DNA from: Thiothrix subterranea
GTDB taxonomy: Bacteria > Pseudomonadota > Gammaproteobacteria > Thiotrichales > Thiotrichaceae
DNA length: 64,000 bases
Direction of reading: 5' to 3'
Assembly: GCF_016772315.1 (NCBI RefSeq)
Contig: NZ_CP053482.1
Coordinates: 124,001-188,000, forward strand
Shown here: positions 1 to 64,000 of the stretch, piece after piece
Layout of the letters: every line of letters starts with the position of its first letter
Position numbering within the stretch: position 1 is the stretch's first letter
Notes under the pieces: generated by a model
Databases searched by the model: none
Told to the model about the DNA's origin: nothing
Seen by the model: only the letters and a program-made list of their open reading frames with translations
Position numbers and translations under genes: made by a program

Positions 1-2
1 AA

Positions 3-128
<126 letters not shown>

Positions 129-137
129 AGGAACGGC

Positions 138-893
138 GTGTTACCACGATCACTCAGCCTCACCTTACTCAACCCCACTTGGTCGGAAGAACCTTTCCCA
201 CCTGTGGAAATGGCGTGGGAAGAACCCAACGGCTTGCTGGCAGTCGGCGGCGATTTAAGCATTGCCCGCTTGAAAAATGCTTACCGTGCGGGGATCTTCC
301 CCTGGTTTGGGCCGCGTGAACCGATCTACTGGTGGTCGCCCGACCCGCGCACGGTGCTGTTTCCGCACAAAATCCGCATGACCCGCAGTTTGCGTAAATC
401 GTTACGCAACAAAGGTTATCGGATCAGCTTCGATACCTGCTTCTCCGATGTCGTAGAAGCCTGCGCCGCGCCGCGCTCTTACACCGCCGAAACCTGGATT
501 ACGCACGAAATGCACACCGCTTATTGCATGTTGCACGCGCATGACATCGCGCATTCGGTGGAAGTGTGGAATCCGGCAGGTGAACTGGTTGGCGGCCTGT
601 ACGGTGTGACTACCGGCGGGGTATTCAGCGGCGAATCCATGTTCAGCCGCGAACCGGATACCTCCAAAATCGCAATGGTGGCACTGGCTTGGCACGTACA
701 GCACTGGGGCTTTGCGGTGATTGACTGCCAAATCGAAAACCCGCATTTAATGAGCATGGGCGCGGAAAACATTTCACGCGATGACTACTTGAAAATTTTG
801 CACGCTAATTTACACGTTCCGCCGCCGCGCTATTGGCTGGCGGACAACAGCGTCGATTTATCGCGCTGGCAAACGGAAACCGATCCCCGTTAA
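138..893 (+). CDS. aat: Leucyl/phenylalanyl-tRNA--protein transferase
   Basis: Transfers Leu or Phe from charged tRNA to proteins with N-terminal Arg or Lys, marking them for ClpS/ClpAP degradation (bacterial N-end rule). The family signature GIFPWFGPREPIYWWSPDPR lies at about residues 53-72, followed by the conserved segment with SVEVWN and GGLYGV. Its 251 residues are slightly more than the usual 230-240. I chose the GTG at 138 because AAAGGA lies just upstream; no ATG fits the family N-terminus better. The gene follows trxB closely. Identification is secure. Confidence 0.95.
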   Translation: MLPRSLSLTLLNPTWSEEPFPPVEMAWEEPNGLLAVGGDLSIARLKNAYRAGIFPWFGPREPIYWWSPDPRTVLFPHKIRMTRSLRKSLRNKGYRISFDTCFSDVVEACAAPRSYTAETWITHEMHTAYCMLHAHDIAHSVEVWNPAGELVGGLYGVTTGGVFSGESMFSREPDTSKIAMVALAWHVQHWGFAVIDCQIENPHLMSMGAENISRDDYLKILHANLHVPPPRYWLADNSVDLSRWQTETDPR

Positions 894-916
894 TTCATAC
901 CACAGGGCTACGCATT

Positions 917-1573
917 ATGTTTGATGACGAACAACCCCGACCACCGTTTAGTGCTGAAGAACTACGCATTCTTGGCAGCTTAATGGAAAAACAACTCACC
1001 ACCCCCGCCAGCTATCCGCTCACTTTTAACTCGCTGACAGTGGCGTGTAATCAAAAAAGCAGCCGCGACCCCGTGATGAATTTGACCGAAGGCGTGGTAG
1101 GGCATACCGCCAAAGTGCTAGTCGAAGGCGGCTGGACAAACATCCAATACAGCGAACGCGCCCAACGGGTAGAGCACAAAGTTGAGCGCAAACTCAAACT
1201 GAATCGCCAACAACAAGCGGTGCTGTGCGTATTATTACTGCGCCGCCCCCAAACCTTGAACGAAATCAAAACCCGCACCGAACGCATGGCAGATTTTGCC
1301 AGCACCGACGAAATCCGCGAGATTTTGGAAGCGTGGATGGCACTCGATAAGCCCTTGGCAGTGCGTTTGCCTGCGGGTGGTGGACGGCGCGAAGACCGCT
1401 ATTTTCACGCCCTTGGCACCGAAACGCTGGATGAATTGCACACCACCGAAGCCGCCAGCCCTGGCACTACCAGCCACCACAGCAGCCCCCGCCAAGACCA
1501 TTACGCGCAATTAGAAGCACGGGTGGCAGAATTAGAAAAACGCCTCGCCGCCTTAGAAACACAATTGTACTGA
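917..1573 (+). CDS. YceH-type (DUF480) winged-helix protein
   Basis: The protein begins MFDDEQPRPPFSAEELRILG and contains the DUF480 hallmarks: GSLMEKQLTTP, YPLTFNSL and ACNQKSSRDPVM in the first 60 residues, then LLLRRPQTLNEIKTRT. The family consists of two winged-helix domains and is conserved in proteobacteria; its role is not established. The last 30 residues form a short coiled coil (LEARVAELEKRLAALETQL) after a Ser/His-rich linker. The ATG at 917 is used rather than an upstream in-frame start inside aat, because the family N-terminus starts here. It lies 23 bases after aat on the same strand. Confidence 0.88.
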   Translation: MFDDEQPRPPFSAEELRILGSLMEKQLTTPASYPLTFNSLTVACNQKSSRDPVMNLTEGVVGHTAKVLVEGGWTNIQYSERAQRVEHKVERKLKLNRQQQAVLCVLLLRRPQTLNEIKTRTERMADFASTDEIREILEAWMALDKPLAVRLPAGGGRREDRYFHALGTETLDELHTTEAASPGTTSHHSSPRQDHYAQLEARVAELEKRLAALETQLY

Positions 1574-1582
1574 CAAAAAATG

Positions 1583-1640
1583 GGGCGTATGCAATACGCC
1601 CCTACGAAAACCCTTGTAAGGGCGTATTGCATACGCCCTT
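1583..1640. terminator. Nested palindromic hairpin between convergent genes
   Basis: GGGCGTATGCAATACGCCC near 1583-1601 is itself a hairpin, and its reverse complement recurs at 1620-1638 followed by a T run. The pair can fold as two small hairpins or one long stem. It lies between the convergent DUF480 gene and the secreted-protein gene, so it can terminate both. The CCCCTAC...GTAAGGG edges resemble the intergenic repeat at 27835-27902, so it is probably a dispersed repeat used as a terminator. Confidence 0.7.
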
Positions 1641-1667
1641 TTTGAAAAGTTATTTCGTGCACATTCC

Positions 1668-2117
1668 TTATTTTTTCTCAGGAGCAGGCACAGCGGCTTC
1701 GCCCACGGCTGGCGTCGCTTCGATTTTCACTTTCTCGACGTCGCCATCACAATAGCTCCACTGGGCTTCCCAACGTGAAGGGAAACTTTTATCGAGGAAC
1801 TTGATCTCGTAGCGCCCCCAATAGCGGGTCATTTCACCGAAAATACCGGGGCGTTCCGTGGTACATTCCACCTTGGCTTTCTTTTTTGCCCAGTAACCGT
1901 CATAGGTTCCACGGTTTTCGTACACTTTCGCCAAACCTAAAATGTATACCACACCCGGATCTTCCGCAGGGCCATAAGCAAATACGGCGGTTGGCCCAAT
2001 TTCATCGGCGTACACAATACGCCCAACGTTGCTGTTCCATACTTCGTCTGCCAGCGCACTACCGCCAGTGGTGATCAGTGCTGCTAAGCCTAGCGCTTTC
2101 AATACGTTTAGTTTCAT
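1668..2117 (-). CDS. Secreted protein of unknown function
   Basis: 149 residues. A clear signal peptide (MKLNVLKALGLAALITTGGSALA, cleavage after ALA at about 23) predicts export to the periplasm. The mature part is rich in Trp, Tyr and charged residues, with two Cys (VECTTERPG and SYCDGDVE) that could form a disulfide. The last 20 residues are Ala/Pro/Glu-rich. I recognise no family. It is transcribed from its own unit just upstream of pepN on the same strand, with a 37-base gap to the pepN end. Confidence 0.7.
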   Translation of the reverse strand: MKLNVLKALGLAALITTGGSALADEVWNSNVGRIVYADEIGPTAVFAYGPAEDPGVVYILGLAKVYENRGTYDGYWAKKKAKVECTTERPGIFGEMTRYWGRYEIKFLDKSFPSRWEAQWSYCDGDVEKVKIEATPAVGEAAVPAPEKK

Positions 2118-2154
2118 TCCATGCCCTCTCTATCATTAATGAACGGTCGCTGCA

Positions 2155-4770
2155 TCATACCAGACTCTTGCTCACGATTTCATACACATCCCCCGACAAA
2201 CCGCTGTGCGCTTTAATCTGCTCCAGTTGGGCTTTCATGGCGGCGCTGCGGGTCGGCTCGTATTGCCGCCAGTTCATTAGCGGGCGCACCATGCGTGAGG
2301 CGATTTGCGGGTTCATCGCATCCAATTCCAAGACGCGCTCGGTGAGGAAGGTGTAACCACTGCCATCTTGTGCGTGGAAATGCAGCGGGTTGCGCATTGC
2401 AAAACTGCCCACCAATGCACGGACTTTGTTGGGGTTGCGGATGTCGAACAGCGCATGTTGCATCAGCGTATGCACTTGTTGCAGCGTACCCGGTAACGAC
2501 GAGGTAGCTTGCAAGCCGAACCATTTATCCATCACCAGCGGATCATGCTGCCAACGGTCGTGGAAATGTTGCAGCGCCTCTTCACGTTGCGGGCAGTCGA
2601 TTTTGCTGAGTACCGCCAATGCCGCCATTGCGTCGGTCATATTGCCCGCATTGCGGTATTGCTGGAGGCAGGTGTCGTAAATGCCGTCATCCTGAATGCG
2701 CCCCAAATACGCCAGACAGACATTTTTCAGACTGCGCCGCCCAATGCTCACCGCATCCGGGGAATAATCGCCCTGCCCTTGCGCGTGCAAATCGGCATAC
2801 AGCGCTTCCAGATCCAAACGCAAGGCTTTCGCCAAGGTCGCGTGGATGAATTCGCGCACAGTATGAATCGCTTCGGGGTCAGACGGGCGTGCCACTTCTG
2901 CGATGTCCGCTTCGGACGGTAATGTCATGGCTTCGGCACGCAAGGCATTATCCAAGGTGTTATCGGTGAGAATCGCTTGGTAAGCACTGATGAATTCGTG
3001 TTCCAACCCAAAAGCAGCTTGCTGTTGCTGCGCATCCAGTAAGCTCAGAATGGTTTGCATCGCCAGTCGCTGACCGGCATCCCAACGGTTGAAAGCATCG
3101 CTGTCATGCTTCATCAAAAACACCAGCTCGGCGGTAGTGTACGGGTAGCTCAAGCGCACGGGAGCAGAAAAACCACGCAACAACGAAGGCACGGGACATT
3201 CCGCTACTTGCTCAAACGTAAACGACTGTTCAGCATCCGTCAGGCGTAACACTTGTGTGCCGATCAAGTCTTGTCCATTGCTACCTAGCAAACCGACGGC
3301 TACCGGAATCAAAAACGGCAATTTCTCCGCTGCTTCCGGCGTCGCGGGGCAAGACTGGCGCAAGTGCAAGGTACACGTTTGCGCGGCTGCATCGTAATCC
3401 ATCGTCACCTCGACCTGTGGCGTCCCCGCTTGATCATACCAGCGCTGAAACTGGCTCAAATCAGCTTCGTTGGCATCCGCCATTGCCGCGAGAAAGTTTT
3501 CGGTCGCCACCGCTTGCCCGTCATGGCGCTGAAAATACAAATCCATGCCTTTGCGGAAACCGTCACGCCCCAGCAAAGTCTGGTACATGCGCACCACTTC
3601 CGCACCTTTTTCATAAACGGTAACAGTGTAGAAGTTATTGATTTCCATGTAAGACGCGGGGCGAATCGGGTGTGCCATCGGGCTGGCATCTTCCGCAAAC
3701 TGATTGGTACGCAACATCCGCACGTCTTCAATGCGTTTCACCGGGCGCGAATGCAAATCAGAGGTGAATTCTTGATCACGGAATACCGTCAGCCCTTCCT
3801 TCAGCGACAATTGAAACCAATCACGGCAAGTCACACGATTACCCGTCCAATTGTGGAAATACTCATGCCCAATCACCGCTTCAATGCTGACATAATCCAT
3901 ATCCGTCGCGGTGGCAGGGCTGGCAAATACCAACTTGGAGTTGAACACGTTCAAGCCCTTGTTTTCCATCGCGCCCATATTGAAATCATCGACCGCCACA
4001 ATCATGTAAATGTCGAGGTCGTATTCCAAGCCGAAACGCTGTTCATCCCAGTGCATCGCCCGTTTCAGCGACTGCATCGCGTGGTCACACTTGTCGATAT
4101 TGTGCGCTTCGGTATAGATGCGCAAAGTGACATCACGCCCAGAACCCGTGGTGTAATGGTCTTCCACATGCTGCAAATCGCCCGCCACCAGCGCGAATAA
4201 ATACGCGGGTTTATGAAACGGATCTTCCCAACGCGCCCAATGCCGACCATCCGCCAACTCGCCGCTGCCGGTCAGATTGCCGTTGGAAAGCAGCACCGGG
4301 TATTTCTGCTTATCCGCCAAAATTTGCGTGGTGAACACCGTCATCACATCAGGGCGATCGGGATAATAGGTGATTTTGCGAAAACCTTGTGCTTCGCATT
4401 GCGTGCAGAAATTACCGCTGGACTGGTACAAACCTTCCAACGACGTATTTTTCTGCGGGTAAATGCGCGTCACGATTTCCAGCGTACACAGTGCCGACAC
4501 ATTCGGAATGCTCATGCCGGTATCCGTGACGTGATAATCGCTGGCTTGCAGCGGCAAACCATTCAAGCGGATTTCCAGCAATTCCAGCGCTTCGCCGTAG
4601 AGTTCCAATGGTGTATGCGCTGCAACGCCCGCTTCACGGCGGTAATTTGCCACACTGGTGACACGGGTAGATATTTCGCCCAATTCAAAGACCAGTGACA
4701 ACGCATCCACACGGTAGCTAGGTGCGGTATAGTCTTGTAAATAAACCGTTTTAGGTTGACCTTCTCTCAT
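2155..4770 (-). CDS. pepN: Aminopeptidase N (M1 family)
   Basis: Zinc metallopeptidase that removes N-terminal residues from peptides in the cytoplasm. The substrate-binding GAMENKGLN lies near residue 264, and the zinc site HEYFHNW plus the downstream glutamate in LKEGLTVFRDQEF lies near residues 300-325. Its 871 residues match the E. coli PepN class (about 870), including the long C-terminal helical domain. Its ATG overlaps the stop of the upstream Nudix gene by 4 bases (ATGA), which suggests translational coupling. Confidence 0.97.
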   Translation of the reverse strand: MREGQPKTVYLQDYTAPSYRVDALSLVFELGEISTRVTSVANYRREAGVAAHTPLELYGEALELLEIRLNGLPLQASDYHVTDTGMSIPNVSALCTLEIVTRIYPQKNTSLEGLYQSSGNFCTQCEAQGFRKITYYPDRPDVMTVFTTQILADKQKYPVLLSNGNLTGSGELADGRHWARWEDPFHKPAYLFALVAGDLQHVEDHYTTGSGRDVTLRIYTEAHNIDKCDHAMQSLKRAMHWDEQRFGLEYDLDIYMIVAVDDFNMGAMENKGLNVFNSKLVFASPATATDMDYVSIEAVIGHEYFHNWTGNRVTCRDWFQLSLKEGLTVFRDQEFTSDLHSRPVKRIEDVRMLRTNQFAEDASPMAHPIRPASYMEINNFYTVTVYEKGAEVVRMYQTLLGRDGFRKGMDLYFQRHDGQAVATENFLAAMADANEADLSQFQRWYDQAGTPQVEVTMDYDAAAQTCTLHLRQSCPATPEAAEKLPFLIPVAVGLLGSNGQDLIGTQVLRLTDAEQSFTFEQVAECPVPSLLRGFSAPVRLSYPYTTAELVFLMKHDSDAFNRWDAGQRLAMQTILSLLDAQQQQAAFGLEHEFISAYQAILTDNTLDNALRAEAMTLPSEADIAEVARPSDPEAIHTVREFIHATLAKALRLDLEALYADLHAQGQGDYSPDAVSIGRRSLKNVCLAYLGRIQDDGIYDTCLQQYRNAGNMTDAMAALAVLSKIDCPQREEALQHFHDRWQHDPLVMDKWFGLQATSSLPGTLQQVHTLMQHALFDIRNPNKVRALVGSFAMRNPLHFHAQDGSGYTFLTERVLELDAMNPQIASRMVRPLMNWRQYEPTRSAAMKAQLEQIKAHSGLSGDVYEIVSKSLV

Positions 4771-5639
4771 TTTTTTGTCTCTTTTGAATGACTAGCAGTG
4801 TATAACACCTTGAGAATAGTAGCATATTCAGGATGTTGTGGTGAGATCATCCCCATGCGCAATAAAAGATCAATATTCACCAAATTGCAATTGTCTTTGA
4901 ATTCTGTAGTGGTTTCGGTCAGCCGCGCAATCTCCGCTAATGGCATCCGCTCAAACGCAATCACTTCGCCATCGGTATTTTCCGGCACAAAATCCTCTGG
5001 CAACCACAAGTCATACACATAAATCGTGGAATTATCCAAGCCACGCCAGCCTTGCTGCCGATACGGAATCGTGCGAATTTCCTGCGCTTGTTGAGCCAGT
5101 GCTGCGGGAATATTAGCCTCTTCCTGTGACTCTTTAATGACATTTTCCAGCAAACCCAAGCCCACGGGTTGCCCGCCTGCCACCATTTGATCGAGCTTGC
5201 CCGGCCAAAAGGGTTTATCCAGTGAACGTGTGCCGACCCAAACCTCAATGCCCTGAGCGGTTTTCACCAAACCGTTAACGTGAATGCCAAAGGTTTTCAC
5301 CCCCATGAAATTGGTGGCAGCGCGTTCGATTTCCAACGCGGCATAACCATCAAAGCTATGCGTGATCGGGTAAGCTTCCGCCACCCAGGTATCAATCACG
5401 CCCTGTTGATGCAACGCCCACAACACTGGCGCAACCGCAGCGGTGCGCGTGGCGTAATCGGTCAATTCAGGGTTAAGCACCACCTGCGTGTCAGTGACGC
5501 TGAAAATGTCTGACCAGTGTGTCAAGTGTTCCGCAAAGTCAGGTTGCACTTGCCCGTATACCTTGTCGTCAATCAGCAGTTCGCGGTAATGGGTGGATTC
5601 AAAATTATTGCAGGCACGAATGCGCTCAAGGTAGCTCAT
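4767..5639 (-). CDS. Nudix hydrolase with N-terminal DUF4743-like domain
   Basis: 290 residues. The N-terminal half (ERIRACNNFESTHYRELL and VLNPELTDYATRTAAVA) resembles DUF4743, the domain before the Nudix fold in Tnr3-like proteins. The Nudix box is seen around residues 160-180 as LGLLENVIKESQEEANIP, with the REx2E-like acid cluster as KESQEE. The Tnr3 branch acts on oxidised thiamine diphosphate, but the substrate here is inference. It overlaps pepN downstream by 4 bases and the upstream membrane-protein gene by 14 bases, so the three form one operon. Confidence 0.82.
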   Translation of the reverse strand: MSYLERIRACNNFESTHYRELLIDDKVYGQVQPDFAEHLTHWSDIFSVTDTQVVLNPELTDYATRTAAVAPVLWALHQQGVIDTWVAEAYPITHSFDGYAALEIERAATNFMGVKTFGIHVNGLVKTAQGIEVWVGTRSLDKPFWPGKLDQMVAGGQPVGLGLLENVIKESQEEANIPAALAQQAQEIRTIPYRQQGWRGLDNSTIYVYDLWLPEDFVPENTDGEVIAFERMPLAEIARLTETTTEFKDNCNLVNIDLLLRMGMISPQHPEYATILKVLYTASHSKETKK

Positions 5640-6075
5640 GTTTATGTATCAGCGGTTGTTGTTCGGCAAATTTGGTCATGCTGGTGTTCAACATCCAGCT
5701 TAACCAGAGTACAACCAGCAGCACCACTACCGCAATGACTCGCCAAGTACGCCGTGACAAATTAGACAATTGTTCACAGTTTTGCATATCGAGGTACATA
5801 TCGCGTTCGACGTAGCCTTGCTGTTGGTTGAACTCGCTAAAGTCAATGGTAAAACTGTCGCCTGAATCGTGCAGCAATAATTCGTCAACCAGCGGGATTT
5901 CGCGGGCGTAAATCGAACGCACCGAATCAACCAGCCCAGCATTATCCAGCGTGGTCACGCCGTTGACTTTGCGTAAGCGTCCGTCGTCAGCATCGAGCAA
6001 TTGCCATACCATCGAGCCTTTTTGCGGCGAAATAGCATTATGGGTAACAGACTGGATGGTATAGGTTTTTTTCAT
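5626..6075 (-). CDS. Single-pass membrane protein of unknown function
   Basis: About 149 residues from the ATG at 6075 (MKKTYTIQSVTHNAISPQ). An in-frame ATG five codons upstream is possible; neither has a strong ribosome site. The N-terminal about 110 residues are soluble and acidic. One membrane segment follows at about residues 113-135 (VIAVVVLLVVLWLSWML), then a short tail. No family is recognised. It precedes the Nudix gene with a 14-base overlap and is probably the first gene of the Nudix-pepN operon. Confidence 0.65.
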   Translation of the reverse strand: MKKTYTIQSVTHNAISPQKGSMVWQLLDADDGRLRKVNGVTTLDNAGLVDSVRSIYAREIPLVDELLLHDSGDSFTIDFSEFNQQQGYVERDMYLDMQNCEQLSNLSRRTWRVIAVVVLLVVLWLSWMLNTSMTKFAEQQPLIHKHELP

Positions 6076-6131
6076 TGTTATGCGCCACATAGCGGGTAAA
6101 TTGGCGCAAGCTTAGCACACGGCTTAGCCGC

Positions 6132-6374
6132 TTATGGCAAATTACGATGCGTGGCATCACAGAATGGTGCTTTCTGGGTATGCTTGCACGCACATAACCC
6201 GTACTTCTTGCTTTCCGGCACTGTAAATTCCATTGGGGTAAAATCCGTCCCCTTGTGCGAACCGTCGCAGAATGGCTGATTAGCCGAACGTCCGCAGGTA
6301 CACCACCAATAGCTTTTATCGGCTTCCAACTCCACCAAACACGGTTTTTTCTGCGCAATAACGGGGTCACTCAT
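6132..6374 (-). CDS. CDGSH iron-sulfur domain protein with two cluster motifs
   Basis: 80 residues holding two CDGSH-type motifs. The first is canonical, CTCGRSANQPFCDGSH at residues 25-40; the second is CACKHTQKAPFCDATH at residues 61-76. Each binds a [2Fe-2S] cluster through three Cys and one His in the mitoNEET superfamily. Tandem motifs define the Miner2-like subgroup. It is cytoplasmic, with no signal or membrane segment. It overlaps the bioC stop/start by 4 bases (ATGA), so it is made from the bioC transcript. A role in redox or cluster handling near biotin synthesis is inference. Confidence 0.9.
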   Translation of the reverse strand: MSDPVIAQKKPCLVELEADKSYWWCTCGRSANQPFCDGSHKGTDFTPMEFTVPESKKYGLCACKHTQKAPFCDATHRNLP

Positions 6375-7240
6375 GACTTACTCCTCATAATCGGAATGAA
6401 TTTTTCGGGTAGTTTGCTGGGCAACAGCGTTGGTGCCCATGCGTGACCATACACTACTTCGTAGGTAGCGGGGTAAAGCCCGTTTTCCTGACGAAAGTAT
6501 TCGTAGGCTTGCAGAAAAGCTTGCAGGTGTGCTTTGCCAGTCAAGCCGTGATTGCGCCCTTGGGTGGCATTATTTGCGCCAATCCCTTTCAGATCCCGCA
6601 ATAAACCGCGCACATCGGTGTAGGTCAGCGTGATGGTTTCCATATCCACCACCGGATCGCGAAAACCGGCTTGCAACAGCGCATCACCCACGTCGTGCAT
6701 ATCCACAAATTGGCTGGCGTGGGTAAAGCCATCCACCCTGCCCCAACTGGCGCGTAATTCTTTCAAGGTATCCGGGCCGAAGGTGGCAAACATCAGCAAA
6801 CCGTTGGGTTTCAGCACTTGCACCCATTCGCCAAACACGGCGGGCAAATCGTTACACCATTGCAGCATCAGGTTGGATAGCAACATATCCGCGCATTGCG
6901 GCTGGAATGGCAGGTGATTGGCATCGGCGCACACGCCTTGCGGCTTGCGAAACCAGCCGCCGCGTCGCCGGGTTTTTTGCACCATATTGACGGCGAGATC
7001 GACGCCGATAATGCGGGCTTTTTTGTAACGCTTGAGTAAATGTTCGCTGATTGCCCCCGTACCGCAACCGAGGTCGAGGACGGTTTCCGGCTGCATTTTG
7101 ATGAAATCCAAACGTTCCAACAGACGCTCGCCGATTTCACGCTGCAACACCGCGTTCGCGTCGTAAGTGTGCGCGGCGCGTTCAAAACCTTGGCGGGTTT
7201 TACGCTTATCCAGCAAATGAGGGTTCGTATCAGAGCGCAT
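6371..7240 (-). CDS. bioC: Malonyl-ACP O-methyltransferase
   Basis: Methylates malonyl-ACP (or malonyl-CoA) with SAM to start pimelate synthesis for biotin. The methyltransferase motif I VLDLGCGTGAISEHLL is at residues 54-69, motif II IIGVDLA follows, and the BioC-type LSNLMLQWCNDLPA and FATFGPDTLKELR are present. 289 residues fit the family (about 250-290). In related bacteria bioC sits next to bioH; here two unrelated genes lie between them. The N-terminal part (RQGFERAAHTYDANAVLQREIG) is typical of BioC. Confidence 0.95.
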   Translation of the reverse strand: MRSDTNPHLLDKRKTRQGFERAAHTYDANAVLQREIGERLLERLDFIKMQPETVLDLGCGTGAISEHLLKRYKKARIIGVDLAVNMVQKTRRRGGWFRKPQGVCADANHLPFQPQCADMLLSNLMLQWCNDLPAVFGEWVQVLKPNGLLMFATFGPDTLKELRASWGRVDGFTHASQFVDMHDVGDALLQAGFRDPVVDMETITLTYTDVRGLLRDLKGIGANNATQGRNHGLTGKAHLQAFLQAYEYFRQENGLYPATYEVVYGHAWAPTLLPSKLPEKFIPIMRSKS

Positions 7241-7301
7241 CCAGCAATGCCCCGCTATGTTCCATGAAAGTCTCCGGGTGGGTAAGAGCGAGAATGCCTA
7301 A

Positions 7302-8549
7302 TCAGTTAGCATAAGCATCGGCGATAAATATATGGCAGCCTTCAACGCTGTTATCACAAGGGATGCTGTCCATAAAATTTTGAACAGTAGACGGTTTCTG
7401 TCTTATTTGTGACAAATATTTAAGTTGATCAATATAACCTTGGAGTATCTTATTTCTCGCAATGATTTTTCTCGAAACCTCAAGGTTTAACTTTTCTTCC
7501 GTATCTATATTACCAATACCTATGCCATTGCGAATAGACCATGCTAAACCCATTTTCTGCGGCTGCCCGCGCAAGTGATCGAGAATACTTATACCCGCTG
7601 AGGAAGATTCAGCAAAATCAACCCACTCAATCACTTCAGCGGAATTGATGTGCTGGACGTAATCTTTTGTCAGAAAACGTTGCGCGTTATCGTTAATGAC
7701 ATGATTTTTAACGAATGCTCTGGACGAACTTTGCCATGTATTTTGTGCATCATGCAAATCGTTCAGTGCTTGATCGTACATATCCAGTTCTGCGGAACAC
7801 AACGAATGCCCAATGGCTGTAATGGTGAAGTACTCTTCTGCCGCCATGAAGGAATATTCATTGCTGCTGTCTGTCAGTAACATTTTATATTTTTCGTGAA
7901 TTTCCCCGATCGTCTGCCTGCTACTGATTAACATCTGAATCCTAGCGGCATGGTCTTCTACTTTATTTAATTCCCTGATGACTTTTAGTGCTGCGATTAA
8001 CCTAGATCTTTCTTGTAGCTCAAGAAACGACTTGATGTATTTCACATCAGAAGCCACTTGTTGCAGCTTTTCATCAATTTTATTTATTTTATTACTTAGA
8101 AACAGAAAACCGGCAGAGCTAACAGCCAATGTCAAACCTGACAACAGCATGGATGCTTGCGCTAACTGAAGCAATTGGGTGACATTAGCTCCAATATGAC
8201 TAACCTCAGTACTGATAGCGCCAACCTCAGCACCTATGCGGCCAACTTCAGCACCGATAATACCAACATCCCCGCCGATGCGACCAACTTCAGCGCCGAT
8301 AACACCAACATCCCCGCCAATACGATGCAGTTGATAGGTATTAACGCCTGAAAGGAGTGTGTTCAGCGGCGAAGTGAAGGCTGATAAAATGTTGCCGGGC
8401 GTGGTGCTATTGACAAGATGCGCCAAAATTTGGCCTTGTTCATTGCGAACAACCCCACCGTACACTTTATTAACACCAGCGAGTACCCCAAGCATCAAAT
8501 TGTCTGGAATGGAACGGCTTAATACAAAACCTGCTAATTCTGCGATCAC
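7302..8549 (-). CDS. Heptad-repeat protein of unknown function
   Basis: 415 residues with no recognised family. Residues about 1-70 include a Gly/Val-rich stretch (MLGVLAGVNKVYGGVV). Seven 7-residue repeats follow from about residue 77: IGGDVGV, IGAEVGR, IGGDVGI, IGAEVGR, IGAEVGA, ISTEVSH, IGANVTQ. Next comes a hydrophobic segment (ASMLLSGLTLAVSSAGFLFL), probably membrane, then a coiled-coil and helical region to the C-terminus. The overall plan resembles membrane-inserting helical effectors, but that is only an impression. Codon use is more AT-rich than bioC and bioH on either side, suggesting acquisition. Confidence 0.7.
   Translation of the reverse strand: MIAELAGFVLSRSIPDNLMLGVLAGVNKVYGGVVRNEQGQILAHLVNSTTPGNILSAFTSPLNTLLSGVNTYQLHRIGGDVGVIGAEVGRIGGDVGIIGAEVGRIGAEVGAISTEVSHIGANVTQLLQLAQASMLLSGLTLAVSSAGFLFLSNKINKIDEKLQQVASDVKYIKSFLELQERSRLIAALKVIRELNKVEDHAARIQMLISSRQTIGEIHEKYKMLLTDSSNEYSFMAAEEYFTITAIGHSLCSAELDMYDQALNDLHDAQNTWQSSSRAFVKNHVINDNAQRFLTKDYVQHINSAEVIEWVDFAESSSAGISILDHLRGQPQKMGLAWSIRNGIGIGNIDTEEKLNLEVSRKIIARNKILQGYIDQLKYLSQIRQKPSTVQNFMDSIPCDNSVEGCHIFIADAYAN
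8175..8321 (-). repeat. 21-bp coding repeats (seven heptads)
   Basis: Seven in-frame 21-base units within the heptad-repeat gene. The first four form two nearly identical 42-base pairs (IGGDVG[VI] + IGAEVGR), so the array has grown by recent duplication. It is coding, not a CRISPR: there are no unique spacers. Confidence 0.85.
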
Positions 8550-8616
8550 GATGCTTCCTCAAAAAATTAATCCTAACGTTCTCTTGCGTTATGCGGAGCG
8601 CAAGATTACTCATTTA

Positions 8617-8955
8617 TTAGGCTATTGCAAACCACTTAAGTTTTGCCACCCAAAATGTTATCAGTCTCCCGACCAAAAATGCGATGCAAAGAGGGACGAC
8701 AAATTGATATAAAATGAATGCATCGCATTGTTCCAACACTAGGCTGGGGAGATAACCACGCACGGCAACATAGATTAAAACCACCAAAAATCCTATCGAA
8801 TCAAGCAATACAGCAAGAATTATTCCCCACATTGAGAACCCGATAGAGAGGGCTAAGACTAACCCTGTGACTGCCGCACTTAAGATCATACTGATGACAG
8901 CTACAAATTTATTGCCGGTGTGCCAGTAATACCAGTAGCTTTTTGGAATTTTCAC
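8617..8955 (-). CDS. Small membrane protein of unknown function
   Basis: 112 residues with about three membrane segments: around 17-40 (FVAVISMILSAAVTGLVLAL), 42-65 (WGIILAVLLDSIGFLVVLIYV) and 83-102 (FVVPLCIAFLVGRLITFWV). No family is recognised. It lies 67 bases upstream of the heptad-repeat gene on the same strand and shares its AT-rich composition, so the pair may be a transferred two-gene unit placed between bioH and bioC. Confidence 0.6.
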   Translation of the reverse strand: MKIPKSYWYYWHTGNKFVAVISMILSAAVTGLVLALSIGFSMWGIILAVLLDSIGFLVVLIYVAVRGYLPSLVLEQCDAFILYQFVVPLCIAFLVGRLITFWVAKLKWFAIA

Positions 8956-9099
8956 GATCTTAATCCCTGTGATAGATTAATTTAATGAACAGGAAGATTC
9001 TATCTTTTTGCCAATGGTAATATGCTTAAGATTAATGCTTATAATATTTTTTTGACGTGACCATCATCACTCTTTGATTGTTTTTCAACAAATTTTGGA

Positions 9100-9858
9100 T
9101 TAAAGCCCACCTAGAAATGCCTCAACACGTTCCATGAAAAGCTCAGGGTGGGTCACGAAGGGTACATGCGCAGCACTATCCAACACGGCGATGTGCTGAT
9201 AACCCATTTCAGGCAGCGCCTCAGCGAGAGACGCGGGTATCAGCTTATCGAGCTTGCCCAACATCCACAGCGCAGGCTGAGTCACGGGTGCTTGCGAAAA
9301 GTCGGCAGTTTGCAGAATGGTTAAGCCCTGTTCCAGCGCGGTAATGCTGGCGGGGTGTTCCATAATACGGTCACGCAAGGCATTCACCACGCGGGTATCG
9401 GTTTTGGTGCTGAGGAATTGCAGCGCGAAAAAACGTTTCACCGTGCCAAGGTAATCGGTTTGCAGGCTTCTGCCGAACAACGCGAGTAGGTCGGGGGATA
9501 CACCGTGCGCCCAATCATTTTCTGCGACGAATTTTGGCGTGCTGGCAATCAAAATCAGCGCGGCAATCCGCTCAGGCAAAGCGTGCGCCAACCCTTGGGC
9601 GATTAAGCCGCCGAGTGACCAGCCCATAATAATGGCGTCTGCGGGGATGTGCGGGGTAAGTTGCGCCACCGCTTCCGCCAATGTTCCCAGCGGCAAATGG
9701 CTATTTGCGCCATGCCCCGGCAGGTCGATGCAAATGACTTGGGCATGTTGCGCCAAGCTCGGCAACAAGGGTTGCCAGACGTGGCTGTTCATCCCCCAGC
9801 CGTGGAGCAGGACTAACGGTTTGCCCTGTCCCGAATACTCAACAATGTTTAACTTCAA
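9100..9858 (-). CDS. bioH: Pimeloyl-ACP methyl ester carboxylesterase
   Basis: Alpha/beta hydrolase that removes the methyl ester from pimeloyl-ACP, ending the BioC-initiated route. Oxyanion region LLHGWGMNSHVW is at residues 17-28, nucleophile motif GWSLGG at about 79-84, acid in LGKLDKLIP, and catalytic His in DSAAHVPFVTHP near residue 230. 252 residues fit the family. The start codon is TTG at 9858, six bases after the stop of the upstream coiled-coil gene; no ATG fits. The two are probably one transcript. Confidence 0.93.
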   Translation of the reverse strand: MKLNIVEYSGQGKPLVLLHGWGMNSHVWQPLLPSLAQHAQVICIDLPGHGANSHLPLGTLAEAVAQLTPHIPADAIIMGWSLGGLIAQGLAHALPERIAALILIASTPKFVAENDWAHGVSPDLLALFGRSLQTDYLGTVKRFFALQFLSTKTDTRVVNALRDRIMEHPASITALEQGLTILQTADFSQAPVTQPALWMLGKLDKLIPASLAEALPEMGYQHIAVLDSAAHVPFVTHPELFMERVEAFLGGL

Positions 9859-9864
9859 GGCTTC

Positions 9865-10935
9865 TTACCACTCCCACGGCATAAACGCTCGCATCCCTTT
9901 CATGGTCGGCGCAACCTCACCGCTCAAGCGGTTAACATCCTGACCTAAGTAAGCAACGTTCTGGTTCAATTGCTGAGTACTGTTCTGCATACCCTGTACG
10001 TTTTGCGTCATCACCGCCATATTGCCACTCATATCACGCACATCCGCCGCCATCGGCTGCATACTGGAGACAGAGGAAGACATGGTTTCGGTGTAGCCAG
10101 TGATGTCCTGCATTTGCGTGGACATATTGGCCATCGTACCGGTAATGCTGGTCATATTACTGCTCATAGAAGTCATGGCATTTTCCATGACGTTAACGAT
10201 ATGCACCATGTACACAGCCGCTAACCCTGCCAACACTAGACCCGGAACACTCATCCAGCGGGCGCGGCGGTAATTGCGTTCCTGACGTTGACGTTCGGTT
10301 TCGATGCGGGTTTCATGTTCATGTTGTTCCTGACGCATTTCTTCCTGCATCAGTTTCAAATGCCCCGTCAGCGATTGCAGCATTTTCTCCTGGCTTTGAT
10401 CACGCATCTGGCTGCTGTTCTGCATTTCCTGATACATGTCACGCATCCGTTGCGCGAGGGAATCCAGCATTTCATCGTGGTGCGAATCGCGCTCTTGATT
10501 GTCCTGCTGAATCTGTTCAAACGCACTGCGCAAGCCTTGCAGAATATTTTCGCGCTGCTCTTCCTGCAAGGTAAAGCGCTTGCTGATGCTTTCCAGCAAT
10601 TCCTGCGTCACGGTATTCTGCGCGTGTTCGCGCTGGGTCATGCTTTCAAGAATGCGTTCGCGTTGTTCATCATAGGCGGCGAAACGAGCGCGGATACTGT
10701 CCAGCAATTCATGGGTAACGTTGTACTGAACCTGTTCCCGATCCTGAATACTTTGTTGGATGCGCTCAAAAGTCGCCTCAATGTCCCCCGACAATTGCTG
10801 CATCACAAGCTGCTGCTGTGCCGCTTGCTGGCGGGCTTCCTCCTGAATCTGTTCCAGTGTCATATCCAAGGCATCTTCAGCCTTGTTAGGTATATCGGTC
10901 GTCGGGCTATCCGCTATTTTCTGTTGGTCACTCAT
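9865..10935 (-). CDS. Coiled-coil membrane-anchored protein
   Basis: 356 residues. Residues 1-210 are highly charged and Gln-rich coiled coil with imperfect about 38-residue repeats (REQVQYNVTHELLDSI, REHAQNTVTQELLESI). A single membrane segment lies at about 219-240 (MSVPGLVLAGLAAVYMVHIV). The C-terminal part is low in charge and rich in Met, Ser, Thr and Asn, with repeated SM/NM pairs, and probably lies in the periplasm. No enzyme motif is seen. It is cotranscribed with bioH (6-base gap), although a role in biotin synthesis is not expected. Confidence 0.7.
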   Translation of the reverse strand: MSDQQKIADSPTTDIPNKAEDALDMTLEQIQEEARQQAAQQQLVMQQLSGDIEATFERIQQSIQDREQVQYNVTHELLDSIRARFAAYDEQRERILESMTQREHAQNTVTQELLESISKRFTLQEEQRENILQGLRSAFEQIQQDNQERDSHHDEMLDSLAQRMRDMYQEMQNSSQMRDQSQEKMLQSLTGHLKLMQEEMRQEQHEHETRIETERQRQERNYRRARWMSVPGLVLAGLAAVYMVHIVNVMENAMTSMSSNMTSITGTMANMSTQMQDITGYTETMSSSVSSMQPMAADVRDMSGNMAVMTQNVQGMQNSTQQLNQNVAYLGQDVNRLSGEVAPTMKGMRAFMPWEW

Positions 10936-11062
10936 CTCACTTTCCCCTGCGCAAGTCGTCTGGTATTAAAAGTTGGCTACTTTAGCATAGATAGATTGAG
11001 GCACAATCAACTTGCTATCCATCGCTTCACCCACAATAATCCACATCAGGAGGTGTATGCTT

Positions 11063-11272
11063 ATGCGCACGAATATTGTTCTTGACGATACGCTAGTGAT
11101 GGAGGCATTCCGTCTGACTGGCCTCAAAACTAAGCGGGAATTGATCCTGCAAGCCCTGAAAGAAATGGTAGAAAACCGCCAACGCCTAGATTTACGTGAA
11201 CTGAGAGGCATTGGTGGCTTCCGGCATGATTACGACCACAAAGCATTACGTGCTGGCGAGGGTAAGCCCTGA
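11063..11272 (+). CDS. vapB: VapB-type antitoxin
   Basis: 69 residues starting MRTNIVLDDTLVMEAFRLTG, then KTKRELILQALKEMV. This is the ribbon-helix-helix N-terminus of the VapB family, which binds operator DNA, followed by the toxin-neutralising tail. The ATG at 11063 is chosen over 11057 because CAGGAGG ends about 9 bases upstream. Its TGA overlaps the vapC ATG (TGATG). The toxin partner is broken by an insertion sequence, so this may be an orphaned antitoxin. Confidence 0.9.
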   Translation: MRTNIVLDDTLVMEAFRLTGLKTKRELILQALKEMVENRQRLDLRELRGIGGFRHDYDHKALRAGEGKP

Positions 11273-11498
11273 TGTATTTGGTCGATACCTCTGTGTGGAT
11301 TGATTACATCAGTGGCAAAGAAGGCGAACATATCCAGTTTCTGGATACTCTGTTACAAAACCCCTTAGCCGTCGGTCTCAGCGATGTAATCTACATGGAA
11401 ATTCTGCAAGGGGCTGAGAGTGAACACAGTTTTGCCCGTTTCAAGCGTTACTTCTCTGGGCAACGTTTTTACCGCCTGCAACAAGCTGAAAAAAGCCA

Positions 11499-13020
11499 CA
11501 GCAATTCTCATTTTACCACCCACTGCTCAATCTCATCCGCTTGATGCCGCCGCTCTAAGCCGACGCGCATAAAATCCAGCAGAGCCGTCCAACTTTTGAA
11601 GCACAAAAAGGTCGTGAATGTATTGATGTCATCGAACAAACGTTCGCGTGACCCCATTTTTTGAAGCAAGGTTCGGAAACGCTCATCCATCAAGTCAATC
11701 ACGGTATGGACGAGATAAGCCAATAACACTAATGCAGCCAACAAGTTGGCGAGGTGTTGCTGCCCATGCCCGAAGTTGTGTTCAAAGTGGTAGCCTTTGG
11801 TTTTCAGGGTATTGTTGTTTTCGTTCTCAATCTTCCAGCGGCATCGTCCAGCTTTGACGAGATCGACGACCTTGCCGGAGGTGATAGGGTGAGAGGTGGC
11901 AAAATCGTTATGGTACAAACACTTACCATCATCGCGCACACTCGTGAGGCTGAACCAGTTGACACGCAGGGCATCGTCCCCATCACGTAAGGGCATCTGC
12001 GTCGCAAAACGGTAGGTATCCGTGACAGAATGCTTTCCCCTCCGCCGCTGTACAAGATGGGTGCGTATCGTGCCGATTTTCTCTAGCCCTTCCAACTCTT
12101 CATATAAGGTCGTGTGGGACGTGGGTTTGCAGTTGAAAATGAACTGTGCACCAGCGTTCAGGACTGCTTGGCAAAACGGCTGGTGGCAATACAAATCATC
12201 CCCCAGAAACGTGATGCCCAGCGGGATGTAATCCGCGCCCCACTGAGCCAGCCAGCGTTTAGCCGCGTTGATTTCACAATCTTGCTTGGTTTGCCCATCT
12301 TGGCGGCTGATGAATTCTGGCGGCAACGGAATCACCTGCGGTTTATCGGGTGCGGTTAAAATCGGGGTCAGCACTTGGTGTGAGTAGGTGACTGTCCCGT
12401 TGTGATGCGTCTTCGTCAAACACTGCTCACAGTGGATGTGGGATGACGAAAAATGCTGTGTCCCATCCAGTGCCAACAAATAACCGTAGTCATGCACCCG
12501 CCACGTATCCAAATAACCATTCTGTTGCAACCCATTGAAAAGATAACGGTAAGCAGGCGCAACGGCTGATGGCGGCACGCTATCCAGCAAATGGCGAATT
12601 TGATTGTCGCAGGGGATGGCATGAACACCGAACAACGTCTGTGCATTACTCCGCTCTTGGTTCTCCACCATGCGCCGCTGGTATTCCAGAAAGGACGCAC
12701 ACTGCATGAAAAACACCGAAAAGGCACTCAAACCCGCATCCTCCAAGGTATAGCGGGTATTATTGCCGGGTTTGCGACAGTCGGGGAAGGCGCGGAATGT
12801 ATCGCGCAATTGCTCCACGATACCCGCAAAAGTGAGCGGTGCGGTTAGCACAGCAGCAGTAACGGTTGGGTAGCTCATCGACTTCACCTCCCGGAACAGA
12901 TCTCAATGGGATAGGTCTAGTTTACGCCATTTTATTGGATGAGGGGCAAAATGAGAATTGCTGGGATATTAGACCATGCATCACTTCCGGTCACACCCGG
13001 TGGTAAAATGAGAATTGCTG
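11499..13020 (-). mobile_element. Insertion sequence with 22-bp terminal inverted repeats and 9-bp target duplication
   Basis: 1522 bp. The ends are perfect 22-bp inverted repeats starting CAGCAATTCTCATTTTACC at 11499 and mirrored at 12999-13020. The target duplication AAAAAGCCA occurs at 11490-11498 and 13021-13029. One transposase gene fills the element and its stop codon falls inside the left terminal repeat. A third copy of the terminal core (AAAATGAGAATTGCT) sits at about 12949-12963, 57 bases inside the right end, so a shorter derivative or a composite end is possible. A 9-bp duplication with a DDE transposase is compatible with the IS4 group; I do not assign a named element. Confidence 0.92.
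11508..12887 (-). CDS. DDE transposase of the insertion sequence
   Basis: 459 residues. Likely catalytic acids are in LLALDGTQHFSSS (about residue 116), ITFLGDDLYC (about 226) and CRWKIENENNN (about 353), the last matching the YREK-like region of IS4-type transposases. HCEQC at about 128-132 may bind metal. The C-terminal helical segment ends with QWVVK at the terminal repeat. The frame is intact, so the element may still be active. The start is the ATG at 12887, with GGGAGGTG just upstream. Confidence 0.88.
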   Translation of the reverse strand: MKSMSYPTVTAAVLTAPLTFAGIVEQLRDTFRAFPDCRKPGNNTRYTLEDAGLSAFSVFFMQCASFLEYQRRMVENQERSNAQTLFGVHAIPCDNQIRHLLDSVPPSAVAPAYRYLFNGLQQNGYLDTWRVHDYGYLLALDGTQHFSSSHIHCEQCLTKTHHNGTVTYSHQVLTPILTAPDKPQVIPLPPEFISRQDGQTKQDCEINAAKRWLAQWGADYIPLGITFLGDDLYCHQPFCQAVLNAGAQFIFNCKPTSHTTLYEELEGLEKIGTIRTHLVQRRRGKHSVTDTYRFATQMPLRDGDDALRVNWFSLTSVRDDGKCLYHNDFATSHPITSGKVVDLVKAGRCRWKIENENNNTLKTKGYHFEHNFGHGQQHLANLLAALVLLAYLVHTVIDLMDERFRTLLQKMGSRERLFDDINTFTTFLCFKSWTALLDFMRVGLERRHQADEIEQWVVK

Positions 13021-13271
13021 AAAAAGCCATGAGCAAGCGGCTAAACTGTATTTCGACTGCCGTCGCAAAGGCGTTACGGTACGTTCCACCATCGACTGCC
13101 TGATTGCCCAATGTGCCATCGAAAATGGCTTGATATTGTTGCACCATGATCGCGACTTTAAGCACATGGGTACGGTCATTAGCACACTAAACCAACGTCA
13201 CTTTCTCCCCGACAAGCCGACAATCTGATAGCATTGCGACTTTACATAACAACACTACACGGATCTTCACC

Positions 13272-13889
13272 ATGGTCTATTTGCTGATTGCGCTCGCTTA
13301 CCTACTCGGTTCCATTTCTGCCGCCATCATCACTTGCAAGCTGATGGGGCTACCCGACCCGCGCACGGTGGGTTCCAATAACCCCGGCGCAACCAATGTC
13401 TTGCGCCACGGCGGTAAAAAAGCCGCTGCGATTACCTTGCTCGGTGATGGTTTAAAAGGCTTGATTCCGGTCTTAATCGGCAAAGCCTTGGGCGTGGATG
13501 AGACGGGGTTAATCTTGATCGGCATCGCCGCGTTTTTAGGGCATTTATACCCGGTATTCTACAGTTTCAAAGGCGGTAAAGGCGTTGCCACCGCTATCGG
13601 CGTATTCCTTGGTGTGAATCTGTGGGGCGGCATTGCATTCGTGGCAACTTGGTTGGTCATGGCGAAAGGCTTCAAGATTTCCTCACTCGCCGCGCTGATT
13701 GCTACCGCACTCTCGCCCATTTACTTTTGGGTATTGAGTGACGGTAATGGCTGGCTGACCTTGGGCGTGTTATTCATGGCGATTATGATCTTCTGGCGGC
13801 ACGAATCGAATATCCGCAACCTGCTGTCGGGCAAGGAAGACAAGATTCAATCCAAAGAAGGCGCGGAAGGGGTAACAAACGAAGAATAG
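13272..13889 (+). CDS. plsY: Glycerol-3-phosphate acyltransferase PlsY
   Basis: Inner-membrane enzyme that transfers the acyl group from acyl-phosphate to glycerol-3-phosphate, the first step of phospholipid synthesis. Conserved motifs: LLGSISAAII near the start, the SNNPGATNVLR loop at residues 35-45, GHLYPVFYSFKGGKGVATAIG at about 90-110, and RHESNIRNLLSGKE near the end. 205 residues with about five membrane segments fit the family. It ends three bases from the convergent response-regulator gene. Confidence 0.96.
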   Translation: MVYLLIALAYLLGSISAAIITCKLMGLPDPRTVGSNNPGATNVLRHGGKKAAAITLLGDGLKGLIPVLIGKALGVDETGLILIGIAAFLGHLYPVFYSFKGGKGVATAIGVFLGVNLWGGIAFVATWLVMAKGFKISSLAALIATALSPIYFWVLSDGNGWLTLGVLFMAIMIFWRHESNIRNLLSGKEDKIQSKEGAEGVTNEE

Positions 13890-13891
13890 GC

Positions 13892-15256
13892 TTACTCTTC
13901 ACCGTCGACCAAACCGTATTTTTTCAACTTACGCCACAACGACACGCGGTCAATCCCCAGAATCTGCGCCGCCTTGGTGCGGTTGCCATCACAATGTTCC
14001 AGCACGTAGCGGATGTATTCCTCTTCGCGCTGTACCAGCGACGGCAATTCCGTCGGGGCTTCCGGCAAAGCATGAATCGCTTGCGCCGCCAAAGCCGCAG
14101 GCAATTCTGCCAGCGTCAATTCATTGCCACGTGCCAATGCCACGCCGCGCTCAATCAGGTTTTCCAGCTCGCGTACATTGCCGGGGTAGTGATACCCCAA
14201 CAGCACCGACATGGCCGCCGGAGCAATATTTTCCACCTCGCGCCCCATGCGCAGCGCGTGTTTGCGCAAGAAAAAGAACGCCAGCAAGGGAATATCGTCG
14301 CGCCGTTCCACCAAGCACGGCAAATGCAGCCCCACCACGTCCAGCCGGAAATACAAATCCTGCCGGAAACGCCCCGCTGCCACTTCCGTGCGTAAATCGC
14401 GGTGCGTTGCAGTAATCAAACGCACATCCACTGGCACGGCGGTTTGCGCCCCCAAGCGTTGCACTTCGCGCTCCTGCACCACGCGCAGCAATTTCACCTG
14501 CATTGCCAGCGACATTTCGCCGATTTCATCCAGAAATAACGTGCCGCCGTTAGCGGCTTCGATCAAACCCGCCCGCGCTTCACCCGCGCCGGTATACGCG
14601 CCTTTTTCATGCCCGAACAATTCATTCGCCAGCAAATCTTCCTGCAATGCGCCGCAATTCACCCCGACGAAGGCGCCTTGGCTGCGACGGCTGTGCTGAT
14701 GCAGGTAACGCGCCAGCAATTCCTTGCCCGTGCCGCTTTGCCCGTTGATCAGCAAGGTAGTATCGGTTGCCGCCACCTGTTGTGCCGTATCGAGCAAGCG
14801 CAACATCGCGGGATTTTGCGTCACCAATCCGGCATGGGTATGCAAACCGTTACTCACCTGCGCCCGCAAGCGGCGGTTTTCGCGCTTGAGCTGCACCAGT
14901 TGCAGCGCGTTTGCCACAATGCTACGCACTTCATCCAAACGGAACGGTTTGGCAACGTAGTGAAACGCGCCCGCTTTCATCGCTTCCACCGCCGAATCCA
15001 GCGTGCCGTGTGCGGTAATTAACACCACTGCCATGTCAGGGTCGGTTTCCAGCGCACGTTTAAGAATCGCCATGCCATCCACCCGCTCCATGCGCAAATC
15101 GGTCAGAATCAGCTCGAACGTTTGGGTTTGCAAGGCTTCCAAACCGCCTGTGCCGCTTTCGCGGGTGGTCACTTCGTAACCGTTTTTGCGCAAGGCATAC
15201 GCCAGATTGCGTACTGCAATGGGTTCGTCGTCGATGATTAAAATGCGTTCTTTCAC
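13892..15256 (-). CDS. NtrC-type sigma-54-dependent response regulator
   Basis: About 454 residues from the GTG at 15256, chosen because GGAGG lies 9 bases upstream and the receiver domain begins at once (KERILIIDDEP). Domains: receiver with phospho-acceptor Asp in LILTDLRM (about 51); AAA+ domain with Walker A GQSGTGKE, the sigma-54 contact loop as GAYTGA (Tyr replaces the usual Phe) and Walker B GTLFLDEIGEMS; Fis-type HTH at the end (GNRTKAAQILGIDRVSLWRKLKK). GTGA overlap with the kinase gene couples them. It probably binds the seven 15-bp palindromes found only around this locus. Confidence 0.93.
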   Translation of the reverse strand: MKERILIIDDEPIAVRNLAYALRKNGYEVTTRESGTGGLEALQTQTFELILTDLRMERVDGMAILKRALETDPDMAVVLITAHGTLDSAVEAMKAGAFHYVAKPFRLDEVRSIVANALQLVQLKRENRRLRAQVSNGLHTHAGLVTQNPAMLRLLDTAQQVAATDTTLLINGQSGTGKELLARYLHQHSRRSQGAFVGVNCGALQEDLLANELFGHEKGAYTGAGEARAGLIEAANGGTLFLDEIGEMSLAMQVKLLRVVQEREVQRLGAQTAVPVDVRLITATHRDLRTEVAAGRFRQDLYFRLDVVGLHLPCLVERRDDIPLLAFFFLRKHALRMGREVENIAPAAMSVLLGYHYPGNVRELENLIERGVALARGNELTLAELPAALAAQAIHALPEAPTELPSLVQREEEYIRYVLEHCDGNRTKAAQILGIDRVSLWRKLKKYGLVDGEE

Positions 15257-16719
15257 GGATAATGTCCTCCACATGGCAAGCGTAGCACCACCCGCGTGCC
15301 TTGCCCCGGCTGGCTGGCAATAGCGATGCAACCGTCATGTTCCTGAATAATTTCCTGCACAATATACAGCCCCAGCCCCATGCCCTGACCGGGAGCGCGA
15401 GTGGTGTAAAACGGCTCAAACACCCGTGGCAATACTGCCGCCGGAATCCCCGCGCCATTGTCTTCAATGCTGATTTCGATCATGGGTTGGCGTTGGCGCA
15501 CCTGACAACCAAGTTCCCCTACCACCGTGGCATTCGGTGGTAACGGCGTACCCGACAAGCTGCACCCCTGAGCGCGAATATGCAGCGTCAAATTCGTGCC
15601 GCTTTCCGCCGCATTGCGCAACAGGTTGATGAACACTTGCTGCAAACGTTGCGTATCAGCGGGCAAGGTTAAATCTACCGGCACATGGTTTTCGACCGTC
15701 GCTCCGGCTGTGCGCAAATGCCCGCGCAATAACAACAGGGTGCGTTCCAGCAAGTCGGCAAGGTTGACGGTTTCCAGATGCGGCTCTTGCCTGCGCCCGA
15801 AATCTTGTAGCGCATCAACAATGCGGCGGGCGCGTTCGGTTTCGCTGTCGATGGTGTGCGCCCATTCGCGCAAGGTGTCTGGCTCGGCACTGTCGAGTTC
15901 TTCCAGCAACAATTGGCTGGACGAGGAAATATTGGACAACGGATTATTGAGTTCATGCGCCACACCAGAGACCAACACCCCCAACGCTGCGAGTTTTTCG
16001 GACTGAATCAGGCGACGGCGGCGGGCTTCAAGTTCGTCCAATAAACGGTTAAAGGCTTCGCGCAAACTGACCATTTCGGTGCTGCGGGCGCGGACATCCA
16101 GCCGCTCGAAATGCCCTTCCGCAATCGGGGTTAAATCTGCCATCAGACGTTTCATCGGGGTAATCACCGAACGATCCAGCAACCAGGCAATCAGCACCAG
16201 TAGCGCGGACAAAATTCCCACCCCCAATACTTGCGCCCATTTCGCATCCGCAATGGCAGTGTTTAACAAGCTGCGTTCTTGCAGGGTGAGTGATTCCGCC
16301 AATTGCGAAGCCAAATGGCCTTGTGCACGGATGCTGCTTTCCAGCGTGCTATCAGCGGGCAAACGTTGCAAATGGTTAGCTAATAACTGGCGGTAGGTTT
16401 GTAAAATCGTCTGCAATTGCGAAATTTGCATGACATTACCCACTTCTGCGAGTGTCTGCGGGGAAGTCTGCAAGGTTTGCAGGGCGGTCGCCGCAAAGGT
16501 ATCCGCTGCCTGGCCCGCACTCACATCTTGGTAGAGGAACAGATTTTTTTCCTCACGACGCATGTCCTGTATCGCGGTTTCCAACGTGGTGATGGTAATA
16601 CCCTGCTCAACTTGACGTTCCAGAAACAGCAAATCCAGAAACGCCAAGGCAGCCACCCCGACCACCAAGACAGCGAGGGAGGAGAATGCGAAAGTAATTT
16701 TACGGTGAATACTGATCAT
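15253..16719 (-). CDS. Membrane sensor histidine kinase
   Basis: 488 residues. Membrane segments at about 9-31 and 161-182 enclose a periplasmic helical sensor domain of about 130 residues. A HAMP linker follows (DRSVITPMKRLMADLTPIAEGHF), then the phospho-acceptor H box SGVAHELNNPLSNI at about 252, and the ATPase N, G1 and G2 boxes (QVFINLLRNAAES, IEDNGAGIP, GQGMGLGLYIVQEI). It should phosphorylate the coupled NtrC-type regulator. The periplasmic signal is unknown; the carbonic-anhydrase and SulP neighbours suggest inorganic carbon or pH. A regulator-type palindrome lies 7 bases upstream of its start, so autoregulation is likely. Confidence 0.92.
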   Translation of the reverse strand: MISIHRKITFAFSSLAVLVVGVAALAFLDLLFLERQVEQGITITTLETAIQDMRREEKNLFLYQDVSAGQAADTFAATALQTLQTSPQTLAEVGNVMQISQLQTILQTYRQLLANHLQRLPADSTLESSIRAQGHLASQLAESLTLQERSLLNTAIADAKWAQVLGVGILSALLVLIAWLLDRSVITPMKRLMADLTPIAEGHFERLDVRARSTEMVSLREAFNRLLDELEARRRRLIQSEKLAALGVLVSGVAHELNNPLSNISSSSQLLLEELDSAEPDTLREWAHTIDSETERARRIVDALQDFGRRQEPHLETVNLADLLERTLLLLRGHLRTAGATVENHVPVDLTLPADTQRLQQVFINLLRNAAESGTNLTLHIRAQGCSLSGTPLPPNATVVGELGCQVRQRQPMIEISIEDNGAGIPAAVLPRVFEPFYTTRAPGQGMGLGLYIVQEIIQEHDGCIAIASQPGQGTRVVLRLPCGGHYP

Positions 16720-16725
16720 GGCACT

Positions 16726-16760
16726 ATTTCAATCTGAAACGGGGTGTTGCATTGTGTAAC
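16726..16760. promoter_or_regulatory. Two copies of the 15-bp palindrome between kinase and beta-CA
   Basis: ATTTCAATCTGAAAC (16726-16740) and GTTGCATTGTGTAAC (16746-16760) match GTT[TG]CA-N3-TGnAAC; the first has one mismatch at base 1. Their starts are 20 bp apart, two helical turns. They lie just upstream of the kinase start on one side and about 85-120 bp upstream of the beta carbonic anhydrase on the other. They are probably binding sites of the adjacent response regulator. Confidence 0.75.
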
Positions 16761-16786
16761 ATGAAAGACTTCTGTCACGCAATCCT

Positions 16787-16815
16787 TTGAAAACCGGATG
16801 CGTACTCTTTACCAT
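16787..16815 (+). promoter_or_regulatory. Sigma-70-type promoter of the beta carbonic anhydrase
   Basis: TTGAAA (16787-16792), a 17-bp spacer and TACCAT (16810-16815) form a reasonable sigma-70 promoter 30 bases upstream of the start codon. No sigma-54 box with the required GG-N10-GC was found here. Confidence 0.5.
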
Positions 16816-16844
16816 CAAACATTCGTGTTTTAGGAAGAACAATC

Positions 16845-17480
16845 ATGCCAAATAAACAAAGCAACTTGAGCGGGGCGGAAGCACTCGCCCGTTTACAAGA
16901 AGGTAATCAACGTTTTGCCAACAATGTACGCAGTCTGGATACTTTATTGAGCCATACGCAACGCGCCAGCCTGACCGAGGGGCAAAACCCGTTTGCGATT
17001 ATTCTGGGCTGTTCGGATTCGCGGGTTCCGGCGGAATTGGTATTCGACCAAGGTTTCGGCTCGCTGTTTGTGATTCGGGTCGCGGGGAATATTGTCGCGC
17101 CTTCACAAATAGGCAGCGTGGAATTCGCCGCCACCCAATACAACACGCGGCTGGTGGTGGTGCTAGGGCATACGCAATGTGGGGCAGTTCATGCCACCAT
17201 CGAGGAATTGCGCCACAACCTGAAAAGCCCGTCCCACAATCAGCGTTCTATCGTGGAACGTATTGCCCCCGCCGTTGCCACCTTAATGGAAACGCCGTTG
17301 CGCGATGATCCCGAAGCCCTGATGAAACACGCAGTACGTGCCAATATTCGTGCTGCCACCAGTCATTTGCGCCACGGTTCGGAGATTCTGGAAAACCTGA
17401 TTGCGAATGAAGGTTTGCTGGTGGTGAGCGCGGAATATTCGTTGGAGACAGGGAAAGTCGAGTTTTTTGACGTGCCGTAA
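16845..17480 (+). CDS. Beta-class carbonic anhydrase
   Basis: Interconverts CO2 and bicarbonate. Zinc ligands are visible: Cys in GCSDSRVPAELVF (about residue 55), then His and Cys in LGHTQCGAVHAT (about 109-112); the Asp-Arg dyad is in SDSR. 211 residues fit the family. No signal peptide, so it is cytoplasmic. It is divergent from the kinase-regulator genes and convergent with the probable iota carbonic anhydrase, and is followed by two SulP transporters, which suggests a role in supplying or trapping inorganic carbon. Confidence 0.95.
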   Translation: MPNKQSNLSGAEALARLQEGNQRFANNVRSLDTLLSHTQRASLTEGQNPFAIILGCSDSRVPAELVFDQGFGSLFVIRVAGNIVAPSQIGSVEFAATQYNTRLVVVLGHTQCGAVHATIEELRHNLKSPSHNQRSIVERIAPAVATLMETPLRDDPEALMKHAVRANIRAATSHLRHGSEILENLIANEGLLVVSAEYSLETGKVEFFDVP

Positions 17481-17483
17481 CGT

Positions 17484-17516
17484 GTGGGAAACGTGGTTTT
17501 GCACCCTGTTTCCCAC
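17484..17516. terminator. Hairpin between the two convergent carbonic anhydrase genes
   Basis: GTGGGAAAC (17484-17492) pairs with GTTTCCCAC (17508-17516) across a 15-base loop. It lies between the beta-CA stop and the convergent secreted-CA stop and could end both transcripts. There is no strong T run. Confidence 0.55.
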
Positions 17517-17524
17517 CGCTGCTG

Positions 17525-18169
17525 TTAATGTTCGGGGTGGTAAGGCAATGACGAGTGGTGCAGGAAGATTTTCAGATGTCCATCCGCTTTGTCACGCTTG
17601 TAACCAAAGGTATATTCGACCTTGGTTTCCTTGCCGGTGGCGGCATCGGTGAAGTAATAATTGCCCATCGCTTCTGCGGTGTCTTGGTTGATCGCAATCG
17701 CATCGTTTTCAAAACGTACTTTTGACCAAGGTTGCAGGGCAAAGCCGTGGTCTTCGGTTTCTTTGCCTTTCACGAAATACGACAGGGCTTCATCCTTGGT
17801 TTCACGGAATTGGTCTTCAGCCGCTTTGGTGGGCTTGAACAATACTGTGCCATCACTAAACGTGTACAGTTGGTCGAGGAGTTTGCTGGTTATCGCCTGA
17901 TAATCGCCTTTTTCCTGATAGGTTTTGCCAATCGTAACAATGCCATCACCCCATGCTTGTTGTGCGGCTTGCACATCCTGCTCAGTAATCGGGGCAACCA
18001 CAGGCGCAGGCGTTACAACGGGTGCTATTGGGGCAAGTGGTGCAGTCGGTGCGACTGGCGCGGTGGGAGCAGTCAATGAAGTACTTGATTCCGCCAGCGC
18101 CACATTACCCGCCACAAAACTTATGCCACTCAGTAAGCACATTGCCCATAAACCTTGTTTCATCATCAT
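17525..18169 (-). CDS. Probable iota-class carbonic anhydrase (COG4337-like), exported
   Basis: 214 residues from the ATG at 18169, selected because GAGGAG lies 7-10 bases upstream. A signal peptide (MMMKQGLWAMCLLSGISFVAGNVALA) is followed by a Pro/Ala/Thr-rich linker and a SnoaL/CaMKII-association-type domain. Conserved pieces are ITEQDVQAAQQAWGDGIV, FKPTKAAEDQFR, ALSYFV, VRFENDAIAI, AMGNYYF, VEYTFGYKRD and LHHSSLPY. From memory these match bacterial iota carbonic anhydrases, whose C-terminal HHSS motif is diagnostic; homologues are often mislabelled phosphoribosyl-AMP cyclohydrolase. The protein should act in the periplasm. The beta-CA and bicarbonate-type transporter neighbours support the call. 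Confidence 0.78.
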   Translation of the reverse strand: MMMKQGLWAMCLLSGISFVAGNVALAESSTSLTAPTAPVAPTAPLAPIAPVVTPAPVVAPITEQDVQAAQQAWGDGIVTIGKTYQEKGDYQAITSKLLDQLYTFSDGTVLFKPTKAAEDQFRETKDEALSYFVKGKETEDHGFALQPWSKVRFENDAIAINQDTAEAMGNYYFTDAATGKETKVEYTFGYKRDKADGHLKIFLHHSSLPYHPEH

Positions 18170-18272
18170 GCAAATTCTCCTCATTCGGTAAAAATATAGC
18201 CACTTCAATTGCGCCGCCATACTATCAATAAAAATAGGGGTATACAGCCTGCCCGAAAGGAAGAGCCGTACC

Positions 18273-18307
18273 GTTTCAGACTGAAACCAAGCGTTTCACT
18301 ATGCAAC
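18273..18307. promoter_or_regulatory. Two copies of the 15-bp palindrome upstream of the iota-CA
   Basis: GTTTCAGACTGAAAC (18273-18287) and GTTTCACTATGCAAC (18293-18307) start 20 bp apart, the same spacing as at 16726-16760. They lie 104-138 bp upstream of the iota-CA start and about 155-190 bp upstream of the sigma-54 promoter on the other strand, suitable positions for an NtrC-type enhancer serving both directions. Confidence 0.78.
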
Positions 18308-18370
18308 ACCAATGACCTTTCACGGAATAATCTTTAAATACAATAACTTATAAGAATTCATTAAAAATTC

Positions 18371-18385
18371 GTTGCAAACTGTAAC
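18371..18385. promoter_or_regulatory. Single 15-bp palindrome upstream of the sigma-54 promoter
   Basis: GTTGCAAACTGTAAC fits GTT[TG]CA-N3-TGnAAC. Its centre is about 110 bp upstream of the transcription start expected from the -24/-12 box, a typical enhancer distance for an NtrC-family activator. The 350-bp region around it (18170-18520) has no gene and holds this site, the pair at 18273-18307 and the promoter. Confidence 0.75.
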
Positions 18386-18461
18386 AGCAGACACCTCGGC
18401 ATCACACAACAGCTTTGATTTTTATCTTTAAATAACAGCCAGTTAACCACCATTCAAATGC

Positions 18462-18477
18462 TGGCACGCTCTTTGCT
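18462..18477 (+). promoter_or_regulatory. Sigma-54 (RpoN) promoter
   Basis: TGGCAC-N5-TTGCT at 18462-18477 is a perfect -24/-12 element with GG and GC ten bases apart. Transcription should start near 18488, 30-odd bases before the small ORF at 18521. The NtrC-type regulator encoded 3 kb away and the upstream palindromes supply the required activator and enhancer. Confidence 0.88.
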
Positions 18478-18520
18478 ATAGAACAAGCAAATACTGTTCT
18501 TAACCAAGGAAACCATTCTC

Positions 18521-18727
18521 ATGAACCATTTATCTGCTGCACTGAAAACCATCCTGAACGGGCTGGCGATGCAATACGAAGGCGAATTGCTGACGACACA
18601 AGAGAAAAAAGCCAACCTGCAACGGGTATTGACGCAAATTGAACGCGAAAAACAAGCCGCGCCAGCCACTGCCCACACTGCAACCACTACTCCAAGCATC
18701 CCTAATATGGCCTTCCACGCCAAGTGA
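18521..18727 (+). CDS. Small protein leading the SulP operon
   Basis: 68 residues beginning MNHLSAALKTILNGLAMQYEG, mostly helical and charged (TTQEKKANLQRVLTQIEREK) with an Ala/Thr-rich end. No membrane segment or known family. AAGGAAACC lies at ribosome-site distance. It is the first gene after the sigma-54 promoter, and its TGA overlaps a possible GTG start of the SulP gene (GTGA). It may be a regulatory or accessory subunit of the transporter, by position only. Confidence 0.7.
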   Translation: MNHLSAALKTILNGLAMQYEGELLTTQEKKANLQRVLTQIEREKQAAPATAHTATTTPSIPNMAFHAK

Positions 18728-18732
18728 GCATC

Positions 18733-20511
18733 ATGAGCGTTCAAGCACTTCCTTCTTACTGGACATGGCTAATGCCATTCCTCAACTGGTTGCCTAAAAT
18801 CAATGGGCGTGACCTGCGGGCTGATTTCATTGCCGGTTTAACTGGGGCTGTCGTGGTGCTGCCGCAAGGCGTGGCCTTCGCCACCATCGCGGGGATGCCG
18901 CCGCAATACGGTTTATACGCAGGCATGATTCCCGCGATTGTTGCCGCGCTGTTTGGTTCGTCACGGCATTTGGTGTCAGGGCCGACCACGGCGGCTTCGG
19001 TGGTGTTGTTTTCGGCACTTTCCATCCACGCTGTGCCGGGTAGCCCGGATTATGTCACTCTGGCCTTGACCCTGACGTTCATGGTGGGGGTGTTTGAACT
19101 GGTGCTGGGACTAGCGCGAATGGGTGCGTTGGTGAATTTCATTTCGCACGCCGTCGTGGTCGGCTTCACTGCTGGGGCAGCTATTTTGATTGCAGCCAAG
19201 CAATTGAAGTATTTTTTCGGGGTGGACATGGATAACGGCGGGAATTTGACCGAACTATTATTCCGTTTTACCCAGCATCTCGACGGCATTAACGCCTATG
19301 CGGTATTGATTGCTGTCGTCACCTTACTCAGTGGCATAGCGACTAAACGCTGGTTGAAACGCGTGCCTTACATGGTGGTGGCTATTCTCGTTGGTAGCTT
19401 GCTCAGTGTCGGCTTAAATGCGTGGTTGGGCACAGATATTACGCATATCGCGACGGTTGGTGCATTGCCGGATTCTTTCCCGCCGCTGTCCGCGCCCGTG
19501 TTGACGCTGGAAAATATTAAAATGCTGGCTCCTGCTGCCTTGGCAGTCACGCTGTTTGCCTTGACCGAAGCGGTGTCTATTGGGCGGGCAATGGCGGCAC
19601 GCGGTGGCTATAACATCAACGGCAATCAGGAATTTATTGGGCAAGGCTTGTCCAATCTGGCGGGGTCATTTTTCTCAGGCTACGTTTCGACCGGCTCGTT
19701 TAACCGCACAGGTGTCAACTACGAATCCGGTGCGAAAACCCCGATGGCGGCAGTATTTGCAGGATTATTGCTGATATTCGTGGTAGTGCTGGTTGCGCCT
19801 TACGCTGCGTATTTGCCCAAAGCAGCGATGGCGGGCGTGTTGTTCTTAGTCGCGTGGGGCTTGATCGACTGGCATGAAATCCGCGAGATTATCAGCTTCT
19901 CGAAACGCGAAACGGTGGTGTTAGCTGTCACGTTCTTTAGTGCGCTGTTCCTTGATTTGGAATTTGCGATTTTCCTCGGCGTGATGCTGTCCTTGGTGTT
20001 GTATCTGGAAAAAGTCTCCAAGCCGCGCATCCTGACCCGCACGCCCGACAAGAATTTGCCTAACCATGCCTTTTCCACTAACCCGGATTTACCCCAATGC
20101 CAGCAATTGCGCTTCGTGGGTGTTGAAGGCTCGCTATTCTTCGGCTCGGTAAATCACATGGAGGAAAAGTTCGGTAAAATCCGCGCAGAACACCCGCAGC
20201 AAAAACACCTTGCGGTGATTTGCGAAGGCATCAACTTTGCCGATTTGCAGGGCAGCCACGCACTGTACAAAGAAGCCAAACAACGGCAAGCAGATGGCGG
20301 CAATTTGTACCTGATCAATGTCAAGGAAGGTTTGTGGGATGCGTTAGAAGCCTGCGAATGTTTCGACAAGGAAGGTTCACGCAATGTGTTCCAGTCCAAG
20401 TCAGCCGCGATCCACGCGATTTACCAAAAGCTGGATAAAAGCCTGTGTGAAGGTTGTACCGCACGTTTGTTCAAAGAATGTTCGAGTACGGCTGCACACA
20501 CCAAGCCATAA
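18733..20511 (+). CDS. SulP-family anion transporter with STAS domain (first copy)
   Basis: 592 residues from the ATG at 18733 (a GTG at 18724 overlapping the small ORF stop is an alternative). The SulP signature PQGVAFATIAGMPPQYGLYAG is at about residues 45-65, about ten membrane segments follow, and the cytoplasmic STAS domain occupies about 455-560. SulP proteins carry sulfate, bicarbonate or other anions; BicA-type members import bicarbonate with Na+. The carbonic anhydrases beside it favour bicarbonate, but the substrate is not proved. The C-terminus has a Cys motif, LCEGCTARLFKEC, shared with the next transporter and not part of a normal STAS domain. Confidence 0.9.
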   Translation: MSVQALPSYWTWLMPFLNWLPKINGRDLRADFIAGLTGAVVVLPQGVAFATIAGMPPQYGLYAGMIPAIVAALFGSSRHLVSGPTTAASVVLFSALSIHAVPGSPDYVTLALTLTFMVGVFELVLGLARMGALVNFISHAVVVGFTAGAAILIAAKQLKYFFGVDMDNGGNLTELLFRFTQHLDGINAYAVLIAVVTLLSGIATKRWLKRVPYMVVAILVGSLLSVGLNAWLGTDITHIATVGALPDSFPPLSAPVLTLENIKMLAPAALAVTLFALTEAVSIGRAMAARGGYNINGNQEFIGQGLSNLAGSFFSGYVSTGSFNRTGVNYESGAKTPMAAVFAGLLLIFVVVLVAPYAAYLPKAAMAGVLFLVAWGLIDWHEIREIISFSKRETVVLAVTFFSALFLDLEFAIFLGVMLSLVLYLEKVSKPRILTRTPDKNLPNHAFSTNPDLPQCQQLRFVGVEGSLFFGSVNHMEEKFGKIRAEHPQQKHLAVICEGINFADLQGSHALYKEAKQRQADGGNLYLINVKEGLWDALEACECFDKEGSRNVFQSKSAAIHAIYQKLDKSLCEGCTARLFKECSSTAAHTKP

Positions 20512-20528
20512 CGTTGGCATCAAGCACT

Positions 20529-20564
20529 GTTTCAGTTTGCAACACATGAGTTGCAGACTGAAAC
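20529..20564. promoter_or_regulatory. Two copies of the 15-bp palindrome between the SulP genes
   Basis: GTTTCAGTTTGCAAC (20529-20543) and GTTGCAGACTGAAAC (20550-20564) start 21 bp apart and lie 120-155 bp upstream of the second SulP gene. This suggests that the second transporter has its own regulator-dependent promoter. No convincing -24/-12 box was found between the sites and the gene. Confidence 0.7.
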
Positions 20565-20683
20565 AGGAGGCAGTATTTAACACAACTTCGCCGCATTAAT
20601 GATTTCACGCAATTAATCAGCACCCACTAATGTTGTAATATGCCTCGCTAGTACGGGTATTAAGCATTAATAGAGCGATAAGC

Positions 20684-22429
20684 ATGAAACAATTTTTCCT
20701 CCCCTTTCTCGCTTGGCTGGGCTTAGTCAACCGCGAATCACTGAAAGCTGATTTCTTTGCGGGCTTAACCGGCGCAGTCGTGGTGCTGCCACAAGGCGTG
20801 GCGTTTGCGGCGATTGCAGGCTTGCCGCCGGAATACGGTTTGTACACGGCAATGGTCACGCCGATTATTGCGGGCTTGTTTGGCTCATCCTTGCATCTGG
20901 TATCCGGCCCCACCACTGCGATTTCTTTGGTGGTATTTTCCACCATCAGCCGTTATGCCGAGCCGGGGTCGGCGCAATTTATCCAAATGGTGCTAACGCT
21001 GACCTTCCTCGCCGGGGTTTACCAGTTGGTGTTCGGCTTGATGCGCTTGGGCATGTTGGTGAACTTTGTATCGCATACCGTGGTGATCGGTTTTACGGCT
21101 GGGGCAGCGATTTTGATTGCCACCAGCCAAATCAAATACGTGACGGGCATCCCCATTCCCAAAGGCGAATCGTTCCTGCATACGTGGGTGGATGTGGGGG
21201 TCGGTATCGGCTCAACCAATTTCTATATTTTGATGATTGCCGCTTTCACCATGCTGTCAGCGTTAATGCTGAAACGTTATCTGCCCAAAATGCCGCACCT
21301 GTTATTTGGCATGGTCATGGGCAGTCTTGCCAGCATCGCCATTGGTGGTGCGGCACACGGTCTTACTTACGTGGGTGAAATCAAAGGGCAATTGCCACCC
21401 TTATCGCTACCTGATTTTTCTTTTGCCTCGTTGAAACAACTTGCGTCGGGCGCATTCGCGGTCGCCTTGCTGGGGCTGATTGAGGCGGTGTCGATTGCCC
21501 GCTCGATTGCCACCAAATCGCAGCAACGTCTCGATGGCAATCAGGAATTCGTTGGACAAGGTTTGTCGAATATTGCGGGCAGTTTTTTCTCCAGCTACGC
21601 AGGTTCTGGCTCATTTACCCGTTCCGGCATTAACTATTCTGCCGGGGCAAGAACCCCGTTGTCGGCGGTATTTGCAGCGATTTTGCTGGCAATCATCGTG
21701 TTGCTGGTTGCACCCTTAGCGGCGTATTTACCCGTCGCAGCAATGGGCGGCATCATTATGTTGGTAGCCTACAACCTGATCGACTTTCACCATATCAAGC
21801 ACATTTTGCACAGCAGCAAAACCGAAACGTCGATCCTTGCCACCACGTTTTTCGCCACACTGTTCATGGAACTGGAATTCGCTATTTACATGGGTGTGTT
21901 GCTGTCGCTGATTATTTTCCTGATGCGCACGTCGATGCCCAACATTGTGGATTTAGCCCCGAACCCTGCCGAACCCCGCCACAAGTTTGCCGAAGTCACC
22001 GAATACGGGCTGAAAGAATGCCCACAATTGAAATTGGTGCGGGTGGATATGTCGATCTACTTCGGTTCACTCGACAAAGTGCAACGCGAACTCGCTTGTA
22101 TTGCCGAACGCCAACACATTAAGCATGTCCTGATCGTGGGGGAAAGCATCAACTTCATCGACCTTGCCGGGGCAGAAATGCTGATTCAAGAAGCCAAACG
22201 CCTCAAATCCCTTGGCGGCGGCTTGTATTTGCAAGGCGCGAAAAACAAAGTCTACGATTTTATGGATAGGATTGATTTTGTGGAAGATTTTGGCGCAGGC
22301 AATGTGTTTTCCAGCAAAGAAGCGGCTCTGCAATCCTTGACCAAACGCTTGGATCACAGCATTTGCGCAACCTGCGACAAACGCATTTTCCGCGAATGTG
22401 CGAAGTTACCGGGCGCGAAAACGGTTTAA
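20684..22429 (+). CDS. SulP-family anion transporter with STAS domain (second copy)
   Basis: 581 residues, paralogous to the preceding gene along its whole length. The signature is PQGVAFAAIAGLPPEYGLYTA, and the membrane part contains EAVSIARSIATKSQQ and NQEFVGQGLSNIAGSFFSSY as in SulP1. The STAS domain is near 445-545. The end carries ICATCDKRIFREC, the same C-x2-C-x5-RxFxEC pattern as SulP1. Tandem duplication with divergence suggests different affinities or substrates. Its stop overlaps the convergent recD stop by 4 bases. Confidence 0.9.
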   Translation: MKQFFLPFLAWLGLVNRESLKADFFAGLTGAVVVLPQGVAFAAIAGLPPEYGLYTAMVTPIIAGLFGSSLHLVSGPTTAISLVVFSTISRYAEPGSAQFIQMVLTLTFLAGVYQLVFGLMRLGMLVNFVSHTVVIGFTAGAAILIATSQIKYVTGIPIPKGESFLHTWVDVGVGIGSTNFYILMIAAFTMLSALMLKRYLPKMPHLLFGMVMGSLASIAIGGAAHGLTYVGEIKGQLPPLSLPDFSFASLKQLASGAFAVALLGLIEAVSIARSIATKSQQRLDGNQEFVGQGLSNIAGSFFSSYAGSGSFTRSGINYSAGARTPLSAVFAAILLAIIVLLVAPLAAYLPVAAMGGIIMLVAYNLIDFHHIKHILHSSKTETSILATTFFATLFMELEFAIYMGVLLSLIIFLMRTSMPNIVDLAPNPAEPRHKFAEVTEYGLKECPQLKLVRVDMSIYFGSLDKVQRELACIAERQHIKHVLIVGESINFIDLAGAEMLIQEAKRLKSLGGGLYLQGAKNKVYDFMDRIDFVEDFGAGNVFSSKEAALQSLTKRLDHSICATCDKRIFRECAKLPGAKTV

Positions 22430-23970
22430 GCCTGCAAGCGTTCCTGCAATTGTGATGACGGTGGCGTTACCGTGCGTAACGCCTTCCCCAACATAGCACG
22501 GCTGGCGAGGATGTGAATCCCCTGCTTCGCCCGCGTCACTGCCGTATACAATAATTCGCGCCCTAGCAATGGCAAATCGTCTGCTTCCGGCAAAATCAAC
22601 AAGACCCGCGTAAATTCCGAGCCTTGGCTTTTATGGATGGTCATCGCCCACGCCGTTTCATGCGCAGGCAAGCGAATCGGCGCAACCGCCCGGTATTCCC
22701 CAGCCGCTCCCGCCGGAAACCACACGCGCAATTCCCCCGCCTCATTCGGCAAGGCAATGCCAATATCGCCATTAAACAAATTCTGGCGGTAATCGTTTTG
22801 CGTCACCATCACCGGTCTGCCAACGTACCAAGGGCGTTGCGCCCGTTCATGCGCAGGCAGCAGCCGTTGCATCACGCCATCCACCCACGGATTCAGCCCT
22901 TCAACACCCAGCCGCCCTTGCCGCAACGGTGTGAGGATGCGCAACGCATTAAACGTATTGAAAATAGCCGACAACTCACCCGCTTTCACGGCTGCCACAT
23001 ACGCCTGCCAACCTTCACGCACCCATTCCGCATTCAAGCCCGTCGAGGATTCATCCAAGCTCACCTCAGGAAAAGCAGGTGATGCCAACACCTCCAGCAA
23101 ACGCGCGGCATCATCCGCCCGAATCGCTTGCGCAAGCTGCCCAATCCCATCGGTGTCGGTAAAACGGTAACTGGTTTGCAACAACAACATCTGCTTTGCC
23201 AAAGCATGACCGCTGCATAAATCGCGGAAAATCGACCCTGTTTCCACCGATGCCAATTGATCTTTATCGCCCAGCAACATCAGCTTGGCGTGAGGCGGCA
23301 CGGCTTCAAACAAATGCGTCATCATGGAAATGTCGATCATCGACGCTTCATCGACAATCACCACATCGGCAGGCAACGGATTGTGGGCGTGATGGCGAAA
23401 CCCTACCCGATTCGGCATAAAGCCCAGCAAGCGGTGCAAGGTGCTGGCTTGCTCCGGCATGGGGCAAGTAATGTTCTCACGTTGACGTGTGTCGCGAATG
23501 GATTCCTGCATCCGCATCGCCGCCTTACCCGTCGGTGCTGCCAGCAGAATGCGCGTGGGTGAAATACCACCCGCTATCAACTCAACCAGTTTTCCCGTCA
23601 CTTGGGTGGTTTTCCCCGTGCCGGGGCCACCGGAAATAATCAGTAAAGTATCGTCACGCATCCGCGCTTGGATACACGTTGCCAAGCGTTGTTCATACGA
23701 CCAGTAACGGTACAACCATGCGTGGGTATCGCTGAGAATGAGCGGTTTATAATCCCCCTCGCGCCCCACCACGGCAGATGCTTGCAATGCTTCCATATCC
23801 ACCGCAGGCGCATCCGCTAACGGCACAGCAATCACGCCCTCACGGGTACGCGCACTCACATGCCGTACCAATGCCGTTAACCCACGCGGACTTGCGCCCC
23901 CCTCCAGCCGTTTCAGCAAGCGGGCAAGCTGTTCATCAAGCGGATGAAGGGGATGTGCAATCTCTGGCAT
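22426..23970 (-). CDS. recD: Exodeoxyribonuclease V alpha subunit (RecD)
   Basis: SF1B helicase of the RecBCD recombination nuclease, moving 5' to 3'. Walker A SGGPGTGKTTQVTGKL is at about residue 113, followed by LAAPTGKAAMRMQESI, Walker B VVIVDEASMIDISMM, LGDKDQLASVETGSIFRDLC, and the late motifs AWAMTIHKSQGSEF and LYTAVTRAK. 514 residues is shorter than E. coli RecD (about 600), mostly in the N-terminal RecC-contacting domain. recB and recC are not adjacent; galU lies immediately upstream with a TAATG overlap. Confidence 0.93.
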   Translation of the reverse strand: MPEIAHPLHPLDEQLARLLKRLEGGASPRGLTALVRHVSARTREGVIAVPLADAPAVDMEALQASAVVGREGDYKPLILSDTHAWLYRYWSYEQRLATCIQARMRDDTLLIISGGPGTGKTTQVTGKLVELIAGGISPTRILLAAPTGKAAMRMQESIRDTRQRENITCPMPEQASTLHRLLGFMPNRVGFRHHAHNPLPADVVIVDEASMIDISMMTHLFEAVPPHAKLMLLGDKDQLASVETGSIFRDLCSGHALAKQMLLLQTSYRFTDTDGIGQLAQAIRADDAARLLEVLASPAFPEVSLDESSTGLNAEWVREGWQAYVAAVKAGELSAIFNTFNALRILTPLRQGRLGVEGLNPWVDGVMQRLLPAHERAQRPWYVGRPVMVTQNDYRQNLFNGDIGIALPNEAGELRVWFPAGAAGEYRAVAPIRLPAHETAWAMTIHKSQGSEFTRVLLILPEADDLPLLGRELLYTAVTRAKQGIHILASRAMLGKALRTVTPPSSQLQERLQA

Positions 23971-24881
23971 TACAGCGTTTTCACATACTCTTTCAAGAAC
24001 GCATTGAAGCGGTCGCCGATTTCACCGTGACGCGACGCGTATTCAATATTCGCCATCATGTAACCCATTTTCGAGCCGCAATCGTGGCTCTTGCCGGTAA
24101 TGTGGAACGCGTTGACTTGGTATTCGCGCATCAGCAAACCGATGGTATCCGTGAGCTGGATTTCGTCACCCGCACCCAACGGCGTGCGCTTCAGCCGATC
24201 CCACGTATGCGGTGCTAACACGTAACGCCCGACCACGGCAAGGTTAGACGGCGCTTCATTGACGGGAGGTTTTTCCACAATCGCCGTCATTGCCACGGAT
24301 TCGCCTGCTGCCAAGCTCTGCCCGTTAATATCCACCACGCCGTAAGATGACACTTTCTGCATCGGCACAGGTTCAACCATGATCTGGCTGTAGCCAGTTT
24401 CATCGTACAAATCCAGCATTGCCGCCAGATTGTCTGTTTTCAGGTCGCTCGCCGCATCGTCAATAATCACATCCGGCAGCACCACCGCGAATGGCTCATT
24501 TCCCACAATCGGGTAAGCGCACATAATCGCATGACCCAAACCTTTCGCTTGCCCTTGGCGGACGTGCATAATGGTCACGTCACGCGGGCAAATCGAACGC
24601 ACTTCATCCAACAACTGGCGCTTGACGCGCTTTTCCAGCATGGTTTCCAGCTCAAAACTGGTATCAAAATGGTTTTCGATGGAGTTTTTACTGGAATGGG
24701 TCACGAGGACGATTTCCTTGATGCCCGCCGCCACGCATTCATTCACTACGTATTGGATCAAGGGTTTGTCAACAATCGGCAGCATTTCTTTCGGGATCGC
24801 TTTGGTGGCGGGCAACATGCGCGTACCCAGACCAGCAACCGGAATGACAGCCTTGCGGACTTTATGTTTATTCATGAACAA
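23970..24881 (-). CDS. galU: UTP--glucose-1-phosphate uridylyltransferase
   Basis: Makes UDP-glucose for polysaccharide and envelope synthesis. Nucleotidyltransferase signature [22 protein letters not shown] is at about residues 12-33, then [22 protein letters not shown] and VVLPDVIID. 303 residues fit the GalU family. The start may be MNKHK at 24875 rather than 24881. recD follows with a one-base overlap. Confidence 0.96.
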
Positions 24882-25003
24882 GGTTTCCTTTGAAATCTAT
24901 CAGTAAGACGACCAGCGCCATTTTATCACTGTTCCGAGGGTGTTATGTCAAAACTTACCGCTTGACGGTCATTTCCTCATCAACCACCACAGCACCCGCT
25001 GTT

Positions 25004-25076
25004 TTGTCTACAATAGTAAATAAAAACTTCACTTTTTCGCCTATAATGTTATTATTTGCAAAAAGATTGTCAACAA
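25004..25076. promoter_or_regulatory. Promoter and two GntR-type operators of the prp operon
   Basis: TTGTCTACAA (25004-25013) and TTGTCAACAA (25067-25076) are near-identical palindromes of the TTGTnnACAA type bound by FadR-group GntR regulators. A -10 box TATAAT lies between them at 25042-25047 with a poor -35. One operator sits upstream and the other near the transcription start, an arrangement for autorepression with release by a cycle intermediate. The first gene downstream encodes a FadR-group regulator. Confidence 0.65.
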
Positions 25077-25093
25077 TCATCGAGAATAGCACC

Positions 25094-25813
25094 ATGTTAG
25101 CACTACACACACCGGAAGGGACACTGGCAGATGTGGCTTCAACGCGTTTGACGCAAGCCATTATCACGGGTGAACTCATCCAAGGACAAAAACTGAACGA
25201 AGCCGATTTGGCAGAACGCTATGGCATCGGGCGCGGCCCTTTGCGCGAAGCCTTACGCCAACTCGAAGGAATGCGCTTAGTTAAACGCATTCCACATGCA
25301 GGCGCACGCGTTGTGACGCTCGACCGCGACATGATGGCGGATTTGTACGCCGTGCGTGAAGCCCTCGAAGGCATGGCGTGCCGCACCGCTGCGTTACGCA
25401 TGACGGATGCAGAAATTGACACACTGCGGCTATTGCTCGAAAAACACGCCGAGCAAATTGAAGCCACCGATGGACAAATTTATGTCCAAAGCGAAGGCGA
25501 TTTCGACTTTCATTACCAGATCGCGCTGGGTAGCCGTAACCAGATGTTGATCGACCTGCTAGCAGGCGAGTTGTACCAATTGTTGCGCATGTGCCGTTAC
25601 CGCACCAGCCGACTTTCCGCGCGCATTCGCCCTGCTTTGCAACAGCACCGCCACATCGTCGATGCGCTCACTGCGCGTGACGGCGAATTGGCGGAAATTC
25701 TCATGCGTCGCCATATCAGCGGCGCATGGAAAAGTATTAGTCAAATGATGGATGAGGAACATGACAGCAAAACAATCACTTACTCCCGGTCAAAAACTGC
25801 GTCAAGCCGTTAA
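25094..25813 (+). CDS. GntR-family regulator of the methylcitrate operon
   Basis: 239 residues from the ATG at 25094; longer upstream frames are rejected because the winged-helix domain begins right after this start. The HTH is [29 protein letters not shown] (about 38-66), followed by the FCD ligand domain with metal-binding pattern [14 protein letters not shown]. Its last 53 bases overlap prpB, so the two are cotranscribed and possibly coupled. It probably controls the operon by sensing 2-methylcitrate or a related acid, by analogy with similar loci. Confidence 0.9.
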
Positions 25814-26657
25814 AGACAATGCTCCCCTGCAAGTCGTCGGGGCAGTCACTGCCAACAGTGCCATCATTGCGGAAAAGGTTGGGCACAAAGCCCTGTACCT
25901 GTCCGGCGGTGGTGTCGCTGCTTCCTCATTAGGCATTCCCGACCTTGGCATTACCACCCTGCACGACGTGCTGGAAGATGCCAAACGCATCACCGCCGTT
26001 ACCTCCACACCGCTGCTGGTTGACATTGATACTGGCTGGGGCGGCACATTCAACATTGCCCGCGCCACTCGCGAAATGATCCAAGCGGGCGTTGCCGGTT
26101 TCCACATCGAAGACCAAGTAATGCAAAAGCGTTGCGGTCATCGCCCTAACAAAGCGATTGTTTCGCTGCAAGAAATGGTCGATCGGGTGAAATCCGCCGT
26201 GGATGCGCGTACCGATGCCAGCTTCGTGATCATGGCACGTACCGATGCACTCGCGGTGGAAGGGATGCAATCCGCTATCGACCGCGCGATGGCTTGCGTG
26301 GAAGCCGGTGCAGACATGATCTTCCCCGAAGCCATGAACAAGCTGGAACAGTACGCAGAATTCACCAGTGTCATTAAAGTACCCGTACTGGCGAATATCA
26401 CCGAATTCGGCGCAACCCCGCTGTACACCACGGCTGAACTGTCTGCGGTTGGCGTGCAACTGGTGCTGTACCCACTGAGCGCCTTCCGCGCCATGTGCAA
26501 AGCGGCTGAAAACGTTTACACCCACCTGCTGCAAGACGGTTCGCAACAGAACGTGATCGACACCATGCAAACCCGTATGGAACTGTACGACACCATCGGC
26601 TACCACGCTTTCGAGCAGAAACTGGATCAATTGTTTGCCGAGAAAGGCGCAGAGTAA
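25761..26657 (+). CDS. prpB: 2-methylisocitrate lyase
   Basis: Splits 2-methylisocitrate into pyruvate and succinate, the last step of the methylcitrate cycle. The isocitrate-lyase superfamily active-site motif is KRCGHRPNK at about 120-128, with metal site VDIDTGWGG and the segment [11 protein letters not shown]. 298 residues fit PrpB. The ATG at 25761 has GAGGA 3-7 bases upstream and lies inside the GntR gene; the track-style upstream start is unlikely. Confidence 0.95.
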
Positions 26658-26668
26658 GAGGAGTACCC

Positions 26669-27817
26669 ATGTCAGAACAAACATTACCTAAGCCTAAAAA
26701 ATCCGTCGCCCTCTCCGGCACGGCTGCTGGCAATACCGCTATCTGTACCGTAGGCCGCACAGGTAACGACCTGCACTACCGTGGCTACGACATTCTCGAC
26801 TTCGCCGAACAGGCCGAGTTTGAAGAAATTGCCCACCTGATCGTGCATGGCAAACTACCGAATGCATCTGAGCTGAAAGCGTACAAGCGCAAGCTGAAAT
26901 CGCTGCGCGGCCTGCCGATGCCCGTCAAGCAAGCACTCGAAGCCCTGCCACCCTCCACCCACCCGATGGATGTGATGCGCACCGGCTGTTCCGTGCTCGG
27001 TGCCTGTATGCCGGAAAAGGAGGACATGCCAGCCGCAGATGCCCGCAATATCATCGACCGCATGATTGCCAGCTTCGGTTCCATGCTGCTGTACTGGTAT
27101 CACTACGCCATCAACGGCAAGGTGATTGAAGTGGAAACCGATGATGAAACCGTCGGCGGGCATTTCCTGCACTTGCTGCACGGTGAAACGCCGAGTGAGT
27201 CGTGGGTACGTGCCATGCACACCTCGCTAATCCTGTATGCCGAACACGAATTCAACGCCTCCACCTTCGCCGCACGGGTGATTGCGGGCACGAATTCCGA
27301 TATGTATTCCGCTGTTACCGGCGCAATCGGCGCATTGCGTGGCCCGAAACACGGTGGAGCCAACGAAGCCGCTTACCGTATCCAGACCCGCTACAACAAT
27401 GCCGATGAAGCCGAAGCCGACATCCGCGCACGGGTTGCCCGCAAGGAAATCGTCATCGGTTTCGGGCATCCGGTGTACACCATTGCCGACCCGCGTAACG
27501 TGGTCATCAAGCGCGTTGCCAAGCAGTTGGCAGAAGAAAACGGCGACATGAAGATGTACGACATCGCCGACCGTCTGGAAAGTACCATGTGGGAACTGAA
27601 GAAAATGTTCCCGAATCTGGACTGGTTCTCGGCGGTGTCCTACGGACAAATGGGCGTGCCGACCGATATGTTCACGCCGATTTTCGTCATTTCCCGCGTG
27701 ACCGGCTGGGGTGCGCACGTGATTGAGCAGCGTGAAGACGGCAAGATCATTCGCCCTAGCGCGAATTACGTGGGGCCAGAAAATCTGGTATTTGCGCCGT
27801 TGGCAGAGCGTGGGTAA
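26669..27817 (+). CDS. prpC: 2-methylcitrate synthase
   Basis: Condenses propionyl-CoA with oxaloacetate. Citrate-synthase type II features: [18 protein letters not shown] near the N-terminus, [11 protein letters not shown] (about 229-239), and the catalytic [13 protein letters not shown] (about 266-278) with the active Asp in [11 protein letters not shown]. 382 residues match PrpC. The 11-base gap after prpB carries GAGGAG as ribosome site. Confidence 0.96.
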
Positions 27818-27834
27818 GGGAATCATCACGATCA

Positions 27835-27902
27835 AGAGGGCGACCAGCCGGTCGCCCCTACGACGATCATTCCCTGTAGGGGCGACCGGCTGGTCGCCCT
27901 CT
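27835..27902. repeat. Palindromic intergenic repeat between prpC and acnD
   Basis: AGAGGGCGACCAGCCGG continues into CGCCCCTAC (to 27861), and its reverse complement occupies 27876-27902. Each half is also a small hairpin (GGCGACC..GGTCGCC). The design, edge CCCCTAC and spacing match the repeat at 1583-1640. It can form a strong hairpin and may lower expression of acnD relative to prpC. Confidence 0.85.
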
Positions 27903-27936
27903 TAAATACACGTTCTCAAGAGGAAATCAGGACATT

Positions 27937-30540
27937 ATGAATACTCAATACCGTAAACAGCTACCCGGCACACAACTGGACTACTTCGATACACGCGCAG
28001 CGATCGAAGCCATCCAGCCCGGCAGCTATGAAACATTGCCGTATACCTCACGTGTATTGGCCGAACAACTGGTACGCCGTTGCGAATCAGACATGCTGAC
28101 TGACTCGCTCAAGCAATTGATTGAAGGCAAACAGGATCTGGATTTCCCTTGGTATCCCGCCCGCGTCGTCTGCCACGACATCCTCGGTCAAACCGCACTG
28201 GTAGACCTTGCAGGCTTGCGTGACGCGATTGCTGACCAAGGCGGCGATCCTGCAAAAGTAAACCCTGTCGTGCCAACGCAATTAATCGTCGACCACTCAC
28301 TGGCAGTCGAATGCGGCGGTTTCGACCCCGATGCATTCGCCAAAAACCGCGCCATCGAAGACCGTCGTAACGAAGACCGTTTCCACTTCATCGAATGGAC
28401 GAAGACCGCGTTCAAAAACGTGGACGTAATCCCCGCAGGCAATGGCATCATGCACCAGATCAACTTGGAGAAAATGTCTCCGGTGATTCAAGCGCGTGAA
28501 GGTGTTGCCTTCCCTGACACCTGCGTAGGCACCGACTCGCACACCCCACACGTTGATGCACTCGGCGTTATCGCCATCGGTGTCGGCGGTTTGGAAGCTG
28601 AAACCGTCATGCTGGGTCTGCCCTCCATGATGCGTCTGCCAGACATTATCGGCGTGAAACTGACCGGCAAACGTCAACCCGGTATCACCGCCACCGACAT
28701 CGTGCTGGCGATCACCGAATTCCTGCGCAAAGAACGTGTGGTATCCGCTTGGCTGGAATTCTTCGGCGAAGGCGCGAAAAACCTCACCATCGGCGACCGT
28801 GCCACCATTTCCAATATGACGCCGGAATTCGGCGCGTCGGCGGGCATGTTCTACATCGACGAACAAACCATCGACTACCTGAAACTGACTGGGCGTGAAC
28901 CGGAGCAAGTCGCACTGGTTGAAAACTACGCCAAGACCACAGGGCTGTGGGCAGACGCACTGGTGAACGCAAAATACCCGCGTGTACTGGAATTCGACCT
29001 ATCTAGCGTAGTGCGCAATATGGCAGGCCCTTCCAACCCACACCGCCGTTTGCCAACGTCTGACTTGGCTGAACGTGGTATTGCGGTGAATCTGGCAGCA
29101 GCACAAGCCGAAGAAGCAGAAGGCAAAATGCCGGATGGCGCGGTAATCATTGCCGCGATTACGTCTTGCACCAATACCTCCAACCCACGCAATGTGGTTG
29201 CCGCCGCTTTGCTGGCACGCAACGCCAACAAGCTGGGTCTGGTACGCAAACCGTGGGTGAAAACCTCGTTCGCGCCGGGTTCTAAAGTTGCCGAGCTGTA
29301 CCTGAAAGAAGCGGGTTTGCTGACTGAACTGGAACAACTCGGTTTCGGTATCGTCGGCTTTGCTTGCACTACCTGTAACGGTATGTCGGGCGCACTCGAC
29401 CCGGTTATCCAGCAAGAAATCATCGACCGAGACCTGTACGCGACCGCTGTATTGTCGGGCAACCGTAACTTTGACGGGCGTATCCACCCGTATGCCAAAC
29501 AAGCGTTCCTCGCGTCCCCGCCGCTTGTGGTGGCTTACGCAATTGCCGGAACAATCCGTTTCGACATCGAAAAAGATGTGTTGGGTACTGACAAAGATGG
29601 CAACCCGATCACGCTGAAAGACATCTGGCCTGCTGACGAAGAAATCGACGCAATCGTTGCCGCTTCCGTTAAACCGGAACAGTTCAAGCAAATCTATATT
29701 CCGATGTTTGATTTGGGCGTGATCGAACAGGCGAAAAGCCCGCTGTATGACTGGCGTCCCATGTCCACCTACATCCGCCGCCCGCCGTATTGGGAAGGCG
29801 CATTGGCAGGTGAGCGCACCCTGAAAGGGATGCTGCCGCTGGCTGTATTGCCCGACAATATCACCACTGACCACTTGTCGCCTTCCAACGCGATCATGAT
29901 GAACAGTGCGGCGGGTGAATACCTCCACAAAATGGGCTTGCCGGAAGAAGACTTCAACTCTTACGCAACTCACCGTGGCGACCACCTGACGGCACAACGT
30001 GCTACTTTCGCCAACCCCAAGCTGATTAATGAAATGGCCGTGGTGGATGGTCAGGTCAAACAAGGTTCCCTCGCACGGGTTGAGCCAGAAGGTCAAGTCA
30101 TGCGCATGTGGGAAGCGATCGAAACCTACATGGAACGCAAACAACCGCTGATAATTGTGGCGGGCGCGGACTACGGTCAAGGTTCAAGCCGTGACTGGGC
30201 TGCCAAGGGCGTGCGGTTGGCAGGTGTCGAAGCCATCGTGGCGGAAGGCTTCGAGCGCATCCACCGTACCAATCTGGTCGGTATGGGCGTGCTGCCGCTG
30301 GAGTTCAAGGCTGGCGAAACGCGCAAGACTTACGCCATCGACGGCACCGAAAGCTATGACGTGGAAGGTGAGATTTCCCCGCGTGCAACGCTAACCGTGG
30401 TAATGCATCGCAGAAACGGCGAAACCGTGCGGATTCCTGTCACGTGCCGTCTGGATACTGCTGCCGAAGTGCGCGTGTACAACGCGGGTGGTGTGTTGCA
30501 ACGCTTTGCGCAGGACTTCCTCGAAGGAGCGGCAGCGTAA
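27937..30540 (+). CDS. acnD: Fe/S-dependent 2-methylcitrate dehydratase
   Basis: Aconitase-family enzyme converting 2-methylcitrate to 2-methyl-cis-aconitate. Cluster cysteines are in AITSCTNTSNPRN (about 411) and GFACTTCNGMSG (about 477-480). The swivel domain has GADYGQGSSRDWAAKG and GVLPLEF. 867 residues. Its position between prpC and prpF distinguishes it from housekeeping aconitase and from the cofactor-free PrpD. The ATG follows AAGAGGAAATC. Confidence 0.95.
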   Translation: MNTQYRKQLPGTQLDYFDTRAAIEAIQPGSYETLPYTSRVLAEQLVRRCESDMLTDSLKQLIEGKQDLDFPWYPARVVCHDILGQTALVDLAGLRDAIADQGGDPAKVNPVVPTQLIVDHSLAVECGGFDPDAFAKNRAIEDRRNEDRFHFIEWTKTAFKNVDVIPAGNGIMHQINLEKMSPVIQAREGVAFPDTCVGTDSHTPHVDALGVIAIGVGGLEAETVMLGLPSMMRLPDIIGVKLTGKRQPGITATDIVLAITEFLRKERVVSAWLEFFGEGAKNLTIGDRATISNMTPEFGASAGMFYIDEQTIDYLKLTGREPEQVALVENYAKTTGLWADALVNAKYPRVLEFDLSSVVRNMAGPSNPHRRLPTSDLAERGIAVNLAAAQAEEAEGKMPDGAVIIAAITSCTNTSNPRNVVAAALLARNANKLGLVRKPWVKTSFAPGSKVAELYLKEAGLLTELEQLGFGIVGFACTTCNGMSGALDPVIQQEIIDRDLYATAVLSGNRNFDGRIHPYAKQAFLASPPLVVAYAIAGTIRFDIEKDVLGTDKDGNPITLKDIWPADEEIDAIVAASVKPEQFKQIYIPMFDLGVIEQAKSPLYDWRPMSTYIRRPPYWEGALAGERTLKGMLPLAVLPDNITTDHLSPSNAIMMNSAAGEYLHKMGLPEEDFNSYATHRGDHLTAQRATFANPKLINEMAVVDGQVKQGSLARVEPEGQVMRMWEAIETYMERKQPLIIVAGADYGQGSSRDWAAKGVRLAGVEAIVAEGFERIHRTNLVGMGVLPLEFKAGETRKTYAIDGTESYDVEGEISPRATLTVVMHRRNGETVRIPVTCRLDTAAEVRVYNAGGVLQRFAQDFLEGAAA

Positions 30541-31718
30541 TGTCCCATGTCCCTCAAATCAAAATCCCCGCTACGTATATGCGTGGCGGCACATCCAAGG
30601 GTGTGTTTTTCAACCTGACCGACTTGCCGGAAGTGGCACAAGTACCGGGCGCAGCGCGTGACGCAATCCTATTGCGCGTCATTGGTAGCCCCGACCCTTA
30701 CGGCAAGCAAACCGATGGCATGGGCGGCGCTACTTCCAGCACCAGTAAAACCGTGATTCTGGCGAAAAGCGAGCAACCCGACCACGACGTGGATTACCTG
30801 TTTGGGCAGGTTGCCATCGACAAGGCGTTCGTGGACTGGAGCGGTAACTGCGGCAATTTAACCGCTGCGGTTGGCTCTTTCGCCATCAATAACGGCTTGG
30901 TGGATGCCGAACGCTTACCGCAAAACGGCATTGCCGTGGTACGCATCTGGCAGAAAAACATCCAGAAAACCATTATTGCCAACGTTCCCATGACCAATGG
31001 CGAAGTGCAGGAAACCGGCGATTTCGAGCTGGATGGCGTGACCTTCCCGGCGGCAGAAGTACAGGTGGAATTCATCAGCCCGGTGGATGCGACTGACGCG
31101 ATGTTCCCCACTGGCAATCTGGTGGATGAGCTGGACGTGCCGGGTGTGGGTACGTTCCAAGCCACCATGATCAATGCCGGAATCCCGACCGTATTTTTGA
31201 ATGCGGCGGACATTGGTTACACCGGTTGTGAATTGCAAGATGCCATTAACGGCGATGCCAAAGCGCTGGCGATGTTTGAAACCATCCGCGCTTACGGTGC
31301 GGTAAAAATGGGTTTGATTACGGATGTCGCGGAAGCGGCAGGTCGTCAGCACACGCCTAAAGTCGCGTTTGTTGGCAAGCCCGAAGCTTATGTTTCATCC
31401 AGTGGCAAACAGATCAACGCAACCGACATTGATTTGAACGTTCGCGCTTTGTCGATGGGCAAATTGCACCACGCGATGATGGGTACGGCTGCTGTTGCTA
31501 TTGGTACAGCCGCTGCGATTCCCGGCACCTTGGTCAACCTCGCCGCTGGCGGTGGTGATCGCAGTGTCGTGACCTTCGGACACCCTTCCGGCACGTTGAA
31601 AGTTGGCGCAGCCGCTAGCGTAACCAACGGCGATTGGAAAGTGGAAAAAGTGGTGATGAGCCGCAGTGCGCGGGTGTTGATGGAAGGCTGGGTACGCATT
31701 CCCGGTGATTGTTTTTAA
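30540..31718 (+). CDS. prpF: 2-methylaconitate cis-trans isomerase
   Basis: Works with AcnD, isomerising the dehydrated intermediate so the cycle can proceed. The start MSHVPQIKIPATYMRGGTSKGVFF is diagnostic. DWSGNCGNLTAAVGSFA carries the conserved Cys region (about 104). 392 residues. ATG at 30540 overlaps the acnD stop (TAATG). Confidence 0.95.
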   Translation: MSHVPQIKIPATYMRGGTSKGVFFNLTDLPEVAQVPGAARDAILLRVIGSPDPYGKQTDGMGGATSSTSKTVILAKSEQPDHDVDYLFGQVAIDKAFVDWSGNCGNLTAAVGSFAINNGLVDAERLPQNGIAVVRIWQKNIQKTIIANVPMTNGEVQETGDFELDGVTFPAAEVQVEFISPVDATDAMFPTGNLVDELDVPGVGTFQATMINAGIPTVFLNAADIGYTGCELQDAINGDAKALAMFETIRAYGAVKMGLITDVAEAAGRQHTPKVAFVGKPEAYVSSSGKQINATDIDLNVRALSMGKLHHAMMGTAAVAIGTAAAIPGTLVNLAAGGGDRSVVTFGHPSGTLKVGAAASVTNGDWKVEKVVMSRSARVLMEGWVRIPGDCF

Positions 31719-31724
31719 ATTTTA

Positions 31725-31839
31725 GAAGAAACCCCTCACCCCCTAGCCCCCTCTCCCTCAAGGGGCGAGGGGGAACAAGAAAAAAGCCTCTTAGCCCCTC
31801 TCCCCTTGAGGGAGAGGGGTTGGGGTGAGGGGTTTCTTC
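31725..31839. repeat. Large imperfect inverted repeat, CCCCTCACCCCCTAGCCCC family
   Basis: Begins GAAGAAACCCCTCACC and ends with the complementary GGTGAGGGGTTTCTTC, with internal CTCTCCCTCAAGGGG and CCCCTTGAGGGAGAG arms. It can fold into a long stem between prpF and prpE. Related sequence recurs at 33748-33798. It looks like a non-autonomous dispersed palindromic element. Confidence 0.85.
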
Positions 31840-31857
31840 ATACGGAGGAGAGAAAAG

Positions 31858-33747
31858 ATGAGTTACCAAGCAGAATACGACCGCTCGATGAACGACCCAG
31901 AAGGTTTCTGGAAAGAGAAAGCCGACAAACTGAAGTGGTTCAAAGCCCCTGAGAAAATCCTGTCGCAAGACGAACACGGCATTTTCCATTGGTTTGCCGA
32001 TGGCGAAATGAATACCGCGTACATGGCGTTGGATTACCACGTTGAAAACGGACGTGGCGATCAAGTCGCGATCATTTATGACTCGCCTGTTACCGACACC
32101 AAGAAAACCTACACCTACACCGAATTGCGCGATGCAGTCGCTAAAGCGGCGGGTATGTTGGCAGGCTTGGGCGTGGAAAAAGGCGACCGCGTAATCATTT
32201 ACATGCCAATGATCCCTGAAGCGGTCATCAGCATGTTGGCAACCGCACGTTTGGGCGCAATCCATTCCGTGGTGTTTGGTGGGTTTGCTGCGCCTGAATT
32301 GGCACAGCGGATCGAAGACGCGCAACCGAAGGTGATGATTTCTGCCTCTTGCGGGATCGAAATCAAGCGCGTGATTGAGTACAAACCGTTACTCGACAAA
32401 GCGATTGATTTGTCGGCACACAAGCCGCAAAGCTGCATCATTTTCCAACGTCCGCAAGCCACTTCCCCGCTGATTGCAGGGCGTGACTACGAGTGGGATG
32501 CGTTGATGGCAACGGCGACTCCGGCGGATTGCGTTCCGGTGAAAGGCACTGACCCGCTGTACATTCTTTATACCTCCGGCACAACCGGTAAGCCTAAGGG
32601 CGTGGTGCGTGAGAATGGCGGTCATGCAGTCGCACTGAACTACAGTATGCAGGCGATTTACAATATGAATCCCGGCGATGTGTTCTGGGCTGCGTCTGAC
32701 GTGGGCTGGGTGGTGGGTCACTCGTATATTGTGTACGCGCCATTGCTGCGTGGTTGCACCACGATTGTGTACGAAGGCAAGCCGGTGATGACACCGGATG
32801 CGGGTGCATTCTGGCGCATTACTGAAGAGTACGGCGTGAAAGGTTTGTTCTCAGCCCCGACCGCCTTCCGCGCCATCAAGAAAGATGACCCGAATGCGGA
32901 GCTGATCAAGCAATACAACATCGACAGTTTGCTGACCATCTTCTCGGCGGGCGAACGCCTTGACCCACCGACGCAAGAGTGGATGATGGAAAAAACCGGC
33001 AAGCCCGTGATTGACCATTGGTGGCAAACCGAAACGGGTTGGGGCATTACCGCCAACCTGCAAGGTGTTGAGCCAATGCCGGTTAAGCTGGGTTCTTCCA
33101 CCATGCCGACCCCCGGTTTCAACGTGCAGATTCTGGACGAAAACGGGCAGGTATTGGGCAGAAATGAACAAGGCTTTATTGCACTGAAACTGCCATTACC
33201 ACCGAGCTGTTTGGCGACGATTTGGGGCGATGTGGAGAAGTTCAAATCCAGCTATCTGCAAACCTTTGATGGTTATTATGCCAGCGGTGACGGCGGTTAC
33301 ATCGACGAAGACGGCTATGTATTCGTCATGGGGCGCGTGGATGACGTGATGAACGTGGCGGGGCATCGTCTGTCTACCGGCGAGATGGAAGAAGTCGTGG
33401 GCGGGCATCCGTCTGTTGCCGAGTGCGCGGTTATTGCACGCGATGATGACCTGAAAGGGCAAGTGCCAATGGGTCTGGTCGTGCTGAAAACGGGTGCGGA
33501 CATCGACGAGGAAACCTTGTCGAAGGAGCTGACCCAGATGATCCGCAGCAGCATTGGTGCGATTGCTTGCTACAAAGAAACCCACATCGTCAAACGTTTG
33601 CCGAAAACCCGTTCGGGCAAAACCTTGCGTAAGAGCTTGCGGCAGATGGTGAATGGGCAGCCGTATGTGGTGCCTTCCACCATTGATGACGTGACGATTA
33701 TGCCGGAGATTGAGGCGTTGTTGCGTGAGAAGGGTGTGATCGGGTAG
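31858..33747 (+). CDS. prpE: Propionate--CoA ligase
   Basis: Activates propionate with ATP and CoA to feed PrpC. The AMP-binding signature is ILYTSGTTGKPKGVVRENGG at about 228-247; later motifs are WWQTETGWG and ASGDGGYIDEDGYVFVMGRVDD, and the catalytic Lys is in KTRSGKTLRKSLR near the end. 629 residues fit the PrpE/Acs family. The ATG at 31858 has GGAGGAG 8-14 bases upstream. It is the last gene of the prp operon. Confidence 0.94.
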   Translation: MSYQAEYDRSMNDPEGFWKEKADKLKWFKAPEKILSQDEHGIFHWFADGEMNTAYMALDYHVENGRGDQVAIIYDSPVTDTKKTYTYTELRDAVAKAAGMLAGLGVEKGDRVIIYMPMIPEAVISMLATARLGAIHSVVFGGFAAPELAQRIEDAQPKVMISASCGIEIKRVIEYKPLLDKAIDLSAHKPQSCIIFQRPQATSPLIAGRDYEWDALMATATPADCVPVKGTDPLYILYTSGTTGKPKGVVRENGGHAVALNYSMQAIYNMNPGDVFWAASDVGWVVGHSYIVYAPLLRGCTTIVYEGKPVMTPDAGAFWRITEEYGVKGLFSAPTAFRAIKKDDPNAELIKQYNIDSLLTIFSAGERLDPPTQEWMMEKTGKPVIDHWWQTETGWGITANLQGVEPMPVKLGSSTMPTPGFNVQILDENGQVLGRNEQGFIALKLPLPPSCLATIWGDVEKFKSSYLQTFDGYYASGDGGYIDEDGYVFVMGRVDDVMNVAGHRLSTGEMEEVVGGHPSVAECAVIARDDDLKGQVPMGLVVLKTGADIDEETLSKELTQMIRSSIGAIACYKETHIVKRLPKTRSGKTLRKSLRQMVNGQPYVVPSTIDDVTIMPEIEALLREKGVIG

Positions 33748-33798
33748 GAAGACCCTCACCCCCTAGCCCCCTCTCCCGCCAAGCGGCAGAGGGGGACA
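33748..33798. repeat. Half copy of the CCCCTCACCCCCTAGCCCC repeat
   Basis: GAAGACCCTCACCCCCTAGCC and the following CTCTCCCGCC...GGCAGAGGGGG match the left part of the element at 31725-31839. CTCTCCCGCC/GGCAGAGGG can form a short hairpin that may terminate the prp transcript. Confidence 0.75.
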
Positions 33799-33805
33799 GC
33801 GTTTT

Positions 33806-34015
33806 TCAGCGAGCGTTTCGCTGCTCTTGGATTCCAGCCATAATGTCTTCGAGACTTAGGCTATCAACCCACTGCTTTCTTTCCTGCGTATAGTCCCCGT
33901 GGCCTAAGCTGAACTGATTCAGAAACTTGAAAGCATCAACCACCCCTAGCTGTTGAAATAGGATATGGGTGGCTTTTTGGTTAATTTCAGCAATGGTGTG
34001 CGTATTTAAATTCAT
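33806..34015 (-). CDS. Probable antitoxin partner of a PIN protein
   Basis: 69 residues (MNLNTHTIAEINQKATHILF...LGHGDYTQERKQWVDSLSLEDI). No recognised DNA-binding domain. It overlaps the upstream PIN-domain gene by 4 bases (ATGA) and is translated after it, a toxin-first order. Small size and tight coupling suggest antitoxin, by context. Confidence 0.65.
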   Translation of the reverse strand: MNLNTHTIAEINQKATHILFQQLGVVDAFKFLNQFSLGHGDYTQERKQWVDSLSLEDIMAGIQEQRNAR

Positions 34016-34452
34016 CGTGCGACCTCAGTAATCAGTTCCAGTGGCGATGTAACTTTTGTATTACCGCTATTAGCAACTTTGGCTTTTTTCAAAAAATTGT
34101 CATCCGTAGTGCAGAAATAATCAACACCTGCACTGATGGCAGAAGCCAAATGCAACGCATCCATAGGTTTGATTCCTTGTGTCATGAAGACACGGGCAGA
34201 TTGCTGAATTTCATCATTAACAGTAATTTGCTGGCAGGTAAGGCGTAACATTTCTTCAATGCGACTTTTTCGATTGGCATCAGAAATTCGCGAAATTTCG
34301 AAATCCAGTGCCTCAGATCCGGCGAGCTTCAAGTACTGTTTTTCAACCAAACCCAATATTGTCAAAATCGCTTCAGCCTCGACATTGATACGCGGTTGAG
34401 TACGGTCATCCAATGGTCGCTGCAAGCAACAGGTGTCCAAGTAAATAAGCAT
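34012..34452 (-). CDS. PIN-domain protein, probable toxin ribonuclease
   Basis: 146 residues. PIN acids: D6 in MLIYLDTCCLQRPLDD, Glu in GSEALDFEIS (about 50), Asp in IKPMDALHLASAISAG (about 100) and Asp in FCTTDDNFLKKA (about 119). This subgroup (YLDTCCLQRPFDD-type) is common in toxin-antitoxin loci with a small downstream partner, as here. It presumably cuts RNA when not neutralised. Confidence 0.85.
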   Translation of the reverse strand: MLIYLDTCCLQRPLDDRTQPRINVEAEAILTILGLVEKQYLKLAGSEALDFEISRISDANRKSRIEEMLRLTCQQITVNDEIQQSARVFMTQGIKPMDALHLASAISAGVDYFCTTDDNFLKKAKVANSGNTKVTSPLELITEVAR

Positions 34453-34559
34453 TATCTGCCAACTCTGCTGATTTCAAAAATATAGACTGTAACATTTGAT
34501 TACACGCGAAGCATCTGATAAAGGCAAGAACAAGAACTATTCAGAGAGCAGCGAGACAC

Positions 34560-34585
34560 GTTCAATGAGCGTAGCCGAAGGGAAC
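34560..34585. repeat. Half copy of the GAGCGTAGCCGAAGGG repeat
   Basis: GTTCAATGAGCGTAGCCGAA followed by GGGAAC. The ends can pair (GTTC...GAAC). The same family occurs at 36365-36432, 37215-37235 and 38862-38924, all within this decayed island. Confidence 0.75.
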
Positions 34586-34643
34586 ACGCTATAATTCGCA
34601 CCCTCTCTTCATTTCGGCACAGGCCAACAAGGATGCTTACCCT

Positions 34644-35291
34644 ATGATCACGGGCGAACTCAAATCCAAAATCGACAAAATCTGGGACACGATGTGGTCG
34701 GACGGTATTTCCAACCCGCTGGTGGTGATTGAACAGCTTACCTATCTGCTGTTTATCAAGCGGTTGGATGAGTTGCACACCCTCAAGGAAAAACAGGCAA
34801 ACCGTACCCACAAGCCGCTGGAAAATCCGATTTTCAGTGAGGAACAAGCCGCGTTGCGCTGGTCGCGTTTCAAAGACATGAATGCTGATGTGATGTTCGC
34901 CAACGTGCGCGATCAGGTGTTTCCTTTCATCAAAACGCTGGGGCAGAACACGGCGGATGCGGAAGCCACGCAAAACACTTACAGCCAACACATGAAGGAT
35001 GCGATGTTCACGATGCCGTCGCCGCGTGTGTTGTCGAACGTGGTGGATCAGCTTGATAGCATTGATATGAGTGATGCGGATACCAAGGGTGATTTGTACG
35101 AATACATGTTGGGCAAGATTGCCAGTGCGGGGCAAAACGGGCAGTTCCGCACGCCGCGCCATATTATCAAGCTGATGGTGGATATGACCGCGCCTACTCC
35201 ACAAGATGCGATTTGTGACCCGGCGTGTGGGACGGCGGGGAGCGAAGAGATACCGCCGTTTCTTGTTCCTCCCCTGATAAGCGGAGGTTAG
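34644..35291 (+). pseudogene. hsdM: Type I restriction methyltransferase subunit HsdM, truncated
   Basis: The N-terminal 200 residues are typical HsdM: helical domain with LTYLLFIKRLDELH, then GQFRTPRHIIKLMVDM and the SAM motif I DAICDPACGTAG. The frame then runs into unrelated sequence (SEEIPPFLVPP) and stops at 215 residues against about 500 normally. The catalytic NPPF motif and the rest of the fold are missing, so it cannot methylate DNA. The break coincides with a palindromic repeat at about 35268-35303 (CCTCCCCTGATAAGCGGAGG, then GGTGGGGTTTCTT). Confidence 0.9.
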
Positions 35292-35357
35292 GTGGGGTTT
35301 CTTCAGGCAGGTCAATCACGCCGCCTGTTTCAGATTCAGCTTGATGTCCAGATCGTC

Positions 35358-35675
35358 TCAAGGTACATACACCAGATCACTGTCATCTTTTTCAATCAGA
35401 CTGATTTCCTGCATGGCTTTTACGTCCGTATGCGTATTTTTATAGTCACGCTTGAGAATTTCGGAAAGCTTTTTGATGCTGATATGCCCGTGTTTGCGCA
35501 ATACTGTCACCAATTCCCAACGTTTGGGGGTGAGGAATGACAAAAAGCCCGTCATGGATTCAAACGTCAGACGGTTCAAAGGAACAGCGGCTGCACCACT
35601 TTCCCAAACGTTAATCACATCGGCAAAGTCATCGTCCATATCACCGATACTAATGATTAATGTGTTATCACTCAT
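35358..35675 (-). CDS. Winged-helix DNA-binding protein (HVO_A0114-like)
   Basis: 105 residues from the ATG at 35675. The C-terminal half is a winged helix: LTPKRWELVTVLRKHGHISIKKLSEILKR, DYKNTHTDVKAMQEISLI and a wing ending in VYVP. The HVO_A0114-type regulators share the RDYKNVHxDV signature and often act as antitoxins or local repressors. It is 39 bases downstream of the DUF5615 gene on the same strand. Confidence 0.75.
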   Translation of the reverse strand: MSDNTLIISIGDMDDDFADVINVWESGAAAVPLNRLTFESMTGFLSFLTPKRWELVTVLRKHGHISIKKLSEILKRDYKNTHTDVKAMQEISLIEKDDSDLVYVP

Positions 35676-35714
35676 ATTGTCGTACCTGCTGAATATCAAT
35701 GCCGCTAAGAATCG

Positions 35715-36056
35715 TTACCCCAGCCCCTCTACCCTGTCGTTATAAACCTGAACCAGTTTATAAGTCTCGCTCAACAGACACACCTGATCCCATAACTGGC
35801 TAAGATGCTGATGAAACTCACGCATTTTCATATTGCCCGTCCTGATATGGATGATTCGGGGCGGTGGGTCATTCAGCAAGATAAGATCTGAGAAATCAGC
35901 ATCTTTGGTAACAATCACCAAATTATGTTGTTTGGCGTATTCCCATATTTCACTGTCTTTCATTTCATCATCAATGTTGACAACGTGTTCGTACTCTTCA
36001 CCCGCCCACAGTGAGAAATAACGGGGTAGATTCACGTCAATAAGGTACTTTTTCAT
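35715..36056 (-). CDS. DUF5615-type PIN-like protein, probable toxin
   Basis: 113 residues from ATG 36056 (a GTG at 36059 is possible). The start KKYLIDVNLPRYFSLW and the later HNLVIVTKDADFSDLILL are the acidic active-site segments of DUF5615/Mut7-C-like nucleases. DUF5615 genes typically follow a DUF433 antitoxin gene, as here. Confidence 0.85.
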   Translation of the reverse strand: MKKYLIDVNLPRYFSLWAGEEYEHVVNIDDEMKDSEIWEYAKQHNLVIVTKDADFSDLILLNDPPPRIIHIRTGNMKMREFHQHLSQLWDQVCLLSETYKLVQVYNDRVEGLG

Positions 36057-36059
36057 CAC

Positions 36060-36308
36060 TCAGGCAATCTTTCGCAGGGTATAACGCTGATCCATCAAGC
36101 GGCTGGCAAACGCAAGGCACGCGGGAATATCATCAGCTTCCAAGGATGGATGCTGACGCAAAATCTCGCTGACGCTTTCTCCAGCACCCAAATAGTCCAA
36201 TATGGTATGTACCGTAATCCGTTTGCCACGGATGGTTGGCTTGCCATTGCACACATCAGGGTCAATACTCACCCTGCCGTAAAGGTAACGAACGTTTTCC
36301 AGTGTCAT
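36060..36308 (-). CDS. DUF433 antitoxin
   Basis: 82 residues starting at ATG 36308 (MTLENVRYLYGRVSIDPDVC). The DUF433 core is NGKPTIRGKRITVHTILDYLGAGESVSEILRQHP, a winged-helix-like domain that pairs with DUF5615 toxins. It ends 3 bases before the DUF5615 start, so it forms a compact toxin-antitoxin unit inserted between the hsdM and hsdR remnants. Confidence 0.87.
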   Translation of the reverse strand: MTLENVRYLYGRVSIDPDVCNGKPTIRGKRITVHTILDYLGAGESVSEILRQHPSLEADDIPACLAFASRLMDQRYTLRKIA

Positions 36309-36364
36309 ACTTCGTACTCCTGCTATCTGATACCAAGATTGTAACACAAGCGAAGATAACGCAA

Positions 36365-36432
36365 TGTTCCCTTCGACTCCGCTCAGGGAACGAAAGTGGC
36401 ACGACCCGTTGGCTGAGCGTAGCCGAAGCCAA
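36365..36432. repeat. Complete copy of the CCCTTCGACTCCGCTCAGGG repeat
   Basis: Two palindromic modules: GTTCCCTTCGACTCCGCTCA ending GGGAAC (36365-36390), and GTTGGCTGAGCGTAGCCGAA ending GCCAAC (36407-36432), separated by about 16 bases. Each can form a hairpin. The same two modules occur in the other order and orientation at 38862-38924. Confidence 0.82.
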
Positions 36433-36525
36433 CACACACCGAAGCCAAGCTCAATCTTTCATCTAGGCGAATAAGTGGTATTATCTGCCCATCATTCATT
36501 TTGCTTGCTGTAATAGGGCTATCAC

Positions 36526-37080
36526 ATGAGCAACTTCGCCTTTCTGCCGAATCAGTTTCAGGAACTCAAACATGCAGCCCAAAAAGCCGAAAGCCACATC
36601 CACGGCGACCCACGCGCCGCCTGTTTCCATGCGCGTTTCGCCCTCGAAGCTGCTGTGCATTGGCTGTACCGCTACGACAACACCCTGCGGATGCCCTACG
36701 ACCACTCGCTCAATAGCCTGTTACACGAGCCGGATTTTCAAAACCTCATTCCGCAGCAACTCTTCCATAAAGCCAAAGCCATCCAACGCATTGGCACCAA
36801 GCCGTGCATAGCCCCGCGCCCGTGCGCCAACTCGACGCGCTGCAAATGGTCAAAGAGTTGCACCATATCGCCTACTGGCTTACCCGCAACTACACGCGCC
36901 CCCTGCCCCCGGCCATTGACTGGGATGATGCACTCGTCCCGCGCCCCCTTTCCCCCGACGCAGTTGTGCCACGCAAGCAACTCGAAGCACTGGAAAAACA
37001 GCTTGCCACCGAAAGTGAAAAAGCCCTCAAACAACAGCAAGCCGCCGATGCACTCAATCAAGAGCTGCAAACCGTTCCTT
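36526..37080 (+). pseudogene. hsdR: Type I restriction subunit HsdR, N-terminal fragment, frameshifted
   Basis: Starts MSNFAFLPNQFQELKHAAQKAE, a DUF4145-like helical domain typical of one HsdR branch (FHARFALEAAVHWLYRYD). Near 36800 the frame shifts: RIGTKP continues in another frame as AVHSPAPVRQLDALQMVKELHHIAYWL. A single lost G in AAGGCCGTG would explain it. Reading continues as coiled coil (ALEKQLATESEKALKQQQ) to about 37075, where the TnpB element begins. No translocase domain remains in this part. Confidence 0.85.
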
Positions 37081-37095
37081 TAAACTTATACAAAC

Positions 37096-38327
37096 TTAAC
37101 CAAGGTCAAGTTTGCGGTTAAATTCCTGCTTCATTGGGGCTGGTTTCGCCTTCGGCTTACGCCCAAGACCAGCGCCTTCCCCTCCACAGGCAGACACCGT
37201 GGAACTCACGGCGTGGTTGCTGAGCGTAGCCGAAACATACTCTTGCAAATTCTTGGCAGCATTTACGTCACGGTCATGAACTGCGCCACACACGGGGCAA
37301 GTCCATTCGCGTACCGACAGCGGTAGCTTGTCCACTTTATGCCCACAGCCAGGGACAGAACAAGTCTTGCTGGAAGCAAAAAACCGATCAGCCACCACGA
37401 CCACCGCCCCACGCATTCCCGCCTTGTATTCCAGTTGCCGTCGGAACTCGAAGAATCCCATGTCACTGATAGCACGGGATAAACGGCGATTTTTCACCAT
37501 GCCCGACACGTTCAAGTCTTCAATGCCGATGGTGTGAAAACGGCGGGTTAAATCCGTAGTGAGTTGGTGCAAATTGTCTTGGCGGATATTGGCGATACGT
37601 GCGTGAAGTTTTGCCAGTTTTTGTTTTGCCTTGTGGCGGTTGGCACTGCCATTGACTTTGCGTGACAAGCTGAGCGAGAGCCGTTTTAGGTGCGAAAGCA
37701 AGGCTTTATGCGGCTTCGCACCAACTACTTTTTCCCCCGTTGACAGCGTGGCCAGTGCGGATACGCCCAAATCCACACCCACTGCGCCTTGGTTTTCAGG
37801 AGGCGGGAGATGGTTTTGATTCGTATCCACGGTGATGCTGGCGAACCACTGGTCAGCGGTGCGGGAAATCGTGGCAGAAAGAATTTTGCCGAAAAAGCGT
37901 AACGTTTCCCGCATCCGTACTAACCCAAGGTTGGGAATGCGGATGCGGCAAGCGTCGATAGCAAACTGATCGTTGGTGAGGGTGAAGCTGTCGCGGCTTT
38001 TGCCTTTCTTTTTGAACTGCGGGTAGCTGGCGCGTCCGGCAAAAAAGTTCTTGAAGGCTGCACCGAGTTGGATAATCGCCATTTGTGGGGCGTTTTTGGT
38101 GACTTCGAGCATCCACGGGAATTGTTCGCGTTTGATGGCGTTCAATTGGCGACGCAAACTCATTTGGTTGGGTTTGGGCTGGGTGTTGTCTTCTTTCCAT
38201 GCCGCGTACTGGGTTTGCCATTCCGCTAACGCCCAGTTGTAAGCAAACCGTGCTGTACCTGCGGCTTTCGCCAAGTACGTGGCTTGCTTATTGTTGGGTC
38301 AAGACGGATTTTGTGGCTGATAATCAT
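37096..38327 (-). pseudogene. tnpB: TnpB (IS200/IS605 OrfB) nuclease, frameshifted near its start
   Basis: The body (37096-38274) has the RuvC acids D in GVDLGVSALATL, E in IGIEDLNVSGM and D in HDRDVNAAKNLQEY, plus the zinc finger CSVPGCGH/CPVCG. The true start is ATG 38327 (MIISHKIRLDP), but a one-base loss near 38295 (CCAACA for expected CCAAACA) puts it out of frame with YLAKAAGTARFAYNW. A weak TTG at 38274 could still start the body. No tnpA is present. The 3' end codes VSATLSN from a dispersed repeat. Confidence 0.85.
37215..37235. repeat. Half repeat GTTGCTGAGCGTAGCCGAAAC inside tnpB
   Basis: Matches one module of the 36407-36432 element and lies in the coding strand of tnpB, where it encodes VSATLSN just after the last RuvC acid. 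It is an example of the repeat entering a reading frame without breaking it. Confidence 0.65.
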
Positions 38328-38364
38328 GAGAGATAGGATGCAATGCGGCGGGATTTTTGTCTAG

Positions 38365-38796
38365 TGGCGCAGCATCGGCAGCATCTGCAAACAATTTTCC
38401 CAGTCACGCCGTAAAGCCTTGCTGGTCATGGCAACCGGCACGGGCAAAACCCGCACCGCGATTGCGTTGGTCGATGCGTTACAACGTGCCAACTGGATTA
38501 AACGTGTGCTGTTTCTGGCAGACCGCGTATCACTGGTGAAACAGACTGCGAATGCCTTCAAAAAGCACTTACCCGATTCCAGCCCGGTCAATCTGGTCAC
38601 AGAAAAAGATACCGAAGGGCACGTGTACGTTTGCACCTACCCCACCATGATGGGGCTGATTAACGAAACCCAAGGCAAGAGTGGCGAGGCGCGTTTCGGA
38701 GTGGGCTATTTCGACCTGATTATTATCGACGAAGCGCACCGCTCGGTGTACCAGAAAAACCGCAAGGCATTGAAGCGGGGACGAGTGCTTCATTAG
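38365..38796 (+). pseudogene. hsdR: Type I restriction subunit HsdR, helicase fragment
   Basis: Open from 38365 after a TAG. Residues read RSIGSICKQFSQSRRKALLV, then Walker A MATGTGKTRTAIALVDAL, RVLFLADRVSLVKQT, CTYPTMMGLI and DEAH box LIIIDEAHRSVYQKN. It stops after KALKRGRVLH, so the second RecA-like domain is missing. The segment between the N-terminal piece and this one has been lost beside the TnpB element. Confidence 0.88.
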
Positions 38797-38987
38797 GTTC
38801 ACGCCTGTTTCAAACGCGGGTGCAACTGTTGGCGGCGTTACAGGCTGCGGCTGGTTCTGAAGTTGGCTTCGGCTCCGCTCAGCCAACGGAGAAGAATCGC
38901 TCCCTGAGCGGAGTCGAAGGGAACATCATCGACGGCTTGTTTGATGCGCTGGAAAACACCAGCCCAAAAACCCAGAAAGCTGCTTAA
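38772..38987 (+). pseudogene. Open remnant with embedded repeat, probably from the restriction locus
   Basis: One frame is open from 38772 to TAA at 38985-38987: EAGTSASLGSRLFQTRVQLL, then a stretch encoded by the dispersed repeat (SEVGFGSAQPTEKNRSLSGV), then IIDGLFDALENTSPKTQKAA. It overlaps the end of the helicase fragment in another frame. The source gene cannot be named with confidence; it may be the 3' end of hsdR or hsdS. Confidence 0.5.
38862..38924. repeat. Complete copy of the GTTGGCTTCGGCTCCGCTCAG repeat
   Basis: GTTGGCTTCGGCTCCGCTCA ending GCCAAC (38862-38887) and TCCCTGAGCGGAGTCGAAGG ending GAAC (38901-38924). These are the two modules of the 36365-36432 copy in opposite order, as expected for an inverted insertion. 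It stays in frame within the remnant. Confidence 0.8.
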
Positions 38988-39066
38988 GAATCAAACTCCA
39001 CAGAAGAAACTAGCCCAGCCCCTGTCAAATTGCTATGTTGCGCTGATGAAATCAGGAGAATCTTCT

Positions 39067-39843
39067 ATGCCAACAGCGCCCCTTACCGCCAAGCCGCAAC
39101 CACCCGCCCCCAACGAATGCTGCGAAAGCGGCTGTGACCCCTGCGTGTGGGACATTTACCGCACCGAATTACAGCAATGGGAGACACAGTGTTTACCGGC
39201 TGTTGAAATTGAACCGACTTCCCCCGCCACTGCTGCGGTCATCTGGCTGCACGGTTTGGGCGCGGATGGACACGATTTTGTGCCGATCATTCCCGAACTG
39301 GGTTTGCCGCCCGACCACGGGGTTCGGTTTATTTTTCCACACGCGCCGGAGTTGCCCGTGACTGTCAACGGCGGTTATGTGATGCCCGCTTGGTATGACA
39401 TTTTGGAAATCGACCTCGACCGCAAGGTGGATGTGGTGCAATTGCAAACCTCCGCCCGCGAAGTGGGCAAGCTGATTGAGCGCGAAATCGCACGCGGCAT
39501 TCCCAGCGAACGCATTGTGATTGCGGGCTTTTCGCAAGGCGGCGCGGTAGCGTATCAGGTCGCACTGAGCTACCCCAAACCGCTGGCGGGCTTGCTGGCA
39601 CTGTCAACGTATTTTGCTACGACCGATACGGTTGCGCTGAATGCAGCGAATGCGCAATTACCGATCCACATTTTCCACGGCAAGCAGGACACGATTGTGC
39701 CGGATTTACTGGCGCACAAGGCGTATCGCTGGCTGCGTGAGCACGGGTATGCGCCACAGTATTCGGAATATCCGCTGGGGCATAACGTGTTTGCGGAAGA
39801 GATAGCGGAAGTGAGTCGGTGTTTGCGGGTGTGGTTAAATTGA
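39067..39843 (+). CDS. Carboxylesterase with N-terminal oxidoreductase-like Cys domain
   Basis: 258 residues from ATG 39067, with AGGAGA 9 bases upstream. Residues 15-40 (NECCESGCDPCVWDIYRTEL) form the short Cys-rich oxidoreductase-like domain (PF09791 type). The rest is a phospholipase/carboxylesterase fold of the EstB/YpfH group: VIWLHGLGADGHDF, FIFPHAPELPVT, nucleophile GFSQGGAVAYQ, Asp in FHGKQDTIVP and His in YPLGHNVFAEE. It should hydrolyse short acyl esters or acyl-thioesters in the cytoplasm. The in-frame fusion of these two domains is unusual. Confidence 0.88.
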   Translation: MPTAPLTAKPQPPAPNECCESGCDPCVWDIYRTELQQWETQCLPAVEIEPTSPATAAVIWLHGLGADGHDFVPIIPELGLPPDHGVRFIFPHAPELPVTVNGGYVMPAWYDILEIDLDRKVDVVQLQTSAREVGKLIEREIARGIPSERIVIAGFSQGGAVAYQVALSYPKPLAGLLALSTYFATTDTVALNAANAQLPIHIFHGKQDTIVPDLLAHKAYRWLREHGYAPQYSEYPLGHNVFAEEIAEVSRCLRVWLN

Positions 39844-39856
39844 GATAATTAAAACC

Positions 39857-39881
39857 TTGGGAGTGTTGGGGGCACTCCCAA
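39857..39881 (+). terminator. Hairpin after the esterase gene
   Basis: TTGGGAGTG (39857-39865) pairs with CACTCCCAA (39873-39881) around a 7-base loop, 14 bases after the esterase stop. No T run follows on this strand. Confidence 0.6.
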
Positions 39882-39916
39882 CAATGTTCTCAACAATCGA
39901 AATTTTTATTAATCAA

Positions 39917-40099
39917 TTAAGAAGCTTCTCTCCAGAATTTTTTCTCACAGTCATGGCAATAACAAAGTTTTTTGTTAGGGTGAACAAGTTTTTGCCACCA
40001 TGCACGATGTCGGAAAAATACTATGGTACTTTCACAATAAGGACAACGAACAGAAGCATCTGTTTTACTATTGGCAGGTGTTACTACTACAGTACTCAT
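39917..40099 (-). CDS. Small zinc-ribbon protein
   Basis: 60 residues (MSTVVVTPANSKTDASVRCP...). CPYC at about 19-22 and CHDC at about 48-51 could bind one zinc ion; between them is a basic, aromatic stretch (FFRHRAWWQKLVHPNKK). No family is recognised, but the paired CxxC spacing and a clean start support a real gene. The 222 bases upstream (40100-40321) are AT-rich and show no further gene. Confidence 0.6.
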   Translation of the reverse strand: MSTVVVTPANSKTDASVRCPYCESTIVFFRHRAWWQKLVHPNKKLCYCHDCEKKFWREAS

Positions 40100-40321
40100 G
40101 GCTTATCTTCTCGCAATGATAAGTTTAGATGACATTGATGATTGTACACTAATACTTACACAAGTTACAACAGCCAATCACTAACATTAACTAATGCTTA
40201 ATAAAAAACAGAATGTAATCAGTATATTTGAGATTTTCCATACCTGACGATAGTTAGTCCATTCAACGCCTGCGTAGATGCCCTATGCTTGCAGTATCTA
40301 CATTGCCAGAAGGATTAATGC

Positions 40322-40945
40322 ATGGGTATGTTTGATTCACTGATGGTCAAAATCAACGACCGCGACATTGAGTTGCAAACCAAACGCTTTGAAAACATGC
40401 TGGGGCGTTATCACCCCGGTGATGCGGTTTGCGGTGCGCCGGGCGGCATTGGCATTTATTTCGACGCGGTAGAACTGGATGCCGACGGTAGACATGCCTA
40501 TGAGGATGACAAGATTGCTGCCCGCTACACGGTGTTTGTGGTACTGGTGCATGGCATTTTCACCGAATACGAGGTGATGGATGGCGCATGGGAACGTGAA
40601 GCCATCGAACGCCCCGTCTGTGAATTGAAAGACTTGTGGGGCGATACTGCCCGCATCACGCTGCGCTGGATTGAATTTTTGCGCAACGCTCAGGATGAAA
40701 AAGCCCGCTTGCGCGGTTGCATTAATCGCAGCTTGTCGGTTATTGACCATGCACGGCGGTTGCGGGCGGGTGAGGATATGTCTGGTAAATTTGCGGCACT
40801 CTTCGTGCGTGAGGAAGAAAAGCGGCTGGATGCTGGGGAAGAGGTGTTGGATGTGTTGGAATCGGTGCTGAAAAAGCCGGAAGCGGGTAGGTTTTGGTGG
40901 TGTTCGCAGCAGGAGCGGGATGCGTTGGAGGATTATCGGTTGTGA
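40322..40945 (+). CDS. Unknown protein with MGMFDSL start
   Basis: 207 residues. The N-terminus MGMFDSLMVKINDRDIELQT resembles small MGMFD-type proteins found in phages and accessory regions. The middle is beta-rich and acidic, and the C-terminal third is helical (INRSLSVIDHARRLRAGED, KRLDAGEEVLDVLESVL). No catalytic motif is seen. It stands alone with AGAAGGA upstream. Confidence 0.65.
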   Translation: MGMFDSLMVKINDRDIELQTKRFENMLGRYHPGDAVCGAPGGIGIYFDAVELDADGRHAYEDDKIAARYTVFVVLVHGIFTEYEVMDGAWEREAIERPVCELKDLWGDTARITLRWIEFLRNAQDEKARLRGCINRSLSVIDHARRLRAGEDMSGKFAALFVREEEKRLDAGEEVLDVLESVLKKPEAGRFWWCSQQERDALEDYRL

Positions 40946-41012
40946 ACTATTTGTAACTTTGCCCGTTGGCGTACTTGCTGGCGAATATCTGCCGTTATGG
41001 TCATACGGCTTT

Positions 41013-41315
41013 TTACAGCGGAATAGAAGCGATCAGTTGGCGGCGCAAGCCTTCGATTTCCTGACGCAATGCCTTGTTTTCGAGCATTACCTCTTGAATA
41101 CGGCGGGTCATGCTCATCAGTTGTGTCAACGTCGCATCAATCTGCGCCTGAAGTCTGGCAACACCTGTTACTTCTGAAACAGCGGCATACATCGCCGCTT
41201 CCTCTGCATCCTGTTCGTCGTACCAAGTTTGCAACTGTACCTGCTCCTCAGTGGATAAAGTCATGCCGCGAGTAGCTTTGTCGTGTAGTACCTTTCCCAA
41301 ATCATCAGAAATCAT
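41013..41315 (-). CDS. Coiled-coil protein of unknown function
   Basis: 100 residues from ATG 41315 (MISDDLGKVLHDKATRGMTLS); an ATG six codons upstream is possible. The first half has a TLSTEEQVQLQTWYDEQDAEE segment common in small bacterial accessory proteins. The second half is a coiled coil (RIQEVMLENKALRQEIEGLRRQL). No neighbour suggests a function. Confidence 0.6.
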   Translation of the reverse strand: MISDDLGKVLHDKATRGMTLSTEEQVQLQTWYDEQDAEEAAMYAAVSEVTGVARLQAQIDATLTQLMSMTRRIQEVMLENKALRQEIEGLRRQLIASIPL

Positions 41316-41389
41316 GCTAAACACCTTTTTCATACGGTAACATCACGAAGTTTACAGCATCAGTAGGGATCGGAATACATCCCCAATTT

Positions 41390-42100
41390 TTATCCTGACG
41401 TAATCAATTCGGCTGAATGTACTACATGCATGAAATAACTCACTTTATTATCCGCATTGATCTTGATGAGCTTGAGCTGCTCCAATTGTTTCACCAAAGC
41501 AGTCACCTCATTGTGAGTTAGCTTTTGGGCAAATCTAGCATGAATATCCGACATCAAACTGCCACGTGTTAATGGACGTGAAACATTACGTTTCATGAAA
41601 TGCTCTGTAAGCAACGCTATTTTATCAGGCGAAGGCTGTTCGGACTGGCTAGGTATGGCAACCTGCGTCAAGACAGGTAAAGCTGTTGTCTTAACAGGCT
41701 GTGGCAAGATCGGTTGATTAACCAACAAAGGAATTTTAGCAAACTCATCCTGACGGGAAGCTAACACCTTCTGCTGCTTCAAATGGGCAATCAACGGATC
41801 GAAGCCCTTATCTTTAGAAACGATGTGAAAATAACCAGTCGGATTTTGTTGCACTAATTGCCCGACGTGGTAAGCAAGAATGAAATCCAGCGCATTTCTC
41901 CCCACACAAGTGGATTCGATAATGCTTACTTGATCAGCATGAACAAGTAATTGCTTCACAAGCACGACAGGTAGATGTTTTTGCTTCTCACCAATCAGTA
42001 GGATGACTTTCACAGGCTTGCCTGTAATCAGTGATAAATCCACGACTTGAGTATTTTCAAAATCAACGAGGATGTAATTAGTACGTTTGGGGTTTTCCAT
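41390..42100 (-). CDS. NYN/PIN-like domain protein
   Basis: 236 residues. The N-terminal domain has acidic segments NYILVDFENTQ (D13, E15), GRNALDFILAYHVGQL and HIVSKDKGFDPLIAHL, as in PIN-like NYN nucleases. A Pro-rich linker (about 128-155) leads to a C-terminal winged-helix-like domain (LTRGSLMSDIHARFAQ, LTHNEVTALVKQLEQLKLI). It probably acts on RNA. It is upstream of the gcvP terminator on the same strand but not clearly in the gcv operon. Confidence 0.75.
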   Translation of the reverse strand: MENPKRTNYILVDFENTQVVDLSLITGKPVKVILLIGEKQKHLPVVLVKQLLVHADQVSIIESTCVGRNALDFILAYHVGQLVQQNPTGYFHIVSKDKGFDPLIAHLKQQKVLASRQDEFAKIPLLVNQPILPQPVKTTALPVLTQVAIPSQSEQPSPDKIALLTEHFMKRNVSRPLTRGSLMSDIHARFAQKLTHNEVTALVKQLEQLKLIKINADNKVSYFMHVVHSAELITSG

Positions 42101-42105
42101 TATTG

Positions 42106-42154
42106 TCGTGATTCCTTATTGACACACATAATCGTCGCCAACAAGGAATCACGA
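42106..42154 (-). terminator. Hairpin after gcvP
   Basis: TCGTGATTCCTT (42106-42117) and AAGGAATCACGA (42143-42154) are perfect 12-bp arms, 16 bases beyond the gcvP stop. It probably ends the gcvTHP transcript. Confidence 0.7.
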
Positions 42155-42169
42155 AGCAATTATTTCTGC

Positions 42170-45121
42170 TTAACGGTAACTATCCACACTCGGACAAGAA
42201 CACACCAAATTCCGATCCCCATACACATTATCAATCCGGTTCACGGTAGGCCAATACTTCGCCGTCGGGCTGACACCCTGCGGGAACACCGCCTCGGTCT
42301 GGCTGTAAGGGCGTTCCCAAGCATTCACCAAATCATCCAGCGTATGCGGCGCATTCACCAGCGGATTATTGTCCGCAGGCCACACGCCCTCCTGCACCTT
42401 GCGAATCTCTTCCCGAATCGCAATCATCGCATCGCAAAAACGGTCAAGCTCCTCTTTCGGCTCGGATTCGGTCGGCTCAATCATCAGCGTCCCCGCCACC
42501 GGAAACGACATGGTAGGCGCGTGGAAACCGTAATCCATCAAGCGTTTAGCGATGTCCGACTCATCAACCCCCGAAGCCGCCTTCAACGGACGAATGTCGA
42601 TAATGCACTCATGCGCCACCCGCCCATTCGCCCCCCGGAACAGCACCGGATAATGCTCAGCCAAGCGTTGCATGATGTAATTGGCGTTCAAAATCGCCAT
42701 CTCCGTCGCCCGCTGCAACCCCGCCGCCCCCATCAACTTGATGTACGCCCACGAAATCGGCAGGATCGCCCCACTCCCATAAGGTGCTGCCGACACCGCA
42801 CTATTCCCCAGCGCAATCCCATCCGGCGGAGTCACCGCATGGCTGGACAAAAACGGAGCCAAATGCGCCTTCACCCCAATCGGCCCCATGCCAGGGCCAC
42901 CGCCGCCGTGCGGAATCGCAAAGGTCTTGTGCAAGTTCAAATGCGACACATCCGACCCCATCTTGCCCGGTTTCGACAAGCCCACTTGCGCGTTCATGTT
43001 CGCGCCATCCATGTACACCTGCCCACCGAACTGATGCACGATGTCGCAAATTTCCACGATGTCCTGCTCAAACACCCCGTGCGTAGACGGATAAGTCACC
43101 ATCAAGCACGACAAATTCGCCGCGTGTTTTTCCGCCTTGGCACGCAAATCCGCCACATCCACGTTACCGTTCGCGTCGCACTCGACCACCACCACCTTCA
43201 GGCTCACCATCGCCGCCGAAGCCGGATTCGTGCCATGCGCCGAACTCGGAATCAAACACACATCCCGATGCCCCTGCCCAATACTCGCCTGATAGCGGCG
43301 GATCGCCACCAACCCCGCGTATTCGCCCTGCGCCCCCGAATTCGGCTGCATCGAAATCGCATCATAGCCAGTGATTTCCACCAACCAATCCTCCAATTCC
43401 TTGATCATGGCGCGATAACCCACGGTCTGCTCCTGCGGCGCAAACGGGTGAATATTGGCAAATTCGTTCCACGTCACCGGAATCATTTCCGTGGTCGCAT
43501 TCAACTTCATGGTGCAAGAACCCAGCGGAATCATCCCATGCGCCAGCGAGAAATCCTTATTCTCCAAGCGCTTGAGGTAACGCAACATCTCCGATTCCGA
43601 ATGATGTGAATTAAACACCGGATGCGTCAGAAACTCGCTAGTCCGCTGGTAGCCAGATGGAATCCCGCTGAAACCTTCTGCCACAACCGCAGCGTCCAGC
43701 GCATCCACATCCAACCCATGCCCTGCGCCCAGCAGCACATCGAACAGCTCAGCAATGTCCGCACGGGTTTTGCGCTCGTCAATACTAATCCCGACACCGA
43801 CACCAACACCCACCCGTAGAGACGCAAAATTTTGCGTCTCTACAACACCGTCACCGTCACCATTATCCTGCCCATCGTTACCCCAACGCAGGTTCACTCC
43901 GGCATTCACTGCCCGCTGTTGAATGTCTCCAGACTGCCCGCCTAAATTGACAGTCACCGTATCAAACCAAGTGTCATTCAACAGTTGGACACCCTTCTGC
44001 TGCAAGCCCTTCGCCAGAATATTCGTCAGCCGATGAATCCGCCCCGCAATCGTCTTCAGCCCTGCCGCACCATGATACACAGCATAAAATCCCGCCATAT
44101 TCGCCAGCAACGCCTGCGCCGTACAAATATTGGAAGTTGCCTTCTCACGACGAATATGCTGCTCACGGGTCTGCATCGCCATCCGCAACGCCTGCTTGCC
44201 ATGACTATCAATCGAAACCCCGATCACGCGCCCCGGCATGGTGCGCTTGAACGCATCCTTCACCGCAAAAAACGCCGCATGAGGCCCACCGAAACCCATT
44301 GGCACGCCGAAACGCTGCGAGTTGCCGACCACCACATCCGCGCCCATGTCCCCTGGTGCTTTCAACATCACCAACGCCATTAAATCAGAAGCCACGCACA
44401 CCAACGCTTTTTGCGCGTGCGCCTGCTTGATCAATGCTTCAATATCAACGACTTCGCCCGTGGTGCTAGGGTATTGCAGCAACACACCAAACACTTCCTG
44501 CCCCGCCAACTCGCTATACGGGTTGCCGATCACCAATTCAAAGCCGAAGTGTTCCGCACGGGTTTTCAGCACGTCGATAGTTTGCGGATGCACGTCCGCA
44601 CCCACAAAAAATTTATCCGATTTGAGCTTGTTGGAACGCTTGCACAGCGTCATTGCTTCCGCTGCCGCCGTCGCTTCATCCAACAACGAGGCATTGGCAA
44701 TGTCCATGCCCGTCAAATCCGTGACCATTTGCTGGTAATTGAGCAAGCCTTCCAGCCGCCCTTGGGAAATTTCCGGCTGGTACGGCGTATACGCGGTGTA
44801 CCAACCGGGGTTTTCCAGCACATTACGCAAAATAACCGGCGGCACGACCGTATCGTAATAGCCCATGCCGATGTACGACTTGGCAACAACATTTTGCCGC
44901 GCCAGTTGCTTCAGATACGCCAGCGTTTCGGCTTCGGAACGGCTGCCGTCAATTGCCAACGGTGCTGGCAGGCGAATGCTCGCAGGCACAGTGCTGTCAA
45001 TCAGCGCATCCAGCGATTCCGCACCCACGGTTTGCAGCATTGCCGCAGTATCCGCCGCGTTGGGGCCAATGTGGCGGGCAATAAAATCGTCGTGTTGTTC
45101 AAGTTCGTACAAAGTTGTCAT
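42170..45121 (-). CDS. gcvP: Glycine dehydrogenase (P protein)
   Basis: PLP-dependent decarboxylase of the glycine cleavage system, passing aminomethyl to GcvH lipoate. Duplicated fold; the PLP lysine is in [24 protein letters not shown], near residue 720. 983 residues, about 25 more than E. coli GcvP. The extra length maps to about residues 415-445, where a palindromic DNA repeat at 43816-43843 adds NFASL-coding sequence flanked by DNGDGDG and VGVGVGVG low-complexity stretches. Last gene of gcvTHP. Confidence 0.97.
43816..43843. repeat. 28-bp perfect palindrome inside gcvP
   Basis: GTAGAGACGCAAAA followed directly by its reverse complement. I know this sequence as a dispersed intergenic repeat of many bacteria (GTAGAGACGCAAAATTTTGC type). 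Here it sits in a coding region, in frame, in a loop between conserved blocks NLRWG and [16 protein letters not shown]. Confidence 0.9.
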
Positions 45122-45138
45122 TCGGTATCTGCCTTTAA

Positions 45139-45525
45139 TTACTCGTCACATTCCGCTTTGTATGCGTCTGCATCCATCAATTCGCCCAGCGCGTCTTCGT
45201 CATCCACACGCATTACGAACAGCCAGCCGTCGCCGTAAGGGTCAGAATTGATCAACTCCGGCGAATCTTGCACCGCTTCGTTGCTCTCGATAATCACACC
45301 GGGAACAGGCGCGTAAATATCGGAAGCTGCTTTGACCGATTCCGCTACCGCACAACCGTCTTCTGCACCGAATTCAGTGCCAACTTCCGGCAAATCAACG
45401 TGTACCAAGTCACCCAGCAACTCTTGCGCATGGTCAGTAATGCCGACAGTAACAGTGCCGTCGCCGTTGTCACGTACCCATTCGTGGGATTTGGTGTATT
45501 TCAAATCGGATGGAACATTGCTCAT
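45139..45525 (-). CDS. gcvH: Glycine cleavage system H protein
   Basis: 128 residues. The lipoyl lysine is in [20 protein letters not shown] (about residue 64). It shuttles the aminomethyl group between P and T proteins. It lies 17 bases before gcvP and 17 bases after gcvT on the same strand. Confidence 0.97.
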
Positions 45526-45542
45526 AAATAACTCCTAAAAAC

Positions 45543-46625
45543 TTAATTTAAAACAGATTTGCCATTGCGGGCGAAAACCGGCTTCACCACTTTTGCGGGA
45601 TGCAATTTGCCACGAATATCGACCTCGCAAGTCTCACCGCAGCTTGCTGGCACACGCGCCAACGCAATCGCTACGCCGAGTGTAGGCGAAAAAGTGCCGC
45701 TGGTGGTTTCTCCATCGCCGTCAGCACACACCACTTTCATATGGCTGCGCAATACGCCCTTGCCTTCCAGCACCAACCCGACGAATTTTTGCGGCACACC
45801 AGCGGCTTTTTGGGCTTCGAGTGCTTTGCGTCCGATGAAATCGCGGTCTTCCGGCTGCCAGCCGATTGTCCAGCCCAAACCTGACACTAATGGTGAAGTA
45901 GTTTCGTCCATGTCTGTGCCGTAAAGGTTCATGCCCGCTTCCAAACGCAGGGTATCGCGTGCGCCCAAGCCGATGGGTTTGATACCAGCGGCTAACAGCG
46001 CATCCCACACTTTGTGTGCTTGTGCATTGGGGAACATCATTTCAAAGCCGTCTTCGCCAGTATAACCCGTGCGGGCAATAAACCAGTCGTTGACGAATGC
46101 GCCATAGAAGGTTTTCAGTGGTTCAACGATAGCCACTTCATCCGCAGGCATAATACCCAGCACTTTAGCGCGTGCATTGGGGCCTTGTGCGGCGATCATG
46201 GAAAGGTCGTCACGTTCGGTCAGGGTAGCGTCGAAAGCGGCGATTTGTTTTTGCATCCACGCAATGTCTTTGTCGCGAGTGCCTGCATTGACGACGATGC
46301 GCCATTGGGTTTCGGTGATGAAATACACGATCAAATCGTCAATCACCGTGCCTTCGGGGGTCAACATGCAGCTATACAAGGCTTTGCCGGATTCTTTCAG
46401 CTTATCAACGTTATTGGCGAGCAGGTATTGCAAAAAGGCTTTGGATTGCGCCCCCACGAGGTCAAGGATGACCATGTGCGACACGTCAAACATGCCCGCG
46501 TCATTGCGGACTTGGTGGTGTTCTTGCAGTTGTGAGCCGTAGTGGATGGGCATTTCCCAGCCCGCGAAATCGACCATTTTCGCACCGGATTCAAGGTGCT
46601 TGGCGTAAAGTGCAGTACGTTGCAT
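45543..46625 (-). CDS. gcvT: Aminomethyltransferase (T protein)
   Basis: Transfers the methylene unit from H-protein to tetrahydrofolate, releasing ammonia. N-terminus [23 protein letters not shown] and GMFDVSHM are typical; folate-site residues are in [17 protein letters not shown]. 360 residues fit. First gene of the operon, 27 bases from the riboswitch terminator. Confidence 0.97.
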
Positions 46626-46651
46626 TAGGATTCTTCCAGTTTAACAGGCAC

Positions 46652-46686
46652 AAAAAAAGGGCGGCAAGCCGCTAAGCTTGCCGCCC
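46652..46686 (-). terminator. Riboswitch-controlled terminator of gcvTHP
   Basis: GGGGCGGCAAGC and GCTTGCCGCCC pair around a short loop (46659-46686) and are followed on the minus strand by a run of seven U (46652-46658). It lies between the second aptamer and gcvT. Confidence 0.9.
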
Positions 46687-46872
46687 CTCTGTCCGTTTAC
46701 CTGAGAGATTCCCGGTCGTTATTCCGGTTACTACCCTTCGGTGAGTGCGTCCGCACTGCTCTCCAGAGTCAGATCTAGTACTGCCAGTCCTTTTGCCTGA
46801 GCGTTTCCGGGCGGAATTGCGCCTTCGGCGGTTGCGGCAACCTTGCGGTGTGCAACACTCTCCTGCCAGTGT
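46659..46872 (-). ncRNA. Tandem glycine riboswitch
   Basis: On the minus strand two aptamers follow each other. The first (about 46872-46780) has GGAGAGTG, GCCGAAGGCGC and AACGCTCAGGCAAAAGGACTG. The second (about 46779-46687) has CTGGAGAGCAG, CACCGAAGGG and AATCTCTCAGGTAAACGGAC. The expression platform is the GC-rich hairpin just downstream. Glycine binding should favour antitermination and switch gcvTHP on when glycine is plentiful. Confidence 0.95.
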
Positions 46873-46971
46873 TTACTGAATGCGGGCGATTGTAACGGAT
46901 GCAGTGCAGCAACTAAAGCACCATTTACGCCTGACAGGTAAAACCAGTAAAAAGGAAATCACTGTAGTAAC

Positions 46972-47187
46972 CTAGTGTTGAACCATCGGCGTAATTCCGG
47001 TCTGCCGCCCTTGCTTGTCGTAGTTGTATAACAATGTGCCTTTTTGCACGCTAATGCTCTGCGCGTTATAAGCCTTCAAACCGTCAGTGGGCAAACGACT
47101 GGGCGCTGAAATGGAGGTCACTGCTTCGCCATTTTGGTCATAAATATAAATTAATGTACCGCGCTGCACGGCCTTGCTGATCGCCAT
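46972..47187 (-). CDS. Small two-repeat protein of unknown function
   Basis: 71 residues with a direct repeat: AVQRGTLIYIYDQNGE (7-22) and SVQKGTLLYNYDKQGR (46-61), each probably a beta hairpin. No signal or membrane segment. The clean ATG has GGGAGATACC upstream. It may bind a ligand or form an oligomeric beta structure; no function is known to me. A Crp/FNR-type palindrome lies about 90 bp upstream. Confidence 0.65.
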   Translation of the reverse strand: MAISKAVQRGTLIYIYDQNGEAVTSISAPSRLPTDGLKAYNAQSISVQKGTLLYNYDKQGRQTGITPMVQH

Positions 47188-47278
47188 ATGGTATCTCCCT
47201 ATGTGGTGTAAGTATTTCGTTAAAATTTTCGGTAATTCTATCTCTATTGATAGGGTATCATATAACTCTTATTGGTCA

Positions 47279-47292
47279 TTGACTTAAGTCAA
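47279..47292. promoter_or_regulatory. FNR/Crp-family type palindromic site
   Basis: TTGACTTAAGTCAA is a perfect 14-bp palindrome of the TTGAC-N4-GTCAA form recognised by FNR/DNR-type regulators. It lies in the divergent region between the two-repeat protein and the YceI gene, 92 bp and 113 bp from their starts, so it could serve either. Confidence 0.55.
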
Positions 47293-47404
47293 GCGGATTT
47301 CACCCCAAAGTGAATTTCCATACCATTACCGCAGTATATCCGACCAACGGTAGAGTTCAGTTAAGCTGTTATGACACCGATATTAACCATTATGGGAAAA
47401 ATAA

Positions 47405-48007
47405 ATGATGCAACGTACCCTACCCTTTATTTGCAACACCGCTCTCAGCTTCGCCCTGCTTTCCGGTACCGCCATGGCGGATTGGGTGCTCGACAATACG
47501 CAATCGGCGCTGTATTTCGTCTCGATTAAGAAAGACCATATTGCCGAAATCCACACCTTCAAAACCCTCTCTGGTGGAATTACCAAAGCCGGACAAGGTT
47601 CTTTGAACATTGATTTGGCAAGCGTCAGCACCAATATCGACATCCGCGATCAACGGATGCGCGAACAATTGTTTGATACCCAAAAGTTTGCGACGGCAAG
47701 CGTCAGTGTGGATTTGAGCAAAACCGGTGTAAAACCGGGCATCCAAACCGTTAATGTCACGCTGGATTTGCATGGCGTGAAAAAAGAAATTCCCGCCACC
47801 GTTGCCATCACCGAAGTCGGCAACACCGTGCAAGTGACCACCGTTGCCCCGATTGTGTTGAATGCAGCGGATTTTGACCTAGCTGCTGGTGTCACTGCCT
47901 TGCGGGAAATCGCGGAATTGCCCAGCATCAGCAATGCCGTGCCTGTCACTTTTTTCCTGAATTTTGTGAAACCGGCTGAAGCTAAAACGCCACCAAACCC
48001 CGCGTAA
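47405..48007 (+). CDS. YceI-family periplasmic protein
   Basis: 200 residues with signal peptide ending TAMA (about 28). YceI features: WVLDNTQSALYFVSIKKDHIAEIHTF, VSTNIDIRDQRMREQLFDTQKFATASV and LDLHGVKKEIPA. The lipocalin-like barrel binds isoprenoid lipids such as quinone-like molecules. Its last 26 bases overlap the convergent pqiC-like gene. Confidence 0.9.
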   Translation: MMQRTLPFICNTALSFALLSGTAMADWVLDNTQSALYFVSIKKDHIAEIHTFKTLSGGITKAGQGSLNIDLASVSTNIDIRDQRMREQLFDTQKFATASVSVDLSKTGVKPGIQTVNVTLDLHGVKKEIPATVAITEVGNTVQVTTVAPIVLNAADFDLAAGVTALREIAELPSISNAVPVTFFLNFVKPAEAKTPPNPA

Positions 48008-48560
48008 TCTGATTAGCCAAATCCGCCAGCAAGCCGCTTTGCGCTTTGACCAACCCCGTCACCCCCGCTTCCGGGGTTTGGCGGGTCAACATCACCGACT
48101 CTGTAGCAAGAATTTTTCCGTCATTACCCGCCTGAAGTTGCCATACCCCACGTAACCACGCTTTGCCCCCCGGTGTGCCGTCAAACTGATCCAGTTTCAC
48201 CACCACTTGATATTGCGGTGTTTGGCTGAGTTCCCACGGCACGGTTTGCACCCGTGTAGCAGGCAGACGGCTTTGCAAGTGTTGGGCTAAGGTACGCTGG
48301 AATTCATCTTCCAACTGCCCGCCCCATAAGTGCGTATCGGAAACTTCCAAAGTCGTCGCATCGTTGCGAATCACCATGCCCTCGCGATCCAGCAAGGTGG
48401 GCAAGGTAATCGGGCCTACACCCACGCTCTTAATGGATGCCGTCACCACCGGCGCGGCTGCACTACCCATATCCGTTGACAGCGTGTGATATTGCGTCGG
48501 GGTGCTGGAACAAGCGCTCAACGTCAACAATATCCCGCAAACAAACCATCGTTTCATCAT
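47982..48560 (-). CDS. pqiC: PqiC-like outer-membrane lipoprotein
   Basis: 192 residues with lipobox LTLSACSS (Cys at about 17). The DUF330/ABC-transport auxiliary pattern is present: YHTLS, VGVGPITLPTLLDREGMVIR, HLWGGQLEDEFQRTLAQHL. PqiC forms a ring docking with the PqiB tunnel at the outer membrane for lipid transfer. It follows pqiB by 8 bases. Confidence 0.88.
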   Translation of the reverse strand: MMKRWFVCGILLTLSACSSTPTQYHTLSTDMGSAAAPVVTASIKSVGVGPITLPTLLDREGMVIRNDATTLEVSDTHLWGGQLEDEFQRTLAQHLQSRLPATRVQTVPWELSQTPQYQVVVKLDQFDGTPGGKAWLRGVWQLQAGNDGKILATESVMLTRQTPEAGVTGLVKAQSGLLADLANQITRGLVAF

Positions 48561-48568
48561 GATTTTCC

Positions 48569-50224
48569 TTACTTGCCGCGCAGCAATGCACTGGGTTGGC
48601 GTTGCAATGTTTCGGTTAAACTGCGCAAAGCACGGGAAGCAGCGGTCACCTCTTCCAGCATTTCTTGCAACTGGTGTTGTGTCGGGGAATTTTGTGCAGT
48701 CAAACGGTCAAGCTGCCCCATCGAACCTTGGATTTTTTGCATGGTATTGCTCAAATCCTGACTGATTTTATTAACATCATTGGTCACGCTTGGCAGGGTA
48801 TTTTTATCCACCGTTTTAAGCGTTTCTTTAGCTGCTTTAACCGCCTGTTCTGCTTCTGCTAATACCTTATTGAGGTTATCCACGGTTTTATCCAATTTAC
48901 CGCTATTCACCAGCTTATTAATGCCTGCCAAAGTTTCATCAAGGCTTATCATAATGTCCGCAGCTATAAACGGTAACTCTTCAAACGCCGTTCCGGTGGT
49001 TGGAAACTCACTGTAAAACTGTGTCGCTTTAATGGAGGCCGGTGGCGGATCGGTTTCCATGCTCAGCGTAATTACTTTTTGCCCGGTTAGAAAACTCACT
49101 GTATCCAGTTTGGCACGCATCCCTTTTTCTACCAGTTTCCGCATCGCGATTTCACCCGTTTCTTTGGTGAGAGACTCATCAAAGTATTGCGGTTGAATAT
49201 ATACCAATACAGGAACTCGCACATCTAATGAATCTTTATCCATTTTCATCTCAATGTTTTCGACTTTACCGATCGGCAGCCCCTGAAATTCCACGTCTGA
49301 ACCCACATCCATGCCACGCACAGAACCATCAAAATACATCACGTAATACAATCGGGTCGCGTATTGCTTTTCCTGGGAATCCGCATAATTGCGGTGCAAT
49401 ACAAAAGTATCGCCCTGTTTGCTGACTTCCCCCCCTGCAACCCCGGCTGGCGTTTCAAACGCAATTCCCCCGATCAAAACGGAAATCAGCGATTCCATGC
49501 GAAACTCGGCCCCGGTCGAATTCATATTAAGTTCCACCCCACTGGCATTCCAGAAGCGGGTATTATCATGCACATATTGAAAGTAAGGGGCGCGAATAAA
49601 CAATTCCAGTTGCACTCGGTCTTGATTATCCAATAATTCGTAGTCGATCACTTCACCGACTTGCAACTGCTTGTAAAATACCGGCGCTCCCACATCCATT
49701 GAACCCAATGAATCTGATATTAAGAAAAAGCGTTTACCGTCTTCGGCGGGTGCAATCACCGGCGGGCGTTCTGCTCCTTTATAAAAGCTCTGATCATCGT
49801 TATCGGTTCCGGGGTCCATTCCAATATAAGAACCCGAAAATAAGGTTCCCAAGCCCGATACACCCGAACGGTTAACACGCGGGCGTACTACCCAAAAACT
49901 GGCATTCGTCCCTAAATGGCGTCCGATTTCTTTATTCAGTTCAATAATGGCTTCAATGTATTTCAGCTCATTATCCAATTTAAGTTTTTTAACTTTACCG
50001 ACGGTTACGGCTTTATAACGTACTTCGGTTTTACCCGGCTCAATGCCTTCTGCACTGGAAAACTGTACCGTTATTGTCGGCCCGCGCTCATACCACGCTT
50101 GAAACAATAACCAGAAACCAATCAATAACGCCGCCAACGGAATTAACCATACTGGCGAAGGCCAACGCTGCTCACGCAACTCCACATCCGGCAGGTTGTC
50201 AGCAAACCCCTTATTTTCATTCAT
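48569..50224 (-). CDS. pqiB: PqiB-like MCE-domain protein
   Basis: 551 residues. One N-terminal membrane segment (VWLIPLAALLIGFWLLFQAW) is followed by three MCE domains (GPTITVQFSSAEGIEPGKTEVRYK; GAPVFYKQLQVGEVIDYEL; GSDVEFQGLPIGKVENIEM) and a long C-terminal helix that builds the tunnel spanning the periplasm. Overlaps the upstream pqiA-type gene by 4 bases. Confidence 0.93.
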   Translation of the reverse strand: MNENKGFADNLPDVELREQRWPSPVWLIPLAALLIGFWLLFQAWYERGPTITVQFSSAEGIEPGKTEVRYKAVTVGKVKKLKLDNELKYIEAIIELNKEIGRHLGTNASFWVVRPRVNRSGVSGLGTLFSGSYIGMDPGTDNDDQSFYKGAERPPVIAPAEDGKRFFLISDSLGSMDVGAPVFYKQLQVGEVIDYELLDNQDRVQLELFIRAPYFQYVHDNTRFWNASGVELNMNSTGAEFRMESLISVLIGGIAFETPAGVAGGEVSKQGDTFVLHRNYADSQEKQYATRLYYVMYFDGSVRGMDVGSDVEFQGLPIGKVENIEMKMDKDSLDVRVPVLVYIQPQYFDESLTKETGEIAMRKLVEKGMRAKLDTVSFLTGQKVITLSMETDPPPASIKATQFYSEFPTTGTAFEELPFIAADIMISLDETLAGINKLVNSGKLDKTVDNLNKVLAEAEQAVKAAKETLKTVDKNTLPSVTNDVNKISQDLSNTMQKIQGSMGQLDRLTAQNSPTQHQLQEMLEEVTAASRALRSLTETLQRQPSALLRGK

Positions 50225-50853
50225 GCCTGCGCTTCCTCTTGCTGGGCAATATCCCAGATCAAGTGCTCATCTAATGTGCGAGCAGCAAACATGGTTAACA
50301 CCACCACCGCCGCAAACGACAAACTGCCCAGATTTGCATCAACCCGTGCCAAATTTCCAAATTGTACCAACCCGGTCAAAATCGCAATCACAAACACATC
50401 CACCATAGACCAACGCCCCACGTATTCGGTGATGCGATACAAACGCATCCGATCATATTGCCGCCAACGTGAACGCCGTTGAATGCTGATCAACAAAAAA
50501 CTCAAGGTAAACAATTTCAATAAAGGCACGACAATACTCGCCACAAACACAATCAATGCCAGCGGCCACTGCCCCGCTTCCAGCAAATGATACACCCCGG
50601 TAATAATGGTGTCAGGCTGCCCTGCTCCCAACATATACACGCTCATAATCGGCAACAAATTGGCTGGAATATACAGAATCGCGGCAGCAATCAACAATGC
50701 CCAAGTCACTTCCACGCTCGTAGACTGCTGTGCTAATTTCACCCGCGCCCCACAACGCGGGCAATGCATGACCTCAAAACGCTTTAATTGCGTGGGCGCA
50801 TGACTCAAACAACCACAGACGCGGCATTGCAACAACGCCTTGTGCTTAATCAT
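50221..50853 (-). CDS. PqiA-like membrane protein, C-terminal half as a separate gene
   Basis: 210 residues: zinc-ribbon CRVCGCLSHAPTQLKRFEVMHCPRCGARV, then four membrane segments with VTWALLIAAAILYIPANLLPIMSV and YVGRWSMVDVFVIAILTGLVQFG. Equivalent to the second PqiA domain. It overlaps the first-half gene by 8 bases and pqiB by 4. In E. coli both halves are one protein. Confidence 0.9.
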   Translation of the reverse strand: MIKHKALLQCRVCGCLSHAPTQLKRFEVMHCPRCGARVKLAQQSTSVEVTWALLIAAAILYIPANLLPIMSVYMLGAGQPDTIITGVYHLLEAGQWPLALIVFVASIVVPLLKLFTLSFLLISIQRRSRWRQYDRMRLYRITEYVGRWSMVDVFVIAILTGLVQFGNLARVDANLGSLSFAAVVVLTMFAARTLDEHLIWDIAQQEEAQA

Positions 50854-51463
50854 TGTTTTTCTCCAACGCTCGCCATACGCTGAAAGGATCCAATAATGCG
50901 GTGGCGGCAGTCATCGTCAGAATCAGCCCTGCAAATGACCAGAAAGCAGCCCCCACAATTAAAGTCGCTAAATCGCCTAATTTTACCACCGCGACCAGCA
51001 CCCCCAACATAAAGACTTCCAACATTCCCCACGGTTTGAATTCACGCATCCAGCGGAATAAAAAAATCGCCATACTTGGCTTCCAACGGTAGCGAATCGT
51101 TAAGACCACCATCAATAACGTCAGCAATTCAAAAACGGGAAATACGATAATATTGAGGACAATCAACCCTGCCACGACAGGGTAGCCTTGATCCCAAAAT
51201 GCCAGACTCGCCCCCAGCAAATGCAATTCCTGCTCCGCCCCTTGCGCACGCAAGCCCAATAGCGGAAACACATTGGTCAATACAAACAACGTCAAACCAG
51301 CCAAGGTCAATGCCAGCACTGAATCCAACATACCGGGGCGATTGCGATATAACACAGCACCACAACGGCTGCAATTGGCGGTTTTACCGGGCGCAATCGC
51401 GTGATAACGGTGTAATTGACCGCATTCTTGGCAAGCAATGGACTCGACTTCCGGCATTATCAT
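50846..51463 (-). CDS. PqiA-like membrane protein, N-terminal half as a separate gene
   Basis: 205 residues from ATG 51463 (MIMPEVESIACQECGQLHRY). Zinc ribbon CQECG/CSRCG, then four membrane segments with LALTLAGLTLFVLTNVFPLLGL and REFKPWGMLEVFMLGVLVAVVKLGDLA, the PqiA repeat. Upstream in-frame ATGs run into the ATP-grasp gene and are less likely. First gene of the pqi unit, 34 bases after the ATP-grasp stop, so it may be read from the same transcript. Confidence 0.88.
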   Translation of the reverse strand: MIMPEVESIACQECGQLHRYHAIAPGKTANCSRCGAVLYRNRPGMLDSVLALTLAGLTLFVLTNVFPLLGLRAQGAEQELHLLGASLAFWDQGYPVVAGLIVLNIIVFPVFELLTLLMVVLTIRYRWKPSMAIFLFRWMREFKPWGMLEVFMLGVLVAVVKLGDLATLIVGAAFWSFAGLILTMTAATALLDPFSVWRALEKNND

Positions 51464-51497
51464 TAACAATCGGCATAAAAAATCTTGCCTGATTGTA

Positions 51498-52388
51498 TCA
51501 TTCTTGCAATAGCCCAAGATACGTTAGCAAAGCATCGCTCAATGCACCGGCGGCGACCTGATCAAATCCTGCAAACATTGGGTTAGTATTGATCTCCAAA
51601 AACTGCCACTCCCCCGTATGCGAGTCAGTTTTGAAATCAGCCGCTGCGAAATCCAGCCCTAAATGATCCGACAAGTACGCCAGTTTTTCCACCAAATCAT
51701 CCGGCACATCCACCACTTGCATCCGAGTAGAGGAGGCTGAGCGGTAATCCAATGCCTCCGCCTGAATCAAAAAGCCAAACCAAGCGTTACCAATACGAAA
51801 TACCCGCAACTCCGGCGAAGCTAAACGCCGTTGCACAATCTGCGGGTAAGACAGTATGTTATTGCCCGTGATTTCATGCGCTGCCAACGGGGTACAGTAA
51901 GCGCCGCCCGTCACAGGCTTAGCCACCCACTCCCCATGCTCATGCAACTGCGCCATCGCGAGAAGGTCGTTGCTGACATACGTGTCAGCAACGTTAAACC
52001 CCATGCTCAACGCCAAGCGTAACATGTAAGGCTTATTAACCCCGCCACACGGCAGGAACCGCCGATTACATAACGCAATATCCGGCGAACTTAACAGCCA
52101 GCCGGACACGCTAACAAACCATTCACGCGCTGCTGAATTATCTTGAGCATTGTTGCTCTTCAGGTAAGCAAACACATCCTGTCGGATAAATGCTGCCGAT
52201 ACCGCGACTTCCTTGTCGTCATCCAGCAAACGGTTGCGGTGAATATCCCAATGCAAACGCGGCGAACCCGATTGCCCTGTGAGCAAACAATGCACGGGAA
52301 TATCATGCAATGCCGCCCGTTTCAGCAGACGTACCAATTGAGGGTCAGTGTCACCGCCTGCCAATAGCAATCGGGGCTTTATTGTCAT
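51498..52388 (-). CDS. ATP-grasp ligase, probable graspetide cyclase
   Basis: 296 residues. ATP-grasp landmarks: NKPYMLRLALSMGFNVADTYVSND (about 117-140), GEWVAKPVTGGAYC (lysine and glycine-rich loop), VQRRLASPELRVFRIGNAWFGFLIQA, and the metal-binding end DFAAADFKTDSHTGEWQFLEINTNPMFAGFDQ (acids in D-F-K and E-I-N-T-N-P). This RimK/MvdD-like layout fits ligases that join Thr/Ser/Lys side chains to Asp/Glu in RiPP precursors. AAGGTG is 8 bases upstream, 12 bases after a gene whose product ends in two TTxxxxEE cores, the expected substrate. Confidence 0.85.
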   Translation of the reverse strand: MTIKPRLLLAGGDTDPQLVRLLKRAALHDIPVHCLLTGQSGSPRLHWDIHRNRLLDDDKEVAVSAAFIRQDVFAYLKSNNAQDNSAAREWFVSVSGWLLSSPDIALCNRRFLPCGGVNKPYMLRLALSMGFNVADTYVSNDLLAMAQLHEHGEWVAKPVTGGAYCTPLAAHEITGNNILSYPQIVQRRLASPELRVFRIGNAWFGFLIQAEALDYRSASSTRMQVVDVPDDLVEKLAYLSDHLGLDFAAADFKTDSHTGEWQFLEINTNPMFAGFDQVAAGALSDALLTYLGLLQE

Positions 52389-52400
52389 GGTTGAATCACC

Positions 52401-53384
52401 TTATTTGTAATCGTGATGCCCGCCGTCTTCTTCGCCAATTGCCAACGTGGTCGCAATGGGGTCATCCACTGGCGGCAAACCACCGTCTTCCTCACCTACC
52501 ATCAAGGTCGTAAAGCTTGGCTCTGGTCGGAAATTGCTAATGGTATAGCCCATTTCCTCATCCGCTATCTGGACGCTTTGATCAATATAAATCGACGCTG
52601 GCAGGCCATATTGCTTGTCGTAGCTGACATCAACCTTAGCCGCACCGCTTTTGATACCCTGTTCTACTAAATTAAACAAACCGTCAGCATTCAAATTGTA
52701 AATAGACTGCCTATTTGTTTGGCGATCATCAGGGAGCAACTCACCGGTATCCGCATAGGTAGCCGACTTAACGCTCCCGTCACGCACTTCAATATTAATC
52801 GGACGAATCGCATCACCCCGACAAAAGCAATTACGCTGTAAAGTAAACGAGTAATCGTCAATATCCAGCGAATCCCACTTTTTGCGGTTCGCGTCCAACT
52901 GTTGCTGCGCGTCTGAGCTTGTGGAACCGCCTGCATTAATGGCTTTCACATCGCGTGCAGTCAATTTCTGCCGCGAAATTTCACCACCGGTAATGCCGCC
53001 GGAAATGACCAAGGTATCACCCGCACTGAGCTTGCCGTCCTTTTTACTATCCAGCACCTCGTAACTCAACGCGCCCTTAATATCGAAACGTTCGCGCACA
53101 GCTTTATCTTGCTGCCGCGTCAATTGCAGCGGTTTAGGTTGCGGCTTGGATGGCTCAGTCGGGGGCAGTTTGTCACCAATCACTTGAATCAACTGCATAA
53201 TGAGCTTGATTAGGGCTTCATTATCGCCTTTGCCAAAGGTGTTGTTACCTGAATTGCTTTGAATCGCCTTCACCGCATCGCCAAGCACGCTAGTAGCAGT
53301 CGCCAGCGTCTGGGCTGAACTGCTGCTATTTTGATTAGCAACCTGCGTTGGCTTGCTTCCACTGCTCTGTGTTATCCCTGTCAT
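52401..53384 (-). CDS. Large graspetide precursor with DUF6174-like domain
   Basis: 327 residues from ATG 53384, with GGAGG 7 bases upstream. Order: Ser/Gln/Asn-rich N-terminus (1-60); Pro/Lys-rich segment (about 80-95); EF-hand-like loop DSKKDGKLSAGD (about 120); DUF6174-like domain (about 160-285) with DSLDIDDYSFTLQRNCFCRG, YDKQYGLPASIYIDQ and DEEMGYTISNF; C-terminal cores TTLMVGEEDGG and TTLAIGEEDGG. TTxxxxEE is the signature of plesiocin-type graspetides, in which Thr and Glu side chains are joined by ester bonds. The gene next to it encodes an ATP-grasp ligase. No signal peptide is seen. A precursor this large with a folded domain is unusual. Confidence 0.82.
   Translation of the reverse strand: MTGITQSSGSKPTQVANQNSSSSAQTLATATSVLGDAVKAIQSNSGNNTFGKGDNEALIKLIMQLIQVIGDKLPPTEPSKPQPKPLQLTRQQDKAVRERFDIKGALSYEVLDSKKDGKLSAGDTLVISGGITGGEISRQKLTARDVKAINAGGSTSSDAQQQLDANRKKWDSLDIDDYSFTLQRNCFCRGDAIRPINIEVRDGSVKSATYADTGELLPDDRQTNRQSIYNLNADGLFNLVEQGIKSGAAKVDVSYDKQYGLPASIYIDQSVQIADEEMGYTISNFRPEPSFTTLMVGEEDGGLPPVDDPIATTLAIGEEDGGHHDYK
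52419..52511 (-). other. Two predicted graspetide core repeats
   Basis: Core 1, TTLMVGEEDGG, is coded at 52479-52511 and core 2, TTLAIGEEDGG, at 52419-52451, separated by LPPVDDPIA. Both keep TT-x4-EE-D-GG. The tail GGHHDYK follows. Up to two esters per core are predicted from the plesiocin pattern. Confidence 0.8.
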
Positions 53385-53598
53385 CGTGAATCCTCCAGTG
53401 TTAGGGTATATGCCCAATTTGGCATATCTGATTCTTCACATTTGTAACGCCAGTACCGATTACCTTCAGATGGGCAGACATTTTTATCTTATGAGCGGCA
53501 AGGGAAAGCGCTACACTTGAACCCATCGCCAATATGCTTTACAACACCACTTACTCGTACTACTCGTCAATTTCGCCTTAATCGCTTTTGGAGGACAC

Positions 53599-55776
53599 AT
53601 GGCAACCCGCGAAGAACTCAGCGCACAAGCATCCGCCTGCAATGATGCAGAATCCTACGCCGCCCTTGCTAAACAAGCCGCAGCCGAACCCGCCGATCTG
53701 GACTACGCCAAAGAATTGCTGGCAAAAGGCGAATCCAACTGCTCTTTCCCCGCGCATTACGTCGCGGTTGCGGAAGGCTATGTGGCGGCTGGTGATAACG
53801 ACAAAGCCGCTGCCCTGTACGACGAAGCCGCCAATGCGTGCTTTGATGCCAAAGAAAAAGCTGAAACTGGCTACAGCATTGCCAAATTCCTCGGCGACCG
53901 CGACAAAGGCCGTGCGTTGTTGGAAGAAGCCATCAGCGAAACCACCAATACCACCGAATTGCTGTCTTACGCCGGTTACGTGCAAGACGCACTGCAAGAC
54001 AATGCGCTTGCCAACAAGCTGTTCAGCAAAGTCACTGCCAACTGCAAAAGCATTGCCGATTACCAAAAACTGGCGAGCGACATTAAAAACAGCGGCAACC
54101 CTACTACCGCGCTGATGGTCTTCAAAAAGGCCGCACCTTCCAGCAGCGAAACTGCCGACGTGGTGAGCTTTGCGAAAGGTTTAAAAGACCTGTTCGGCGA
54201 TGATAAAGAAGTCGCAGCGACACTGGGCGATGCGGAAAGCAATTGCATGTTCCCCGCGCAATTTGTGGTACTCGCAGGCGGTTTCATGAACCTGCTCGGC
54301 GACAAAGCCAAAGCCGAAGATTTGCTGGAACAAGGCAAAAACTTCGCCATGAGCGGTGAAGAAAACCTCGACCTTGCCACCGGTTACGCCAGCTTACTGG
54401 GCGACCAAGCCACTGCTAAAGATATGTACGGTGTTGCCCTGAACGAATTCAGCGGCAAAGAAGACCTGTTGAAACTCGCCAGTGCCGTTGCCGCCAATAT
54501 GGATGACAAAACCATCGCAGGCAAAGCTTACGACAAACTCGCCAGCAAACTCAGCACCCCTACCGATTTGGCAATGTTGGCAAAAGCCGTCAACGACAAC
54601 CTCGGTGACAAAGACCGCGTTGCCAGCATTTACGCTGCTGCGGAAAGCAAAGCCACTAACGCTGCCGCCTTGGTATCACTCGCAGGCGAAGTCAATGCCA
54701 ACTTGCAAGACCCTGCCAAAACCAACGCGCTGTACGCCAAAGCGGTTGACGCTTGCAAAGTTTACACTGACGCAACCAGCATCCTCGAAGCCCTCGCCAA
54801 AAATCCGGCGGATACAGCATTGGCAGGCACTGCCCTGCAAAAAGCACTGGAGCTGACCGACACCAACGCACAAGTATTAGACGTAGCGCAACGCGCCCAA
54901 AAACTGACACCGGGCGACAATACCGTGGTTATCCAGGCTCTCGACAAAGCCGAAGCTAACGTCAGTTCCCTCGATGAAATGCGCAAACTGGCAAATGCAT
55001 CCAAGCAATTGCTGGCGGATGATGCCGAGCGCAACGACCGCATCAGCGGGAAACTGGCTAAGCGCGAAGCCAGCCAAGCGCGTTACACCGAATTCCAAAA
55101 TCAGGAAAAAACCCTGACGCGCCCCAACCAGTTCATTGCACTGGCAGGTGCGGTGGTCGAAGAACTGGAAGACACCTCCTACGCCAGCCAATTGCTGACC
55201 ACGGCGGAAGAAAAGATGCAGGATGCAGGTACATTCAGCTTTGCCGCTTACCAGCCACTGATCGTTTCCGTCGGCAATCTGGTCAAAGACAAAGCATGGT
55301 TAGCGCGTTTGCTCGACTTAGCCGCGAACAACAGCAATACCTTTGCCCAAGTGCGCAACCTTGGCGAAACCGTCAGCAAGCAACTCAGCGACACTGAGTT
55401 TGGCAAAACTTGGACGCAGCAATTCTACGCCGCACAACTGGAAAAACTGGATGCCAGCAACGCCAGTACTTTCGAGTACAATAAACTTGCTAAAGCGGTG
55501 AAAGAGCATTTGGATGACGACGCGCAAGCGCAAACGATTTTGGACAAAGGTGAAGCCAAAGCCGAAAACCATTTCCACTTTGCTTACATGGCAGAACTGG
55601 CGCAAAAATGGGGCAATAGCAGCAAAGCCGAGAGCTTATACGCTAAAGCCACTGCCGCGTGTCAGGATGCCAGCCAGCAACGTGAATTGGCGGATTTGAT
55701 GCGTAAAGCGGGTGTGGTGAGCACACTGGCGCAAGCGGCAACGCCAAGTCAGGGTGGCAAAGGCACTTATTGGTAA
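53599..55776 (+). CDS. Helical-repeat protein of unknown function
   Basis: 725 residues of alpha-helical repeats of about 33-36 residues throughout, for example FPAHYVAVAEGYVAAGDNDKA and FPAQFVVLAGGFMNLLGDKA, with recurrent A-x-LYxKA endings. TPR/Sel1-like solenoid, probably a protein-binding scaffold. No signal peptide or membrane segment; acidic and Ala-rich. GGAGG is 7 bases upstream of ATG 53599. First gene of a three-gene set with the protease and helicase, divergent from the graspetide pair. Confidence 0.8.
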   Translation: MATREELSAQASACNDAESYAALAKQAAAEPADLDYAKELLAKGESNCSFPAHYVAVAEGYVAAGDNDKAAALYDEAANACFDAKEKAETGYSIAKFLGDRDKGRALLEEAISETTNTTELLSYAGYVQDALQDNALANKLFSKVTANCKSIADYQKLASDIKNSGNPTTALMVFKKAAPSSSETADVVSFAKGLKDLFGDDKEVAATLGDAESNCMFPAQFVVLAGGFMNLLGDKAKAEDLLEQGKNFAMSGEENLDLATGYASLLGDQATAKDMYGVALNEFSGKEDLLKLASAVAANMDDKTIAGKAYDKLASKLSTPTDLAMLAKAVNDNLGDKDRVASIYAAAESKATNAAALVSLAGEVNANLQDPAKTNALYAKAVDACKVYTDATSILEALAKNPADTALAGTALQKALELTDTNAQVLDVAQRAQKLTPGDNTVVIQALDKAEANVSSLDEMRKLANASKQLLADDAERNDRISGKLAKREASQARYTEFQNQEKTLTRPNQFIALAGAVVEELEDTSYASQLLTTAEEKMQDAGTFSFAAYQPLIVSVGNLVKDKAWLARLLDLAANNSNTFAQVRNLGETVSKQLSDTEFGKTWTQQFYAAQLEKLDASNASTFEYNKLAKAVKEHLDDDAQAQTILDKGEAKAENHFHFAYMAELAQKWGNSSKAESLYAKATAACQDASQQRELADLMRKAGVVSTLAQAATPSQGGKGTYW

Positions 55777-55816
55777 GCGGCGTGATGAACACATCGTGCC
55801 ATGAGGTATTGCACGC

Positions 55817-57193
55817 ATGAAACCCCGTAGCCATCAAGTTGGCGGCTGCCGGGTTGGGGCTGTCCCCACGGATGCCAAACGCCGTAAAATTGGCCGTTCT
55901 GCCGCGAAACCGTTGCCCGCTAAAGTTGACCTACGGCCGTATTTGACTGAGGTTGAGGAACAAGTGGGCAACAGTTGCGTGGCGAATGCGTGCGCAGGTG
56001 CGTATGAATACTTGGCTAAACGTCATTTGGGGGAATCCGCTGATGTCAGCCGCTTGTTTATTTATTACAACGCCCGTTATGAAGACGATGACAGCGAGAA
56101 TGACGACGGCACATCCATGCAATCGGCGATCGAGGGATTAAAGAAATACGGGGCGTGCCACGAAAATTTGTGGCCTAACGACACAGACTGCATTACCGAA
56201 GAACCGGCGGCGGAAGCTTATGAACACGCCGCCAATTTCAAAATTGCCGAAGCCGAATACGTCGAAACAGATTTGGATTTGTATCGCCACACCTTGGCAG
56301 AAGGCTACCCCATTGCGTTTTGCTTGAACACCTTCTCTTCGTTTGATGAAGCAACCGACAACCGTGGGCGCGTCCCTTTACCAAAAAAGACCGAGCAAGT
56401 ACGCGAAGAACACGGCTGGCACGCCATGCTTTGTGTTGGCTATTTAGACAAAGATAAGATGTTCATCGTGCGTAATTCTTGGGGCAATGAATGGGGCGAC
56501 AATGGCTATTGCTACATTCCCTACAAATACGTGATTCACGCTGAACTCAACGGACATGATACTTGGGTCGTCAAAGCGGTTGAGGACTTGGATTTTAATG
56601 CTGACATTGAATCCGAAGATGACAGCTCTTACTTTGCGGAAGATGGCGCAATCCAACTGTTCGATTTCTATGTTGCCACGGACGCGGTTGAGGATTTTTC
56701 TACGGCATTGGAAGCATTGTGTGAACAATATGCCAATGCGGAAGCCTTCTATTTTGACTACGAAGAAAGCGAAGAAGATGGCATCACTTACGCCATTATC
56801 AGCAACTTTGACATCTCGCTGGATGACCCTGAGACGTTCTTGGAAGAACTGGATGCGTTGTGCAACGAATGGGCAGACGCTGAAAATTACGCTTTCAGCA
56901 TAGAAGGTTACGACGATGATGATAGCGAAGCCGCTGCCGCACTGACGTTAAGTGATTTCTATATCTACACCGACCACGCTGAAACCGTCGCCGCAAAAAT
57001 TGAAAAGTTATGCGCCAAACACACGACTGACGATGATTATACGCTTGAATGGGAAGAGAGCGAGGATGAAAACGGTGCTTACCTTGGATTTTCAACCTTT
57101 GAAATCACGCCAGATGATGAAGAAGCATTTTTAGCCGCACTGGAAACACTTTGCGAAAAACTATCCAACGATAACGGTTATAACTGGGAATAA
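55817..57193 (+). CDS. Papain-like (C1) cysteine protease with acidic C-terminal repeats
   Basis: 458 residues. Catalytic Cys in EEQVGNSCVANACAGAYEYL (about 53), catalytic His in HGWHAMLCVGY (about 197), Asn in VRNSWGNEWGDNGYCYIP (about 218). The usual Gln of the oxyanion hole is probably the Q of EEQVGNSC. From about 270 follow acidic repeats of about 50 residues (LSDFYIYTDHAETVAAKIEKLC, FSTFEITPDDEEAFLAALETLC), each ending near LC. No signal peptide, so it is cytoplasmic. Its stop overlaps the helicase start (TAATG). Confidence 0.85.
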   Translation: MKPRSHQVGGCRVGAVPTDAKRRKIGRSAAKPLPAKVDLRPYLTEVEEQVGNSCVANACAGAYEYLAKRHLGESADVSRLFIYYNARYEDDDSENDDGTSMQSAIEGLKKYGACHENLWPNDTDCITEEPAAEAYEHAANFKIAEAEYVETDLDLYRHTLAEGYPIAFCLNTFSSFDEATDNRGRVPLPKKTEQVREEHGWHAMLCVGYLDKDKMFIVRNSWGNEWGDNGYCYIPYKYVIHAELNGHDTWVVKAVEDLDFNADIESEDDSSYFAEDGAIQLFDFYVATDAVEDFSTALEALCEQYANAEAFYFDYEESEEDGITYAIISNFDISLDDPETFLEELDALCNEWADAENYAFSIEGYDDDDSEAAAALTLSDFYIYTDHAETVAAKIEKLCAKHTTDDDYTLEWEESEDENGAYLGFSTFEITPDDEEAFLAALETLCEKLSNDNGYNWE

Positions 57194-60078
57194 TGCAGAT
57201 ACTACTTTACAACGAACTGAATCCTGACAAAATCACCGGCTTCCGCAAATGGCGCTCTTTCATCGAAGCCGATGACCTCAAGTCCGCTGACGTCAAAAAA
57301 ATCGGTGACAACTTATACCGAGCGCGGCTCAACCGCAGCGACCGTTTGCTGCTGGCTTTTTACCACTACCAAGATCAACGCTACGCATTGGTGCTGGAAT
57401 ACCTAAAAAGCCACGATTACGCCGGATCACGCTTCCTCAGTCACGGCGCGGTTATCGACGAAGACAAAATCCCCGCACTCGAACACGCCCCCGATGACAC
57501 TCCCACCCTTGCTTACGTCAATACCCAACACGGGCGTTTCAATCTGCTGGATAAAATCATCTCGTTTGACGACACCCAGCAAGCCGTTTTCGAGCTGCCG
57601 CCACCGCTGGTGATCATCGGTTCGGCAGGCAGCGGCAAAACCGCCTTGACCTTGGAAAAGCTCAAAGCCTGCCCCGGCGATGTCCTGTACGTCACGCTAT
57701 CGCCGTATCTGGTGAAAAATTCCCGCGACCTGTATTACGCCCACGGCTACGAAAACGCGCAACAACACGTCGATTTCCTCTCCTTCCAAGAATTTCTCGA
57801 AAGCATCCAAATCCCAGGCGGCAAACCGATTCATTTCCGCGAATTTGCGCAGTGGTTCAGCCGTTTACCGCGCACACCCATTAAAGATGCACACAAACTG
57901 TTCGAGGAATTCAAAGGAGTCATAACCGGCCCTTCCGTTGACAGCGCTTACCTCAGCCGCGACGAATACCTCAATCTCGGCATCAAGCAGTCCATTTTCT
58001 TGGAAGACGAACGCCCAGTTGTTTACGATATTTTCAGCCGCTACCTGACTTTTTTGCAGGAAAACCAGCATTACGATAGCAATATTCTCAGCCACCAATA
58101 CCTAGAACGGGTTGCACCACGCTACGATTTCGTGGTGGTTGACGAAGTGCAGGATTTAACCAATATCCAGCTTTTCCTCATTCTCAAAACCTTGCGTGAC
58201 CCCACCGGATTTTTGCTGTGTGGTGATTCCAACCAAATCGTCCACCCCAATTTTTTTTCATGGAGCAAGCTCAAAAGCCTGTTTTACACCCACGGCGAAT
58301 TGCAGGCGGATGTCGATTTAATCCGCATCCTGAGCACCAATTACCGCAATTCCCCGCAAGTCACCGCGCTGGCAAATCGGATTTTGCTGCTCAAAAATGC
58401 CCGCTTCGGCTCGATTGACCGCGAAAGCAATTATCTGGTGCACAGTAACGGGCATGTGCAAGGCGATGTGGTATTTCTGCAAGACCGCGATAATATTCGC
58501 CGTGAACTGGATGCCAAAACCCGCAGTTCCACCCGTTTCGCCGTGGTAGTCATGCACCCCGAACAAAAAGCCGAAGCGCAACAACATTTCAACACGCCGC
58601 TGGTCTTCTCGATCCAAGAAGCCAAAGGGCTTGAATACGACAATATTATTCTCTACAACTTTCTGAGTGCCGAAAACAAGCGCTTCCGCGAGATTAGCGC
58701 AGGTGTCACCCACGCCGACCTGCAGCAAGACCTGACGTATGCTCGCGCTAAAAATAAAACCGATAAGTCACTAGAAACCTACAAGTTTTACATTAACGCA
58801 CTATACGTTGCCCTCACCCGTGCGGTGCGTAATTTGTATTGGATCGAAGCCGAATCCAAACAACACGTACTCGATTTACTCGGCTTGCACAATGCGCAAG
58901 AGACACTCAATCTCGCTAACCAAAATTCCAGCCGCGAAGAATGGCAACGCGAAGCCCACAAACTCGAATTGCAAGGCAAGCAAGAACAAGCTGATCGTAT
59001 CCGCCAAGAAATTCTCCAGCAACAAACCCCGGATTGGGCAGTTTATACCGGCGAAACCTTGCAGCATTTGCACACCCAAGCCATTCAGCAAGGCGATAAA
59101 AAAGCTCGGCTGTCACTGTTTGAAGTCGCTCTGGTATACGAAGATCGGCAATGCCTACGTGATTTGCTCAAGGTTGATTTCAAACCCGCCAGACATCCCG
59201 CCAATGGGATCAAGCAATTACAGCAGAAATATTACCTGCCTTATCAGCTTAAAAATCCAGTGGCATTGCGCAACCAGCTTAATAAATTTGGCGTGGATTT
59301 TCGCAACCCATTCAACCAAACCCCGCTCATGGTGGCGGCTTGGCTGGGCAATTCAAGCTTAATTCATGAACTGGCGGCGCTCGGTGTCAACCCCGAATAC
59401 GTGGATAATAACCAATTCACCGCGTTTCAGATTGCCTTGCAACAAGCCAGCAAAGACGAGAAATACGCCAAACATCACCTTGCCAGCATTTACCGGCAAC
59501 TTTCCCCCGACAGTTTAAGCATTCAAATTGACGGCAAATTATTAAAACTCGACCAGCACAGCATGGAATTTTTCCTGCTCAATCTAATGATTGCGCTGTT
59601 TTACCGCGCCCTGCCTCTTAAAATTGGTGGAAACGGTGGTTTTGGTACACAAGACATTATTGACGCAGTGGCACATTTCCCACCGGATGTGTTAAGCCCA
59701 CAACGCAAACAACGCGCTTATATTTCCAGTATTTTCTCGAAAAACGAGATGTACCGCGACGACCGTTACAACCGCAAACTGTTCTATCGGGTGCGCCAAG
59801 GGCATTACCTGTTTAACCCTAGCCTGATGCTGAAAGTGGAAGGCGAGTGGGTCAATATTTACGATGTGCTGGATCTCGATAAATTGGCTTACCACCCCGC
59901 CGATACCCCGGATTGGTGGAGCGAACACGATCAAGCCCGCTGGGACGCTTGGCTGGATGCGGGACGCGACCACATTAAACACCAGCTTCAGCAAGTGCGT
60001 ACTGCCATGCTGAATGATGCACTCTCCATGTTAAAATCCCTGTGCGAACAAGAGTTACGTAAGATTCAGGACAGTTAA
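57193..60078 (+). CDS. RelE-like / SF1 helicase / ankyrin fusion protein
   Basis: 961 residues. N-terminus (about 1-85) resembles RelE/ParE toxin folds (KKIGDNLYRARLNRSDRLLL, ALVLEYLKSHDY). Then a UvrD/Rep-type helicase: Walker A IIGSAGSGKTALTLEKL (about 137), FVVVDEVQDLTNIQ, LCGDSNQIVHPNFFSW, STNYRNSPQV, SIQEAKGLEYDNIILYN and NALYVALTRAVRNLYW. Ankyrin-like segment near 700-740 (NPFNQTPLMVAAWLGNSSLIHELAALGVNPEYVDNNQFTAFQIAL described as paired repeats) and an extended unknown C-terminus. Fusions of this kind and the protease partner suggest a defence or stress module, but the role is unknown. Confidence 0.82.
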   Translation: MQILLYNELNPDKITGFRKWRSFIEADDLKSADVKKIGDNLYRARLNRSDRLLLAFYHYQDQRYALVLEYLKSHDYAGSRFLSHGAVIDEDKIPALEHAPDDTPTLAYVNTQHGRFNLLDKIISFDDTQQAVFELPPPLVIIGSAGSGKTALTLEKLKACPGDVLYVTLSPYLVKNSRDLYYAHGYENAQQHVDFLSFQEFLESIQIPGGKPIHFREFAQWFSRLPRTPIKDAHKLFEEFKGVITGPSVDSAYLSRDEYLNLGIKQSIFLEDERPVVYDIFSRYLTFLQENQHYDSNILSHQYLERVAPRYDFVVVDEVQDLTNIQLFLILKTLRDPTGFLLCGDSNQIVHPNFFSWSKLKSLFYTHGELQADVDLIRILSTNYRNSPQVTALANRILLLKNARFGSIDRESNYLVHSNGHVQGDVVFLQDRDNIRRELDAKTRSSTRFAVVVMHPEQKAEAQQHFNTPLVFSIQEAKGLEYDNIILYNFLSAENKRFREISAGVTHADLQQDLTYARAKNKTDKSLETYKFYINALYVALTRAVRNLYWIEAESKQHVLDLLGLHNAQETLNLANQNSSREEWQREAHKLELQGKQEQADRIRQEILQQQTPDWAVYTGETLQHLHTQAIQQGDKKARLSLFEVALVYEDRQCLRDLLKVDFKPARHPANGIKQLQQKYYLPYQLKNPVALRNQLNKFGVDFRNPFNQTPLMVAAWLGNSSLIHELAALGVNPEYVDNNQFTAFQIALQQASKDEKYAKHHLASIYRQLSPDSLSIQIDGKLLKLDQHSMEFFLLNLMIALFYRALPLKIGGNGGFGTQDIIDAVAHFPPDVLSPQRKQRAYISSIFSKNEMYRDDRYNRKLFYRVRQGHYLFNPSLMLKVEGEWVNIYDVLDLDKLAYHPADTPDWWSEHDQARWDAWLDAGRDHIKHQLQQVRTAMLNDALSMLKSLCEQELRKIQDS

Positions 60079-60080
60079 TC

Positions 60081-60986
60081 GTGATCAATTACAAACATTT
60101 GTATTACTTTCGTGAAGTAGCCACCTTGGGCAGCATTGTGCGTGCCTGCGAAAGCCTGAACCTGACGCCACAAACCATTAGCGGGCAATTGCAATTGCTG
60201 GAAGAATCCCTCGGTGTCAAGCTCTTCCGCAAACAAGGGCGCAATCTGGAACTCACCGACGCGGGGCATACCGCGCTACGTTATGCCGATGAAATTTTTC
60301 AATTAGGCAGTGCCTTGGAACAAGCTTTGCAAACCCACCCTTCCGGGCAGGCACGGCTGTTTCGGGTCGGTATCGTCGATGTTGTCCCTAAAACCATTGC
60401 CTACAAATTGCTGGAACCGGCAATGCTGCTCAGCCCGCAAATTCACATTGTGTGCCACGAAGGGCCCTTACCTGACTTACTGGGGGAACTTGCCATGCAC
60501 CGTATTGAGCTGGTAATTGCGGACAAACCGCTTCCCAACACGCTGCCAATCAAAGGTTTTTCACACCGCTTGGGGTTCAGCAGCATTAGCTTTTTTGCGC
60601 ACACCACGGTGAAAGCAGGCTTACAGGGTAAATTCCCAGAATGCTTAAACAATGCGCCCCTGCTGATTCCGAGCGAAGGCACGTCAGTACGCAATGAACT
60701 CATGAATTGGTTTCATCAGCAGAAAGTGCAGCCGAATATTATTGGAGAATTCGATGATAGCGCTCTGATGCGAGCATTTGGCTTTGGCGGGGCGGGTATT
60801 TTTGTTGCACCTTCGGTGCAGGAAGATACGTTTACCCAAGAGCCGGATATTCATTGCATTGGGCAAGCAGACGGGGTGATGGAACAATTTTTTGCGATTT
60901 CGGTGGAACGGCGGATTAGCCATCCTGCGGTCTTGGCGATTACCAAGAGTGCGCAGGACTGGCTACAGCCTAAAGCCAAGGCTTAA
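60081..60986 (+). CDS. nhaR: LysR-family regulator, NhaR-type
   Basis: 301 residues from GTG 60081. HTH: INYKHLYYFREVATLGSIVRACESLNLTPQTISGQLQLLEESLGV, close to NhaR (INYNHLYYF...). The effector domain follows, with VGIVDVVPKTIAYKLLEP. NhaR activates Na+/H+ antiporter genes in response to Na+; no antiporter gene lies adjacent here. It starts 2 bases after the helicase stop, so it may be read from that transcript. Confidence 0.88.
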   Translation: MINYKHLYYFREVATLGSIVRACESLNLTPQTISGQLQLLEESLGVKLFRKQGRNLELTDAGHTALRYADEIFQLGSALEQALQTHPSGQARLFRVGIVDVVPKTIAYKLLEPAMLLSPQIHIVCHEGPLPDLLGELAMHRIELVIADKPLPNTLPIKGFSHRLGFSSISFFAHTTVKAGLQGKFPECLNNAPLLIPSEGTSVRNELMNWFHQQKVQPNIIGEFDDSALMRAFGFGGAGIFVAPSVQEDTFTQEPDIHCIGQADGVMEQFFAISVERRISHPAVLAITKSAQDWLQPKAKA

Positions 60987-61442
60987 TTACAAACCGAAAT
61001 CGTCCGCAGGAACGCCCAAATCGCGGCAAATTTCACGCACGACTTGCTTTTCCTTATCATCAAACGAGCCGTCGGCACTGCCGATTGCCATGCAAACGCG
61101 CACCATCAAGCGTGCTGCATCGGGTTTGCTACGCAGCTTACCGATCATTTTCAGGGCTTCGGCTTTACCGATTTCGTTGTCAAACTCAAAGTTTTCGGTC
61201 ACTTTGTTAAACACTGCAATCACGTCTTTGGTTTCAAAGACTTTCAATTCATCCGATTGCTGGATGAATTTCATCATCTTTTGCTTTTCGGACGCATCAA
61301 TACTGCCATCCGCAGCCGCGACTAAACCGCAACCGGCAACGCACGCTTCCATGAATTCACGATTTTTGAATTTACCGACTTCGGTTGCTAATTTAGCGCG
61401 GGCTTCCCCGACTTTTTCTTTCAAACTATCAAAAAATGACAT
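60987..61442 (-). CDS. terB: TerB-family tellurite resistance protein
   Basis: 151 residues. TerB helical domain with metal-binding acids: CGLVAAADGSIDASEKQKMMKFI and GSADGSFDDKEKQVVREICRDL. Cytoplasmic, usually associated with TerC. It is last in the ter cluster, 18 bases after terC, and its stop abuts the nhaR stop. Confidence 0.93.
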   Translation of the reverse strand: MSFFDSLKEKVGEARAKLATEVGKFKNREFMEACVAGCGLVAAADGSIDASEKQKMMKFIQQSDELKVFETKDVIAVFNKVTENFEFDNEIGKAEALKMIGKLRSKPDAARLMVRVCMAIGSADGSFDDKEKQVVREICRDLGVPADDFGL

Positions 61443-61460
61443 AAATAATCTCCTTACAAG

Positions 61461-62501
61461 TTAGGCTTCCGCCAATAATTTCTTTTTGTGACGCAGTGAT
61501 GACACAATCGACAACACAATAAACGTCACACCGATCAAACCAGTAATGACTTCGGGAATATGGTAATGAATGCTAAATAGCATGATAAACGCCAACGCAC
61601 CAATACCATAATGCGCACCGTGTTCCAGATAAATGTATTCATCCAACGTGCCTTTATGTACCAAATGCACGGTCAGGGAACGCACAAACATCGCGCCAAT
61701 TGCCAGACCCAACATAATAATGACAACATCTTTGGTAATCGCAAACGCACCAATTACGCCGTCAAATGAGAATGATGCATCCAATACTTCCAGATATAAA
61801 AAGCCTGCTAAACCGTTACGTTTAACGCTTTTAACAACCGCTTCGCCTTCCGCTTCGTCTTCAAAAAACACGTCTAAGCTGCTGACCGCAATGTATAACA
61901 CCACGCCAGCCAAACCAGCCACCAATACGGTTAAACGGGTTTCATCACTAATCGGCAGGAATTCTTGCAATAAAAACAACATAATTAAGGCTAACAGCAC
62001 GCTAATCACGTCGAGCTTGCCCATGGCACTCATGCGTTCTTCGATGGCATGAATCCAGTGAACATCCTTTTCGTTGTCGAACATAAAGCTCAGGAACACC
62101 AACAACAAGAACATGCCACCAAACGCCGCAATACCCGCATGGCTTTCCATCAAATGGCGGGAATATTCCTCTGGATTATTCAAGGCCATGCTCATGACAT
62201 CAATCGTACCCAGCCCCGTCGCCACCGCCACAATCACAATTGGGAAGACTAAACGCATCCCGAATACCGCAATCAGAATACCGACGGTTAAAAATAGCTG
62301 TTGCCATTTTTCGTCCATTTCCTTGAGGACAGAGGCATTCACGACCGCATTATCAAATGACAGGCTCACTTCCATGACGCCTAACACTACCACCAAGAAA
62401 ATGGCGGTGGCTATGCCCATCGAGGTGGTCGCTCCCCACCAAATAGCCAACCCTACACACAAGAAGGTGACTAAAAACGAATATTTAAAATCCTGAAACA
62501 T
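61461..62501 (-). CDS. terC: TerC-family membrane protein, DUF475 type
   Basis: 346 residues with about nine membrane segments. VVVLGVMEVSLSFDNAVVNASVL and YLEVLDASFSFDGVIGAFAIT hold the SFDN/SFDG acids of the metal-transport-like TerC fold. DUF475 length and motifs are seen rather than classic Alx/TerC. In ter loci it forms a membrane complex with TerB and TerD, linked to tellurite, phage and metal stress. Confidence 0.93.
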   Translation of the reverse strand: MFQDFKYSFLVTFLCVGLAIWWGATTSMGIATAIFLVVVLGVMEVSLSFDNAVVNASVLKEMDEKWQQLFLTVGILIAVFGMRLVFPIVIVAVATGLGTIDVMSMALNNPEEYSRHLMESHAGIAAFGGMFLLLVFLSFMFDNEKDVHWIHAIEERMSAMGKLDVISVLLALIMLFLLQEFLPISDETRLTVLVAGLAGVVLYIAVSSLDVFFEDEAEGEAVVKSVKRNGLAGFLYLEVLDASFSFDGVIGAFAITKDVVIIMLGLAIGAMFVRSLTVHLVHKGTLDEYIYLEHGAHYGIGALAFIMLFSIHYHIPEVITGLIGVTFIVLSIVSSLRHKKKLLAEA

Positions 62502-62532
62502 GGGGTTAATACTTTAGTTAAGAATAAACAAA

Positions 62533-62558
62533 ACAGGCATCTGCAACGAGATGCCTGT
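62533..62558 (-). terminator. Hairpin between terD and terC
   Basis: ACAGGCATCT (62533-62542) and AGATGCCTGT (62549-62558) are perfect arms with a 6-base loop; on the minus strand T-rich sequence follows. It may attenuate reading into terC. Confidence 0.65.
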
Positions 62559-62596
62559 CAAACTATAAGAGCATTGCGAACAATGCCTTACCGTAT

Positions 62597-63175
62597 TTAG
62601 CCAAGATTAACGCCCATTGAGGCAGCCATCGGGCCTAAACCACCGGCAAAACCTTGACCGACTGCTTTGAATTTCCAGTCAGCATTATGACGATACACTT
62701 CACCAAACAGCATAGCCGTTTCAATGCTGGCATCTTCTGACAGGTCATAACGGGCAATTTCAGTATTATCCGCCGCGTTCACCAAACGGATGTACGCATT
62801 GCTGACTTGCCCAAAGTTTTGACCGCGTGCTTCGGCATCATGAATAGTCACCGCGAATACCAATTTCTTAACATTTTCGCCCATGCCTGCAAGGTTCAAT
62901 TTCACCTGCTCATCATCGCCAGCGCCTTCGCCGGTTTTGTTATCACCCAGATGTTCGACATTGCCGCACGCGGATTTTTTATTGTTGTAGAAAATAAACG
63001 AGTCATCCGACAATACTTTACCGTCTTCGCCTAACATGAATGCGGAAGCATCCAAGTCAAAACCAGCGCCATCAGTTGCACGGGTATCCCAACCCAAACC
63101 TACCAATACGCCAGTTAAACCGGGGGCTTCTTTGGTTAAAGAAACGTTACCGCCTTTTTGTAAACTAACAGCCAT
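62597..63175 (-). CDS. terD: TerD/TerE-family calcium-binding protein (second copy)
   Basis: 192 residues: [78 protein letters not shown]. These acidic loops bind two Ca2+ ions. About 60% similar by eye to the adjacent terD paralogue. Could equally be called terE. Confidence 0.93.
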
Positions 63176-63213
63176 TGTAAAACTCCATTATCTTCAGTAT
63201 TTAATAAAAAACA

Positions 63214-63792
63214 TTAACCAATTTGAATGCCATATTGGTCACACATCGCTTTTAAACCGCCCGCATAACCTTGCCCAACAGCACGGAATTTCCATTCGGC
63301 GTTATTGCGGTATAACTCACCGAACACCATCGCGGTTTCAGTGGAATAATCTTCTGCCAAATCGTAGCGCACAATTTCCGTGCCGGTAACGTCATTGACC
63401 ACACGAATAAATGCATTGGCAACTTGACCGAAATTCTGCCGACGTGCTTCGGCATCGTGAATCGTCACAGTAAACGCCACCTTGGTAATGTCGGCAGGCA
63501 CTTTGCTCAAATCCACTTTCATGGATTCATCATCGCCATCGCCTTGCCCTGTACGATTATCGCCCGTGTGTTCAACGGAACCGTCGGTGGATTTCAGTTG
63601 ATTGTAAAAAATAAAATCCGCATCACCGCGCACTTTTCCACTCGCGGTCAACAAAAATGCGCTGGCATCAAGGTCGAAACCTGCACCATCAGTGCTGCGC
63701 TCATCCCACCCCAAACCAATAAGAATTTTGGTTAAACTGGGATCGGTTTTGCTTAAAGAAAGGTTGCCGCCTTTTTGTAAACTTAAAGCCAT
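63214..63792 (-). CDS. terD: TerD-family calcium-binding protein (first copy)
   Basis: 192 residues with the same layout: [79 protein letters not shown]. Acidic Ca2+ loops conserved. It lies 38 bases before the second copy and 24 bases after terA on the same strand. Confidence 0.93.
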
Positions 63793-63816
63793 CTCACACT
63801 CCTTTTATTCTAACAC

Positions 63817-64000
63817 TTATTTTGAACCTGCCCGCCAGTTTAAACCCCAATGGTAGGCTTGATCCATTTCCTGATGCCCACGGAAATAACGCACCTCACG
63901 GTTAACTTGCAATTCACCATTAACATTTTCCAGCAAGACGACTGCACACATGCCTAGCGAATTGCTGCCTTCGGTCAAGCGAATTTCTAACGGGGGTTCA
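63817..64000 (-). CDS. terA: TerA-like tellurite resistance protein, C-terminal end (partial)
   Basis: The reading frame enters from beyond base 64000 and ends with TAA at 63817-63819. Visible are IRLTEGSNSLGMCAVVLLEN, REVRYFRGHQEMDQAYHWGL and the end KWRAGSK. This matches the end of TerA. The start is outside the window, and order terA-terD-terD-terC-terB is consistent. Confidence 0.82.
   Translation of the reverse strand, partial: EPPLEIRLTEGSNSLGMCAVVLLENVNGELQVNREVRYFRGHQEMDQAYHWGLNWRAGSK

Follow-up and report, generated by a model that had tools for sequence, protein, structure and literature searches.

The window analysed here, a stretch of 64,000 nucleotides from the filamentous sulfur bacterium Thiothrix, contains a pair of genes on the minus strand in which a 327-residue protein is followed, 12 bases after its stop codon, by the open reading frame of a 296-residue ATP-grasp enzyme (Table 1). 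The larger protein, referred to below as the precursor, ends in ...PSFTTLMVGEEDGGLPPVDDPIATTLAIGEEDGGHHDYK, and its two cores, TTLMVGEEDGG and TTLAIGEEDGG, like the 12-base spacing, can be read directly, just as in an earlier sequence-only reading that had proposed the pair to be a graspetide system with an unusually large, DUF6174-containing precursor. A 725-residue Ala-rich repeat protein with no Pfam match above the cut-off is encoded divergently from the precursor (window 53599-55776, plus strand), and the gene at 55817-57193, on the same strand as that of the repeat protein, encodes a cysteine peptidase of the papain family (PF00112, E 3.4e-11) whose C-terminal half is acidic; in the stretches compared, such a peptidase is near the pair only in the window genome, G060 and G061.

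Table 1. Features of the gene pair, in window coordinates.
Feature	Position	Strand	Basis
Precursor (substrate) protein, 327 aa	52401..53384	-	ATG at 53384; read directly
N-terminal region, residues 1-80, fast-evolving, low-complexity	53145..53384	-	Model, weak here (pLDDT 28-63)
EF-hand-like calcium loop DSKKDGKLSAGD, residues 112-123	53016..53051	-	Direct reading, resemblance only
DUF6174, residues 162-287	52524..52901	-	Pfam PF19671, E 1.6e-41
Core 1, TTLMVGEEDGG, residues 292-302	52479..52511	-	Direct reading
Core 2, TTLAIGEEDGG, residues 312-322	52419..52451	-	Direct reading
ATP-grasp enzyme, assigned as graspetide synthetase, 296 aa	51498..52388	-	Sequence and fold matches

About 290 residues, DUF6174 among them, precede the cores. 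The domain had been recognised in the sequence-only reading and is secure, passing the curated cut-off of its 122-position model with 141.9 against 23.8 bits, and no other Pfam family matches the precursor at E up to 1. NCBIfam gives zero matches and hence no graspetide precursor model, so that the comparison with such models suggested earlier produced no match. The 'CFC' motif that had been listed is present, and the EF-hand-like loop DSKKDGKLSAGD is there in sequence although no Pfam family matches it. Helices are predicted at residues 22-43 and 54-71, within the weakly modelled N-terminus, and no signal peptide is seen by eye. The tail (residues 290-327) has pLDDT values below 50, a prediction of disorder in the unmodified protein that could allow the enzyme to reach it while the rest of the precursor is folded. 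A structure search with DUF6174, made from a weak precursor model (pLDDT 64.5, pTM 0.40), gave LolA/LolB/RseB-like matches that were weak (the best at E 0.015, with none reaching 0.001) and were not used.

The enzyme matches no Pfam family, and the NCBIfam graspetide maturase models match it below their curated cut-offs (the best, TIGR04187, at E 1.8e-22 and 79.9 against 350 bits); its assignment draws on this match together with PDB sequence matches and the fold. First, the only PDB sequences that match at E<=1 are 7drm (PsnB, E 9.5e-14), 7m4s and 5ig8, the three being named PsnB, AMdnB and MdnB in the structure-search entries. Second, a profile of 15 enzymes finds PsnB (7drm) in the PDB at E 1.5e-19. 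Third, a Foldseek search with the AlphaFold model (pLDDT 85.9) returns PsnB chains as the 12 best matches and fills ranks 1-31 with the peptide-modifying ATP-grasp ligases PsnB, MdnC, AMdnB, PruB (for which we assume this role), CdnC and MdnB, with other ATP-grasp ligases such as ArgX, DdlB and RimK ranking lower. PsnB, so named in the PDB entry titles and taken by us to be the enzyme that makes plesiocin, is the nearest solved relative, at 20-23% identity in structural alignments. Finally, K157, R195, D251, E265 and N267, which we take to be ATP- or metal-binding positions of the ATP-grasp fold and presumably catalytic, are invariant in all 15 aligned enzymes. By sequence and modelled fold the enzyme is a graspetide synthetase closest to PsnB, the outcome of the family comparison that had been proposed for it.

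Sixteen of the 63 genomes of the family carry the enzyme (14 of the 16 in the genus Thiothrix and 2 of the 6 in another genus), the nearest relatives being those of Thiothrix caldifontis (L002, 96% identical) and T. fructosivorans (L003, 78%) and a distant one that of G050 (30%). Beyond the family, the 15-enzyme profile finds one further genome (G373) among 369 of the class at E<=1e-15, with no (S/T)TxxxGEE motif in the 2.7 kb examined near that match, and plasmid matches in eight records are all less than 33% identical. Conservation of the tail in homologues beside ATP-grasp genes had been named beforehand as one of two points on which the graspetide reading would turn; a protein with one to six (S/T)TxxxGEE cores adjoins the enzyme at all 16 loci, and in 14 of them this protein contains DUF6174. 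The other two have short precursors of 151 (G059) and 208 residues (G050) that lack DUF6174, which is therefore not essential to the enzyme family. RTX-type repeats are present in four of the 14 DUF6174 tail proteins, detected by Pfam in G014 and G048 and through a motif in G017 and G062. The G050 locus (L063:8956-10736), in the same genus, is of a more ordinary graspetide type, its 208-residue precursor having six TTxxxGEEDGG cores and its synthetase lying closer to PsnB (E 1.5e-29). PDB searches with the window tail and with a six-core precursor, aimed at the plesiocin precursor PsnA2, returned nothing relevant.

The 16 proteins contain 42 cores (41 TTxxxGEE and one STxxxGEE) with 16 distinct eight-residue strings, the constancy of T, G and E being in part a product of the (S/T)TxxxGEE search pattern, which more degenerate cores would escape. 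Position 3 is L, M, K, Q, Y or H, position 4 is A, M or V, and position 5 is L, V, I, M, C or Y; among the 41 cores with three following residues, 38 have D at position 9 and 35 are followed by DGG. The TTxxxxEE pattern put forward at first is present, and the core is better written as TTxxxGEEDGG. Linkers between cores are mostly Pro-rich, and three proteins (G061, G048 and G062) have a single core. The two window motifs are not a chance occurrence, since shuffling the precursor gave two TTxxxGEE motifs in none of 200,000 trials (at least one in 57), and they are the only TTxxxGEE in the six-frame open reading frames of the window (at least 60 residues; 58,294 residues in all).

DUF6174 is a wider domain, found also in lipoproteins (lipobox by eye or motif), in RTX proteins and at the C-terminus of subtilases, relatives that point to a place outside the cytoplasm. 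Several tail-less relatives resemble the precursor not only in this domain but also in having a similar N-terminal helix and EF-hand-like segment; they differ, among the matches listed, in having neither cores nor an adjoining synthetase. Among these matches, DUF6174 proteins without a neighbouring enzyme have no tail: in 54 distinct domains, drawn from up to 30 loci per search and so a part of all the DUF6174 places found, from which domains aligned over 90 or fewer model positions were dropped, the tail is present on all 14 beside the enzyme and on none of the other 40, and in the comparison of places none of these 40 is an immediate neighbour of the enzyme. A syntenic locus in G057 retains the Pqi and 725-residue-protein neighbours with a tail-less DUF6174 protein and other genes at the enzyme's place, a weak control since the junction reads N in this record; G058 has no enzyme, and its DUF6174 proteins are seen without a tail. 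The 14 tail-bearing domains cluster on a tree (4 changes, with 0 of 500 shuffles as low), a grouping that may or may not reflect a single origin of the tail. The Leu-rich N-terminal helix (residues 54-71) was considered as a leader recognised by the enzyme, being shared by the precursors of G059 and G050, which lack DUF6174; as tail-less DUF6174 proteins have a similar helix, it is left as a leader candidate only.

When open reading frames of at least 80 residues within 7 kb of the pair are compared across the 16 loci (the flanks in G014 and G017 end at contig ends), the general members are the enzyme itself (16 of 16) and the substrate, which forms a single family in 15 of 16 loci with the short precursor of G059 standing apart, followed by the 725-residue repeat protein (9), YceI (6), Gcv genes (5) and Pqi genes (4). 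Six genomes (G014, G017, G048, G054, G059 and G062) share none of the tested genes that flank the pair in the window. G054 and G059 have one common neighbourhood, as read by eye, with DUF6174 in the first and without it in the second, and so offer a natural pair that differs in the domain.

The usual view of graspetides is that of small peptides released from a leader by cleavage. TTxxxxEE is the core motif of group 2, and the precursor of plesiocin, a member of that group made by PsnA2/PsnB, consists of a short leader and four cores; the available text of PMC12291112 calls plesiocin 'tetravalent'. The Thiothrix pair is like plesiocin in its repeated TTxxxxEE-type cores with linkers and in having an enzyme nearest to PsnB, and unlike it in the roughly 290 residues with DUF6174 before the cores and in the RTX-type repeats of four relatives. 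An NHLM-type peptidase transporter co-occurs highly with group 2, without being stated as defining in the part of PMC13097080 at hand, whereas no C39-type peptidase transporter, as judged from its C39 domain, is near the pair in the genus; we do not file the Thiothrix system as a member of group 2. Large precursors with repeated modified motifs are also on record for groups 34, 35 and 41 and for corallotide of group 15 (Carter et al. 2026, PMC13097080, partial text), so that precursor size alone is not new. According to the same text, group 35 likewise comprises a synthetase and a precursor only, and corallotide differs in its KxxxD repeats, its extra enzymes and a precursor, CorA, of about 22 kDa when His-tagged. 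Action of a graspetide synthetase on substrates that hold whole proteins has a parallel in protein cyclisation by ThfB (PMC12291112, partial text), which is engineered and places the protein in the loop, while the Thiothrix pair is natural and has the protein N-terminal to the cores. In the available portions of PMC8939145, PMC13097080, PMC12291112, PMC13003496 and PMC7823629 we found no description of a folded domain that is conserved, has homologues in other proteins and lies between N-terminus and cores, and further searches of the literature for graspetide precursors that are large or fused yielded nothing relevant. Thiothrix is named 0 times in the main text, so far as available, of both PMC8939145 and PMC13097080, and the supplementary member lists of the latter may already include it. 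Our searches found no paper that names DUF6174, alone or with graspetides.

We consider it probable that the two genes form a graspetide system acting on a folded protein, and that this protein is an uncleaved carrier of an ester-hairpin tail. A large folded protein with two stapling motifs beside its enzyme suggests rings that are probably formed on the protein end and not on a freed peptide. The ATP-grasp enzyme would phosphorylate both Glu residues of each TTxxxGEE core, and the activated pair would be joined to both Thr residues as nested esters, giving plesiocin-like hairpins with two bonds per core and, over the two cores, a loss of about 72 Da from the 327-residue protein. The N-terminal helix, the EF-hand-like segment and DUF6174 would stay attached as the carrier, and the product would be a protein with a C-terminal string of rigid, probably protease-inhibiting loops, acting on the cell surface or extracellularly. 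Conservation suits a working part of the product better than a throw-away leader, since DUF6174 is more constant than the N-terminus: relative to the window protein, the 13 other tail proteins are 49-98% identical in DUF6174, 20-94% in the N-terminus, where the low values are from distant proteins whose alignment means little, and 31-100% in the tail, and the eight closest are 71-98% and 38-94% identical in DUF6174 and N-terminus, respectively. Several observations count against the proposal as a whole, namely the DGG after most cores, the lack of any export signal found, the two loci without DUF6174, the Leu-rich helix of tail-less relatives and the failure of the PDB search to match the plesiocin precursor.

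The DGG in particular could be a cleavage site at which small peptides are freed. If so, the system would be an ordinary multi-core graspetide, cut after DGG by an unlinked peptidase and with DUF6174 as an oversized leader, and we rate this as possible though somewhat unlikely. It would account for the 35 of 41 cores that end in DGG and for the two relatives in which short precursors bear the same cores, and C39 peptidase domains do occur in five of the 16 genus genomes, that of the window included. However, nine of the 14 genus genomes that carry the system have no detectable C39 peptidase, and no C39 domain is near the pair in the genus genomes searched (G014 and G017 being outside this search), so that C39 cleavage at GG was rejected as a general explanation. 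Nor is there a peptidase- or exporter-like family among the neighbours in at least four of the 16 loci, with families named largely by eye and with incomplete flanks in G014 and G017, and DUF6174 is better conserved than the N-terminus.

A bond of another kind is a poorer candidate still. The enzyme might form interchain esters or amides, giving a polymer or a cross-linked sheath, or might ligate amino acids to the C-terminus in the manner of RimK. The fold is common to RimK and other ligases, chains with several cores could be linked into networks, and cross-linking of separate chains is possible in an engineered system (PMC12291112, partial text); yet PsnB comes first in each of the comparisons made, RimK and its like standing at lower Foldseek rank. 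The spacing of TT and EE also fits the closed hairpin pattern of plesiocin, and we regard these other bonds as improbable. That tail and enzyme are mere neighbours with no functional link, or that the enzyme is degenerate, is scarcely credible, for although the chemistry is a prediction and G061, G048 and G062 have a single core each (that of G062 starting with Ser), the tail goes with the enzyme in 14 of 14 domains against 0 of 40 among the matches listed, the presumed catalytic residues are invariant in 15 enzymes, and the pair stays together across different neighbourhoods.

As to how an uncleaved carrier would leave the cell, type I secretion was suggested by the RTX-type repeats and then rejected as a general route, since in eight of the 16 genomes with the system no HlyD-type adaptor scores over the curated cut-off (one does in 15 of the 63 genomes), three of the four RTX-repeat carriers (G014, G017 and G048) among them. 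The C39 and HlyD searches and the absence of a visible signal peptide support no export route common to all carriers of the tail. Once outside, the likeliest function of the product would be that of a tethered inhibitor, probably of serine proteases, given that all graspetides characterised by 2022 were protease inhibitors (PMC8939145, partial text) and that plesiocin potency grows with the number of motifs (PMC13097080, partial text). Protease inhibition is the usual graspetide activity in both texts; that it is no rule is shown by corallotide, which in a disc test was without significant activity (PMC13097080, partial text).

A fuller version of the carrier proposal seems to us unlikely, namely that the synthetase permanently adds a string of ester hairpins to the end of an exported folded protein that binds calcium, with DUF6174 as a shared docking domain bringing the tethered inhibitor to the cell's own DUF6174-subtilases. 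Open frames of 600-672 residues with DUF6174 are present in 12 of the 16 genus genomes, only those of G000 (Pfam), G049 and G056 (subtilase motif) being seen as subtilases, and no such frame accompanies the graspetide pair in the genomes G053, G054 and G055; a subtilase-DUF6174 partner is thus speculation and was set aside.

Were the enzyme to modify the tail of a multi-domain, folded protein, graspetide chemistry would become a form of protein modification, the pair would offer a naturally occurring enzyme with which to add rigid loops to the ends of proteins, and there would be a first handle on DUF6174.

Some further DUF6174 proteins were observed. The window genome encodes, outside the window, a subtilase (Peptidase_S8, E 2.2e-57) with a C-terminal DUF6174 (G000:C1:723146-723496, L096; E 3.7e-18), and in G049 and G056 the subtilase-DUF6174 gene is about 3 kb from the precursor gene with the gene of the 725-residue protein between them. 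Two DUF6174 lipoproteins (L067:9823-10713 and L065:2632-3447) have a Cys-rich C-terminal part, CTMDAxxCPDG...FAACP, that matches no Pfam family at E up to 0.1. Outside the genus, G038 has a DUF6174 frame that is a subtilase as read by eye and motif, and 13 DUF6174 matches in all, of which 11 are clustered within 9 kb and spread over several long open reading frames (C1:33602-42683), with the others at C1:146654-147001 and C46:91290-91634.
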